DNA from: Rhizomicrobium sp.
GTDB lineage: Bacteria; Pseudomonadota; Alphaproteobacteria; Micropepsales; Micropepsaceae
DNA length: 48,365 bases
Direction: 5' to 3'
Assembly (NCBI GenBank): GCA_025451875.1
Contig: JANWJQ010000108.1
Location: forward strand, 1 to 48,365
Below, piece after piece: positions 1-48,365 of the stretch. Positions within the stretch are counted from its first letter, which is position 1. Each line of letters begins with the position of its first letter. The translations under genes were made by a program, and so were the position numbers. Under the pieces are notes generated by a model. The model did no database searches. It was not told where the DNA came from and saw only the letters and a program-made list of their open reading frames with translations.

Positions 1-1
1 C

Positions 2-49
2 TTCGTGAAGGGCTACGACCGCATGCCGGTGCGCCTGCACGCGGTCTAG
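2..49 (+). CDS. C-terminal tail of an unidentified protein (5' truncated)
   Basis: Only the last 15 codons and a TAG stop (47-49) lie in the window. The readable tail is FVKGYDRMPVRLHAV, which is too short to assign a family. Its stop overlaps the stop of the convergent minus-strand gene by a few bases, the tail-to-tail packing seen elsewhere in this window. The frame is inferred from that packing and from the protein-like composition. Confidence 0.45.
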   Translation, partial: FVKGYDRMPVRLHAV

Positions 50-582
50 CGGCGGGCGTGCACCGCGCCGGAGGATCCGCCTTCGACCATCTCGTCATCC
101 GCCGGCGGCCTGACCGCGGCTTCGCGCGTGGTGCATTGGTCGAACGGCGTCGCGCCGTCGAAGCTCAGCGCCGCCATCAGGGATGACAGGGATTCGCCGC
201 GATGTTCGGCGGCGGTCTGGAACATGTCCTGCGCGTTGTCGCAGAATCCGTCCTGGTTCTGGTAGTCCATCGAGAAATCGTTCGCCATCCGCGTCTTGAA
301 GGACTGGTAGTCGTCCGAGCCTTTGGTCGCGCTCACCCGTTTGAACAGCGATTGCGCCGCTTCATCCGAGGCGATCAGGTCCGGCCGGTAGTTGATCACG
401 AAGGCGTTGTACGAACCTTCGAGATGGCAGCTATAGGCCGCGACCATCAGCTGCTGCTGCAGGATTTCCGCTTTCACGCCCGCCGTTTCCTCGGCGCGGC
501 TGCACACGCCGCCCGCGAATGCCTGCGTCGTCATCGCGACGGTGGCGAGTGCGGCCGAGATGATCTTCGTGGTCTTGCGCAT
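46..582 (-). CDS. Secreted protein of unknown function
   Basis: The 178-residue product starts with a Sec signal peptide: MRKTT, a hydrophobic stretch, then a likely AFA|GG cleavage near residue 23. The mature part has four cysteines (near C27, C52, C114 and C150), which would suit disulfides in the periplasm. The start is supported by AAGGAG about 7 nt upstream of the ATG at 582. I do not recognise the family. It lies 42 bp downstream of another secreted-protein gene on the same strand, so the two are probably co-transcribed. Confidence 0.75.
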   Translation of the reverse strand: MRKTTKIISAALATVAMTTQAFAGGVCSRAEETAGVKAEILQQQLMVAAYSCHLEGSYNAFVINYRPDLIASDEAAQSLFKRVSATKGSDDYQSFKTRMANDFSMDYQNQDGFCDNAQDMFQTAAEHRGESLSSLMAALSFDGATPFDQCTTREAAVRPPADDEMVEGGSSGAVHARR

Positions 583-624
583 ACCCTTCTCCTTTTTCTG
601 GCGCGCCCCGCGCCGTTGCTGTCT

Positions 625-1764
625 TCAAGAATTCTGCGAACGCACGCAGCGGCCGGCCGGCGGCGCGCTGCGGTCCAGATGCGGCGTCACCGTTCCGGCG
701 TCGCCCGAACAGGCGACCCAGCGGAATTGATGGTTGTCGTCGATGACGGCGCCGCTGGAGATCAGTGCGAAGAAGCCGTTGCGCGCCACGCCGCCAATCG
801 CCGTGCCCGAACCGCAGGCCGTCGCGTTGTCCTTGCCGTTCTGCAGGCAGTAGGCGAACTGCACGCTGTTGTCGCACGCATTGCGGAAGCCCCAGTTCTG
901 CCCGTCGGAATCGATGCTGAGGCAGTTCGATGCGCCATGATTGGATGGTGCATTCTCATGCACCGCGGCCGGGATCATATGCGCGCCCGTATCCGCGGCC
1001 GCCGTTGCCACCGGCGCGCCGGCCAGCGCGCCTTGCGCGATTTCCGGCGGCACCGGATCGATCGTGTGAACCATGGAGGCGCGCACCAGAATGGCCTTCG
1101 GCGCGGCCAGCATCTTCGGCGCATGCGCGGCCGCAAGCTTCACGGGCTTTTCCGGCTTCTGCGCCTTCGGTTCGACCGAAGCCGTCGCCGCCGGAGCATC
1201 CGGGCAGCTTGTCGCGCTCGCCGTCGTCTTCTGATCCGACACAAGGCCCAGCTTGCTGGCATAGGCGGCGAGGGCTTCCTTGCGCTCGCTTTCCGCGAAC
1301 ACATGGCCGTCCGGATACCATTTCATGCACATCAGCCGCGCGTCCGGCGCGGTGATCGCGATGGTGAGACCGCCGCCGCTATTGGCGGAAAGGATTTCGG
1401 AATGGCCGTCGGCATATTCGGCTTCGATGCCGCGCGGCGACTGGCGGAACACGCCGACCGGCGCTGTCTTGTCGGCGGTGTCGAACACATTGCCAAGGTT
1501 GTCGGTCGTATAGACGAACACCTTGTCGGCGGTGCTGCCGCTCGGCGTCGCCACTTCCAGCGCCAGCCCGTCTTCGCCCAGCGAAAGCTGTGCTGTCGAA
1601 CCTTCCACCGAGGTGAACTTGGTGCCGGTGACGGCATCGTACCAATGCGGCGTGCCGGTTTCCGCTTTCGCAGCTGCCGGCGGCGCGGCGTCGTCGGCAC
1701 ATGCCAATTGCGCCGAGCAAAACAGCATCAGCGCGGACAGACTCATTGCGTATGGGATTTTCAT
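625..1764 (-). CDS. Secreted protein of unknown function
   Basis: I place the start at the ATG at 1764 (MKIPYAMSLS), preceded by an AAGGGGG ribosome site. This gives 379 residues with a signal peptide ending near LACA|DD. The frame is open to a TTG at 1809, but the signal peptide argues for the internal ATG. The N-terminal 150 residues look like a beta-rich domain (HWYDAVTGTKF and following). A Pro/Ala/Lys-rich linker follows at about 190-270. A C-terminal Cys-containing segment carries SNCLSIDSDG, NACDNSVQFAYCLQNG and WVACSGDAG. The C-terminal cysteines suggest a disulfide-stabilised periplasmic or surface domain. No family is recognised. Confidence 0.75.
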   Translation of the reverse strand: MKIPYAMSLSALMLFCSAQLACADDAAPPAAAKAETGTPHWYDAVTGTKFTSVEGSTAQLSLGEDGLALEVATPSGSTADKVFVYTTDNLGNVFDTADKTAPVGVFRQSPRGIEAEYADGHSEILSANSGGGLTIAITAPDARLMCMKWYPDGHVFAESERKEALAAYASKLGLVSDQKTTASATSCPDAPAATASVEPKAQKPEKPVKLAAAHAPKMLAAPKAILVRASMVHTIDPVPPEIAQGALAGAPVATAAADTGAHMIPAAVHENAPSNHGASNCLSIDSDGQNWGFRNACDNSVQFAYCLQNGKDNATACGSGTAIGGVARNGFFALISSGAVIDDNHQFRWVACSGDAGTVTPHLDRSAPPAGRCVRSQNS

Positions 1765-1805
1765 GGCCCAGCCCCCTTCACGTTCGAAAAATGCCCCCGC
1801 GTTTT

Positions 1806-2075
1806 TCAAGATCGCACCTGTGCGCCCTGCGGCCGTTGCGACATCAGGAGAAGGATGCTGAAGATCTCCTGCTTCGAAAGCGGCGCCTGCGCGGGCGGCC
1901 GAAAAGCAGCGCGCCCCGCGATCTTCGCGATAACCATATTGATTGCTTCGCTGGAAGGATTTGCAATACGCGTTTCCGTCCGCACGTCGATGTTCTGCGC
2001 AACTGCCGATTGGTGCGGCATCCCTTGCGTCGAACTTGCGGCGATCATCGCCGCTGCAACGAACCCCCGATACAC
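1806..2075 (-). CDS. Small secreted protein of unknown function
   Basis: Starting from the GTG at 2075, 9 nt after GGAAGG, the product has 89 residues. The N-terminus MYRGFVAAAMIAASSTQGMP looks like a signal peptide. The frame can also open at a TTG at 2084, which sits directly on the ribosome site and is therefore less likely. The remainder (NIDVRTETRIANPSSEAINM and following) has no recognisable domain. It is the first gene of a three-gene minus-strand run of secreted proteins (down to 46), with 41-42 bp between them. Confidence 0.5.
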   Translation of the reverse strand: MYRGFVAAAMIAASSTQGMPHQSAVAQNIDVRTETRIANPSSEAINMVIAKIAGRAAFRPPAQAPLSKQEIFSILLLMSQRPQGAQVRS

Positions 2076-2183
2076 GTTTCGCAACCTTCCAAGCCCGATG
2101 CGATCATGCGCCGAAGCTTTGGAGAGTCATCTGAAGTTGGATGAACTGTTAAAGCGGTCGTTACACCGATTGTGAAAACGTTT

Positions 2184-2199
2184 GTTCATCTAGATGAAC
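2184..2199. promoter_or_regulatory. Perfect 16-bp palindrome, candidate operator
   Basis: GTTCATCTAGATGAAC is a perfect inverted repeat with no spacer. A further GATGAAC half-site lies at 2140-2146. The sites fall in the 166-bp gap upstream of the minus-strand secreted-protein gene starting at 2075 and beyond the 3' end of the response regulator gene. The position fits an operator for the secreted-protein run. The regulator is unknown. Confidence 0.4.
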
Positions 2200-2241
2200 G
2201 ATGGTGTGACCGGGTGCGCTACCGTACAGACGAGAAGCCTG

Positions 2242-2712
2242 CTAGGCGCGCGGCGCTTTCAATTGTTCCACCGCCTGGCGCGCCGCGGCGACGAGAGCGG
2301 CGCGGCCATAGGGCTTCTGCAGCCAGCCGAGGGGGGAGGCCGCCGCTGCGCGCGTCTTGGATTGCACATCACCATGGGCAGTGGCGAAGAGGCAGCGGAT
2401 TGCGGTCTTTGCGAAGATCTCCAGCGCGGCCTCGATGCCGTCGCGCTCGCCGATCAGGCGGATGTCCATGATAATGAAGTCGGGCTCTTCGGTCAGCGCC
2501 ATAGCCACCGCCCGGTCGGCGGAATTGGCGATGCCGACGATGTTGAAGCCGGCTTCGTCCAGATCGTTCTCGACCATCATGGCGACGAGATATTCGTCCT
2601 CGACCACGAGGATGCGCGGCTGTGCGGCCAAGGCTGTACTTTCCGGCGCGTCAGAGGAGAGGGGGTCCAGATTACCTGCCGGGTCGGCGGCCACGATCAA
2701 AACATGCTCCAT
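2242..2712 (-). CDS. Single-domain response regulator
   Basis: The 156-residue protein carries one receiver domain from about residue 32 to the end, with no output domain. The acidic pocket is VVEDE (E38/D39), the phospho-acceptor is D83 in IIMDIRL, the switch Thr is T111 and the conserved Lys is K133 in LQKPYG. The roughly 30 residues before the receiver have no recognisable fold. The gene starts 5 nt after the stop of the HWE-type kinase, so it is almost certainly that kinase's partner. In alphaproteobacteria such stand-alone receivers act as phosphate sinks or modulators of stress pathways. That role is inferred here. Confidence 0.88.
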   Translation of the reverse strand: MEHVLIVAADPAGNLDPLSSDAPESTALAAQPRILVVEDEYLVAMMVENDLDEAGFNIVGIANSADRAVAMALTEEPDFIIMDIRLIGERDGIEAALEIFAKTAIRCLFATAHGDVQSKTRAAAASPLGWLQKPYGRAALVAAARQAVEQLKAPRA

Positions 2713-2717
2713 TCACG

Positions 2718-4145
2718 CTATTGCCGGATGAGCGGGACGGGAAATTCCACGATGCACCGAGCGCCGCTTTCGCGCCCGACGCGGAACGATCCGCAGAGTT
2801 GCGATGCAAGGCCGGACACCAGCCCCAGGCCGGACCCGCGGCGGATGGCCTTGCCCGCGCCGAACCCCGGTCCGTCGTCGGTCACGCAGAGCCGCCAATT
2901 GCCGCCCTCCTGGAAAAGCGCGACTCCGATTTGCACGGGAGCCACGCCCATCCGGGCGTGCTTCACGGAGTTGGCGATCAGTTCGTTGAGTATCAAGGCG
3001 ATCGGCATCGCCGCATCGTTGGGAAGCGTGCCATGCGCCGCCTCGCGCGTGATAACCGCTTCGTTCGCATAGAGATCTTGCGCGCTGCGGCAGAGCGCAT
3101 CCATGAACTCTTCGATTCCGAAGGAAACGGGAGTGGCCGCATCGTAAAGCGCCTGCTGCGCCGCCGCCATCGCGCCGACGCGCTGCGTTGCCTGACTCAG
3201 AGCGCGTTGCGCCTCCGCATCCGCCGTTTCGCGTTGCGCGCTGCGAAGCAGTGCATGCAGCATCTGCATGTTGTTCTTCACGCGATGATTGAGTTCGGAG
3301 AGCAGCATCTTCTGCTTGGACTCGGCTTCTTTCTGCTCGCTGATGTCCACCAGCATGTTCACCGCGCCCGCCAGCTTTCCGGCGCGGTCATGAACCGGCG
3401 TGGGAAAGGGCAGCATCGGGATTCGCGTGCCATCGGGGCGCTCAACGATGGCTTCGACGCCGCGCACGGGGCGTTCTTCGCGCAACGCCGTCGCCATCGG
3501 GCAGTTTTCATGCGCGAGCGGCTGCCCATCCGGGGTGTGCAGCTTCCATGTCACACACCACTCATCCTTGCCGATTTCCGGCTTGCGGCCGGCGAGTTCG
3601 GCGGCGGCGCGATTGTAAAAGGTAAGGAGTCCCTTCGCGTCGGTCGTGTAGATCGCGATCGGCAATGCGTCGAAGATCTGGCGGATGATCGCGCCGCCTT
3701 CGCTGATCTGTTCGCGCGCCTTGTGAAGCTCGGTGATGTCGTGAAAGCAGTTGATCGCGCCGACGAGCTTGCCGTCGGCATCCTTGATCGGATCGATATG
3801 CACCATCGCGAAAACGCGGTTGCCATCCGGACGTTCGACGACGGCTTCGCGGCCATGCACCGGCTCGCCCGTGCGCAGGACATAGGCCATTGGCGTTTCC
3901 TCGCGCCGCACGATGGTGCCTTGCAGGTCGTAGAGCTTGAACGAGCCGCAGAAGAGTTCGGCATCGTCACCGATGGCGGGCTCGCGGCCCCACAGCTGCG
4001 CGGCGCGCTGGTTGAACCAGCGCACACGACCATCCGCATCGCAGGCATAGACGGCGATGGGGAGAAATTCGACGAACTCCGAAGGCGCGTTCAATGCCGC
4101 CTGCGGGTCTTTGAAGGCCCAGGCGGGGATGTGTTGTTCGCTCAT
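2718..4145 (-). CDS. PAS-PAS sensor histidine kinase, HWE/HisKA_2 type
   Basis: The start is the ATG at 4145 (MSEQ), giving 475 residues. The frame also opens at a TTG at 4181, which is less likely. There are two PAS domains, at about 22-140 and 150-272, and each ends in a PAS-C-like ITEL or ISEQ motif. The dimerisation helix contains the phospho-acceptor H287 in NHRVKNNM, the HisKA_2/HWE signature. A GHKL ATPase domain follows, with NELIANSVKHA as N-box and TDDGPGFG as G-box. There is no transmembrane segment, so it is a cytosolic sensor. It heads a two-gene operon with the receiver protein and is divergent from ligD. Confidence 0.92.
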   Translation of the reverse strand: MSEQHIPAWAFKDPQAALNAPSEFVEFLPIAVYACDADGRVRWFNQRAAQLWGREPAIGDDAELFCGSFKLYDLQGTIVRREETPMAYVLRTGEPVHGREAVVERPDGNRVFAMVHIDPIKDADGKLVGAINCFHDITELHKAREQISEGGAIIRQIFDALPIAIYTTDAKGLLTFYNRAAAELAGRKPEIGKDEWCVTWKLHTPDGQPLAHENCPMATALREERPVRGVEAIVERPDGTRIPMLPFPTPVHDRAGKLAGAVNMLVDISEQKEAESKQKMLLSELNHRVKNNMQMLHALLRSAQRETADAEAQRALSQATQRVGAMAAAQQALYDAATPVSFGIEEFMDALCRSAQDLYANEAVITREAAHGTLPNDAAMPIALILNELIANSVKHARMGVAPVQIGVALFQEGGNWRLCVTDDGPGFGAGKAIRRGSGLGLVSGLASQLCGSFRVGRESGARCIVEFPVPLIRQ

Positions 4146-4345
4146 GAACGGACCTTTTTGTGGAGGTCCGGCGAGGTCCAAAAGATTAATGAATTCAAAA
4201 GCTTTACCCGGCGCACGCGGTGTCCCCTGCTCAAGGGGCGAACGCCCAAGCGGCCTTGCGGTTCCGAAACGCCCACAATCTTACACAAGGCGTGTGATCA
4301 CGATTGTCCGAAACGGACAAAAAGCCCGGAAAGCGGCGGTCTTGC

Positions 4346-4371
4346 GGAACCTCGCCGGAAGGGGCTTCGTT
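4346..4371 (+). promoter_or_regulatory. EcfG-like (general stress sigma) promoter before ligD
   Basis: GGAAC (4346-4350), a 17-nt spacer and CGTT (4368-4371) match the known alphaproteobacterial EcfG/RpoE2 consensus GGAAC-N16/17-CGTT. Transcription would start about 7 nt later, almost on the ATG at 4380. The mRNA would then be leaderless or nearly so, or the match is coincidental. In Sinorhizobium some end-joining genes belong to the RpoE2 regulon, which makes the match biologically reasonable. Confidence 0.45.
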
Positions 4372-4379
4372 GCTCCGCC

Positions 4380-5108
4380 ATGACCAAGCTCTCCACCTAT
4401 TACGCCAAGCGCGACTTCGGAAAGACGAAGGAACCGCGCGGCAGCGTGGCCAAGGGTGACAAGCACCGCTTCGTCATCCAGCGCCATGCCGCAACCCGGC
4501 TGCATTACGATCTGCGGCTGGAGCTTGAGGGCGTCTACAAAAGCTGGGCGGTGACCAAGACGCCATCGCTCGATCCGGCGGTGAAGCGTCTGGCCGTGGA
4601 GGTGGAAGACCATCCCATCGAATACGGCACTTTCGAAGGCACGATCCCCGAAGACCAATATGGCGGCGGCACCGTGCAGCTATGGGATCGCGGCACCTGG
4701 CGCTCGCAAAGCGACACGCCCGTGCGCGACCTTGCCGGTGGCCATCTGAAATTCGTGATGGAGGGCGAACGGATGAAAGGCAAATGGGCGCTCATCCGCA
4801 TGCGCGACGACAAGCACCGCCCCGGTGCGAAGGTTCGCCACAACTGGCTGCTCATCAAGGAGATCGACGACGAAGCCGCGCGCGGATCGAAGGGCGATGC
4901 GCTCGCGAAGGAGACGACGTCGGTGAAGACGGGCCGCACGCTGGACCAGATCGCGGCGAAATCCACCAAGGTGTGGAACAGCAAGCGCTCGGTGAAAGAG
5001 AATGTCGCGGCGCTGAAGAAAACGGCGAAGAAGAAAGCGCCCACAAAGAAACCCGCCGGAAAAAAAAAGACAACCAAGAAGAAGCCCGTAAAGCGCAAGC
5101 GCGCATGA
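4380..5108 (+). CDS. ligD: LigD 3'-phosphoesterase domain as a separate ORF
   Basis: The 242-residue product is the phosphoesterase (PE) module that normally forms the N-terminus of LigD. It trims 3' ends at double-strand breaks. Catalytic residues H36, H42 and D44 sit in RHAATRLHYDLRLE, followed by EYGTFEGTIPEDQYGGGTV. The last 40 residues are a Lys-rich linker (AKKKAPTKKPAGKKK). The stop TGA (5106-5108) overlaps the ATG of the ligase-polymerase ORF (ATGA). The linker contains A9 and a phased A AAA AAG heptamer, described separately. Most alphaproteobacterial LigD proteins are one PE-ligase-polymerase chain, so the split is unusual. The ATG is 15 nt after GGAAGGGG, a long spacing. Confidence 0.9.
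   Translation: MTKLSTYYAKRDFGKTKEPRGSVAKGDKHRFVIQRHAATRLHYDLRLELEGVYKSWAVTKTPSLDPAVKRLAVEVEDHPIEYGTFEGTIPEDQYGGGTVQLWDRGTWRSQSDTPVRDLAGGHLKFVMEGERMKGKWALIRMRDDKHRPGAKVRHNWLLIKEIDDEAARGSKGDALAKETTSVKTGRTLDQIAAKSTKVWNSKRSVKENVAALKKTAKKKAPTKKPAGKKKTTKKKPVKRKRA
5060..5069 (+). other. A9 run with in-phase A AAA AAG slippery heptamer (candidate -1 recoding site)
   Basis: Nine adenines (5060-5068) followed by G are read in the phosphoesterase frame as GGA AAA AAA AAG ACA. The last seven bases form A AAA AAG in the exact register of the Escherichia coli dnaX slippery site. A -1 slip enters the frame GAC AAC CAA GAA, which runs without a stop into the ligase-polymerase ORF. Homopolymers of nine A are also long enough for RNA polymerase slippage, as known for Thermus dnaX. 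Recoding here is inferred. Confidence 0.5.
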
Positions 5109-5141
5109 AGATGCCCGGCTTCATCGCGCCGCAGCTTGCGC
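5093..5141 (+). other. Stem-loop over the ligD ORF junction
   Basis: GCGCAA (5093-5098) pairs with TTGCGC (5136-5141). GCGCG (5099-5103) pairs with CGCGC (5125-5129). ATGAAG (5105-5110) pairs with CTTCAT (5119-5124), leaving an 8-nt loop. That makes 17 base pairs with small bulges. The stem encloses both the phosphoesterase stop and the ligase-polymerase ATG. It begins 23 nt after the slippery heptamer, further than the usual 5-9 nt for a frameshift stimulator. It could instead gate internal initiation. Confidence 0.4.
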
Positions 5142-6976
5142 GATTGCTGGCGCACCCGCCTTCGGGTGCAAGGTGGGTGCATGAGGTCAAGTTCGACGGC
5201 TACCGCATGCAGGCGCGGGTGGAGAAAGGGAAAGCCAGGCTCCTCACGCGCAAGGGGCTGGACTGGACGGGGCGCTTCCCCGAGATCGCAGCGGATTGCA
5301 CAAAACTTCCCGATTGCATCATCGACGGCGAGATCTGCGCGCTGAACGCGGAAGGCGCCAGCGATTTTGGATTGTTGCAGACCGCGCTCTCCGATCACAG
5401 GACCGGCGCGCTGATCTATTACGTGTTCGACTGCCTGTTCGCGGATGGCACCGACCTGCGCAAGGAAGGTCTGGAAGCACGCAAACAGGTTCTGGAAGAA
5501 CTGCTCAAGCATATCGGAAAATCCAAACGCATAACCTTCGTGCCGCATTTCACATCGTCCGGCGATGCGATGCTGGCCGCGGCCTGCCGCATGGATCTGG
5601 AAGGCGTGATTTCCAAGAATCTGAACGCGCCTTATCAATCGGGCCGCGGCGACAGCTGGACGAAATCCAAATGCCGTGGCGGGCAGGAAGTGGTGATCGG
5701 CGCCTGGCGCGGCACGCCGGGAAAATTCCGCTCACTGATGGTCGGCACCTATCAGAACGGCAAGCTCGTCTATATGGGCCGCGTCGGCACGGGCTATAAT
5801 GCCAAGGTTGCGGCCGATCTGTTGAAGCGGTTGAAGCCGCTCGCGCGCAAGACGTCGCCCTTCTCGAATTCGCCGCCGCGATTGCCGGATGTGAACTGGG
5901 TCGAACCCAAACTGGTGGGCGAAATCGAGTTTGAAAATGTGACGTCGGACGGCTTGTTCCGGCAAGCCGCGTTCAAGGGATTGCGTCTCGACAAACCGGC
6001 GCAGAGCGTGGTGCGCGAAGTGCCGGCGGATGCACCGAAGGAGGAAAAGATGGCGGCGAAACCGAAAGCAAAAGCCAACGCGTCAAAAGGCGACGACACC
6101 GTTCTCGGCATCAAGATCAGCCATCCCGACAAGGAGCTGTGGCCGAAATCCAAGCTCGGCCCCGCTGTCACCAAGCTCGATCTGGCGAAATACATGGCCG
6201 CCGCCGCGGACAGGATGCTGCCGCATGTGGCGGACCGCCCGTCCTCCGTGGTGCGCACGCCGGACGGCATCAAGGGCGAACAATTCTTCCAGCGCCATGA
6301 GCTGAAAGGCACCGCCGCGCCGATGCTGGCCATCAGGGTGAAAGGCGAGGAGAAACCTTATCTCGGCGTCGATAGCGCCGAAGCGCTGGTCGCGCTGGCG
6401 CAACAAGGCGTGACGGAAATCCATCCCTGGGGCTCAAAGCCCGGCGATCCGGAAACGCCCGAGCGCGTGATCTTCGATCTCGATCCCGCGCCCGATGTGA
6501 AATTTGCCGCGGTGGTGGAAGGCGCCAAGGAATTGAAGAAGCGGCTGGAGAAACTTGGCTTCAAACCTTTCGTGAAAACCACCGGCGGCAAGGGGCTGCA
6601 CGTCGTCATCGCGATCAAGGGTGCGGACTGGCCGCAAGCGAAAGCGTTTGCGAAGGCCGTCGCGGTGCAACTCGAGGCCGACGATCCGGCGCGCTACACC
6701 ACGACCATCGCCAAGAAAGCGCGGGGCGGAAAAATCTTCGTCGATTATCTGCGCAACGACAGGACCTCCACCGGCGTGGCGCCATGGAGCCCGCGCGCAC
6801 GCGACGGCGCCACCATCGCCGTGCCGCTGGAATGGAAGGAACTGACGGCGAAGCTGAACCCGCAGGCTTTCACCATCTCCACATCGGCGAAGCTTCTGAA
6901 GAAACCGGATGCGTGGAAAGGATTGGCCGCGTCGGCCAAGCCCATCGCAGCGGCGATGAAGAAACTATCGGGTTAA
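5105..6976 (+). CDS. ligD: LigD ligase-polymerase (ATP-dependent DNA ligase plus NHEJ primase-polymerase)
   Basis: With the ATG at 5105 the product has 623 residues and two LigD domains in the usual order. The ligase (about 1-300) has adenylation Lys K29 in VKFDGYR, DGEI at 74-77, EGVISK at 166-171 and WTKSKC at 185-190. The polymerase (about 335-620) has the metal-binding DLD at 458-460, GGKGLHV at 494-500 and the third Asp near 547. It fills and seals broken DNA ends together with Ku. The frame stays open upstream to 4682, inside the phosphoesterase gene, so a fused product is possible through a -1 shift. No good ribosome site precedes the ATG. Synthesis therefore probably depends on coupling or recoding. 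Confidence 0.93.
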   Translation: MKMPGFIAPQLARLLAHPPSGARWVHEVKFDGYRMQARVEKGKARLLTRKGLDWTGRFPEIAADCTKLPDCIIDGEICALNAEGASDFGLLQTALSDHRTGALIYYVFDCLFADGTDLRKEGLEARKQVLEELLKHIGKSKRITFVPHFTSSGDAMLAAACRMDLEGVISKNLNAPYQSGRGDSWTKSKCRGGQEVVIGAWRGTPGKFRSLMVGTYQNGKLVYMGRVGTGYNAKVAADLLKRLKPLARKTSPFSNSPPRLPDVNWVEPKLVGEIEFENVTSDGLFRQAAFKGLRLDKPAQSVVREVPADAPKEEKMAAKPKAKANASKGDDTVLGIKISHPDKELWPKSKLGPAVTKLDLAKYMAAAADRMLPHVADRPSSVVRTPDGIKGEQFFQRHELKGTAAPMLAIRVKGEEKPYLGVDSAEALVALAQQGVTEIHPWGSKPGDPETPERVIFDLDPAPDVKFAAVVEGAKELKKRLEKLGFKPFVKTTGGKGLHVVIAIKGADWPQAKAFAKAVAVQLEADDPARYTTTIAKKARGGKIFVDYLRNDRTSTGVAPWSPRARDGATIAVPLEWKELTAKLNPQAFTISTSAKLLKKPDAWKGLAASAKPIAAAMKKLSG

Positions 6977-6988
6977 ACCACGACCGTC

Positions 6989-7068
6989 ATGGCCGCCCTT
7001 GTGGCGGCCATCCATGTTCCAGAAGCCGATGGTCCGAGTTAATGGATGGCCGGGACGAGCCCGGCCAT
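6989..7068. repeat. Pair of REP-like palindromes between convergent ligD and ku
   Basis: Two hairpins lie in the 109-bp convergent gap. ATGGCCGCC (6989-6997) pairs with GGCGGCCAT (7003-7011) over a 5-nt loop. ATGGCCGGG (7046-7054) pairs with CCCGGCCAT (7060-7068), also over 5 nt. The motif GGCCGGGACGAGCCCGGCC resembles dispersed palindromes common in alphaproteobacterial intergenic DNA. A related copy lies at 16372-16404. Either hairpin could end transcription in both directions, although no T-run follows. Confidence 0.6.
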
Positions 7069-7085
7069 GATGAATTGGAATTGGG

Positions 7086-8009
7086 CTATCGCGCCTTACG
7101 CTTCTTTGCGTTCGTGTTCGCCGGCTTTGGCGCCGCTTTACCCTTGCTCTTCAGGCTCTTCTTCAACGCTTCCATCAGGTCGATGACGTTGGTTTCTTCC
7201 ACCGGCTCGGCGGTGACGAGCTTCTCGCCCTTCTGCTTCCTGCGAATGAGATCGCGCAACGCCGCTTCGTAGCGGTCCTTGAACTTGTCCGGCTCGAAAT
7301 CGCCCTCCTTCTGCTCGATGATCTTCTCGGCGATGTCGATCATCTTGTGATCGGGCCGCGCGGCCGGGATGTCATGGAAGGCTTTCGCCGGATCGACCAC
7401 TTCGTTCCGCATGCGCAGCGTATAGGCGATGATTCCCTTGTCGCGCGGCTCCAGCGCCATCAGCCGCTCGCGCGTGTGCATGACGACACGGCCAAGCGCG
7501 ATGCGCCCCGTCTTCTCCAGCGCCTGGCGGATCACCACGAAGGCATCCACGCCGGAATCGTCGTTCGGCACCATGTAATAGGGCGTGTTCCAGAACAGCC
7601 GGTCGATGTCGTTCACATCGACGAAGCTTTCGATCTCCAGCGTGTGCGTCGTCTCCAGCTTCACCGCATCGAGTTCATCCTTGTCGATCACGACATATTT
7701 GTTCTTCTCCAGCTCATAGCCCTTCACCAGATCCGCGCGCTCCACCGGCCCGGTGTCCGGATCGGTCGGCACCATGCGGATGCGATTGTTGGTTTCGGGA
7801 TTGAGCAAATGGAAAGAGATGTCATTCGACCGCGACACAGCCCCGAACAGCGCCACCGGACAGGACACCAGCGACAGCCGCAAATTCCCCTGCCAGATCG
7901 GCCGCGCCGAAAGCCTGGCCTCGCCCGTATCGTTGGCGGCCTTATGATGCGCGGCAGCGGGATGCGCCGCGCGCTTTTTGGCTTTCGCTTTCTTTTTCCT
8001 GGCCGCCAT
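7086..8009 (-). CDS. ku: Ku protein, non-homologous end joining
   Basis: The 307-residue product is the bacterial homodimeric Ku that threads onto DNA ends and recruits LigD. The Ku core begins at RPIWQGNLRLSLVSCPVALF and continues through LFWNTPYYMVP and RERLMALEPRDKGI. The start ATG at 8009 has GGAGTG about 7 nt upstream and no other Met precedes the core. The protein therefore has a Lys/Ala/His-rich extension of about 33 residues (MAARKKKAKAKKRAAHPAAA) before the core, where Ku usually has only a few residues. The C-terminus is also Lys-rich (AKKRKAR), as in many bacterial Ku proteins. It converges on ligD across a palindrome-containing gap. Confidence 0.95.
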   Translation of the reverse strand: MAARKKKAKAKKRAAHPAAAHHKAANDTGEARLSARPIWQGNLRLSLVSCPVALFGAVSRSNDISFHLLNPETNNRIRMVPTDPDTGPVERADLVKGYELEKNKYVVIDKDELDAVKLETTHTLEIESFVDVNDIDRLFWNTPYYMVPNDDSGVDAFVVIRQALEKTGRIALGRVVMHTRERLMALEPRDKGIIAYTLRMRNEVVDPAKAFHDIPAARPDHKMIDIAEKIIEQKEGDFEPDKFKDRYEAALRDLIRRKQKGEKLVTAEPVEETNVIDLMEALKKSLKSKGKAAPKPANTNAKKRKAR

Positions 8010-8144
8010 GGAGAACACTCCCGATTGTCCGGGACTCCAACGCCCCGGAACCGGCAATGTTGCCTGGGGTTCGTCGGCGCATGCAATCGAAGCCACGCTC
8101 AGCTGGGAGCGGGGCGACGGTCCATTCAAATGTCGGAAAAAACC

Positions 8145-8189
8145 TGGAGCGGGCGAGGCGAATCGAACGCCCGACCCTAACCTTGGCAA
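8145..8189 (-). repeat. Duplicated 3' end of tRNA-Gly (att site copy)
   Basis: These 45 bases are identical to 9400-9444. They cover the anticodon loop through the encoded CCA, so this is only the 3' portion of the tRNA. The match stops abruptly after GGCAA: TATC follows here but GGTT follows in the real tRNA. It marks the distal attachment site of the island. It lies in the 366-bp gap between ku and the integrase fragment, which holds no gene. Confidence 0.9.
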
Positions 8190-8319
8190 TATCAATTCGT
8201 CTTGTTCCGCAAAATTCCCTGCGATGGATGCAGATGGAATTTCCCTTGTTGAACAGGACTTTGCAGACATCTATCATTTCCCCGAGATGGTCGATCGTTC
8301 CTGCAAATTCCCCTCCGCT

Positions 8320-8338
8320 GTTACCCCAGTGTTACCCC
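8320..8338 (+). other. Tandem GTTACCCC motif, candidate integrase arm-type site
   Basis: GTTACCCCAGTGTTACCCC is two direct GTTACCCC copies 11 bp apart, just upstream of the integrase start. A nearly identical pair lies near the other end of the island (9316-9333). The last copy is also part of an inverted repeat with GGCCGGGGTAAC (8353-8364). Paired short repeats inside both attachment ends are typical of the arm sites bound by tyrosine integrases. Confidence 0.45.
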
Positions 8339-8375
8339 GGGGCCAAAATGGCGGCCGGGGTAACAAAGGCTGACA

Positions 8376-8915
8376 ATGCCAAACCTCACCAGACGTTTCA
8401 TTGAGAGCCTCGGACGCGATCCCTCGAAGAGAGACGTGACGCATTGGGACGACGGCCTCAGTGGCTTTGGCCTACGGGTTCGCGCTTCGGGCGCGATGTC
8501 TTGGATCATCATGTATCGAAACCGTGATGGCAGGCTTCGCAAATACACGATTGGACAGCTTGGTGCGCTGACGCCCGATCAAGCGCGCAAGGAAGCGCGC
8601 CTGAAGCTCGCGGCCGTCTATCAAGGCGCTGATCCTAGTTCCGACAAGAACGCGCAGCGAAAAGCGCTGACGGTTTCCGAGCTGTGCGATCGCTATCAGG
8701 AATATTCGAGGGACCGGATAAAGCCATCCACCTGGAAGATGAATGCGAGCCGGATCGAGTGTCATGTCAAGCCGCTCCTCGGGAAACGAAAAGCGGTATC
8801 CCTCAAGATCGAAGATATCGAAAATCTGCAGCGGGATGTTGCTGCCGGCGCATCCGGTAAGCCTAGCAAGAGGGTAGGCCGTGGCGGAACTGCCCGCGGT
8901 GGTAAAGGCGTGGCT
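8376..8915 (+). pseudogene. Truncated tyrosine-type phage integrase
   Basis: The first 180 codons keep the N-terminal arm-binding domain (WDDGLSGFGLRVRASG, LGALTPDQARKEA) and the core-binding helical domain (SELCDRYQEYSRDRIKPSTW). The homologous reading ends at GGTARGGKGVA. Beyond 8915 the frame stays open for a while, but the sequence is the reverse complement of an hsdM start. The whole catalytic domain with its Arg-His-Arg-Tyr residues is gone, so the product cannot recombine DNA. Transcription points into the island, as expected for an island integrase beside its att site. Confidence 0.88.
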
Positions 8916-9116
8916 GACCACCCCCGCTTTATCGAGCGAAGCCTTCATCGCCAGAACTGCAGGCTTGCTCGGCTCCAGCACCGCATCCAGGCGCCGAAGG
9001 ACAGTCATCGGCAAGATTACGTCGCGGTATTTGCCACGCACGTAGAGGTCCCGCAGGACGTCGTCAGCGATGCCCCAAATAAAGTTGGCCAGCCAATTGA
9101 GATCGCCGTTGCTCAT
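8916..9116 (-). pseudogene. hsdM: N-terminal fragment of type I restriction methyltransferase HsdM
   Basis: From the ATG at 9116, about 67 codons match the HsdM N-terminal helical domain: LNWLANFIWGIADDVLRD, VILPMTVLRRLDAVLEP and AVLAMKASLDKAGV. The SAM-binding and catalytic NPPF parts are absent. After about 8916 the frame reads antisense integrase. A single deletion between the integrase and hsdM explains both truncated genes. It would also have removed the rest of hsdM and any hsdS or hsdR on that side. Confidence 0.8.
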
Positions 9117-9315
9117 TCACCCCAACCCCACGCAAATGCAGTCTATTCCGTTCCGAGGCGCAAATTTCATTAGCCCGGATTGGGGCCTGATTACTGTGTA
9201 GTCCGTCGGATTGCCATCGTGCTTCGCAGCGATCGCAGAACTCGCGACAGACATCCGACTAGCCAACGGTGGTTGGAGATGCTGTCTGCCGGCTGTCTAA
9301 AAACAGCATTCGGCT

Positions 9316-9333
9316 GTTACCCAGGTGTTACCC
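9316..9333 (+). other. Second tandem GTTACCC motif near the tRNA-side attachment end
   Basis: GTTACCCAGGTGTTACCC repeats GTTACCC with the same 11-bp period and orientation as 8320-8338, and sits 67 bp from the tRNA repeat. It lies in the otherwise empty 283-bp stretch between the hsdM start and tRNA-Gly, where I see no gene. Confidence 0.4.
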
Positions 9334-9399
9334 AAGGCGGAAATAGGTCAGCCGAACTTTTGCGGACAGCCGATAGTCGGTTGATTTTATTGAGGAACT

Positions 9400-9474
9400 T
9401 GGAGCGGGCGAGGCGAATCGAACGCCCGACCCTAACCTTGGCAAGGTTATGCTCTACCCCTGAGCTACGCCCGC
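9400..9474 (-). tRNA. tRNA-Gly (anticodon GCC)
   Basis: On the minus strand the sequence folds as a complete cloverleaf. The acceptor stem is GCGGGCG/CGCCCGC. The D-arm is GCTCAGGGGTAGAGC. The anticodon arm is TAACC-TTGCCAA-GGTTA with anticodon GCC. The T-arm is GGGCG-TTCGATT-CGCCT. The discriminator is T and CCA is encoded (9400-9402). The 3' half was restored by the integrated island, so this copy should be functional. It is the attachment site of the island remnant at 8145-9444. Confidence 0.97.
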
Positions 9475-9637
9475 GATCCAAGTGGAGGCGGGTTATGGCG
9501 GAGGCCTTGGGGAAGGTCAAGTGCCGGATGGCGTCCCGGTAAACGAAATTTCCCAAGAATTTCAAGGCTTGGGGGCCACTTCGCGATGCCGTTGCGCATC
9601 GGCTTGCGCGCGGTGCGCCAGCTGCCGCGGCGCCTTC

Positions 9638-10588
9638 TCATTGCGGCGGCGTGTTCAGCACCTTCAGCCGCGCGTTGTATTGCGCGGTGAGGCAGGTGAT
9701 GGCGGCTTTGCCCGTCTGCCCGCCGCATTTCTTGATGCGCGCCGCGAGGAATTCGCGCTGGTCGCCGTGCACCGGCAATCGGGCCGCGTCGGAATCGGCG
9801 GCGCCCAATCGCGCCGCATAGACATCCGCCACCGTGCGGTCGAGGCGCGCCAAATTCACATCGGAACAGATCGCCTTCTCCACCCATGCACGCGCCTTCG
9901 CGCAATCGAAGGAGGCTTGAGGCGCGCGCCAGTCGGGACGCAGGAAGGTCTTGAGCGCGGAAAGCGGAATCTTCGTTTCCTGCGGGCCGGCCACATAAGG
10001 TGCGACGGCGTAGGGCGGGTATTGGATGTCGAGCGCGTCGGGCAGGATCGTGAAGTCCACAAAATTGTCCCAATCCGGTCCCGCGCCGTTCTTGATCATG
10101 TCGGCATCGAAGCCTTCATCGGGCTTGAGCTGCTTCTTCAGGTCCGCCGTCGCGAGGCGGCTGATCGTTTTCAGGGCGTCCGGTGTGAAGATCTCCTGCG
10201 GATAGACCTGCCATCCATCCGGCATCAGGAAATTCATCGTCTGAAAAGCGGTGTTGGGATGCGCGCCGCCTTCATAGGTGGATTCGGTGAAGACCACCGC
10301 GAACACCTTGTCGTCGTTGCGCGCCACATCGAAGCCGATGCCCAGCATGTAGGTGCTGAAAGGACCGTCGCCACCGTTGCCGGCGGCGTCGTCCCTGAAC
10401 CGGGAGACTTCGTCCCTGACCCATTCTGCCATCGCGGCATCGATGGTCTTGTTGCCGGTCCTCGGATAATCGACGTCGATCTCATACTGCTTGTGCTTCT
10501 CGGCAATCTTCACCGTCTTCACCGGCAGCTTGGCGAAGGCGGGCGCTGCGAGGGCGGCGGCAAGGGCGATGGCGAGCGCAAGGCGCAT
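9638..10588 (-). CDS. Secreted DUF3298-family protein with C-terminal LprI-like domain
   Basis: The 316-residue product has a signal peptide (MRLALAIALAAALAAPAFA). Residues about 22-210 look like the DUF4163/DUF3298 fold: YEIDVDYPRTGNKTIDAAM, then ESTYEGGAHPNTAFQTMNF and PQEIFTP. The C-terminal 95 residues (SFDCAKARAWVEKAICSD to AAITCLTAQYNARL) match the lysozyme-inhibitor LprI-type domain, with four conserved cysteines. This points to a periplasmic envelope protein, perhaps protective against lysozyme-like enzymes. The assignment is by motif only. It is divergent from the prolyl-tRNA editing gene. Confidence 0.8.
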   Translation of the reverse strand: MRLALAIALAAALAAPAFAKLPVKTVKIAEKHKQYEIDVDYPRTGNKTIDAAMAEWVRDEVSRFRDDAAGNGGDGPFSTYMLGIGFDVARNDDKVFAVVFTESTYEGGAHPNTAFQTMNFLMPDGWQVYPQEIFTPDALKTISRLATADLKKQLKPDEGFDADMIKNGAGPDWDNFVDFTILPDALDIQYPPYAVAPYVAGPQETKIPLSALKTFLRPDWRAPQASFDCAKARAWVEKAICSDVNLARLDRTVADVYAARLGAADSDAARLPVHGDQREFLAARIKKCGGQTGKAAITCLTAQYNARLKVLNTPPQ

Positions 10589-10647
10589 GGCAGTTCTCCG
10601 AAAGCCGCGTTTGATGCGGCGGACCCGGCTACTCTAATAAAGGAAAC

Positions 10648-11160
10648 ATGCTTGAACAGCCCGACCCGATCACAGAGCTTTACGCGAAGTTCGATGCGCT
10701 GGGCATCGCACACAAGACCTATGAGCACGCGCCGGTGTTCACGGTGGAAGAGGCCGCGCATCTCTATGAGAGCCAGCCGGGCGGCCACACCAAGAACCTG
10801 TTTTTGAAGGATAAGAAGGACGGGCTGTGGCTGGTCGTCTGCCGGGACGATCTGCGGGTGGACATGAACGCGCTATCGAAGACGCTGGACGCGCCGCGTT
10901 TCTCTTTCGGCTCGGCGGAATTGCTGGTGGAGACGCTGGGCGTTCAGCCCGGATCGGTCACGCCCTTTGCCATCATCAACGACAAAACGAACAGGGTTCG
11001 CGTGGTGCTGGATGAGGGCATGTTCGCGTTCGAGATCCTGAATTTCCATCCCTTGCGCAACGACCGCACCACGGCGATAGCGGCGAACGATCTTCCCAAA
11101 TTCCTGCGCGCCTGCGGACATGAGCCGTTGATCGCGAAAATTCCGGAGCGCCAAGCATGA
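10648..11160 (+). CDS. Prolyl-tRNA editing deacylase (YbaK/ProX family)
   Basis: The 170-residue protein belongs to the YbaK/ProX group of free-standing editing domains. These hydrolyse mischarged tRNA-Pro, usually Ala-tRNA-Pro, in the cytosol. Visible motifs are HAPVFTVEEA near the N-terminus, GGHTKNLFLKDKK with the conserved Lys, and GSVTPFAIIND with the Gly-Ser-Val-Thr-Pro loop. AAAGGA precedes the ATG by a few bases. The last bases overlap the start of the acetyltransferase gene (ATGA), so the pair is translationally coupled. Substrate choice between Ala and Cys cannot be read from the sequence alone. Confidence 0.9.
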   Translation: MLEQPDPITELYAKFDALGIAHKTYEHAPVFTVEEAAHLYESQPGGHTKNLFLKDKKDGLWLVVCRDDLRVDMNALSKTLDAPRFSFGSAELLVETLGVQPGSVTPFAIINDKTNRVRVVLDEGMFAFEILNFHPLRNDRTTAIAANDLPKFLRACGHEPLIAKIPERQA

Positions 11161-11750
11161 TCGCCGCCACACCGCTGACCCCGGGCACGCTGACGGGCAA
11201 GTTCGTCACGCTGGAGCCGCTGGCAGAACGCCACCATGCCGACCTTCTGAAAGCGGCGGCGAGCGATCCGGAAATCTGGCGTTATATCTCTATCGATCCG
11301 AAGGAAGGTTTCGCGGGCCGCCTGCCGTGGATGGTGGAGCAGAACCGGCAGGGCTTGATGATCACCCATGTCGTGCGCCGCAATGCGGACAAGAAGGTGG
11401 TGGGCTCAACGTCTTATCTCGCCATGTCGCCTTACGATGCCAAGACGGAAGTCGGCTTCACCTGGTATGTGCCCGGCGCGCAGGGCGGCGCGGTCAATCC
11501 GGAATGCAAATATCTTCTGATGAAGAACGCCTTCGAAGCGAATTTCCACCGCGTCGAATTCAAGACGGATGTGAACAACGCCAAGAGCCGTGCCGCGCTC
11601 GCCAAGCTGGGCGCGAAGGAAGAGGGCATCCTGCGCGAGCATATGTGGATGGGGCAGGGCTATTTCCGCACCTCGGTCTATTTCTCGGTACTGGCCCCGG
11701 AATGGCCGGATGTGAAGGCCGCGCTGGAACGGCGGCTTTCCGCGTTCTGA
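11157..11750 (+). CDS. GNAT family N-acetyltransferase (RimJ/RimL-like)
   Basis: The 197-residue product looks like the RimJ/RimL branch of GNAT enzymes, which transfer acetyl from acetyl-CoA to amines. It begins with a beta hairpin (GKFVTLEPLAERHHADLL). It continues through VVGSTSYLAMSPYDAKTEVGFTWY and the late FHRVEFKTDVNNAKSRAALAKLGA, typical of motif B. The acceptor is unknown. The ATG overlaps the stop of the editing deacylase by 4 bp. The following 93-bp gap contains two short GC-rich stems (11785-11804 and 11810-11823) that may weaken read-through into cnoX. Confidence 0.87.
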   Translation: MIAATPLTPGTLTGKFVTLEPLAERHHADLLKAAASDPEIWRYISIDPKEGFAGRLPWMVEQNRQGLMITHVVRRNADKKVVGSTSYLAMSPYDAKTEVGFTWYVPGAQGGAVNPECKYLLMKNAFEANFHRVEFKTDVNNAKSRAALAKLGAKEEGILREHMWMGQGYFRTSVYFSVLAPEWPDVKAALERRLSAF

Positions 11751-11843
11751 GTGGGGTTAAGTTCCCGGCAACGCTGAACAATTCGGCGCTTTTCTTTCGG
11801 CGCCCGAACCCCCATCTTTGGGGCCGCAAAAGGAATTTCAGAC

Positions 11844-12791
11844 ATGGCATTGATTGGTCCCGGCGGAAGGCCGGTTACGGCGTCGCCCAAGACGGAAAGC
11901 ACCAGCGCGCCGAGCGCCTATATTAAAGACAGCGGATTGGAGACCTTCGCCGCCGACGTGATCGCGGCGTCACGCGAGGTTCCGGTCATCGTGGATTTCT
12001 GGGCGCCATGGTGCGGCCCCTGCAAAACGCTTGGGCCCATGATCGAGAAGATCGTGAACGAGGCGAAGGGCGCGGTGCGGCTCGTCAAGGTCAACATCGA
12101 CGAGAACCAGGAGATTGCGCGCCAGCTTCGCATCCAGTCGATTCCCACCGTCTATGCGTTCAAGAACGGCCAGCCGGTGGATGGCTTCATGGGCGCGATC
12201 CCGGAAACACAGATCCGCGACTTCGTGAAGAACCTGACATCGGGCGCAGCCGGTCACGATCACGCCGAGGAAGTTCTCGCGGCTGCCGATGAAGCCTTCG
12301 CCGCCGGCGATGTTGCCACGGCGGCGCAAGCCTATGGTCATGTGCTGCAGGACGAGCCGGGACATCCCAAAGCCGTCGCCGGTCTGGCGCGTTGTTATCT
12401 GAAGAGCGGCGACATCGAACGCGCGCGCGCGACCTTGCAGATGGTGCGTGCGGATGGCGCGAATGACGAAGCGATCCGCGCCGTCGATGCCGAGCTGAAA
12501 CTGAAAGAGCAGGCGAGCGCCGTGCCGGTGGCCGATACGTCGGCGCAGAAGGCGAAGGTGGACGCCAATCCCGCCGATCATCAGGCGCGGTTCGATTATG
12601 CGCTGGCGCTGGATGCCGCGGGCGACCGCGACGGCGCCATCGCGCAGCTGTTGGATATCGTAAAGCGCGACCGCAAATGGAATGACGAAGGCGCGCGCAA
12701 ACATCTGGTTACTTTGTTCGAAGCCATGGGGCCGACCGACGAGCGCACCATCGATGCGCGGCGCAAGCTGTCCTCTATCCTGTTCTCATAA
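11844..12791 (+). CDS. cnoX: Thioredoxin-TPR chaperedoxin CnoX (YbbN)
   Basis: The 315-residue product has a thioredoxin fold at about 25-130 with active site WCGPC (C57, C60) and the cis-proline loop QSIPTVYAF. A helical TPR-like region follows from about 145 to the end (AEEVLAAADEAFAAGDVATA and later repeats). This is the CnoX/YbbN architecture: a redox chaperone that protects proteins from oxidative aggregation and passes them to GroEL. The CGPC is intact, so it probably has real thiol-disulfide activity, unlike E. coli YbbN. AAAAGGA lies 9 nt before the ATG. It starts a tightly packed + strand run. Confidence 0.93.
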   Translation: MALIGPGGRPVTASPKTESTSAPSAYIKDSGLETFAADVIAASREVPVIVDFWAPWCGPCKTLGPMIEKIVNEAKGAVRLVKVNIDENQEIARQLRIQSIPTVYAFKNGQPVDGFMGAIPETQIRDFVKNLTSGAAGHDHAEEVLAAADEAFAAGDVATAAQAYGHVLQDEPGHPKAVAGLARCYLKSGDIERARATLQMVRADGANDEAIRAVDAELKLKEQASAVPVADTSAQKAKVDANPADHQARFDYALALDAAGDRDGAIAQLLDIVKRDRKWNDEGARKHLVTLFEAMGPTDERTIDARRKLSSILFS

Positions 12792-12809
12792 GAAGAAACG
12801 AGGCCGAAG

Positions 12810-13463
12810 ATGCGTGCGTATAACAGCATCGAAGAACTGCCCAATCCGTTGCCGCTGTTTCCGCTGACGGGCGTATTGCTGCTGCCGCGCGGACAGTTGC
12901 CGCTCAACGTGTTCGAGCCGCGCTATCTGGCGCTGGTGGATTCGGCGATGTCCGGTGGGCGCGTGATCGGCATGATCCAGCCGTCGGAAGCCGAAGAGAA
13001 GGCGCTGACACCGAAGCTCTCCGCGGTCGGCTGCGCAGGCCGTGTCACTTCCTATCGCGAGACGGAAGATGGCCGTTATCTGATCACGCTGACGGGTGTG
13101 TGCCGTTTCCGCGTGAAGAGCGAGCTTTCCACACCGGCGGCCTTCCGCGCCATCGATCCGGACTATGCGCCCTTCGCGGGCGATCTTGTCGCCAATGACG
13201 AGAATGATTTTCCGCGCGAGCGTGTGATCGACGCGCTGAAGGACTATCTTTCCAAGCGCGATTTGAAAGCGGATTGGCGTTCGGTGATGACGGCACCGCC
13301 GGAAACATTGATAAATGCGCTGGCAATGCTCTGCCCGTTCGAACCGGCGGAGAAACAGGCGATTCTGGAAGCCGGTGACTGGCACGCCCGCGTGGCGACC
13401 CTGGTGGCGCTGCTGGAAATGGCGGGCACGCCGGCGCCCTCCGGCGGCACGACGATCAACTGA
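12810..13463 (+). CDS. LON peptidase substrate-binding domain protein
   Basis: The 217-residue protein consists of the Lon N-terminal (LAN/PUA-like) domain alone. Family features are [28 protein letters not shown] at the start, [10 protein letters not shown], the [17 protein letters not shown] segment, and a helical end. It has no AAA or protease domain. Its role in the cell is poorly known; substrate recognition is usually assumed. It lies 18 bp after cnoX. Its stop overlaps the next ATG (TGATG), so the three genes are probably one operon linked to proteostasis. Confidence 0.92.
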
Positions 13464-13648
13464 TGGAACCGGATCAAAAACTCCTCTCCATGCTGGTATG
13501 CCCGGTCACGCGCATGTCGCTGATCTATGATCGCGCGAAGAACGAATTGATCAGCAAGGCGGCTGGGCTGGCCTATCCCATTCGCGGTGGCGTGCCGATC
13601 ATGCTGGAAAGCGAAGCGCGCGAGCTTTCCGAAGCCGAACGGTCATGA
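13463..13648 (+). CDS. Trm112 family protein
   Basis: The 61-residue protein matches the short bacterial Trm112/YcaR family: [38 protein letters not shown] and a Glu-rich tail. Eukaryotic Trm112 activates methyltransferases of tRNA, rRNA and release factors. The bacterial partner here is unknown. Only one of the usual zinc-type Cys positions is visible (VCPVT), so zinc binding is doubtful. Its ATG overlaps the previous stop (TGATG), and its stop overlaps the next start (ATGA). Confidence 0.92.
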
Positions 13649-14004
13649 GCACCGATATCTGGCCCAGCGAAATCCGCCTTGATCCTGCGAAGACCACGCT
13701 GACCGTCGCCTTCGAGAACGGCGACCGCTTCCAGCTTCCCGCCGAATATCTGCGCATCGAAAGCCCCAGCGCCGAAGTGCAGGGCCATGCGGCCAGCCAG
13801 AAGGTCACGGTGGGTGGCAAGAAGAACGTGAAGATCACGGGGCTGGAGCCGGTGGGAAATTACGCCGTGCGCATCCTCTTCGATGACGGCCACGACACCG
13901 GGCTCTATTCCTGGGACTGGCTGCATGAGCTGGGGCGCGACCAGAACAGGAAGTGGGCGGGATATCTGAAGTCGCTCGGTGCGCAGGGTCTCACGCGCGA
14001 ATAA
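13645..14004 (+). CDS. DUF971 family protein
   Basis: The 119-residue product is a stand-alone DUF971 domain, the same fold as the N-terminal domain of gamma-butyrobetaine hydroxylase. It is recognised by [39 protein letters not shown] and [23 protein letters not shown]. Proteins of this family often lie near iron-sulfur or redox genes, and some contribute to Fe-S handling, but no function can be fixed here. The start overlaps the Trm112 stop by 4 bp. Confidence 0.9.
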
Positions 14005-14051
14005 AGCCGTGCTAGGATCGCGCTTCGAAATCGGGGCATGAATTTCCGCGT

Positions 14052-14984
14052 ATGCAGATCAACGATCCGGGCGCAGATAACAAAATCGACGCGCATTTGA
14101 AGGCGAGATCGCCGAGGCCGAGCCAAATTCCGCGGCAGGGGGCGCGCGGGCGCATCGCGCTGGTGCGCGGGCAGGACGGTTCGCAGTTCCGCGATGTCTA
14201 CCACCAGTCGCTGATGGCCTCGTGGCCCGTGTTCATTCTGGGCCTGCTGGGTGTCTTCATTGCGATCAATCTGATCTTCGCCGCGCTTTACATGACCGAC
14301 CCCAACGGGCTGTCACATGCGGCGCCGGGTGACTTCTGGGCCCGGTTTATCTTCAGCGTCCATACCATGGCCACCATTTCCTACACCGAGATGGCGCCGA
14401 AAACGCTGTATGTCGATATCATCGTGATAGCAGAGGCGTTCGTCGGCATTCTCTATATCGGCATGCTGACGGCGGTGATGTTTACGCGCCTGTCGCGGCC
14501 CTCGGCGCGGTTCATCTTCTCCAATGTCGCGGTCATCATGCAATATGACGGCGTGCCGACGCTGATGTTCCGCGCCGCCAACCAGCGCGGCAACCAGGTG
14601 CTGGATGCGAGCGTGACCGTGACCCTCGCGCGCCGTTCAACCAGCGTCGAAGGCATTACCATGCGGCGCTTCGATGAGTTGCAGCTTGTCCGCAGCCGCA
14701 CGTCGTTGTTCGCCCTGTCGTGGTCAATCATGCACCGCATAGACGAAAACAGTCCGCTCTACGGCGTCACGCCGCAGATGATGGAGGAGTTCGACATGGA
14801 GCTTGTCGTGCTCCTCAGCGGCCGCGACGACGTGCTGGCGGATACCATCTATGCCCGCCATGCCTATTCTCCGGACTGCATTCTGTGGGATCGCAAATTC
14901 GTGGACGTGATCTCCACCACCCCGCAGGGCCGCCTGATCGTCGATCTGGCGCTTTTTCACGACACAGAGCCGCACCTGACTTGA
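14052..14984 (+). CDS. KirBac-type inward-rectifier channel homologue with altered selectivity filter
   Basis: The 310-residue protein follows bacterial Kir channels along its length. It has an N-terminal cytosolic part, slide helix (FRDVYHQSLMASW), TM1 (about 58-80), pore helix (95-107), TM2 (about 120-145) and the C-terminal immunoglobulin-like domain with RAANQRGN, LSWSIMHRIDENSPLYG and ARHAYSPDCILWDRKFVD. The filter, normally TVGYGD or TIGYGD, reads T108-I-S-Y-T-E113, so both filter glycines are lost. The protein may therefore be non-selective, conduct another ion, or be a non-conducting sensor. The gene sits 47 bp after DUF971 and 34 bp before leuD. Confidence 0.9.
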   Translation: MQINDPGADNKIDAHLKARSPRPSQIPRQGARGRIALVRGQDGSQFRDVYHQSLMASWPVFILGLLGVFIAINLIFAALYMTDPNGLSHAAPGDFWARFIFSVHTMATISYTEMAPKTLYVDIIVIAEAFVGILYIGMLTAVMFTRLSRPSARFIFSNVAVIMQYDGVPTLMFRAANQRGNQVLDASVTVTLARRSTSVEGITMRRFDELQLVRSRTSLFALSWSIMHRIDENSPLYGVTPQMMEEFDMELVVLLSGRDDVLADTIYARHAYSPDCILWDRKFVDVISTTPQGRLIVDLALFHDTEPHLT

Positions 14985-15018
14985 GAGGGTGGGCGGCGGC
15001 GGCTAGGCTTTCGCTGCC

Positions 15019-15624
15019 ATGGAAAAATTCACCACGCTGACTGCCGTAGCGGCACCTTTGCCCATGATCAATGTCGACACAGACATGATCATCCCGAAGC
15101 AATTTCTGAAGACGACGGCCCGCACGGGCCTCGGCAAGGCGCTCTTCCATGAGTTGCGCACGAACGCCGACGGCAGCGAGAACCCGGATTTCGTGCTCAA
15201 CAAGCCGGCCTATCAACACGCGAAGATTCTGGTGGCGGGCGCGAATTTCGGCTGCGGTTCCAGTCGCGAACATGCGGCGTGGTCGCTCCTGGATTTCGGT
15301 TTCCGTGTCGTCTTCGCGCCGAGCTTCGCGGACATCTTCTACAACAACTGTTTCAAGAACGGCATTCTGCCGATCGCGCTGCCGCAGGACATCATCGACA
15401 AGCTGATGGACGATGCGGAGCGCGGCGCCAACGCCGTCATCACCGTCGATCTCGATAAACAGGAAGTGCGCGGGCCGGATGGCGGCACGGTGAAATTCGA
15501 CATCGATCCCTTTCGCAAGCAATGCCTGATGAACGGCTGGGACGACATCGATCTCACGCTGCGCCATGAGAGCGACATCTCCGCCTATGAGAAGCGCCAG
15601 GCCGCGCAAGCGAGCTGGCTGTGA
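15019..15624 (+). CDS. leuD: 3-isopropylmalate dehydratase small subunit
   Basis: The 201-residue product is LeuD, which pairs with the Fe-S subunit LeuC to isomerise 2- to 3-isopropylmalate in leucine synthesis. Diagnostic motifs are [14 protein letters not shown] at 18-31, [15 protein letters not shown] around 74-88, and [17 protein letters not shown]. Length matches the family. leuC is not in the window. The last bases overlap the GTG start of the enoyl-CoA hydratase-like gene (GTGA). Confidence 0.97.
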
Positions 15625-16361
15625 GCGAACAGGTTCTGCGCGAAGAGAAGGACGGTCTCGTCACGCTGACCTTGAACCGTCCGCAGAAGCTGAACGCGCT
15701 CAACCATTCGGTGTTCAAGGATCTGGCGGCGCATCTGGACTGGATCGAGCAGAACGCGGCGAAAGTCGGTTGTGTGATCCTGCGCGGCACGGGCCGCAGC
15801 TTCTGCGCCGGCCACGATCTCGATGATATCTCCGGCGGCGGCGAGGGACTCACCGTTTCGCATTTCGAGACGCGCACCATCGAGCGCATGTCCGATCTGC
15901 CGATGCCGGTGGTCTGCGTGGTGCAGGGCCATTGCCTGACGGGCGGGCTGGAGCTCGCGCTGGGCGCGGACATCATCATCGCGGCCGAGAGCGCAAAATT
16001 CGCGGACACGCATGGCAAATGGGATCTGGTGCCGGTGTGGGGCATGAGCCAGCGCCTGCCGCGCCGCGTTGGCAAGGCCAAGGCGATGGAAATGATGTTC
16101 ACCTCGCGCAACTATTCCGGCCGCGAAGCCGCGGAGATGGGTCTCGCCAATTTCTGTGTGCCCGATGCGGAACTGGATGCGGCGGTGGCGCAATTCGCGA
16201 AAGAAGTTCTCGCCAATAGCTGGCGCAGCAATGCAGCCAACAAGAAATTGCTGAAAGACACCGACGGGCTGACCGAGAAGGCCGGTCTCGCCCATGAACT
16301 GCACCGCACTGTCGGCCGCGGCAACGAAATGGGCGAACGCCTCGCAAGAATGAGAAAGTAA
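15621..16361 (+). CDS. Enoyl-CoA hydratase/isomerase family protein
   Basis: The 246-residue product starts with GTG (15621), overlapping the leuD stop by 4 bp. It has the crotonase fold: [13 protein letters not shown], the oxyanion loop [11 protein letters not shown], and [16 protein letters not shown]. The first catalytic Glu position (GGLE) is kept. The second Glu of true hydratases, near GxPE, is replaced in [15 protein letters not shown], probably by His. Hydratase activity is therefore uncertain and an isomerase or hydrolase role is possible. Its place between leuD and leuB suggests co-expression with leucine synthesis, though no leucine step needs it. Confidence 0.88.
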
Positions 16362-16371
16362 ATTCAATAAA

Positions 16372-16404
16372 GGTGGCCGGAACGCGCTTCGCTGCCCGGC
16401 CATG
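16372..16404. repeat. REP-like palindrome before leuB
   Basis: TGGCCGG (16374-16380) pairs with CCGGCCA (16396-16402), enclosing a GCTTCGC-containing loop. CCCGGCCATGA is shared with the palindrome at 7060-7070 between ligD and ku. It occupies most of the 54-bp gap between the enoyl-CoA hydratase-like gene and leuB and may modulate read-through. Confidence 0.5.
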
Positions 16405-16415
16405 ACAGGATTCTA

Positions 16416-17522
16416 ATGACACACAACATTCTTCTCACTCCCGGTGACGGCATCGGGCCGGAAGTGATCGACGAGACGCAGCGCGTCCTCGGCTGGTTCT
16501 CCAAGAACCGCAATTTCGCGTTCCACACCGAAAGCGCGCCCATCGGCGGCATCGCTTATGAGACAACCGGCAATCCCGCGCCGGATTCCACCATCGAGAA
16601 AGCGAAGAAGGCGGATGCGGTGCTGTTCGGCGCCGTCGGCGGGCCGCAATGGGACAAGCTGCCTTTCGACCAGAAACCGGAGCGCGGCATTTTGCGTCTC
16701 CGCAAAGACTTAGAGCTATTCGCAAATCTGCGCCCCGCGCTGTGCTTCGACGCGCTGAAGGATGCGTCGTCCTTGAAGCCGGAGATCGTGTCGGGCCTCG
16801 ACATCCTCATCGTGCGCGAGCTGACCGGTGGCGTCTATTTCGGCGAGCCGAAGGAAACCATCACGCTGCCCAATGGCGAGAAGCGCGCTGTCGATACGCA
16901 GGTCTATACGACGCATGAGATCGAGCGCATCGCGCGCGTGGCGTTCGAGTTGGCGGGTTTGCGCTCCAAGCGCGTGGCAAGTGCCGAGAAATCCAACGTG
17001 ATGGTCACCGGCGTGTTGTGGCGCGAGGTCGTGACCAAGATTCACAAGGAAGAATTCCCGCATATCGAACTCAGCCATGTGCTGGCCGACAATTGCGCCA
17101 TGCAGCTTGTGCGCAATCCCAAGCAATACGACGTCATCGTCACCGACAATCTCTTCGGGGACGTGCTGTCGGATGAAGCGGCGCAGCTTACCGGTTCCAT
17201 CGGCATGCTGCCGTCGGCATCGCTGGGCGCAAAACACGCAAACGGCAAGCAGGCCGCGCTCTATGAGCCGATCCACGGAAGTGCGCCGGACATCGTGGGC
17301 AAGGGCGTCGCCAATCCCATCGCCTGCATCCTCTCCTTCGCGATGTGCCTGCGTTATTCCTTCGGCCGCATCGAGGATGCGCAGCTGGTCGAACGCGCGG
17401 TGGATCGCGTGCTCGCCGACGGCTTCCGCACCGCGGACATCATGCAACCTGGCATGACCAAGGTGGGCACCGCGCAGATGACGGATGCGATCCTGAAGGC
17501 GTTGGGCGCTCTCGCGGTCTGA
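16416..17522 (+). CDS. leuB: 3-isopropylmalate dehydrogenase
   Basis: The 368-residue product oxidatively decarboxylates 3-isopropylmalate with NAD in leucine synthesis. It matches LeuB throughout: [54 protein letters not shown], and the metal- and NAD-binding [30 protein letters not shown] followed by [17 protein letters not shown] lies just before the ATG. It is the third gene of the leuD to leuB group, although a palindrome separates it from the preceding gene. Confidence 0.97.
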
Positions 17523-17581
17523 GGCTTGCCGCCGCGCCCGCGAAAAGTGGTATATGGGATGCGTCTTAAACGGCCCCTTCC

Positions 17582-18028
17582 ATGCGCCTGACCCTGCACA
17601 CCGATTTCGCACTGCGCCTGTTGATGCTGCTGGCGCTGGAGCCGGACACGCTGCACACCATCGAGGAAGTGGCGACCCGCTACCACATTTCGAAGAACCA
17701 TCTGATGAAGGTGGCGCAAACGCTGGTGCAGAAGGGTTTCGTGGAAAGCGTGCGCGGGCGGAGCGGCGGTCTTCGGCTCGCCAAGCCCGCCGAGCGCATC
17801 AATCTGGCCGCGGTCGTGCGCACGACGGAAGACAGCCTGACCCTGGTGGAATGTTTTGACCGCGAAACCAACACCTGCCTGGTGGCGCCCGCCTGCGGGT
17901 TGCGCGGGCCGCTGGATGAAGCGCTGGCGGCATTCTTCGCCGTGCTGAACAAATACTCGCTGGCAGATCTCGTCGCCAATCCGGCCACCTACCGGCGCAT
18001 GGAGCGGCTGCTCTCCGTCGCCCGCTAA
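17582..18028 (+). CDS. nsrR: Rrf2-family regulator, NsrR-type nitric-oxide sensor
   Basis: The 148-residue protein has the NsrR winged-helix N-terminus (MRLTLHTDFALRLLMLLAL) with recognition region HISKNHLMKVAQTLVQKGFV and wing GRSGGLRLAK. Three cysteines in the pattern C-X7-C-X5-C (ECFDRETNTCLVAPACGL) would hold the Fe-S cluster that reacts with nitric oxide. The spacing between the first two is longer than in E. coli NsrR (C-X4-C-X5-C). No ribosome site precedes the ATG, so the message may be leaderless. A palindromic operator lies just downstream, before fdxA, and is a likely target of this regulator. Confidence 0.88.
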   Translation: MRLTLHTDFALRLLMLLALEPDTLHTIEEVATRYHISKNHLMKVAQTLVQKGFVESVRGRSGGLRLAKPAERINLAAVVRTTEDSLTLVECFDRETNTCLVAPACGLRGPLDEALAAFFAVLNKYSLADLVANPATYRRMERLLSVAR

Positions 18029-18068
18029 CCCGCCAAATCGTCGCATCGGGCAAAAAGTAGCATTGCAC

Positions 18069-18107
18069 ATACCTCTTTTTGGCATAAAAGAGGTATGAAG
18101 AATACCT
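18069..18107. promoter_or_regulatory. Overlapping palindromes between nsrR and fdxA (candidate Rrf2-type operator)
   Basis: ATACCTCTTTT (18069-18079) is inverted perfectly as AAAAGAGGTAT (18086-18096) with a 6-nt spacer. A third half-site ATACCT (18102-18107) forms a second palindrome with AGGTAT (18091-18096). A TTGCAC/ATAAAA pair (18063 and 18084) could be the fdxA promoter, and the operator would cover it. An alternative reading is a hairpin terminator of nsrR, but the AT-rich arms and repeated half-sites favour protein binding. Confidence 0.55.
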
Positions 18108-18120
18108 GTTTAAGCGTGTC

Positions 18121-18456
18121 ATGACCTTCGTCGTCACCGATGCCTGCATCAAGTGCAAGTACATGGACTGTGTGGAGGTCTGCCCGGTCGATTGTTTCTA
18201 CGAAGGCGAGAACATGCTCGTCATCGATCCGGATGTCTGCATCGATTGCGGTGTCTGCGAGCCGGAATGCCCCGCCGAGGCGATCCATCCCGACACCAAA
18301 TCCGGCCTTGAACGCTGGCTGGAGCTGAACGCGAAATTCGCGAAACGCTGGCCCAACATCGTCGCCAAGAAGCCGCCGCCCGCCGACGCCAAGGCGTGGG
18401 ACGGCGTGCCGGACAAATATCCCGAACATTTCAGCGAGAAACCTGGGAGTGATTGA
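18121..18456 (+). CDS. fdxA: Seven-iron ferredoxin FdxA
   Basis: The 111-residue protein is a 7Fe-8S ferredoxin carrying one [3Fe-4S] and one [4Fe-4S] cluster. The cysteine pattern is [20 protein letters not shown] followed by [16 protein letters not shown]. The tail [17 protein letters not shown] is the usual FdxA C-terminus. It transfers single electrons in the cytosol. It lies directly after nsrR and the palindromic operator, which suggests control by a nitric-oxide or Fe-S-responsive repressor. A membrane-protein gene follows 2 bp later. Confidence 0.96.
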
Positions 18457-18458
18457 CC

Positions 18459-18965
18459 ATGCTTGAAACGCAAATCGAAACCCCACGCGAAGTTCCGCGC
18501 GATGTCCGACGCGAAATCCCTCGCGAAATCCATGAGCGCGAGACGTTCTTCTATGTCGCTCCGCCCGCGCATGTGGCGCAGCCGGCGCGGCCCGCGCTGT
18601 CGTCGGTGTGCTACGCGCAGATGCATCCGGGTGTCTACAAGATCGCGCTCGCCTGCTGGATGGGGCTGCTGGGCGTTTTCGTGCTGACGTTTTTCTCCAG
18701 CGCCAACGCGCTGTTTATGGTTGTGATCGATTGCGTCTATGCCGCCATGTTCTTCGGCATCCCGTGGATATTCCACCGCATGACGCCGCCGGGCGAAACC
18801 AGGCCGCGCGATTTCTTCAGCTTCCTGAACGGCCGGGTCGACACGATCTACGGCCCGGTCCGCGCCAGCGAAGCTTTGCTGCAGGTAATTTTGGTTCCGT
18901 TGTGTCTGGGCGTCGGCGGCATCGCCATCGGATTGATCATCCAGTCCGCCCGCGCAGCGCATTGA
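18459..18965 (+). CDS. Membrane protein of unknown function
   Basis: The 168-residue product (ATG at 18459, after GGGAGTG) has an Arg/Glu/Pro-rich N-terminus of about 30 residues (TPREVPRDVRREIPREIHER), a near repeat of the motif PREV/RREI/PREI. Three hydrophobic segments follow: about 63-80, 82-100 and 140-160. The soluble loop contains RVDTIYGPVRASEALLQ. I do not recognise the family. It is probably co-transcribed with fdxA, 2 bp upstream. Confidence 0.75.
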   Translation: MLETQIETPREVPRDVRREIPREIHERETFFYVAPPAHVAQPARPALSSVCYAQMHPGVYKIALACWMGLLGVFVLTFFSSANALFMVVIDCVYAAMFFGIPWIFHRMTPPGETRPRDFFSFLNGRVDTIYGPVRASEALLQVILVPLCLGVGGIAIGLIIQSARAAH

Positions 18966-18995
18966 AGGACGCGAGCCTCCACTCGCGCCTCCGGG

Positions 18996-19031
18996 TTCCA
19001 GAAGATGGAGACCTCCTTCCATCTTCTGGAA
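18996..19031. terminator. Perfect 14-bp hairpin between convergent genes
   Basis: TTCCAGAAGATGGA (18996-19009) is exactly inverted at 18018+1000, that is 19018-19031 (TCCATCTTCTGGAA), around an 8-nt loop. It sits in the 96-bp gap between the convergent membrane-protein and PhyH genes and probably ends transcription from both sides. No clear T-run follows. A smaller stem GCGAG/CTCGC lies at 18971-18986. Confidence 0.55.
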
Positions 19032-19061
19032 TTTCGGACGTTACACGCCATCTGTTGTGAC

Positions 19062-19763
19062 TTAAGGCGCAAACGCCCAATGGAGTTCGCTCGGCAACAA
19101 ATCTTCCGGCGCGAATTCAATGTGAATCACGCGGCGATGCGCGGGATTCTTCGCAGCCGATGAGGCATGAAGAATGAGCGGCTTCATTGCCAATGCTGAT
19201 CCGGCAGGCGCCACGCAGCAATGTTCCAGAATTTCGGCTCTAAGCGCCGTGATCCTATCCGCTTTAATCCGGCCCAAACGATGCGAACCCGGCAGCACGC
19301 GCAATGCCCCATTGTCCGCGCCGTTGTCATCCAATTGGATTCGTAGCGTCACCATTCGCTCAAGAATGTCCGCTGGCGGCTGAACATGCTGGACGCCTGC
19401 CTTCATTGACCAATTACCCCAGCCGCTCACTTCGCATTTTTCCGAAACTGCGAGTGAAAGGTCTTGATGCCAAGCCACCGGCCAGTTTGCGCCGGGCGTC
19501 TTGTCGAAGAATATGCCCCGGACTGCGCGGCCATCAGTACCGATGATTGAGGCGACTAACGCGGAGACTTTTGGCTTGACCACAAGCGCGGCTATTTCTG
19601 GAACGGCGAGAATATTCCGCGCACCGTAGACAGCGTCGCCTCGCGAGGAGCGTGCAAAATCCGCATTGGTGACAACAGTGATGAGCTTCTCAATCGTGTT
19701 GGCGTCGATGACGTGAGGGGCGACGGCGAAGCCGCTTTGCAGGACTTCGTCTGAGATGTTCAC
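19062..19763 (-). CDS. Phytanoyl-CoA dioxygenase (PhyH) family protein
   Basis: The 233-residue product looks like a non-haem Fe(II)/2-oxoglutarate oxygenase. The iron ligands are probably HQD (in VAWHQDLS) and the distal His in LILHASSAAKN, with the nearby Arg in HRRVIHIEF for 2-oxoglutarate. LRVLPGSHRLG is the typical family turn. It starts with GTG (19763), overlapping the stop of the quinone reductase gene by 4 bp (GTGA). It is the last gene of the TetR-reductase-PhyH operon. The substrate is unknown. Confidence 0.88.
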   Translation of the reverse strand: MNISDEVLQSGFAVAPHVIDANTIEKLITVVTNADFARSSRGDAVYGARNILAVPEIAALVVKPKVSALVASIIGTDGRAVRGIFFDKTPGANWPVAWHQDLSLAVSEKCEVSGWGNWSMKAGVQHVQPPADILERMVTLRIQLDDNGADNGALRVLPGSHRLGRIKADRITALRAEILEHCCVAPAGSALAMKPLILHASSAAKNPAHRRVIHIEFAPEDLLPSELHWAFAP

Positions 19764-20731
19764 GGCTCAATCACCACTTTGCCGATGACTTTGCGGGTCG
19801 TCAGCATGTGCATCGCGTCCACGGCTTTATCGAGCGGGAACCGCGCGTGGATATGCGGGCGGATTTTGCCGTCGGCCAACAGCGTGTCGATGGCGGCGAT
19901 GTTCTCGCGGCCCTTCTCGGGGAATTTGCGGCCATATTCGCCGGCGCGGACGCCGACGACGGAGAAGCCTTTGATCAGCGGCATGTTCACGCTGACGCTC
20001 GGGATCCGGCCAGAGGTGAAGCCTACGATCAGGATTCGGCCGTTGAAGGCAATGCAGCGCACACTCTCGTCGAACACATCGCCGCCGACCGGATCGTAGA
20101 TCACATCCGCGCCACGCCCGCCGGTCAGTTCCTTCACCGCCTCGCGGAAACCGGAGGAGGGCAGCGCATGATCGGCGCCGTAGTCTTTCAGGAAGGCACG
20201 CTTCTCGTCCGATGAGGCGGTGGCGATCACCGTCGCGCCCAGCACCTTGCCGAGATCGACCGCTGCCAATCCCACGCCGCCTGCCGCGCCATGCACCAGC
20301 AGCGTTTCGCCCTTTGCCATCTCGCCACGACGCACCAGTGACACATAAGCAGTGAGATAAGCGGTGGTATAAGCCGATGCGACGGCATAATCCGCTGAAC
20401 CGGGAATGGCGCGATACGAACCCTCTGGTCCTTGCGCTTCTTCCGCAAACCCACCCGCCAGTGCGCCACCGACCACGCGGTCCCCGAGTTCGAATTTCGT
20501 CACGCCCGAGCCAATGGCGATCACGTCACCCGCGCGCTCGCCGCCGACGACAAACGGAAGCTCCGGCTTGTGCTGATACTTGCCCTGGATCATCAGCACA
20601 TCGGGAAAGTTCACCGCCGCCGCGCGCACGCGGATGCGCACATCGTTCGCGCCCAGTTCGGGCAGCGCCACATCTTCGATCTTCGCCGTGCCGATATCGT
20701 CCGCATTGGCGCGGCACAGAAGCGCCTTCAT
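19760..20731 (-). CDS. NADPH:quinone oxidoreductase family, zinc-free MDR protein
   Basis: The 323-residue product starts at the ATG at 20731 (MKALLCRANADD). It has the GroES-like N-terminus (VRAAAVNFPDVLMIQGKYQ, GGERAGDVIAIGSGV) and a Rossmann domain with VHGAAGGVGLAA near 145. No structural-zinc Cys cluster is visible. It reduces quinones or activated double bonds with NADPH. The frame remains open far upstream through the TetR gene, but the translation there is a shadow. The ATG overlaps the TetR stop by 4 bp. The TetR protein probably controls it. Confidence 0.92.
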   Translation of the reverse strand: MKALLCRANADDIGTAKIEDVALPELGANDVRIRVRAAAVNFPDVLMIQGKYQHKPELPFVVGGERAGDVIAIGSGVTKFELGDRVVGGALAGGFAEEAQGPEGSYRAIPGSADYAVASAYTTAYLTAYVSLVRRGEMAKGETLLVHGAAGGVGLAAVDLGKVLGATVIATASSDEKRAFLKDYGADHALPSSGFREAVKELTGGRGADVIYDPVGGDVFDESVRCIAFNGRILIVGFTSGRIPSVSVNMPLIKGFSVVGVRAGEYGRKFPEKGRENIAAIDTLLADGKIRPHIHARFPLDKAVDAMHMLTTRKVIGKVVIEP

Positions 20732-21387
20732 GCGCCTGCGCCGTCGCCTGTATGCGGCAGCGAGCGAATGCCGCCGAGGAAAAGTGCCGTTGCGAAATCC
20801 GCGGCGGCTTTGGGATCGGCTTCCACGCGCCGCGCCATTCGTTCGGACATTTCGAACGCAACGCCCACAATGGCCGCCATCAGGTAGTCCGCATCCACCG
20901 GCGGGAAGAGGCCGCGCGCGATGGCCTTCTCGATGTCCTCGCGCAATTCGTCGAAGCCCGCCACGACTTCGGGCGTGTCCATGCGCATGCGCATGGTGTC
21001 GGCGTTGTGGCGCATGGCGCGCACGTCCACGCCGTCGCGCAGCACGAACTCGAAGAAGGTCTGGAAGGTGGCGGAGATGAACTCCTCCACCGTCGTTGCC
21101 TTCTCGCGTGCTTCGCGCAGCTTGGGGCGAATGACGAGCGCGGTCTCGTCCTGCATCGCCTGGTACACTTCTTCCTTGGACTGGAAGTAATTGTAGAACG
21201 TGCCGCTGGCGAGCGGCGTGGCGCGGATGATGTCGCGCACTGTGGTGGCGCCATAGCCATGCTCGGCAAAGACGGTGCGCGCCGCATCCAGGATGATCTG
21301 GCGGTTCTGCTGCTTGGTCTGTTCGCGTTTGCCGGTTGCTTTGGCGGCAGGGCGGGACGGAGGCGGGGCCGTTTCGGTCTGTTCCAT
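20728..21387 (-). CDS. TetR family transcriptional regulator
   Basis: The 219-residue protein has a basic, disordered N-terminus (PPPSRPAAKATGKREQTKQQ). A TetR helix-turn-helix follows (ILDAARTVFAEHGYGATTVRDIIRATPLASGTFYNYFQSKEEVYQAM, around 30-78). The ligand-binding half (80-205) is all-helical. It is the first gene of a three-gene operon whose members overlap by 4 bp. It probably represses its own operon in response to a small hydrophobic or electrophilic compound. No clear operator palindrome is visible in the 73-bp upstream gap. Confidence 0.93.
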   Translation of the reverse strand: MEQTETAPPPSRPAAKATGKREQTKQQNRQIILDAARTVFAEHGYGATTVRDIIRATPLASGTFYNYFQSKEEVYQAMQDETALVIRPKLREAREKATTVEEFISATFQTFFEFVLRDGVDVRAMRHNADTMRMRMDTPEVVAGFDELREDIEKAIARGLFPPVDADYLMAAIVGVAFEMSERMARRVEADPKAAADFATALFLGGIRSLPHTGDGAGA

Positions 21388-21460
21388 CGGGCTCTCTTCT
21401 ATGGGGCCGGGACTCTACAGATCGGTGACGCGCCGTCAACTTCCTAAGGATTGCAGCGGC

Positions 21461-22801
21461 TTAGGACGCCTTCGCCAAGGCCGGACTGGCCTTGCGCGCC
21501 GCCCGCGCCTTGCCGCGCTGCCACTCCGCCTTCAGCTCGCGGCAATAGCGGTCGAAGTTCACCTGCATGGTGTGGCGGCGCGACGAATAATAATGGCCGA
21601 TGTCGCGGCCTTCATCCTCGGCGATGGTCTTCTCCATCTCCGCCACGGTCGGCAGCGCATAGCCGCCCGCCAGATAGTCGGCCATCCAGCGTGCCTGCTG
21701 CTCGGCGAAGTTCACCAGCGTGGGCAGAGGCTGGGCGAGCCCCATGAAGAACAGATTGTCGATGCCCGGCTTCACGATGCGCTTGAAGAGCGAGATGTGG
21801 TTGTTCTCCACCTTCACCTCCTGATCATCGAGGAAGGGAAAGGAGACGTTGTAGCCGGTGGCATAGATGATCGCATCGATCTCTTCCTCGCGGCCGTCTT
21901 CGAACAGCACCTTGTTGCCGCGCTTCTCCCTTATGTTCTTCACCACGGTGATGTCGCCGCAGCCGACACGCGTGAGGAATTCGCCGGAAACGGAAGGATG
22001 CGCGTCCGCCGGATGATGCGCGGGTTCCGGCAAGCCGTAATTGCTCATATGGCCAACCGCTTTCACGATCAGCCGCTTCACCATCGCGCGCATCAGCCAT
22101 TCGGGCATCCACGCCGGCGCCACGCCTTTGTCCGGCGGCGCGCCGTTGATGTATTTGGGAAAAATCCAAACCCCGCGCCGCGCGGCCACGAACAGCTTCT
22201 TGGCGATCGGCTTCTGTGAAAGTTCGCTCGCGATATCCATCGCCGAATTGCCCATGCCGACGACGAGCACGTTCTTGCCGCGCAGATCATGCGGTTCGAA
22301 CGGCGTCAGGTAGTTATGCGAATGGATTTCGGGGCCGTCGAAATTGCCGGGAAATTGCGGGATGTGGTGATCCCAGTGATGGCCGTTGCAAACGAACAGC
22401 GCGTCGTAGTCGCGCGTCTCGCCGGTGGAGAGCGTGACTTTCCATTTCCCGTCGGCATCGCGTGCGGCGCGCTTCACCTCGGTGTTCATGGTGATGCTGT
22501 CGCGCAGGCCGAAATGATCGATATAGTCGTTGAAATACTGCACGATCTGCGAATGGTGCGGATAATCGGGAAAACTGTCCGGGATCGGGAAGTCCGTGAA
22601 TTGCATCCGGGTTTTCGACGTGTCGATATGCAGCGACTGGTAGCAGGATGAACGGCCGTTCGGATTCTTGTAAAGCCAGTTGCCGCCGATGGCGCTCGAC
22701 ATCTCGAAACAGTCGAATGGTAATCCGCGATCCTTCAGCGCCTTCGCCGTGGTGAAACCGGAACAGCCCGCACCCACGATGCAGGATTTCGGCAAAGCCA
22801 T
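21461..22801 (-). CDS. Flavin-containing monooxygenase
   Basis: The 446-residue product starts at the ATG at 22801 (MALPKSCIVGAG); an upstream extension to 22858 is less likely. The FAD-binding GAGCSGF motif lies near residue 10. The FMO signature FPGNFDGPEIHSHNYL is present, then the NADPH-binding GMGNSAMD, and the late ATGYN motif in DAIIYATGYNVSFPF. Such enzymes oxygenate soft nucleophiles or carry out Baeyer-Villiger oxidation in the cytosol. The C-terminus is Lys/Arg/Ala-rich. It is followed on the same strand by the TetR operon and is divergent from the thioesterase pair. Confidence 0.92.
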   Translation of the reverse strand: MALPKSCIVGAGCSGFTTAKALKDRGLPFDCFEMSSAIGGNWLYKNPNGRSSCYQSLHIDTSKTRMQFTDFPIPDSFPDYPHHSQIVQYFNDYIDHFGLRDSITMNTEVKRAARDADGKWKVTLSTGETRDYDALFVCNGHHWDHHIPQFPGNFDGPEIHSHNYLTPFEPHDLRGKNVLVVGMGNSAMDIASELSQKPIAKKLFVAARRGVWIFPKYINGAPPDKGVAPAWMPEWLMRAMVKRLIVKAVGHMSNYGLPEPAHHPADAHPSVSGEFLTRVGCGDITVVKNIREKRGNKVLFEDGREEEIDAIIYATGYNVSFPFLDDQEVKVENNHISLFKRIVKPGIDNLFFMGLAQPLPTLVNFAEQQARWMADYLAGGYALPTVAEMEKTIAEDEGRDIGHYYSSRRHTMQVNFDRYCRELKAEWQRGKARAARKASPALAKAS

Positions 22802-22929
22802 GTCGCGCTCGCAAATATCTTTCGCCGTGAATGATAAGCGCGCATCGAAGCAGCACAAGGCGGTTTAACTTGACCGAACGGCAAGGTAGTTGCGATTGAC
22901 TTGCCGCCACGTTGGGATTTGATCGTTCC

Positions 22930-23385
22930 ATGTCCGACGCACCGGAATGGCTGAAACACGCCAAGCAGCACATGAACCTGACGCCCTATCTGGCGGGCAT
23001 CAGCGGCGAGATCATGGACATTGGAACGCCGGCGCGGGCGCGGGTTCCCTATTCGGAGAAGCTGATCGGCGATCCGGAAACCGGCGTGGTGCATGGCGGC
23101 GTCATCACGGGTTTGCTCGATCATACCAGCGGCCTCGCGGTGATGGTGAAGCTGCGCGAGCCCATGCCCATCGCCACGCTCGACCTGCGCATCGATTACA
23201 TGCGCCCAGCCAAGCCGCATCAGGACATCATCGCCGAATGCGAATGCGTGCGTGTGACCCACGAAGTCGCCTTCGTGCGCGGCACCGCGCATCAGGGTGA
23301 CGCGAACGACCCCATCGCGCTCTGCACCGGCGCCTTCATGATCATCCGCGGCGGCGTCCACGGCATCCCGGTGACGCCCGCATGA
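22930..23385 (+). CDS. PaaI-type hotdog thioesterase
   Basis: The 151-residue protein starts at the ATG at 22930; a TTG at 22912 is possible but has no better ribosome site. It is a single hotdog domain of the PaaI/YdiI group, which hydrolyses acyl-CoA thioesters. The active-site region is GVVHGGVITGLLDHTSGLAVM. The strand LDLRIDYMRPAKPHQDII follows. The ATGA overlap with a second hotdog gene suggests that the two subunits act together or form a heteromer. Confidence 0.9.
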   Translation: MSDAPEWLKHAKQHMNLTPYLAGISGEIMDIGTPARARVPYSEKLIGDPETGVVHGGVITGLLDHTSGLAVMVKLREPMPIATLDLRIDYMRPAKPHQDIIAECECVRVTHEVAFVRGTAHQGDANDPIALCTGAFMIIRGGVHGIPVTPA

Positions 23386-23792
23386 TCGATTATCGCACCG
23401 CCGATCCCAAGAAGCTGATGGAGGCGATTCCCTATTGCCGCCATCTGGGCATCGTTGCGGCGGTGGAGGGCGGATCGCTGCTGCTCACCATGCCGTTCGC
23501 GCAGCATCTCATCGGCAATCCCGTGTTGCCCGCGCTGCATGGCGGCGTGATCGGCTCGCTGCTGGAAACCGCGGCCATCGCGCAGGTGATCTTCGAGACT
23601 CGCGGCGCGCGATTGCCCAAGCCGGTGGATATTACTGTCGATTATCTCAGGAGCGGCCGCGCCGTGGACAGTTACGCGCGTGCGCGCATCGCGCGCCAGG
23701 GCAAGCGCGTCGTCAATGTCCATGCCGAGATGTGGCAGGAGGATGAGGCAAAGCCCGTCGCGAATCTGCGCGGGCATTTCCTTATCAGTTGA
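23382..23792 (+). CDS. PaaI-type hotdog thioesterase (second of pair)
   Basis: The 136-residue protein is a second hotdog domain. It has HGGVIGSLLETAAIAQVIFE in place of the usual GG-DxA motif and DITVDYLRSGRAVDSYARARI as the central strand. Its ATG overlaps the stop of the first thioesterase by 4 bp. The putative catalytic Asp/Glu is E in LLETA, while the partner gene has D in LLDHT. The 3' end overlaps the convergent DoxX gene by 8 bp. Confidence 0.9.
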   Translation: MIDYRTADPKKLMEAIPYCRHLGIVAAVEGGSLLLTMPFAQHLIGNPVLPALHGGVIGSLLETAAIAQVIFETRGARLPKPVDITVDYLRSGRAVDSYARARIARQGKRVVNVHAEMWQEDEAKPVANLRGHFLIS

Positions 23793-24183
23793 GCGGGCCT
23801 TCGCCGCCGACCGCGATGCGCCCCGCGCCCAGCAGCGCCACGGCCAGTCCACCGAACAGGTAGAACGCCTGTGTTTCCAGAACGTAGCCACCCTGGTCGT
23901 TCAATCCGACCAGCATGCCGGTATGCACCAGCAGGATCGCCACGATCATGTTGAGCACGACCAGCGCGCCGCCGACGCGCGAGAACAATCCCAGGATGAT
24001 CAGCACCGGCGCCAGAACTTCGCCGGCATAGACGCCAAAGGCGAGATAGTCCGGCAAATGATGCGCGCCGATCATGTCGCGGATCGGATCGATGCCGGTG
24101 AGAATCTTGTGAACACCGTGACAGAGCAGAAGACCGCCCAATGTCAGCCGCAACACCAGCTTGCCGAAATCATCCGTACCCAT
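23785..24183 (-). CDS. DoxX family inner-membrane protein
   Basis: From the ATG at 24183 (preceded by GGGGGCG) the product has 132 residues and four hydrophobic helices. It matches DoxX/DUF4267-like proteins: KLVLRLTLGGLLLCHGVHKI, YLAFGVYAGEVLAPVLIILG, GALVVLNMIVAILLVH and FYLFGGLAVALLGAGRI. DoxX-type proteins are often tied to redox balance of the membrane, but the specific role is unknown. A GTG at 24225 could extend the N-terminus by 14 residues. The stop overlaps the thioesterase gene on the other strand. Confidence 0.88.
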   Translation of the reverse strand: MGTDDFGKLVLRLTLGGLLLCHGVHKILTGIDPIRDMIGAHHLPDYLAFGVYAGEVLAPVLIILGLFSRVGGALVVLNMIVAILLVHTGMLVGLNDQGGYVLETQAFYLFGGLAVALLGAGRIAVGGEGPLN

Positions 24184-24267
24184 GAAACGCCCCCAAAACG
24201 CCTGCACTATCGCAGGATGATACACCCCGGACGGCTGGTTTCGGTGACGGCGCAGATGTATTTCCGT

Positions 24268-24600
24268 TTATGGTTTCTGCGGCCGCAAAACCTTGGACGG
24301 CGGCGGTAAAGAGCGCCTGTAAGCCTGCGTGTTAACACTTTCCGCATGGCGCAGGTCGCCGCTGCTGTCCGGGTCTTCGCTTCCGGGTTCGGCAACTTCG
24401 GGCTCCAACGCCACCGGTGGCGCTTCGGCCGGCGCCTCTTCGGCCGGCGGCACGACGGCGAAACTTGCTAGCGGCGCAGCCTCGCTCCGGATGGCCGGCA
24501 TCATGTCATACATGGCGGCATAGCGGCGCGCGGCACGGCGCGGCAGGAAACTGTCCACGATTCCGGTCAGCGACATCACCGTCAGGAATGCGAGCGCCAC
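24268..24600 (-). CDS. Small membrane-anchored protein of unknown function
   Basis: The 110-residue product (GTG start at 24600, 17 nt after the pyrD stop) has a short hydrophobic N-terminus (MALAFLTVMSLTGIV). An Arg-rich patch (PRRAARRYAAMY) and a low-complexity Pro/Glu/Ala stretch (about 45-80) follow. The frame continues upstream into pyrD without a better start, so the N-terminus is uncertain. No domain is recognised. It is probably co-transcribed with pyrD. Confidence 0.5.
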   Translation of the reverse strand: MALAFLTVMSLTGIVDSFLPRRAARRYAAMYDMMPAIRSEAAPLASFAVVPPAEEAPAEAPPVALEPEVAEPGSEDPDSSGDLRHAESVNTQAYRRSLPPPSKVLRPQKP

Positions 24601-24617
24601 ACCGATGCCAAGACGGA

Positions 24618-25664
<1,047 letters not shown>

Positions 25665-25724
25665 TTGCGTGGTGATTCCTGATCCGATGCGCCGCATAGT
25701 CGCTCTTGCGCGCTGGGTCAAATC

Positions 25725-25734
25725 ATCCTAGGAT
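25725..25734. promoter_or_regulatory. ATCCTAGGAT palindrome in the pyrD/S24-regulator divergent gap
   Basis: A perfect 10-bp palindrome lies 29 bp before the regulator start and overlaps AT-rich sequence (GGATAAATAG) that could be a -10 region. It is a plausible autoregulatory site of the S24 repressor. Short palindromes arise by chance, so this is tentative. Confidence 0.25.
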
Positions 25735-25762
25735 AAATAGCGGATCACTGGACTTCATTCAT

Positions 25763-26422
25763 ATGGCGCGCAACAGCAACAAAATCCTCACGCACGAACA
25801 GGTTTGGAACGCTCTGGATCTCCTTGCGGAAAATCACGACATGTCCGCATCGGGTCTGGCGAAGGCAGCGGGGCTCGATCCCACCACCTTCAACAAATCC
25901 AAGCGCGTCGGACCGGATGGACGTTTGCGCTGGCCGTCCACCGAAAGCGTTGCGAAGTCGCTGCAGGCGACGGGCGCGAGCTTTGAGGAATACACCTCCT
26001 ACGCCGTGCGTGGCACAAAGCCGCCGCGTTATGTCTCGCGTCCGGTGCCGCTGATTGGCATGGCACAGGCGGGCAGCAAAGGTTTCTTCGACGATGCCGG
26101 ATTTCCCGCCGGCGCGGGCTGGGATGAAATCCCGTTTCCCGATCTGAACGACGAGCATGCCTATTCGCTGGAAATCGCGGGCGATTCCATGCTGCCGATC
26201 TATCGCGATGGCGACCGCATTGTCGTTTCGCCGGCGCAGAATGTGCGCCGCAACGATCGCGTGGTCGTGAAGACGACCGGCGGCGAAGTCATGTGCAAGC
26301 AAGTGGGACGGCTGACGGCGCAACGCGTCGAGTTGAAGTCGCTCAATCCGGAATATGATGATCGCGCCTTCGCCATCACCGAACTGGCGTTCATGCATCG
26401 CATCATCTGGTCGTCGCAGTAA
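25763..26422 (+). CDS. S24 family transcriptional regulator (helix-turn-helix plus LexA-like peptidase domain)
   Basis: The 219-residue product starts at the ATG at 25763 (MARNSNK). The N-terminal HTH is MSASGLAKAAGLDPTTFNKSKR. The C-terminal S24 domain has the nucleophile Ser in GDSMLPIYRDGDRIVVSP and a candidate general-base Lys in DRVVVKTTGGEVMCKQ. An Ala-Gly pair in GMAQAGSKG lies where LexA/CI-type proteins cleave themselves. It is thus a possible damage-responsive repressor. This is a chromosomal gene type common in alphaproteobacteria, and nothing around it suggests a prophage. Its stop abuts that of the convergent TPR gene. Confidence 0.88.
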   Translation: MARNSNKILTHEQVWNALDLLAENHDMSASGLAKAAGLDPTTFNKSKRVGPDGRLRWPSTESVAKSLQATGASFEEYTSYAVRGTKPPRYVSRPVPLIGMAQAGSKGFFDDAGFPAGAGWDEIPFPDLNDEHAYSLEIAGDSMLPIYRDGDRIVVSPAQNVRRNDRVVVKTTGGEVMCKQVGRLTAQRVELKSLNPEYDDRAFAITELAFMHRIIWSSQ

Positions 26423-27187
26423 TTACTGCGGGTCGCCCTGGTCGCGCGACACCAGCGCGGCATAGGCGTCCATGTCGCCCTTCCTGAGCGCCTCGCGCAG
26501 TTCGCGCGCGCGGTCCTGCACGAAGGCTTCGTAAACGCCGTTCGCCTTGCCGGTCTGCGCCCGTGCAAGCGCATCCTCGATCTTTCCGCGATAGGCATTC
26601 ACGTCATAAGCGGAAAGCGTCAGCGCATATTGGTAACGCAGGCCGACATTGCCGGGCGCGAGCGCGAAAGCCTTGTCGAAAGCCGCGAAGCCGTCCTCCA
26701 GCGAGGCGCCGAACATCATATGCGCGAGGCGCGCGCCGCCTTTGCGCACGATCTCGATGTTCCATCCGGCCAGCGCGCCCCAGGCGAACGCGTTTGACGG
26801 GTCGGCGGCGAGCGCGGCGTCGAGTTCTTTCTTCGCTTGTGCGGCATAACCGCGGCGCATCACGGTGAACATGCTGAGAAGACGGCCTTCGCGTCCCAGC
26901 GCGACGGCGAGAAAGACATGGCCGTCGGGATTTTTCGGATCGGCGGTAATGGCCTTGCGGGCATCGTCCTGCGCCCGCTCGATGCATTCGAGACAATGCA
27001 CCGGGCGCATCACCTCGGCGGCCATTTCGGCGCGCGCGGCGATGGCAAAGCCCGCGGAACTGTTCTGCGCGATGCCGGCCGCGACCGCGGCGTCATATTT
27101 TCCCTGCTCGTAAAGCTCGAACGGCGTCGCCGCATGTGCGGCGCTCACAAGACCAAGCGCGAGCAGCGTGCCCAGTGCGAACCTCAT
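26423..27187 (-). CDS. Periplasmic TPR-like protein of unknown function
   Basis: The 254-residue protein starts at the ATG at 27187 (MRFALGTLLALGLVSAAHA), with a clear signal peptide. Its body is helical and repeat-like: PFELYEQGKYDAAVAAGIAQ, ARKAITADPKNPDGHVFLAVALG, and ALAADPSNAFAWGALAGWN. It also has a Cys pair in HCLECIERA. It resembles secreted TPR proteins annotated as hypothetical in alphaproteobacteria. The ATG overlaps the stop of lysK by 4 bp, an unexpected coupling of a secreted protein with a tRNA synthetase. Confidence 0.82.
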   Translation of the reverse strand: MRFALGTLLALGLVSAAHAATPFELYEQGKYDAAVAAGIAQNSSAGFAIAARAEMAAEVMRPVHCLECIERAQDDARKAITADPKNPDGHVFLAVALGREGRLLSMFTVMRRGYAAQAKKELDAALAADPSNAFAWGALAGWNIEIVRKGGARLAHMMFGASLEDGFAAFDKAFALAPGNVGLRYQYALTLSAYDVNAYRGKIEDALARAQTGKANGVYEAFVQDRARELREALRKGDMDAYAALVSRDQGDPQ

Positions 27188-28800
27188 GCGCCGCTCACGA
27201 ATTCTCCGGCGAGCGCGCGGCGGATCATGCCGGCGGTTTCGCGGCAACCGAACAGCGCGGCGAAGGAGCCGAAGCGCGGTCCCTGGCTCTGCCCGAAAAG
27301 CACTTCGTAAAGCCCCTTGAACCAGTCGCGCAGCGGATCGAATTGATGGCTCTTGCCGATCTCATAGACGGCGTTCTGCACCGTTTCCGCATCGCGCTCG
27401 TCGCCCAGCTTTTCCAGCGCCGCGGCGAGATCGGTCAGCGCCGCGCGCTCCTTGTCGGTCGGCGCGCGATATTGCTTGGTCGGCTTCACGAAGTCTTCGT
27501 AATAGCGCAGCGCGTAGCCGACGAGGCGGTCCAGCCCCGGATTGTCTGTCGGATTGGCTTGCGGCGCATATGCCTTGATGAATCCCCACAGCAGATCGCG
27601 GTCGTTCGCGTTCGAGGCGCTCACCAGCGTGAGCAGCAGCGCGAAGCTGACCGGGTAGGTTTCCGCCGGCGGATTGCCGTTGTGGATATGGAAGACCGGG
27701 TTCTCGAGCTTCTGTTCCGCGCTCGTCTCGTTGGAATTATAGGCGCGCAACAGATCGATATAGTCGTCCACTGCCTTGGGAATCACATCGAAGTAGAGTT
27801 TCTTCGCCGTGCGCGGCTTCTGGAACATGAAGAGCGCGATGGATTCTTCCGGCCCATAGGTCAGCCATTCGTCGATGGTGAGGCCATTGCCCTTGGACTT
27901 GGAGATCTTCTGGCCCTTGTCGTCGAGGAACAGTTCGAACACGAAATGCTCCGGCGGCTCGCCGCCTGCGATAACGCAGATCTTATCGTAGAGACCCTGA
28001 TTGGGCTGGTGGTCCTTGCCGAACATCTCGTAGTCGATGCCGAGCGCCGCCCAGCGCATGCCGAAATCCGGCTTCCACTGCAGCTTGCAGTGCCCGCCTT
28101 TGACGGACACGGTTTCTTCGCTGCCGTCTTCCTCGATGTAGGTGATCGTGCCCTTGGCCGCATCGTGCGAGACGACGCGCGCGAGCAGCACCTTGCCCGA
28201 ACGCGGGCTCACCGGCAGAAACGGCGAATAGGTCGACGCGCGCTCTTCGCCCAGCGTCGGCAGCATCACCTTCATCACTTCATCGTATTTCGAGAGCACA
28301 TGCATCAGCGCGTCGTCATAGACGCCGGACTTGTACATGTCCGTGGCGCTGCGGAAATCGTATTCGAAATGGAAGCGGTCCAGGAACGCGCACAGCCGCG
28401 CATTCATGTTGCGGCCATAGCTTTCATGCGCGCCGTAGGGATCGGGAATATCGGTCAGCGGCTTGCCCAGATTGGCTGCCATCATCTCCTTGTTGGGGAC
28501 GTTGTCGGGAACCTTCCGCAGCCCGTCCATGTCGTCCGACATGGCGATCAGCTTGGTCGGAATATCGGACATGAGTTCAAAAGCCCGGCGCACCCAGGTC
28601 GTCCGGGCGACCTCGCCAAAGGTGCCGATATGGGGAAGGCCCGAGGGGCCATAGCCTGTCTCGAACAGCACGACATCGGTCTTTTGTCCCGATTTGGCAC
28701 GTTTTTCCACGCGCGCAACGACCTTGCGGGCCTCTTCGAAGGGCCAGGCGCGGGCTTGGAGCGCCGCTTCGCGCGACGGTTTGAACGTGCCGGAAGGCAT
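27184..28800 (-). CDS. lysK: Lysyl-tRNA synthetase, class I
   Basis: The 538-residue enzyme charges tRNA-Lys and is of the class I type found in archaea and many alphaproteobacteria, not the usual bacterial class II. The HIGH motif is PHIGT (H57), the KMSKS motif is KISKS (298-302), and the context GYGPSGLPHIGTFGEVART is typical. Length fits the family. The start ATG at 28800 is divergent from the hybrid kinase gene with 66 bp between. The 3' end overlaps the secreted TPR gene. No class II lysS is present in the window. Confidence 0.96.
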   Translation of the reverse strand: MPSGTFKPSREAALQARAWPFEEARKVVARVEKRAKSGQKTDVVLFETGYGPSGLPHIGTFGEVARTTWVRRAFELMSDIPTKLIAMSDDMDGLRKVPDNVPNKEMMAANLGKPLTDIPDPYGAHESYGRNMNARLCAFLDRFHFEYDFRSATDMYKSGVYDDALMHVLSKYDEVMKVMLPTLGEERASTYSPFLPVSPRSGKVLLARVVSHDAAKGTITYIEEDGSEETVSVKGGHCKLQWKPDFGMRWAALGIDYEMFGKDHQPNQGLYDKICVIAGGEPPEHFVFELFLDDKGQKISKSKGNGLTIDEWLTYGPEESIALFMFQKPRTAKKLYFDVIPKAVDDYIDLLRAYNSNETSAEQKLENPVFHIHNGNPPAETYPVSFALLLTLVSASNANDRDLLWGFIKAYAPQANPTDNPGLDRLVGYALRYYEDFVKPTKQYRAPTDKERAALTDLAAALEKLGDERDAETVQNAVYEIGKSHQFDPLRDWFKGLYEVLFGQSQGPRFGSFAALFGCRETAGMIRRALAGEFVSGA

Positions 28801-28866
28801 TGGAAAACCTTGAGCTTAAGCGTTTGGAAAGAGGAAAAACCTAGGCTCCGCAAGGGGAGCCCGTCA

Positions 28867-31026
28867 ATGACCGCCACGCCGCAGGACATGCGCGAGATGT
28901 CGCCGAATGGCGATGCGAAGACGCGCGCCGTGCCCGTCGAGCGCATCGATATCCTCTTCCGCATGGGAAGGCTGTATCTCTTCCTGCCATTTTCGGCGTT
29001 GTGTCTCGCCGCGGTTTTTTATCGCCATTACATACCGGCGTGGATCGCGGTCATTCCGCTTCTGCTGCAGATCGCAACCACCGTCGCCACGCGCGAGCTC
29101 GCCGAGCGTTACGAGCAGCGCGATCCGCGTGACGACATCATGGATTGGGCAACGCGTTACGTCTGGTATTCCGGTGCGTCGGGCATCGCCTGGGGCCTGG
29201 GCGCGGTGATCTGGTTTGTGCCGGGCCAGTTTCCGCCGCAGGCATTTCTGGCGCTGGCCTTCATGGGCATGACGGCGGCGGAATTCATCGCACGCTCGTC
29301 CTATCGTCCCGCCTATTTCGCGCATGCTTTCTTCTCGCTGACGCCGCTGATCTTCCTGCTGGTGCGCGAAGGCAATGTGTATACCGGCCTCGCGGCGCTG
29401 CTCGTGCTGTTCTTCAGCGGCGTGCTTTACGGCTATTGCGACAGCATCGCCAAGCTGCTCGACGAAAGCATTGCGCTGCGCCGGACCAACGCCGATCTCG
29501 TCGTCAGCCTTGCCGCCGAGCGCGACACCGCGGAGACTGCGCGTGCCGTGGCGGAGAAAAGCACGCGCGCCAAATCGGCCTTCATCGCCAATGTCAGCCA
29601 TGAAATCCGCACGCCGCTGAACGCGCTGCTTGGCATGGCGCAGCTTCTCGACCAGAGCGAGTTGGACCAGCGGCAGAAGAGTCATGTGAAGATCCTGCTC
29701 GAAGCCGGCCGCAGCCTGAAAATCCTGCTCGACGACGTGATCGCCCTGTCGCGTGACGAGTCCGACGTGGTGCCGCTCAGCGAAGACGATTGCGATGCCG
29801 CGCAGGCCGCGCGCACTGTTGCGCGCTTGCTGCAGCCGCGCGCGTGGGAAAAGCAGATCACCATCACGGTCACCACGGCCAACAATTTGCCGCGCGTCGC
29901 GGCCGATCCGCGCCGCGTGCGCCAGATCCTGCTCAAGCTCGCCGACAATGCGGTGAAATTCACCGAGCGCGGCGGCGTCGAAATCCGCGTCGAGACGTAC
30001 ACGGAGGGCGATGACAGGCCGATCCTGCGCTTTAGCGTGTTGGACACGGGCCTCGGCTTCACGTCCGATGTTGCCGAACGGCTGTTCGAACCGTTCTCGC
30101 CGGGCGACGGCAGCTATGCGCGCCGCAACGATGGCGCGGGCCTTGGCCTGGCGGTCGCCAAACGCCGCGTAGAGGCGCTCGGCGGGCAGATCGGCTTCAC
30201 CAGCGCGGTGGGCGAGGGCGCGCAGTTCTGGTTCACCATTCCGGCCTTGCGCGCGCAGGAAGTTGCGAAATTCGAAGCCGTCGCGCTGACCACCGATGCG
30301 TCGCCGCCATCCGGCCTCAGCTTCCTGATCGCGCTCGCGGATGAAACGCTGTGCAAGCCCATCGTCGATTATCTCGAACCGTTCGGAAATCGACTGGTGA
30401 TCACCGGCGCGCTGGCCGAAGCGATCGGACGCGCGGGCCGCGATAATTTCGACGCGATCATCGCAAGCGCCGTCGATGCCGACATGCTGGCGGGGGCGCC
30501 CGGCGTGCGCGCGCCCGTTCTGGCATTGGTCACAGGCGGCATGCGCGCGCCGGAAGCGGCGGGTGAAATGCTGCGCTGGCCCGCAAATGCGGGCGCACTT
30601 TATCTGGCGTTGCAGGAGCTTCTTGGCCGCGGCGCCGACGTGACGCAGGATATCGCGCCACCGTCACCATCCGCCGCCGCGATAGATGCGCCGGCTTTCG
30701 CCGCGCTGGAAAAATCGCTCGGCCTCACCACGCTCATCGAAATTTTGCAGTCTTATATGACGACGGCGGAAGACCTCTGCCGTGATCTGTCCAACGCCAG
30801 CGGGCAGGAACAATGGGACGATGCCGCGCGCATCGCGCAGGACATCGCCGGCGCCGCCGGCGGTCTGGGCCTTGCCGCACTGACGCAAGCCGCGCGCGGC
30901 TTCACGCAGAAAGCGCGCGAAGGCAGTTCGCCGGAAAATCTGCGCGAGGCCGCCGACACTGTGATGAGCGAGCATCAGCGCGTCTGCCGCGCGCTGGCCA
31001 ATCTCTACCCCGATCTGGCGGCGTAA
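28867..31026 (+). CDS. Membrane hybrid histidine kinase with degenerate receiver and Hpt domains
   Basis: The 719-residue product starts at the ATG at 28867 after GCAAGGGGAGC. Five or six membrane helices fill about 35-192. The kinase core follows a coiled linker: H245 in NVSHEIRTPLNALLG, N-box LADNAVKFTE, G-boxes DTGLGF and GAGLGLAVAKRRVEALGG. Residues about 484-587 have a receiver-like pattern, but Ser534 stands where the phospho-Asp should be (NFDAIIASAVD). Residues about 610-700 resemble an Hpt domain, but the AHxLKG motif reads AQDIAG, so His is Gln658. The kinase core looks active, while both relay domains look dead. They may serve as docking or regulatory modules. Confidence 0.88.
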   Translation: MTATPQDMREMSPNGDAKTRAVPVERIDILFRMGRLYLFLPFSALCLAAVFYRHYIPAWIAVIPLLLQIATTVATRELAERYEQRDPRDDIMDWATRYVWYSGASGIAWGLGAVIWFVPGQFPPQAFLALAFMGMTAAEFIARSSYRPAYFAHAFFSLTPLIFLLVREGNVYTGLAALLVLFFSGVLYGYCDSIAKLLDESIALRRTNADLVVSLAAERDTAETARAVAEKSTRAKSAFIANVSHEIRTPLNALLGMAQLLDQSELDQRQKSHVKILLEAGRSLKILLDDVIALSRDESDVVPLSEDDCDAAQAARTVARLLQPRAWEKQITITVTTANNLPRVAADPRRVRQILLKLADNAVKFTERGGVEIRVETYTEGDDRPILRFSVLDTGLGFTSDVAERLFEPFSPGDGSYARRNDGAGLGLAVAKRRVEALGGQIGFTSAVGEGAQFWFTIPALRAQEVAKFEAVALTTDASPPSGLSFLIALADETLCKPIVDYLEPFGNRLVITGALAEAIGRAGRDNFDAIIASAVDADMLAGAPGVRAPVLALVTGGMRAPEAAGEMLRWPANAGALYLALQELLGRGADVTQDIAPPSPSAAAIDAPAFAALEKSLGLTTLIEILQSYMTTAEDLCRDLSNASGQEQWDDAARIAQDIAGAAGGLGLAALTQAARGFTQKAREGSSPENLREAADTVMSEHQRVCRALANLYPDLAA

Positions 31027-31074
31027 CTCCGCTTCGTCCTTTCCTTCTCGGCTCGTTCGGCCTATTGAGCACAA

Positions 31075-33822
31075 ATGCCGAACGAATTGCGCGCCAGCCT
31101 TGATTTTCCTGCGCTTACCCTTGCGCCCAAGGGTGCGGTGATCGCGGACGCGCATGGCGCGGTGGCAAGCGTGGATTTCGAAGCTGCGCGCCGCCTGTTT
31201 CGTTCCGGCGACGTGATCGTGGCGCATGCGTTGTTCGTGGCGGGACGATTGAAAGTGCAGCCCGCACGTCCCTTGTTCGATGCGATGGAGTTGTTCGCTT
31301 TCGTCAGGCCCGCGACGCCTTGCGTGCCGAGTGCACTCGGTCTCGCGCGCGCCTGCGGATTGTTGCCGCCGAACACGCCCGAAGATTCCGCGACGGCGCT
31401 GCAGGAAGCGGTGAACATCCTTCTCGACGAATTGAAATCCAAACCGGAAACCGAGCGCGCGCAGATTCGCGCGCTGGCATCGACGCTCGAAAAATCCGGA
31501 TGGCGCTGGGCGTCGTTCGTTCTGGAAAGTGTCGGCAAGCCGGAAACCGCGCTGTCGCCCATTGCGGGGTTCGATACGTGGCGCGGTCTGCCGCAATGGG
31601 AAGATGAAGCCGCACCGGACAAGCCGGGATCGCTGCTGGTGGAAGCAAATGAAGCGCGCCATCGCCTCGCGCAGCTTGTCGGCGATGCGGGTGAAGTTCG
31701 TCCCGAACAGGAAGATTATGCGGAAGACGCGACTTATGCCTTCGGCGTGCGCGAACGCGCCGGTGCGCCGAAGATCGCCCTGATCGAAGCGGGCACCGGG
31801 ATCGGCAAGACGCTGGGCTATCTCGCGCCGGCGTCGTTGTGGGCGGAGAAGAATGGCCCAGGCCTTTGGCTCTCCACCTACACGCGCAATCTGCAACGGC
31901 AGATCGTGCAGGAGTTGGCGCGGCTTTATCCCGATCCGGTGGAGCGCGATGAGAAAGCCGTCGTGCGCAAGGGCCGCGAGAATTATCTGTGCCTGCTGAA
32001 TTTCGAGGAAGCGGCGAAGCGCACGGCGTTGGCGCCGGGCCAGCGCACCGTTGCGCTGGGATTGATTGCGCGCTGGGTGAGCGCGACGCGCGATGGGGAT
32101 ATGTCCGGCGCCGGCTTTCCCGCCTTTCTCGCGAGCTCCATTCCGTTGGGCGAAATCACCGATCGGCGCGGCGAATGTGTTTATGCCGCCTGCCCGCATT
32201 ATCGCACCTGTTTCATCGAGCGCGTCATCCGCCGCTCGAAGAACGCGCCCATTGTCGTCGCCAATCATGCACTCGTCATCGCGCAGGCGGCGGGCGAAAG
32301 CGCCAGCGTGGATGAAACCACCGACCAGCCGCCGGAGCGGCGTGTGCGCTATGTCTTCGATGAAGGCCATCACCTTTTCGATGCGGCGGACTCGGGTTTC
32401 GCGGCGTTTCTTTCCGGTGTCGAGATGGCGGACTTGCGCCGCTGGATCAGAGGCCCAGAAGGCCGCGCGCGCACGCGCATGCGCGGGCTGGAAGAACGTC
32501 TGAAGGACATCATCGCGGATGATGCTTCCGCGCGCGAAAGTCTGGAAGAGTGCATGCACGCCTCGGCCACGCTCACAAGCGAAGGCTGGCTGTCGCGTCT
32601 GCACAACGCCGCGCCACGCGGCCCCGGCGAAGTGTTTCTGGCTGCCGCCTATCAGCATGTGAAGGCGCGCAGCTCCAGCGAAGACGCATTTTATTCGCTG
32701 GAAGCCGACACCGAACCGCTTGGCGAGGAATTGCTCATCGCCGCGCGGCAATTGGGCATCGGCCTCGCGCGGCTGTCCACGCCGCTGCTCTCGCTCGCTT
32801 ATCGCTTGCGCAAGCAGATCACCGAGAAGGCGAAAGAGCTGGAGACGTGGCAGCGCGCGCGCATCGAGGCGGCGGCGCGCGGGCTGGAGAAGCGCGCCAA
32901 GATCATCGTGCCCGAATGGATCGCGATGCTGTCCTCGCTGGAGCATGGTGACCGGCGCGAGGAATTCGTGGACTGGTTCGAGATCGAGCGTGAAGACGGC
33001 CGCGATTATGACATCGGCTTGTGGCGGCATTGGATCGATCCCACCATTCCGCTGGCGAGCGAAGTGCTCTCGCCCGCGCATGGCGCGCTGATCACCTCCG
33101 CCACCTTGCGCGATGCCGACGGCACCGAAGACCACTGGCAATCCGCCGAAGTGCGCACCGGCGCGGCGCATCTGCCCGAGCCGCCCAAGCGCGCCAGCTT
33201 CGGCTCGCCGTTCAACTATGCCGACCAGTCGCGCATCTTCATCATCAAGGATGTGAACCGCCGCGACGCCGATCAGGTCGCGTCTGCTTATAAAGAACTG
33301 TTCCTCGCAGCCGGCGGCGGCGCGCTGGGATTGTTCACCGCCGTGCGCACCTTGCGCGCCGTCGAACAACGCATTGCGACGCCGCTCGCCGAAGCCGGCA
33401 TCAATCTCTACGCGCAACATGTGGACCGGCTCGACACCGGCGCGCTGGTCGATCTGTTCCGGCTGGAAGAGAACGCCTGCCTGCTCGGCACTGACGCCTT
33501 GCGCGACGGCGTCGATGTGCCGGGACGCAGTCTGCGCCTCGTCGTGTTCGACAAGGTGCCGTGGCCCAAGCCCACGATCCTCCACAAGTCGCGCCGCGCG
33601 CGCTTCGGCAAATCCTATGACGACCTGCTCACACGCCTGCGCCTGAAGCAGGCCTTTGGCCGCCTGATCCGCTCACAGCACGACAAGGGGGTGTTCGTGA
33701 TTCTGGAGCCGGCGACGCCGTCGCGGCTGCTCTCCGCTTTCCCGCCGGACGCGCCGGTGAGCCGCTGCGGCTTGGCGGAGGCCATTGCCGAAATCCGTGG
33801 GTTTCTCAACGATCCGACGTGA
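31075..33822 (+). CDS. DinG/XPD-like Fe-S ATP-dependent DNA helicase
   Basis: The 915-residue superfamily 2 helicase has Walker A GTGIGKT (240-246), DEGHH box (429-433) and a late motif VI QAFGRLIRSQHDKGVF. Four cysteines (C306, C368, C373, C379) fall between motifs Ia and II, where XPD and DinG hold a [4Fe-4S] cluster. The N-terminal 200 residues contain FDAMELFAFVRPATPCVP, a segment common in alphaproteobacterial members, but no exonuclease active site is visible. Its likely role is unwinding of structured or damaged DNA with 5'-3' polarity. It is followed by dcd after 31 bp. Confidence 0.92.
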   Translation: MPNELRASLDFPALTLAPKGAVIADAHGAVASVDFEAARRLFRSGDVIVAHALFVAGRLKVQPARPLFDAMELFAFVRPATPCVPSALGLARACGLLPPNTPEDSATALQEAVNILLDELKSKPETERAQIRALASTLEKSGWRWASFVLESVGKPETALSPIAGFDTWRGLPQWEDEAAPDKPGSLLVEANEARHRLAQLVGDAGEVRPEQEDYAEDATYAFGVRERAGAPKIALIEAGTGIGKTLGYLAPASLWAEKNGPGLWLSTYTRNLQRQIVQELARLYPDPVERDEKAVVRKGRENYLCLLNFEEAAKRTALAPGQRTVALGLIARWVSATRDGDMSGAGFPAFLASSIPLGEITDRRGECVYAACPHYRTCFIERVIRRSKNAPIVVANHALVIAQAAGESASVDETTDQPPERRVRYVFDEGHHLFDAADSGFAAFLSGVEMADLRRWIRGPEGRARTRMRGLEERLKDIIADDASARESLEECMHASATLTSEGWLSRLHNAAPRGPGEVFLAAAYQHVKARSSSEDAFYSLEADTEPLGEELLIAARQLGIGLARLSTPLLSLAYRLRKQITEKAKELETWQRARIEAAARGLEKRAKIIVPEWIAMLSSLEHGDRREEFVDWFEIEREDGRDYDIGLWRHWIDPTIPLASEVLSPAHGALITSATLRDADGTEDHWQSAEVRTGAAHLPEPPKRASFGSPFNYADQSRIFIIKDVNRRDADQVASAYKELFLAAGGGALGLFTAVRTLRAVEQRIATPLAEAGINLYAQHVDRLDTGALVDLFRLEENACLLGTDALRDGVDVPGRSLRLVVFDKVPWPKPTILHKSRRARFGKSYDDLLTRLRLKQAFGRLIRSQHDKGVFVILEPATPSRLLSAFPPDAPVSRCGLAEAIAEIRGFLNDPT

Positions 33823-33853
33823 CCCAGCCGGATTGGCTGCCTATAAGTCGGCC

Positions 33854-34999
33854 ATGGCGGACACGGCGGAAAACCTCTTTGGCGGCGAGCAACCGGCGGG
33901 CGATTCCTATGGCCGCAACTCGACCGGAATCCTCCCCAGCCATGTGCTCAAGCGGCTGATCCGAGCCCACCGCGAAATCCGCGCCTCAGAGGATTTCGAA
34001 GAAGGGCAGATTCAGCCCGCCAGCATCGACCTGCGTCTTGGTCCCGTCGCTTATCGCGTGCGCGCCAGCTTTTTGCCGGGGCCGAACGCCACTGTCGCCG
34101 AGAAGATGCAATCGGTCTTCATGCATGAGATCGACCTGACCAACGGCGCGGTTCTGGAGACCAACTGCGTCTATATCGTGCCGCTGCTGGAACATGCCGA
34201 TTTCTCCGCGCGCGTGTCCGGCACGGCCAATCCCAAAAGCTCGACCGGCCGCATCGACGTGTTCGTGCGCCTCATCACAGACAAGGGGCAGGCTTTTGAC
34301 CGCGTGGAAGCTGGTTATCGCGGCCCGCTTTACGCCGAGATTTCGCCGCGCACCTTCCCGGTGCTGGTGCGCAAGGGCTCCAAGCTCAACCAACTGCGCA
34401 TCCGCCACGGCTCGCCGCAATTCACCGATACGCAGCTTCGCCGCCTGCATGCGGAGCACCCGCTGGTCGATGTCGAGCCCGATATCGATAACGGGTTGGG
34501 ATTCTCCATCGACCTGAAAGGCGATGGCGGCCGCATCGGCTGGCGCGCCAAACGCCATACCGGGATGATCGATGTGGACAAGCGCGGCGCGCTCAATCCG
34601 CATGATTATTGGGAATCGATCGAGGCCAATGCGCAGGGCAATCTGATCCTCGACCCGGACGAGTTCTATATTCTGGTCAGCCGCGAGGCGATCGCGATCC
34701 CGCCGGACCACGCCGCCGAGATGGTTCCGTTCGATCCGCTCGTCGGCGAATTCCGCGTCCACTATGCGGGCTTCTTCGATCCGGGCTTCGGTTACGAGAA
34801 GAATCAGCCGCCCTCCGCGCGGGGCGTGCTGGAGGTGCGTTCACGCGAAGTCCCGTTCATCCTGGAGCACGGCCAGATCATCGGCCGGCTGGTCTTCGAA
34901 CGCCTGACAGATCCTCCACCTGAGGTGTACGGGCAGGGCATCGGATCCAACTACCAGCGCCAGGGACTCAAGCTTTCCAAGCACTTCGCGCAAATTTAA
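33854..34999 (+). CDS. dcd: dCTP deaminase (long two-half form)
   Basis: The 381-residue protein starts at the ATG at 33854 (MADTAENLFGG). It has two Dcd-like halves, the form typical of alphaproteobacteria, against about 190 residues for the standard enzyme. The first half contains GQIQPASIDLRLG and SGTANPKSSTGRIDVFVRLI with the active-site loop. The second half contains the dUTPase-like VHYAGFFDPGFGYE. It makes dUTP from dCTP for thymidylate synthesis. It ends before a 434-bp gap that has no recognised gene. Confidence 0.92.
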   Translation: MADTAENLFGGEQPAGDSYGRNSTGILPSHVLKRLIRAHREIRASEDFEEGQIQPASIDLRLGPVAYRVRASFLPGPNATVAEKMQSVFMHEIDLTNGAVLETNCVYIVPLLEHADFSARVSGTANPKSSTGRIDVFVRLITDKGQAFDRVEAGYRGPLYAEISPRTFPVLVRKGSKLNQLRIRHGSPQFTDTQLRRLHAEHPLVDVEPDIDNGLGFSIDLKGDGGRIGWRAKRHTGMIDVDKRGALNPHDYWESIEANAQGNLILDPDEFYILVSREAIAIPPDHAAEMVPFDPLVGEFRVHYAGFFDPGFGYEKNQPPSARGVLEVRSREVPFILEHGQIIGRLVFERLTDPPPEVYGQGIGSNYQRQGLKLSKHFAQI

Positions 35000-35214
35000 C
35001 CTTTTGCTAAGCGCCAGTTGCGCGATCCTTTTGCCCCGCCACTTCCACGCGACTTTTTGTGGCAAACAATCCACACTCTGTTGCAAATAACGCAGATCAG
35101 CCCTGCGGCAGCTTGCGTGAAGCCACCGTCACGGCATTCTTCCGCCTGCCGCGGGTCCGAACGGCATAGGGGGCAAGTGCCCGCGGTTAATTGGGTCCGC
35201 ATTGAAGGGGGCAG
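35000..35214. other. Gene-free stretch between dcd and a strong terminator
   Basis: No convincing ORF is present here. Several short self-complementary segments occur, such as GGGGCAAGTGCCC around 35170-35182. The stretch is longer than a normal 3' UTR for dcd and ends in an intrinsic terminator at 35215-35260. It could be a long 3' UTR or an unrecognised small RNA gene. I see no match to 6S, SRP or tmRNA signatures. Confidence 0.3.
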
Positions 35215-35260
35215 CATGGGACGGCGACGGCGCTAAACCGCCGGCCGTCCCATGGTTTTT
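35215..35260 (+). terminator. Strong intrinsic (rho-independent) terminator
   Basis: CATGGGACGGC (35215-35225) pairs with GCCGTCCCATG (35244-35254). After a 2-nt bulge, CGGCG (35228-35232) pairs with CGCCG (35239-35243), leaving a 6-nt loop. That is 16 base pairs, GC-rich, followed after one G by TTTTT (35256-35260). It is the clearest terminator in the window and lies 215 nt after dcd. Confidence 0.85.
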
Positions 35261-35433
35261 CTGGCATCTCCCATCCGCCACCCCGGCAGCGCACATTAAA
35301 CTTGATGGCTGATTGTTACCGGGTGGCAACAGTTAGACCTATGATTTCGTTGATTGAAATGCCGCTTCTGGTAGAATTTCCTTCGATATTTTGGCCGCGG
35401 GCGGGCGTACGGCCTCCCGCAAATTGGGGAAGT

Positions 35434-36648
35434 ATGCGCAGTCGTTTGGTCCTGACAGCTTTGACGGTTGCCGCCGCGCTCCTCGCGCGCGCGCCTGTCT
35501 ATGCTGCGGGTGCTTCGTTCAATGCGCAGTCTGCCGCGAAAATCGCTTACAGCCCGGATGTGGAGTTCTCCGCGCCTTCGTCGCCGTGGACGGCCTATGC
35601 GCCATTCGCGGTTTCTGGCGTCAGCCCATTCGGTCCATTCACCGCTTCCGGTTACACGACGAACGGCGAGGCACCGCTCTTCCTGTCGGGCGGCACGCAA
35701 GCGGTGGACCGCAACCGTCATGACGTGCGCGACCTGCAACTGACCGCCGCATTGTCCGACAGCTTTACGCTCAACATCGCGCACAATCTGGATCTGCAAG
35801 GCCGCTTCGATGCGTTCGGTCCGCAATCGGGCGGTGCGTTCGATGGATTGTTCCTGAACAGCTCAGCGGTGGGCATACCCTATTCGGCCTTCGGCGGCAG
35901 CAGCGATTTCGTCGGCGCCACCGTTGCGCTTGCAAGCGACCTGCATGTGAATTTCGGCGAAGCGACGTTCGGATCGCAGCGCAACAGTTTCGATGCGCCG
36001 GTGTTCTCCTATCTCGCGCAAGGCCTGCAGAATAGTCTGGACCGGCGCACGGGGCGTTCCGCGATGGCGGGCGTCAATTGGAATTTCGCACCATGGGGCG
36101 GCGTCGGCCTTTCGGCATCGAGCACCGCCCAGCGCAATCTTTTCCCCGGCCTGAATACCAACGCGCTCGCGATGAGCGACGGTTCAACCACCAATGCGAT
36201 GGGATTGTCTGCGCACATTGCTTTCGGCGCCGGTTGGGTGACAACGGTATCCTACAGCGAAGGCATTTCGCAGCTTGATCTGCGCGCCTCGAGCGTCGCA
36301 TCCGGTTCGGATTCGCAGCACAGCCGCGGCTATGGCATCGCCGTCGCCAAGCACGGCCTGTTTGCGAACAATGACAGCCTCGGCCTCGCCGTCAGCCGCC
36401 CCATTCCCTTCAATTCCGGCGGACTTGGCCTGACCGGTCTCGACGATCTCAATAACATCCTGACCGATAACGAGCATATTTCGCTGGCAAGCCGCTCGCC
36501 TGAAACCGATTTCGAAATGGGCTATGTGACCACCTTCTTCGACGGCGCGCTGGCGCTGCAGGCCAATGCCGCCTGGCAGCAGAACCTGGCCGGACAGTCC
36601 GGGGTCAACTCGCTGGCCGTTCTCAGCCGCGCGAAGATCAATTTCTGA
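35434..36648 (+). CDS. Putative outer-membrane beta-barrel protein
   Basis: From the ATG at 35434 (after GGGGAAG) the product has 404 residues with a signal peptide (RSRLVLTALTVAAALLARAPVYA|AG). The mature part is rich in Ser, Gly and alternating polar/hydrophobic stretches typical of barrel strands: LQLTAALSDSFTLNIAHNL, WVTTVSYSEGISQLDLRAS and ALALQANAAWQQNL. It ends in Phe (LSRAKINF), the usual outer-membrane assembly signal. It resembles autotransporter-type barrels without a passenger. The ligand or cargo is unknown. Between the terminator at 35260 and this start lies a 173-bp gap presumably holding its promoter. Confidence 0.75.
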   Translation: MRSRLVLTALTVAAALLARAPVYAAGASFNAQSAAKIAYSPDVEFSAPSSPWTAYAPFAVSGVSPFGPFTASGYTTNGEAPLFLSGGTQAVDRNRHDVRDLQLTAALSDSFTLNIAHNLDLQGRFDAFGPQSGGAFDGLFLNSSAVGIPYSAFGGSSDFVGATVALASDLHVNFGEATFGSQRNSFDAPVFSYLAQGLQNSLDRRTGRSAMAGVNWNFAPWGGVGLSASSTAQRNLFPGLNTNALAMSDGSTTNAMGLSAHIAFGAGWVTTVSYSEGISQLDLRASSVASGSDSQHSRGYGIAVAKHGLFANNDSLGLAVSRPIPFNSGGLGLTGLDDLNNILTDNEHISLASRSPETDFEMGYVTTFFDGALALQANAAWQQNLAGQSGVNSLAVLSRAKINF

Positions 36649-36653
36649 TGTGA

Positions 36654-36893
36654 GTGTCGAACCGCTTAACCTTCGCGGCGATCGTGTTGGTGACCGGTGC
36701 TGTCGCGGTTTTTTCCGGCGCGCATGCTGGCGACGACAGCATGACGACGACGCATTTCATCGCATATCGCAGCGCGAATCCACATTCCTGCCAGGATGAT
36801 ATTGCAATGATGGCGATGACCGGATCGACCGGGTGCCCACCATCAAGCATGCTCAAGCCGAACGATGACCAGGTTCTTCAAGTCGTAGACTGA
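36654..36893 (+). CDS. Small secreted protein of unknown function
   Basis: The 79-residue product begins with GTG at 36654, 6 nt after the barrel-protein stop. It has a signal peptide (MSNRLTFAAIVLVTGAVAVFSGAHA|GD). Two cysteines in the mature 53 residues (HSCQDD and TGCPPS) could form a disulfide. No family is recognised. Tight spacing suggests co-translation with the outer-membrane protein. Confidence 0.5.
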   Translation: MSNRLTFAAIVLVTGAVAVFSGAHAGDDSMTTTHFIAYRSANPHSCQDDIAMMAMTGSTGCPPSSMLKPNDDQVLQVVD

Positions 36894-36902
36894 CTAAAGG
36901 CG

Positions 36903-36924
36903 CATCCGGACGTTTATCCGGATG
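36903..36924. terminator. 8-bp hairpin after the small secreted gene
   Basis: CATCCGGA (36903-36910) pairs with TCCGGATG (36917-36924) over loop CGTTTA. It follows the secreted-protein stop by 9 nt and could be a terminator, though no T-run follows. The rest of the 182-bp gap before ettA holds a smaller GCCGCC/GGCGGC-type repeat and no gene. Confidence 0.4.
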
Positions 36925-37075
36925 ACAGTCTCTCCGCTGTCGACGCGGCGATAGCCGGGCTCTATCCCTGCTCGAACTGAAGCCGATCTAGGCTGGCCGG
37001 TTTCGCCGCCATTTGCGGCGCGCGGGCGACTTCGCTAAAACGCCTCGCTCCCGCAATTTCCTCAGGTGAATGCCC

Positions 37076-38730
<1,655 letters not shown>

Positions 38731-38734
<4 letters not shown>

Positions 38735-39420
38735 TTGGGGCGCGGCTTGCGTATGTGGTGCGGCGGCGGTTCTTCGCCCGCGGCGAGATAATCGTTCATC
38801 TTGGCGGTACGGTTGCGCAGCTTGGCGGTCAGCTTCGGCATGTCGTTACCGCGTGTGGCAAGAAATTCGCTGTATTGCGTCTGCTGATTGACCGCGATCC
38901 ACGCGCCGCGCACGCACAGATCGACGATGATCGGTTTGTCGCTTGCGTTGAGAACGCGAAAATCGATCTCATCCGCGTTCACCGAACGATTGCCGCCCGC
39001 GTCCAGCTGGAAAGCCTGAACGATCATGTCATTGGCCGTGCGATCGACAGACGCCTCGACCTTGAGCTGCTGCACGCGCCACAGCTCGCGCTCGTAAAGC
39101 GACAATTCCAGATCGTGGAATGCCTTCACAAAGGCTTCGAGCTGATCGGTGGGCGAAGTTTTCGCGACCGGGCCGAGCGTGTAAAGCGCGACGCGGCGCG
39201 TATCCGTCACCGGTTCGAGCAGCGCCAGGAATTGCTTATGCTTTTCTTCGTGAGACAGCGCGGGATTGTTCAGGATCGTCAGCCCCTGCTTGACGTAGTC
39301 CTGGATGAAATCCTCTGCCTTGTTGGCGTGGGCTGGCGGTGCGCACAGGAGAAAAAACGCCGACACGGCAATGGCCGGCGTGCAGCACGCAAAATTCCAC
39401 AACCCTCGAAAGACCTTCAA
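38731..39420 (-). CDS. MlaC-type periplasmic phospholipid-binding protein (paralogue 1)
   Basis: The 229-residue product starts with TTG at 39420 after GGGGGAG. It has a signal peptide ending near PPAHA|NK. The MlaC/Ttg2D fold is indicated by AEDFIQDYVKQGLTILNN, KHKQFLALLEPVTDTRRVALYTLG and the late YSEFLATRGNDMPKLTAKLRNR. MlaC carries phospholipids between outer and inner membranes. It is the most diverged of three tandem copies here. The C-terminus is Pro/His-rich (EEPPPHHIRKPRPN). Confidence 0.85.
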
Positions 39421-39517
39421 GACGCTCCCCCATGCCCCACTGCCGCAAACTATAGGCGCAAAGTCTCCAAGCCGCCCAAGGGAAAAGCAGGCTTGTGCTC
39501 AGCTTTGCGTCTTAAGG

Positions 39518-40171
39518 TTAGTTCCCGCTGGGGGAACCGCCGTTTCGGATATTGCCGGCGCGCACCAGCAGATCCGCGGTCAGGGCTTTAACGTCGTTGT
39601 TGTGCCGCGCAAGGAACGCGGTGAACTGATCGCGCTGCTGCAGGGAGAGCCCAATCCCCATCACGCTGGCGTCAATCACCTGCAGCGTGCCGCCGGTATT
39701 GGAGACACGAAAATCCACCTCGGGGGCATTGGCGGATAGGCTGCCGTTCGGCTCCAGCACCGCCGTGCGCACAACGAAATCGCCCGGCGCGCGTTCGACC
39801 GATCCGGTGACTTTCAGTGTCTCGCCGGAATAATGCGCGAATTGCTCTTGATAGACCGCCGCCGCATAGCTGCGGAACGCCTCTGCGAACGCATCGACAT
39901 CGGCGGGCGGGGCGGATTTCGCCGCTGGCCCCAGCGTGAACAGTGCGATGCGATGGATATCGATCAGTGATTCCAGGAAAGACTGGAACTGCGCATGCTT
40001 GGCGTCGCGCGACAGCGACGCATCCTTCAGGATGGTGAGGCCCTTTTGCGCGTTTTCCTGAATGAAGCTTTCGGCGGGCGTTGCCGCTTGCGCGCCTGTC
40101 AGTCCAACGATGCAAAGAAAGGCGAGGGCCGCGAGAAGGCGGGCCACCGCCGAACGGAGTTCCATATGCAT
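39518..40171 (-). CDS. MlaC-type periplasmic phospholipid-binding protein (paralogue 2)
   Basis: The 217-residue product has GAGG 7 nt before its ATG and a signal peptide ending near GAQA|AT. It repeats the pattern of its neighbours: AESFIQENAQKGLTIL, HAQFQSFLESLIDIHRIALFTLGPAAKSAPPADVDAF and FLARHNNDVKALTADL. Its closest partner by eye is the third copy. The gap to the third copy contains an intrinsic terminator. The gap to the first copy (97 bp) contains no clear signal. Confidence 0.88.
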   Translation of the reverse strand: MHMELRSAVARLLAALAFLCIVGLTGAQAATPAESFIQENAQKGLTILKDASLSRDAKHAQFQSFLESLIDIHRIALFTLGPAAKSAPPADVDAFAEAFRSYAAAVYQEQFAHYSGETLKVTGSVERAPGDFVVRTAVLEPNGSLSANAPEVDFRVSNTGGTLQVIDASVMGIGLSLQQRDQFTAFLARHNNDVKALTADLLVRAGNIRNGGSPSGN

Positions 40172-40237
40172 GGTGCCTCGTTGGATTTTCGGTGAGGGCG
40201 CAAATTGGGCGACGGATGTGGCGAAGTGATGACGGCG

Positions 40238-40270
40238 TAAAAGAAAATGCCGCGGCGTGGCCGCGGCATT
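40238..40270 (-). terminator. Intrinsic terminator between mlaC copies
   Basis: On the minus strand AATGCCGCGGC (40270-40260) pairs with GCCGCGGCATT (40256-40246) over a 3-nt loop and is followed by TTTTCTTTTA. It stands just after the third mlaC copy. Most transcripts from mlaA and that copy should stop here, leaving copies 2 and 1 to other promoters or read-through. Confidence 0.85.
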
Positions 40271-40291
40271 CGCTGTGGGACAAACGTACCG

Positions 40292-40957
40292 TTACTTGCC
40301 GGAAAGAGAGCCGCCGGCGCGCACGCGCGCGGCGCGTTCCTTGAGATTCGCGGTCAACGCTTTCACGCTGTTGTTGTTCTGCGACAGGAATGACGAGAAG
40401 TCGTCCTGCTCGGTGATCGCAAGATCAAGGCCCAGCACGATGATGTCGGCGATCGTGAAATGGCCCGGCGAACCGAAGATGCGGAAATCGACGGTGATCG
40501 GGTCCGAACCCTTCGCGGCATGCGGGTCGATCAGCACGGTAGAGACGAGAAAGTCATCCGCCTTGCGTTGCACCGATCCGGTCACCTTCAGCGTCTGGCC
40601 GGAATATTTCGTGAATTCGGACTCATAGACCGCGAAGGCATATTCGCGGAACGCATCCTCGAACGCGGCCAGGTCGGCCGGCGAGGTGGAATTCTTCACC
40701 GGACCCAACGTGTAGTCGGCAACGCGCTTCAGATCGGTGAGACCGAGCAGGAAGCTGCGGAATTGTTCGCGCTTCTGCTCCTTGGAGCCGCCAGAGTTCA
40801 GGATCGTCAGACCCTTCTGAACATTGGCCTGCACGAAATCTTCGGCGGGCGTCGCCCCGCGCGCAGCGGCGAACGGCATGGCGATGGCGACGATCGCCGC
40901 CAATGCGAGAAGGCGAATGCCGCCGGTGAAGTGCGTCCGTGCAAAAGTTTGAATCAT
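40292..40957 (-). CDS. mlaC: MlaC-type periplasmic phospholipid-binding protein (paralogue 3)
   Basis: The 221-residue product starts at the ATG at 40957 with GGAG 7 nt upstream; a TTG at 40969 is less likely. The signal peptide ends near AAARG|AT. Motifs are AEDFVQANVQKGLTILNSGG, REQFRSFLLGLTDLKRVADYTLGPV, KYSGQTLKVTGSVQ, and ITVDFRIFGSPGHFTIADIIVLGL. It is the copy nearest to mlaA (76 bp) and is probably the canonical partner. It is followed directly by a strong terminator. Confidence 0.9.
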   Translation of the reverse strand: MIQTFARTHFTGGIRLLALAAIVAIAMPFAAARGATPAEDFVQANVQKGLTILNSGGSKEQKREQFRSFLLGLTDLKRVADYTLGPVKNSTSPADLAAFEDAFREYAFAVYESEFTKYSGQTLKVTGSVQRKADDFLVSTVLIDPHAAKGSDPITVDFRIFGSPGHFTIADIIVLGLDLAITEQDDFSSFLSQNNNSVKALTANLKERAARVRAGGSLSGK

Positions 40958-41033
40958 GGTCTGCTCCAATATGGTGCTGGAACGGGCTCAATGATCGCGG
41001 CGGGTTGTGGCAAGTTCGTGGCGGCCCGCTGCT

Positions 41034-41750
41034 TCAGAGATCCGGAAGGTTCTGCACGTCCGGCCGCCCGTTGCGGATTTCGTTGTTGCGCAGCTGGCGA
41101 TACAGGCTGCGGACGGACGCGTAATAATCGACCGACCCGCGTTCAATGTTCTGAAGCGTGTCGAAGTTGCGCGATTTCAGGTCGACCACCGACATATATC
41201 TGCGGCCCGCCGAATACCAGATGTGCGAGCGGATCGAGACATAGGTCGTGGGATCGAAGAAGATATCGACCACCTGGCCGGCCGCGTCACGCGGCGGATC
41301 GGGGCCTAAGAACGGCAATACGAGATACGGTCCTTCGCCCACGCCCCAAGTGCCGAGCGTCTGGCCGAAATCTTCCTTGTGATAGGGAATGTTGAAGTCG
41401 GTCGCGGGATCGAAGAGACCTCCGATACCTAGGGTGGAATTGATCGCCAAGCGGCCCAGCGTATCTCCCGCGCGGTCCACTTCGCCCTGCAGGACGTCGT
41501 TCACGAACGTCACGGGCAGGTCCAGGTTGAGCAGGAAGTTGTGGATGCTCGTGCGCGCGGGCGTTGGCACTACGGCGACATAGGCGCTGGCGCTCGGGCT
41601 GATCACATATTTGTCGAGTTTCTGGTCGAAGTCGAAGACAGAGCGATTGGTCTGCTCATAGGGATCGTTCGCCCCGTTCGGATCGGTGGCGCAACCCGCG
41701 AGCAGCAGGCCGAAGCACACAACCAGTAATTTGCTCAGTCCCCTCATCAT
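41034..41750 (-). CDS. mlaA: MlaA (VacJ) outer-membrane lipoprotein
   Basis: From the ATG at 41750 the product has 238 residues. The lipoprotein signal ends in LLAGC with the lipidated Cys20. The MlaA body is clear: DPYEQTNRSVFDFDQKLDKY, NLDLPVTFVNDVLQG, RLAINSTLGIGGLFDPATDF and EDFGQTLGTWGVGEGPYLVLPFLGP. The protein forms a donut in the outer membrane and passes mislocalised phospholipids to MlaC. It heads a minus-strand group with three mlaC copies. The MlaFEDB transporter genes are not in the window. Confidence 0.94.
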   Translation of the reverse strand: MMRGLSKLLVVCFGLLLAGCATDPNGANDPYEQTNRSVFDFDQKLDKYVISPSASAYVAVVPTPARTSIHNFLLNLDLPVTFVNDVLQGEVDRAGDTLGRLAINSTLGIGGLFDPATDFNIPYHKEDFGQTLGTWGVGEGPYLVLPFLGPDPPRDAAGQVVDIFFDPTTYVSIRSHIWYSAGRRYMSVVDLKSRNFDTLQNIERGSVDYYASVRSLYRQLRNNEIRNGRPDVQNLPDL

Positions 41751-41979
41751 CGTCCCAGCGCTATTTCCATGCTTTCGCATAACGCACGAACCGTTAATTT
41801 GGCTCGTACCCCACTCCCGGTTGAAGGTGAATCGCACCGGAACTGTATAAGTAGGGTTAGCACATCCGGCATCAAGGGACAGTGAAAGGGATCACAGACA
41901 GCCTGTAAATCCCGCAGCGTTGCTCGGAATTCACCATTTATTTCGCCAACTTTTCATCCACCAGTCCCGTTTGCATAAT

Positions 41980-42000
41980 CATATAAAGATATGTTTATAT
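41980..42000. promoter_or_regulatory. AT-rich nested palindrome before the ArsR-methyltransferase gene
   Basis: ATATAAA (41981-41987) is inverted perfectly as TTTATAT (41994-42000) around 6 nt. The overlapping CATAT/ATATG palindrome spans 41980-41993. It lies 22 bp before the preferred start codon of an ArsR-type regulator and is the only AT-rich stretch in the gap. It is a strong candidate for its autoregulatory operator. The rest of the 272-bp divergent gap has one small stem (41888-41913) and no gene. Confidence 0.6.
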
Positions 42001-42022
42001 CGTGAGCGAATGGAGTTCCGCG

Positions 42023-43006
42023 ATGGACGAATTGCTGGCAATGCTGCGTGCCGCCGCCGATCCCACCCGGCTGCGCCTGCTGCTGATCCTGCGGGAGGCG
42101 GAGCTGACCGTCTCCGAACTGACCCAGATTCTGGGCCAGAGCCAGCCGCGCGTCTCCCGCCACCTCAAATTGTTGTGTGATGCCGGCCTTATCCTGCGCT
42201 TCAAGGAAGGCAGCTGGGTTTTCTACCGTTCGGCTGAGAAGGGCGCGGGCGCGGAATTGGGCCATGTGCTCTCCCGCCTTTCCGGCCGTGACGCCGACAC
42301 GCTGACGTCGGATCGCCGCCGCCTTGCCGCCGTGCGCGAAGCGCGCGCGGCTGAAGCCGCCGCCTTCTTCAAAGCCAACGCCGCGGACTGGGAACGCATC
42401 CGTTCGCTGCACGCGCCGGAGAAGGATGTCGAAACCGCCATCGCCGACATACTGCGGGTGCAGCCCGTGGAATCGCTGCTCGATGCGGGGACCGGCACGG
42501 GAAGGATGCTCGAGCTGCTGGCGCCCGAGATCAAACACGGTGTCGGCATCGATGTAAGTCCGGAGATGCTGTCCATCGCACGCGACCGCCTGGCCCGCGC
42601 GCGTATCCAGCACTGTCAGGTGCGGCTCTCCGATGTTTTCCGCATGCCGTTCGCCACAGGCACGACGGACAACGGATTCGACGCCGCGCTATTTCACCAG
42701 GTGCTGCATTATCTCGACGATCCGCAAGCCGCAGTTGCCGAAGCAGCGCGCGTCTTGAAGCCCGGCGGCCGCATTCTCATTGTCGATTTCGCGCCGCACG
42801 ATCTGGAATTCCTGCGCAGCGAGCTGGCGCACCGCCGCTTGGGTTTCTCGGACAAGGAAGTGCAGGGCTGGTTCGAGACCCTCAACCTGAAACCGCTGGA
42901 GTCCGCCGCCATCGCGCCCCATACGGGCGGCAACGGAAAGCTCACGGTCAAGATCTGGGCCGCCGCCACGCAGGCCCGCCACCACCGTTCACGAGTTGCT
43001 GCATGA
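42023..43006 (+). CDS. ArsR-family regulator fused to a SAM-dependent methyltransferase domain (SahR-like)
   Basis: The preferred start is the ATG at 42023, with GGAG 7 nt upstream (327 residues). A GTG at 42002 abuts the operator and lacks a ribosome site. The winged helix spans about 1-90 (DPTRLRLLLILREAELTVSELTQILG, SQPRVSRHLKLLCDAG). A class I methyltransferase fold follows at about 130-290, with the SAM loop LLDAGTGTGRMLELL and VLKPGGRILIVDF. Its stop overlaps the metF start (ATGA). Known SahR regulators sense S-adenosylhomocysteine and control the methyl cycle, which fits this position. Whether this domain methylates anything is unknown. Confidence 0.9.
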   Translation: MDELLAMLRAAADPTRLRLLLILREAELTVSELTQILGQSQPRVSRHLKLLCDAGLILRFKEGSWVFYRSAEKGAGAELGHVLSRLSGRDADTLTSDRRRLAAVREARAAEAAAFFKANAADWERIRSLHAPEKDVETAIADILRVQPVESLLDAGTGTGRMLELLAPEIKHGVGIDVSPEMLSIARDRLARARIQHCQVRLSDVFRMPFATGTTDNGFDAALFHQVLHYLDDPQAAVAEAARVLKPGGRILIVDFAPHDLEFLRSELAHRRLGFSDKEVQGWFETLNLKPLESAAIAPHTGGNGKLTVKIWAAATQARHHRSRVAA

Positions 43007-43929
43007 GTTTGCGTCGCCTTGCGCGCGATACGCGCCCGCTGAAAGTGTCGTTCGAATTCTCCCCGCCCAAGACGCCGGAAGCGGAAGAGAATCTGTGGCG
43101 CTGCATCCGCCGCCTCGAACCGCTCAAGCCGGCTTTCGTCTCGGTCACCTATGGCGCGGGCGGCTCGACGCGCGACCGCACGCACAACACGGTCAAACGC
43201 ATCGTCGAAGAAACGGCGCTGTCACCTGCCGCGCATCTGACCTGCGTGGCGCACAGCCAAGGCGAGATCCGCGACATCGTGCGCGGCTATTGGGATGCGG
43301 GCATCCGCCATATCGTGGCGCTGCGCGGCGACATGCCGAACATGCAGGGCAAATATCAGGCACCCGTGGACGGTTACGGCTCCACGCCAGATATGATTGC
43401 GGGCATCCGCCAGATCGCGCCCTTCGAGATCAGCGTTTCGGCCTATCCCGAACGCCATCCCGACTCCGCCTCGGAAGCACAGGACATCGCGCTGCTGAAG
43501 GCAAAGGTCGATGCGGGTGCATCGCGCGCGCTGACGCAATTCGGCTTCGACACCGAAACCATGGCGCGCTTCCGTGACCGCGTGGTGAAGGCCGGTGTGA
43601 ATGTGCCCATCGTGCCGGGCATCATTCCGACCACCAACATCAAGGGCATTTCGCGCATGGCGCAAACAGCGGGCGCGTCCGTGCCCGATTGGCTGGCAAG
43701 CCTCTATGACGGCCTCGACAGCGACGCCGACACCCGCAAGCTCATCGCCGCCACCATCCTGGCCGAGCAGGTGCAGGATCTGCGCGCCGAAGGCTTCGAC
43801 CAGTTTCATTTCTATACGTTGAACCAAGCCGATCTGACTTTTGCGGCTTGTTGTTTGCTGGGTATGCGCCCTGTTTCCTCCCCCGCTGGTGCGGCGGAGG
43901 TGGCGGGCGAAGCCCGACGGAGGGGGTGA
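43003..43929 (+). CDS. metF: Methylenetetrahydrofolate reductase
   Basis: The 308-residue TIM-barrel flavoprotein reduces 5,10-methylene- to 5-methyl-tetrahydrofolate, the methyl donor for MetH. Motifs are VSFEFSPPKTPEAEE with the catalytic Glu, VTYGAGGSTRDRT, RGDMPNMQGKY, ISVSAYPERHPDS and QFGFDTE. The fold normally ends near FHFYTLNQADLTFAACCLLGMRP. The final 20 or so residues (VSSPAGAAEVAGEARRRG) are encoded by an invading palindromic repeat and are probably a non-conserved tail. The ATG overlaps the regulator's stop by 4 bp. Confidence 0.95.
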   Translation: MSLRRLARDTRPLKVSFEFSPPKTPEAEENLWRCIRRLEPLKPAFVSVTYGAGGSTRDRTHNTVKRIVEETALSPAAHLTCVAHSQGEIRDIVRGYWDAGIRHIVALRGDMPNMQGKYQAPVDGYGSTPDMIAGIRQIAPFEISVSAYPERHPDSASEAQDIALLKAKVDAGASRALTQFGFDTETMARFRDRVVKAGVNVPIVPGIIPTTNIKGISRMAQTAGASVPDWLASLYDGLDSDADTRKLIAATILAEQVQDLRAEGFDQFHFYTLNQADLTFAACCLLGMRPVSSPAGAAEVAGEARRRG

Positions 43930-44019
43930 CGATGGCCTCGACATTCCTTCTCATTTCCCGCCACCCCTTCCGTCCCGGCGCTCACGCGCCGATCCACCTC
44001 CCCCGTAAAACGGGGGAGG
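43876..44019. repeat. REP-like composite palindrome between metF and metH
   Basis: The element begins CCTCCCCCGC and ends CGGGGGAGG, giving an overall imperfect inverted repeat of about 140 bp. Inner hairpins include CGGGC-GAA-GCCCG (about 43904-43916) and CCTCCCCCGT (43997-44006) with ACGGGGGAGG (44010-44019). Such CCTCCCCC...GGGGGAGG palindromes are common mobile intergenic repeats in alphaproteobacteria. Its left part encodes the C-terminal tail of MetF. Its right hairpin lies just before the metH ribosome site and may temper transcription or translation of metH. Confidence 0.75.
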
Positions 44020-44034
44020 AAAAGAGAGAGTATT

Positions 44035-47000
44035 ATGGCGTTCGATAGAGCATCGCGTATCGCATGGATGAAGAAGCAGGCGCGCGAGCGCATCCTGCTG
44101 CTCGATGGGTCCTGGGGCGTGATGATCCAGGGCTATGGCCTGACCGAAGCCGATTTCCGCGGTGAGCGTTTCGGCAATCATCCGAGCGACCTGAAAGGCA
44201 ACAACGACCTTCTCACGCTGACCAAGCCGGAGATCATCCAGGATATCTGCCGCCAATATCTCGAAGCCGGCGCGGATTTCCTGGAGACCAACACCTTCAA
44301 TTCCATCTCGATGTCGCAGGGCGATTATGGCCTCGAGCATCTGGTGCCGGAATTGAACGAAGCCGGTGCGCGGCTGGCGCGCGAAATCTGCGATCGGATG
44401 AGCACATCCTCGCGCCCGCGCCTTGTCGCCGGCGTGCTCGGCCCGGCCAATCGCACCGCGTCCATCTCGCCGGACGTGAACGATCCGGCGTTCCGCAATG
44501 TGACCTTCGACGAATTGCGCAGCACCTATGCCGATGCCACGCGTGGGCTGATGAAGGGCGGCGCGGACGTCATCATGGTCGAAACCATTTTCGACACGCT
44601 GAACGCCAAGGCCGCGATCTACGCCATCGAACAGGTGTTCGAGGAGATGGGCGAGCGCCTGCCGGTGTGGATTTCCGGCACGATCACCGATCTGTCGGGC
44701 CGCACGCTCACCGGCCAGACGCCGGAAGCCTTCTGGCATTCCATGCGCCACGCCCAGCCATTCGCCATCGGTTTGAATTGCGCGCTGGGCGCCAAAGAAC
44801 TGCGTCCCTATGTGGACGAGCTGAATCAGGTTGCCGACACGCTGGTCAGCGCGCATCCCAACGCTGGCCTGCCCAACGAATTCGGCGGCTATGACGAAAC
44901 GCCGGAGATGATGGCGGCGATGATCGGCGAGTTCGCGCAAAGCGGCCTCGTCAACATCGTCGGCGGCTGTTGCGGCACGACGCCCGCGCATATCAAGGCG
45001 TTCGGCGAAGCGGTGAAAGGCGTGAAGCCGCGCGTCATTCCCGAGAAGCCGCGTTACATGCGCCTCTCCGGCCTTGAGCCGTTCACACTGACGCCCGACA
45101 TCAATTTCGTGAATGTCGGCGAGCGCACCAACATCACCGGCTCCGCCAAGTTCCGCAAACTCATCGCCGCCAACGATTACGAAGGCGCGCTGACGGTGGC
45201 GCGCGACCAGGTGGCGAACGGCGCGCAGATCATCGACGTGAACGTGGACGAAGGCCTGCTCGATTCCGAAGCGGCGATGCGCCGCTTCCTCAACATGGCA
45301 GCGGGCGAGCCGGACATCGCGCGCGTGCCGGTGATGATCGACTCGTCCAAATGGAGCGTGATCGAGAGCGGCCTCAAATGCGTGCAGGGCAAGCCGATCG
45401 TCAATTCCATCTCGCTGAAGGAAGGCGAGGAGCGTTTCGTCCATTACGCCCGCGAAGTCATGCGCTATGGCGCCGCCGTCGTCGTGATGGCGTTCGACGA
45501 GCAGGGGCAGGCCGATACGCTGGAACGCAAGGTGGAGATCTGCCGCCGCGCCTATGACGTGCTGGTCAACAAGGTGGGCTTCCCGCCGGAAGACATCATC
45601 TTCGATCCCAACATCTTCGCGGTGGCCACCGGCATCGAGGAACATAACGACTATGGCCGCGCTTTCATCGAGGCGGCGAAAATCATCCGCGAGGAAATGC
45701 CGCTGGCGCATATCTCCGGCGGCGTGTCGAACTTCTCGTTCTCGTTCCGCGGCAACGACACCGTGCGCGAAGCGATGCACTCCATCTTCCTGTTCCACGC
45801 CATCAAGGCGGGCATGGACATGGGCATCGTCAACGCCGGCCAGCTCACCGTCTATCAGGACATTCCGACGCCGCTGCGCGAATCCATCGAGGACGTGCTC
45901 TTCAACCGCACGCCCAACGCGACCGAACACCTGCTCACCATGGCGCAGACCTATAAGGGCGGTGCGGCGGTGGCGCAGGTGGAAGACGCCGCATGGCGTT
46001 CGCTGCCGGTGCAGGAACGGCTGACGCACGCGCTGGTTCACGGCATCGATAGTTTCGTGGTGGAAGACACCGAGGCCGCGCGCCTGGACGCGGACAAGCC
46101 GCTCGATGTGATCGAAGGCCCGCTGATGGTGGGCATGAACGTCGTCGGCGATCTGTTCGGCTCGGGCAAGATGTTCCTGCCGCAAGTGGTGAAATCGGCG
46201 CGCGTGATGAAGAAGGCCGTCGCGCATCTGCTGCCTTACATGGAAGCGGAGAAGGCGAAGAACCAGAGCAAGGAAGTCGCCGGCAAGATCGTCATGGCCA
46301 CGGTGAAGGGCGATGTCCACGACATCGGCAAGAACATCGTGGGCGTGGTGCTGCAATGCAACGGCTATGAGGTGATCGACCTTGGCGTGATGACGCCGGC
46401 GCAGAAGATCCTCGACACGGCGATCGCCACGGGCGCGAACATCATTGGCCTCTCCGGCCTCATCACCCCCTCGCTGGACGAGATGGTGCATGTCGCCAAC
46501 GAGATGGAGCGGCAGGGTTTCGACATTCCGCTGCTCATCGGCGGCGCCACCACCTCCAAGGTGCATACCGCCGTCAAGATCAATCCGCGCTACAAGCGCG
46601 GGCAGACGGTCTATGTCACCGACGCCTCGCGGGCCGTGGGTGTGGTGTCGGCGCTTCTCAGCAAAACGCAGAACGCCGAATTCGTCGCCAGGACGCGCAA
46701 GGAATATGAAGAGATCGCGGCGCGCCATTCCGCCGCCCGCGCGCCCGGCCGCCGCCTCACCCTCGAGCAGGCGCGCGCCAACAAGGAAAAATTCGACTGG
46801 GACAATTACGAGCCGCCGGTGCCAAAATATTTCGGCACGCGCCAATACGGGCCTTACGATCTGGGCGAACTCGTCCCCTATATCGACTGGACGCCGTTCT
46901 TCCAGACCTGGGAGCTGGTCGGTCAATATCCCAGCATCTTCGAAGACGACAAGGTCGGCGAGGCTTCGCGCAATCTCTTCAAGGATGCGCAGGAGATGCT

Positions 47001-47748
47001 GAAGAAGATCGTGGACGGCAAATGGCTCACCGCCAAAGCCGTCGTCGGCTTCTGGCCCGCCAATGCCGATGGCGACGACATCGTCGTCTATGGCGACAAG
47101 GCCCGCAAATTTCCGATCCACCGGCTGCACACCATCCGCCAGCAGATGAACCGCGAAAGCAACAAGCCCAATCAGGCGCTGGCCGATTTCATCGCGCCCA
47201 TCGGCAAGGGCGAGGATTTCATCGGCGGCTTCGCGGTCACTTCCGGCCACGGCGAAGACGAACACATCAAGCGCTTCGAGGCGGAGAAGGACGATTACTC
47301 CGCCATCCTGTTGCGCGCGCTGGCCGACCGTCTCGCCGAAGCCTTCGCCGAGCACATGCATGAGCGCGTGCGCCGTGAATTCTGGGGTTATTCGCCGAAT
47401 GAGAACTACAGCAACGCTGATCTTATCAAGGAAGAATATCGCGGCATCCGCCCCGCGCCGGGATACCCCGCGCAGCCGGACCACACCGAGAAGGGCACGC
47501 TCTTTACGCTGCTCGATGCGGAAGCCAAGGCCGGCATCAAGCTGACCGAAAGCTACGCAATGTGGCCGGGCTCTGCGGTGAGCGGGTTCTATTTCTCGCA
47601 TCCCGCTAGCCGCTATTTCGGCACCGGCAAGATCGAGCGCGATCAGGTCCAGGACTATGCGCGCCGCAAAGGCTGGGACATGGCGACAGCCGAACGCTGG
47701 CTGGGCCCGATCCTGAATTACGACCCGCACGCGAAAGACGCGGCGTAA
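44035..47748 (+). CDS. metH: Cobalamin-dependent methionine synthase
   Basis: The 1237-residue enzyme has all four MetH modules, close to the E. coli length. The homocysteine domain (about 1-330) keeps the zinc ligands in GLNCALGA and GGCCGTTP. The folate domain begins near [20 protein letters not shown]. The cobalamin domain (about 650-880) has [21 protein letters not shown] with the cobalt-ligating His. The SAM-binding activation domain (about 900-1237) includes [24 protein letters not shown]. It methylates homocysteine using the product of MetF. A long antisense open frame is a composition effect. AGAGAGAG serves as ribosome site. Confidence 0.98.
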
Positions 47749-47803
47749 CCTACAAAGTATTGAGCATCCCGAATTCCTCGGCTAGTCTTGGCGTGGGGGT
47801 GGG

Positions 47804-48365
47804 ATGTCTCGATATATATTTATCGGGCTGGTTTGGCTTGCGGCTTTGTCAGCCGCTTCTGCAGCCGGATACGATGATTACAGCCAAGGTCTTGCTGCGA
47901 GAAATCGTGGTGATGTGAAGCTGGCGATCGCCAAGTTCACGGCCGCATTGAACGCGGGCGACCTCAATCCGGAACTGGTGCCCGTTGCCCATGTAAATCG
48001 GGGCAGAGCGCTCCTCTACAATGGCGCGTGCGCGGATGCGGCGGATGATTTCACAGCGGTATTGAAGCTGAAGCCGAACGATATGGAATCGCTCGGATGG
48101 CGGTCGTCGGCTTATGTGTGTCTGCAGAAATTCGATCAGGCGATTGCTGACGAAAATCTTGTCATGGCCGCGCAACCCGGCGCCCCCGCATTTCGGCGGC
48201 GCGGACAAATATTCTGGCTGAAGGGCGATTTCGCTGCCGCAGCGAGCGACTTTGAACAGGCCACAAAGCTCGATCCCAAATACACCTATGGCTGGCTCTG
48301 GCTGGACGTCGTGCGCGTGCGGGCAGGTGCCGCCGATCCGTCGCAGATGCGGCACGATCTGCAAA
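47804..48365 (+). CDS. Secreted TPR protein (3' truncated by the window)
   Basis: The ATG at 47804 follows GGGGGTGGG. The readable 187 codons begin with a signal peptide (MSRYIFIGLVWLAALSAASA|AG). TPR-like repeats follow: YSQGLAARNRGDVKLAIAKF, AHVNRGRALLYNGACADAADDF, VLKLKPNDMESLGWRSSAYV and FRRRGQIFWLKGDFAAAASD. The frame is still open at the last base. It is a likely periplasmic protein-interaction scaffold of unknown partner. It follows metH by 55 bp. Confidence 0.82.
   Translation, partial: MSRYIFIGLVWLAALSAASAAGYDDYSQGLAARNRGDVKLAIAKFTAALNAGDLNPELVPVAHVNRGRALLYNGACADAADDFTAVLKLKPNDMESLGWRSSAYVCLQKFDQAIADENLVMAAQPGAPAFRRRGQIFWLKGDFAAAASDFEQATKLDPKYTYGWLWLDVVRVRAGAADPSQMRHDLQ

Follow-up and report, generated by a model that had tools for sequence, protein, structure and literature searches.

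Can a gene whose two halves lie in different reading frames still yield one full-length enzyme, and if so, would it make that enzyme alone or a shorter product as well? The ligD locus of the window, by which we mean the whole 48,365-base stretch of DNA that was analysed, raises this question. Our preferred reading, to which we assign a probability of about 0.7, is that slippage on a conserved run of 8–9 A links its phosphoesterase (PE) and ligase-polymerase (LIG-POL) parts, which are encoded in overlapping frames with a -1 offset. Such a run can rejoin the two frames of ligD, the gene of a DNA break-repair ligase, so that a single gene probably yields a free end-cleaning enzyme as well as the full repair enzyme.

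The two halves of ligD lie in overlapping frames

The first ORF (4380–5108, forward strand; 242 aa, with the stop TGA at 5106–5108) encodes a LigD 3'-phosphoesterase domain with a lysine-rich tail. It matches Pfam PF13298 (LigD_N) at 145 bits, and its PDB relatives, 2lj6 and 3n9b, are both entitled 'Probable ATP-dependent DNA ligase'. The second ORF (5105–6976, forward strand; 623 aa) encodes an ATP-dependent ligase followed by a primase-polymerase domain, with matches to PF01068, PF04679 and PF21686 (DNA_ligase_A_M, DNA_ligase_A_C and LigD_Prim-Pol), to PDB 1vs0 over residues 20–305 and to 2fao over residues 321–621. KFDG and FDLDPAP are found in this ORF, and the patterns H.A..LH.D.RLE and DHP..Y..FEG.IP occur in all 16 split loci that we compared, L064 (see below) included. 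We take the PE, LIG and POL motifs to have their catalytic meaning in the window's ligD. A Ku gene lies convergent with ligD on the reverse strand (7086–8270, given as ORF limits since its start codon is unsettled), with the Ku domain (PF02735, 146.6 bits) inside 7086–8150. The locus thus has what is expected of a bacterial NHEJ LigD, namely all three domains with their motifs and Ku encoded nearby, except that the single continuous ORF is replaced by two ORFs with a -1 offset. The earlier note's statement that the halves are out of frame with each other is therefore borne out by the ORFs themselves.

Close to its end, on the forward strand, the PE ORF contains nine A residues (5060–5068) followed by a G (5069). 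The PE-frame codons here are GGA AAA AAA AAG, which places A_AAA_AAG in exact register at 5063–5069, as the earlier note had claimed and direct reading of the sequence confirms. From this heptamer the -1 frame is open into LIG-POL, so that a slip gives a chain of 865 aa with one terminal stop, again as claimed. In the linker (5070–5104, forward strand) the PE frame reads TTKKKPVKRKRA and then reaches its stop; the ligase (-1) frame, from 5069, reads DNQEEARKAQAR ahead of an ATG. This ATG and the PE stop overlap as ATGA (5105–5108, forward strand), and the next in-frame ATG is at 5111. The overlap had escaped the earlier note; with it, LIG-POL can also start independently.

Under slippage, normal decoding would release PE by itself, 242 aa long and with a basic tail, and the 865-aa PE-LIG-POL would come either from one extra A added to the transcript or from a -1 ribosome shift on A_AAA_AAG. 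In the window, the ATGA overlap could additionally yield separate LIG-POL by coupled re-initiation, and some species may use overlapping starts in place of slippage.

The run and the -1 offset are conserved across a clade of Micropepsales

The A9 is the sole run of A or T of at least 7 in the window and, by pattern search, the sole A9 or T9 of its assembly (2.98 Mb, 81.6% complete). However rare the run, 48% of synonymous shuffles of the window's gene, with its lysine-rich tail and own codon use, produce 8 or more consecutive A, so the window alone is weak proof and the comparison with relatives carries the weight.

That comparison covered loci with both PE and LIG-POL matches. Within the window's order, 15 species have a split ligD, with a -1 offset in every one, and these 15 loci together with the fused genes L007 and L008 form one clade in our tree (support 100/100). 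Twelve of the 15 have A8 or A9 late in the PE ORF (A9 in nine, A8 in three), in all three deep branches of the clade, against 3.2 of 15 loci expected to carry A8 or longer from synonymous shuffles that leave kinship uncorrected. The run persists through codon changes (KKK, KKN, and KKK then C). Both features that the earlier note wanted compared across related genomes, the run and the frame offset, are thus conserved over the clade. Adding one A would turn each of these into an ordinary fused gene, yet A8 or A9 is kept in 12 species, which we count in favour of slippage; A8 or longer is also found in 3 of 39 fused-gene linkers, which counts against it. The three run-free split loci are L103 and the window's two nearest relatives, L002 and L101, in both of which ATGA is present.

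Several loci were set aside. L064, from a record titled Marinimicrobia, has an A9-G, a -1 split and its first start 93 nt inside the ligase match, and was kept out of the 15 as it stands alone, outside the clade, on a long branch. The offset of L011 (identical to L046) comes from what seems to be a difference of a single base at a place that has no run; L082 carries an A9 that shares the frame in which the ligase domain starts, its frame break coming later; and L077 has an offset in the opposite direction and no run. Outside the order, L191 has a frame offset and no run, and the short-frame ligase matches L187–L190 and L192 have no PE match in the stretch examined.

The earlier note had named an A9/A10 mutation or an assembly error as the main alternative, under which ligD would really be a single fused ORF. 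Homopolymers are error-prone, 12 of the 15 split-clade genomes are in at least 20 contigs, and L011 shows that single-base frame breaks do occur in such data. The comparison of 15 species nevertheless largely refutes this alternative: the offset is -1 in all of them, in several sequence contexts, three of them (L102, L003 and L004) from genomes in 1–3 contigs. In addition, the PE stop begins no later than 1 nt into the ligase match in all 15 loci, whereas off-frame reading of 116 fused loci, entered 36–66 nt upstream, meets a stop by the ligase-match start in 23–27, and in each of the three run-free split loci an ATG or a GTG overlaps the PE stop. We regard error or recent mutation as extremely unlikely.

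Long A runs mutate readily, and the run could alternatively serve phase variation, its length in the DNA changing between generations and toggling LigD between split and fused. L008, fused with an in-frame A8, could be such an 'on' state among the 17 clade members, and L145, outside the clade, is fused with an in-frame A9. Still, L008 is the only one of 13 run-bearing clade members with an in-frame run, and the A8 and A9 forms look as though they are separated by substitutions under which the offset is preserved (GCT AAA against GCA or TCA AAA), making phase variation, in our view, very unlikely. As for L007, the earlier note had held that close relatives with an ordinary fused ligD and no run would speak against recoding. 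One such gene does occur in the clade, but the tree nests it beside a split species, and it therefore reads as a secondary re-fusion.

Overlapping starts can explain some loci of the clade

A further alternative is that PE and LIG-POL are two ordinary genes linked by translational coupling, with PE ending at TGA, ribosomes restarting at the overlapping ATG, and the A9 an idle relic of the lysine tail in the window's species. The window has the layout of a coupled pair, a start overlapping or adjoining the upstream stop, with a second ATG following; its sisters L002 and L101 have ATGA without a run; and ATGA also couples PE to POL in L029 and L030, two further genomes of the order. An NTG overlaps the PE stop in 8 of the 15 clade loci (ATG in three, GTG in three, TTG in two). 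For the window, the ATGA overlap makes coupled re-initiation available as an alternative to slippage. Coupling cannot explain the whole clade, because four of the 15 loci (L102, L106, L005 and L006) have a run but no ATG, GTG or TTG from there to the ligase match. In L102 and L106 a TAA just ahead of the run closes the ligase frame up to that point, and the next start lies inside the ligase match (GTG at 15 nt and ATG at 42 nt, respectively). Against coupling in the window itself, the longest SD match ahead of its two ATGs is AAG, and the gene retains the only A9 of its assembly. Overall we consider coupling without slippage rather unlikely.

Codon constraint in the linker, from alignments built on ligase-frame residues in which pairs inside a trio are non-independent, differed among subclades. 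Between run and PE stop in L102/L003/L004, 13 of 20 differences fall at the third position of the ligase frame (p = 0.004, ignoring shared ancestry), and between PE stop and ligase in L105–L107 the figure is 13 of 24 (p = 0.03, likewise ignoring shared ancestry). The complementary segments gave no ligase-frame support (4 of 8 from PE stop to ligase in L102/L003/L004, 2 of 6 from run to PE stop in L105–L107), nor did L142/L155 (7 of 23 changes). The linker of the window's own subclade has no ligase-frame excess, with 13 of 42 changes at that frame's third position; changes there are most frequent at the PE-frame third position (18 of 42), which favours coupling non-significantly (p = 0.13, ignoring shared ancestry). 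With its two nearest relatives lacking the run and its linker lacking ligase-frame constraint, the case for slippage from the window only is weaker. We judge it quite likely that slippage is used in the clade, and somewhat more probable than even that it is active in the window's own gene.

The conserved feature is the run of A

The earlier note proposed recoding of the dnaX type. The window has the in-register heptamer of that type. The other hallmarks, an SD-like element and a hairpin, showed no consistent presence. Across 13 loci (the 12 run-bearing clade loci and L064), no shared SD-like element was seen by eye in the 25 nt upstream, and no consistent downstream fold emerged against 200 shuffles each, fold z-scores being scattered and beyond -2 in L001 (75 nt) and L104 only. 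The exact heptamer itself is present in 6 of the 12 run-bearing clade loci, with A_AAA_AAC in three and A_AAA_AAA in three. It is the run of 8–9 A that has been conserved, and this fits transcriptional slippage too. In the available text of PMC1088944 and PMC3711429, transcriptional slippage requires a homopolymer of 8–9 or more; a run of this length, at the frame junction and kept in orthologues, is present in 12 of 15 clade loci. Its direction may vary among orthologues (PMC3711429, in the part available), and by that rule -1 in 15 of 15 loci would favour a shift of the ribosome, although all of these loci may go back to one origin. We put the odds between transcriptional and ribosomal slippage at about even.

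Discussion

To our knowledge, well-proven recoding in bacterial chromosomal housekeeping genes is limited to a few cases, such as prfB and dnaX. The earlier note knew of no described recoding of LigD, and we found none in the literature searched, published candidate lists of disrupted ORFs being outside its scope. Sharma et al. 2011 reportedly surveyed disrupted ORFs of bacteria in a pilot study. LigD is not mentioned in the available part of PMC3711429 or in the first 300,000 of the 475,107 characters of PMC5009743, nor 'ligase' in the available part of PMC1088944.

The following comparisons draw on the available portions of the papers cited. Escherichia coli dnaX uses a -1 ribosomal frameshift on A_AAA_AAG (PMC3711429); the window has this heptamer in register, and the -1 direction is that of all 15 clade loci. 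Unlike dnaX, ligD has no consistent SD-like element or hairpin, AAC or AAA replaces AAG in 6 of the 12 runs, and the shift leads to the longer product. Thermus thermophilus dnaX relies on transcriptional slippage on A9 (PMC1088944) and shares with ligD the sense-strand A9 and two products per gene, although in T. thermophilus the long product comes from the standard frame, whereas in ligD it would come from slippage, and gene and pathway differ. Two overlapping ORFs are joined by transcriptional slippage in Shigella mxiE and in IS transposases (PMC1088944), and the long product needs slippage, as we propose for ligD; however, mxiE slips on a U run and IS genes are mobile, whereas ligD encodes a chromosomal DNA-repair ligase. 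End joining with LigD domains on separate proteins is known (PMC7719229), and the window shares with those systems, as with three-domain LigD, the PE, LIG and POL domains and an adjoining Ku. It differs in that its PE and LIG-POL ORFs overlap and could be rejoined by slippage.

That slippage occurs, at what rate, and that both products matter is what we infer from these sequence comparisons. We would go further only tentatively, at slightly less than even odds, in suggesting that the Micropepsales clade has an ancestral, selected ligD slippage switch that sets the ratio of free PE to full ligase, that the need for free PE has kept the gene from fusing by a one-base change, and that sublineages later swapped to an overlapping start or re-fused.

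If slippage is real, a recoded end-joining ligase would show how the ratio of LigD domains is set and would explain genes that may have been annotated as split or broken. The clade would offer a natural series, from slippage only, through slippage with an overlapping start, to an overlapping start only and re-fusion, in which one route to two proteins could be watched turning into another. Should the slippage be transcriptional, its rate could track nucleotide levels in resting cells, the presumed site of end joining.

The ligD locus of the window is split at an A run

The NHEJ locus of the window carries, on the plus strand, a 3'-phosphoesterase (PE) ORF at 4380-5108, which matches chains of solved structure, 2lj6 and 3n9b, and an ATP-dependent ligase and primase-polymerase (LIG-POL) ORF at 5105-6976, whose ligase part matches 1vs0 and whose polymerase part matches 2fao. 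A Ku gene lies convergent to both on the minus strand, within 7086-8270. All the motif patterns that we searched for were found in PE and LIG-POL, and we take them to carry their usual catalytic meaning. The frame split described in the earlier note holds at this locus: the ligase frame is -1 relative to the PE frame and has no stop from the run onward. Bases 5058-5069 read GGA AAA AAA AAG in the PE frame, with A9 and its register intact, and translation with the shift yields the claimed chain of 865 residues, with a single stop at its end. The two ORFs overlap at ATGA, and another ATG lies two codons further. The genome assembly (G000; 2.98 Mb in 172 contigs) is 81.6% complete.

Next to Ku, 8141-8189 holds a copy (49 nt, 98%) of a part of the tRNA-Gly(gcc) that lies 1255 bases off on the minus strand (9400-9474, within 9396-9474). 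Between the two is an integrase fragment (8376-9173) with Arm-DNA-bind_3 and SAM-like domains and no match to a catalytic domain. The copy and fragment look like what is left of an element that had integrated at the tRNA, adjoining Ku.

A -1 split and a run of eight or nine A are shared by relatives

The searches took in 61 relatives with the window itself (28 matching at E 0.001), 96 genomes of its order (53 matching at E 1e-60) and two draws, one of 385 genomes from the class (56 at 1e-60) and one of 398 from the phylum (93 at 1e-50); a scan of genome contigs gave 70 loci. The junction was read in fetched loci that matched PE as well as LIG-POL; for the others the open-frame length alone was taken. 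Duplicate copies (L002=L033, L101=L031, L103=L032, L104=L040) were counted once.

In fifteen loci of the order the frames of PE and LIG differ, by an offset of -1 in every case: L001 (the window), L002, L101, L102, L103, L003, L004, L104, L105, L106, L107, L005, L006, L142 and L155, the last with an unreadable POL part because its contig stops within the ligase domain. Twelve of them have A8 or A9 shortly before the PE ORF ends, as A9-G (L001, L104, L006), as A9-C in xxA AAA AAA AAC (L005, L142, L155) or in GCT AAA AAA AAA CTC (L105-L107), or as A8-G in GCT or GTT AAA AAA AAG (L003, L004, L102); L002, L101 and L103 have no run. In L003, L004, L102 and L105-L107 the preceding T makes TAA in the ligase frame, so that this frame opens at the run itself. 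The earlier note had proposed comparing the junction among relatives, and both run and offset prove conserved to this extent. Its likening of the site to dnaX stands in part: a run of 8-9 A is kept, and neither a single heptamer nor a stimulator is conserved across the run-bearing loci of the clade.

L011 (= L046, genome G033) was rejected as a sixteenth case; it has an apparent one-base difference in the linker and no long homopolymer, its relatives read through, and its frame break looks like a pseudogene or assembly error. Among fetched loci of other orders, L064 is the sole -1 split with a run (A9-G, about 2468-2525, no start before the ligase match). It is a distant LigD in a record titled Candidatus Marinimicrobia, and either arose independently or reflects an error in run length. 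L191 (offset, without a run), L077 (offset in the opposite direction) and L082 (frame broken later) were set aside. In two genomes of the window's own genus an ATGA overlap joins PE to POL, not LIG (L029 in G022, L030 in G035); LigD is dismantled there, with LIG on another contig of the same genome (L020 and L024, respectively).

Runs among the split loci exceed expectation from codon use

When synonymous codons of the linkers were shuffled by each gene's own codon use, A8 or more was seen in 13 of 16 split loci versus 3.6 expected, or, without L064, in 12 of 15 versus 3.2 (P about 3e-8, uncorrected for kinship). Fused loci gave 3 of 39 versus 0.9, and no A8 occurred in the 127 kb that the PE and LIG-POL matches of the 55 loci cover. 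By pattern search, A9 occurs once per assembly in G000 and G023, both times in ligD. Elsewhere one of several overlapping A9 hits is in ligD (3 in G011, 7 in G090, 3 in G065, 4 in G063, 4 in G062, 6 in G096, 13 in G089), and genomes whose ligD lacks A9 have 0 to 7 in other places (G087 0, G002 0, G098 1, G010 2, G083 3, G034 5, G028 7). Overlapping A8 hits are common in G098 (28), G028 (38) and G029 (28), so A8 says little there.

In all 15 split loci the PE stop starts at most 1 nt past the start of the ligase match; of 116 distinct fused loci, 23, 24, 27 and 52 would reach an off-frame stop by then for entry 36, 45, 66 and 114 nt upstream. One fused LigD, L145 (G111), has an in-frame A9 in its linker, where a shift into the +1 frame would run into a stop after 9 codons, immediately ahead of the ligase domain. 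This layout is the reverse of the split and resembles Thermus dnaX; as one case, it may be chance.

We also counted linker differences by ligase-frame codon position (1, 2, 3), on an alignment of ligase-frame residues that favours that frame and with pairs within a trio not independent. From run to PE stop the counts were 3, 4, 13 (L102/L003/L004), 2, 2, 2 (L105-L107), 18, 11, 13 (the window with its nearest relatives, L002 and L101) and 8, 8, 7 (L142/L155); from PE stop to ligase they were 4, 0, 4 (L102/L003/L004) and 7, 4, 13 (L105-L107). Just two of the six sets, L102/L003/L004 before the stop and L105-L107 after it, back reading in the ligase frame, and such constraint is not seen in the window's linker.

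The run is most simply ancestral

A careful tree built from 30 PE+LIG-POL rows unites the 15 split loci with the fused L007 and L008 in one clade (support 100/100); a quick tree of 56 rows recovers this group of 17 (SH-aLRT 98). The split loci alone formed one side of a branch in 0 of 200 bootstrap trees. L007 adjoins L005 (100/99), and L008, whose A8 is in frame, branches at the clade base without resolution. Each of the three deep branches contains the run, so the simplest account makes it ancestral, lost in L002+L101 and in L103, with L007 re-fused; the split may derive from a fused gene whose run was in frame, as it is in L008. The earlier note had counted a close fused relative without the run against slippage, and L007, fused and nested beside split L005, is read here as a re-fusion.

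Start codons and slippage

LIG-POL could instead be made by coupled re-initiation at an overlapping start. A start overlaps the PE stop as ATG in L001, L002 and L101, GTG in L103, L003 and L004, and TTG in L105 and L155, and thus in all three split loci without a run. Further, L142, L155, L003, L004, L105 and L107 have an ATG 5 to 20 nt past the first base of the PE stop, and L104 has one 41 nt past it. Four loci, L102, L106, L005 and L006, lack ATG, GTG and TTG between run and ligase match; their first start comes 15, 42, 36 and 9 nt into the match, respectively. Starts were counted only over this interval, and the ligase frame of L005 and L006 is open also 5' of the run, so the clean no-start cases are L102 and L106. 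None of the 15 split loci lacks both run and start.

How slippage would occur is evenly balanced between transcription and translation. According to Baranov et al. (PMC1088944), runs are avoided from length nine in a large proportion of genomes, and Thermus dnaX (A9) and mxiE are described cases; Antonov et al. (PMC3711429) place transcriptional slippage at homopolymers of eight or longer, which the kept run of 8-9 A fits. The latter source also takes a direction conserved among orthologues as pointing to a ribosomal shift, and the direction here is -1 in 15 of 15, which common descent could also yield.

As the earlier note had supposed, we found no recoded LigD in the titles, abstracts and article texts searched. 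Programmed slippage is itself an already known phenomenon, and LigD appears to be a new gene family using it. A single A added in the DNA would give an ordinary fused gene, a kind of change to be expected often in A9. Its absence from 12 species suggests that free PE matters. The ATGA without a run in the sister species L002 and L101 implies that ATGA alone can suffice. For the window we would expect three products: PE, together with some LIG-POL made through coupling and some fused LigD made through slippage.
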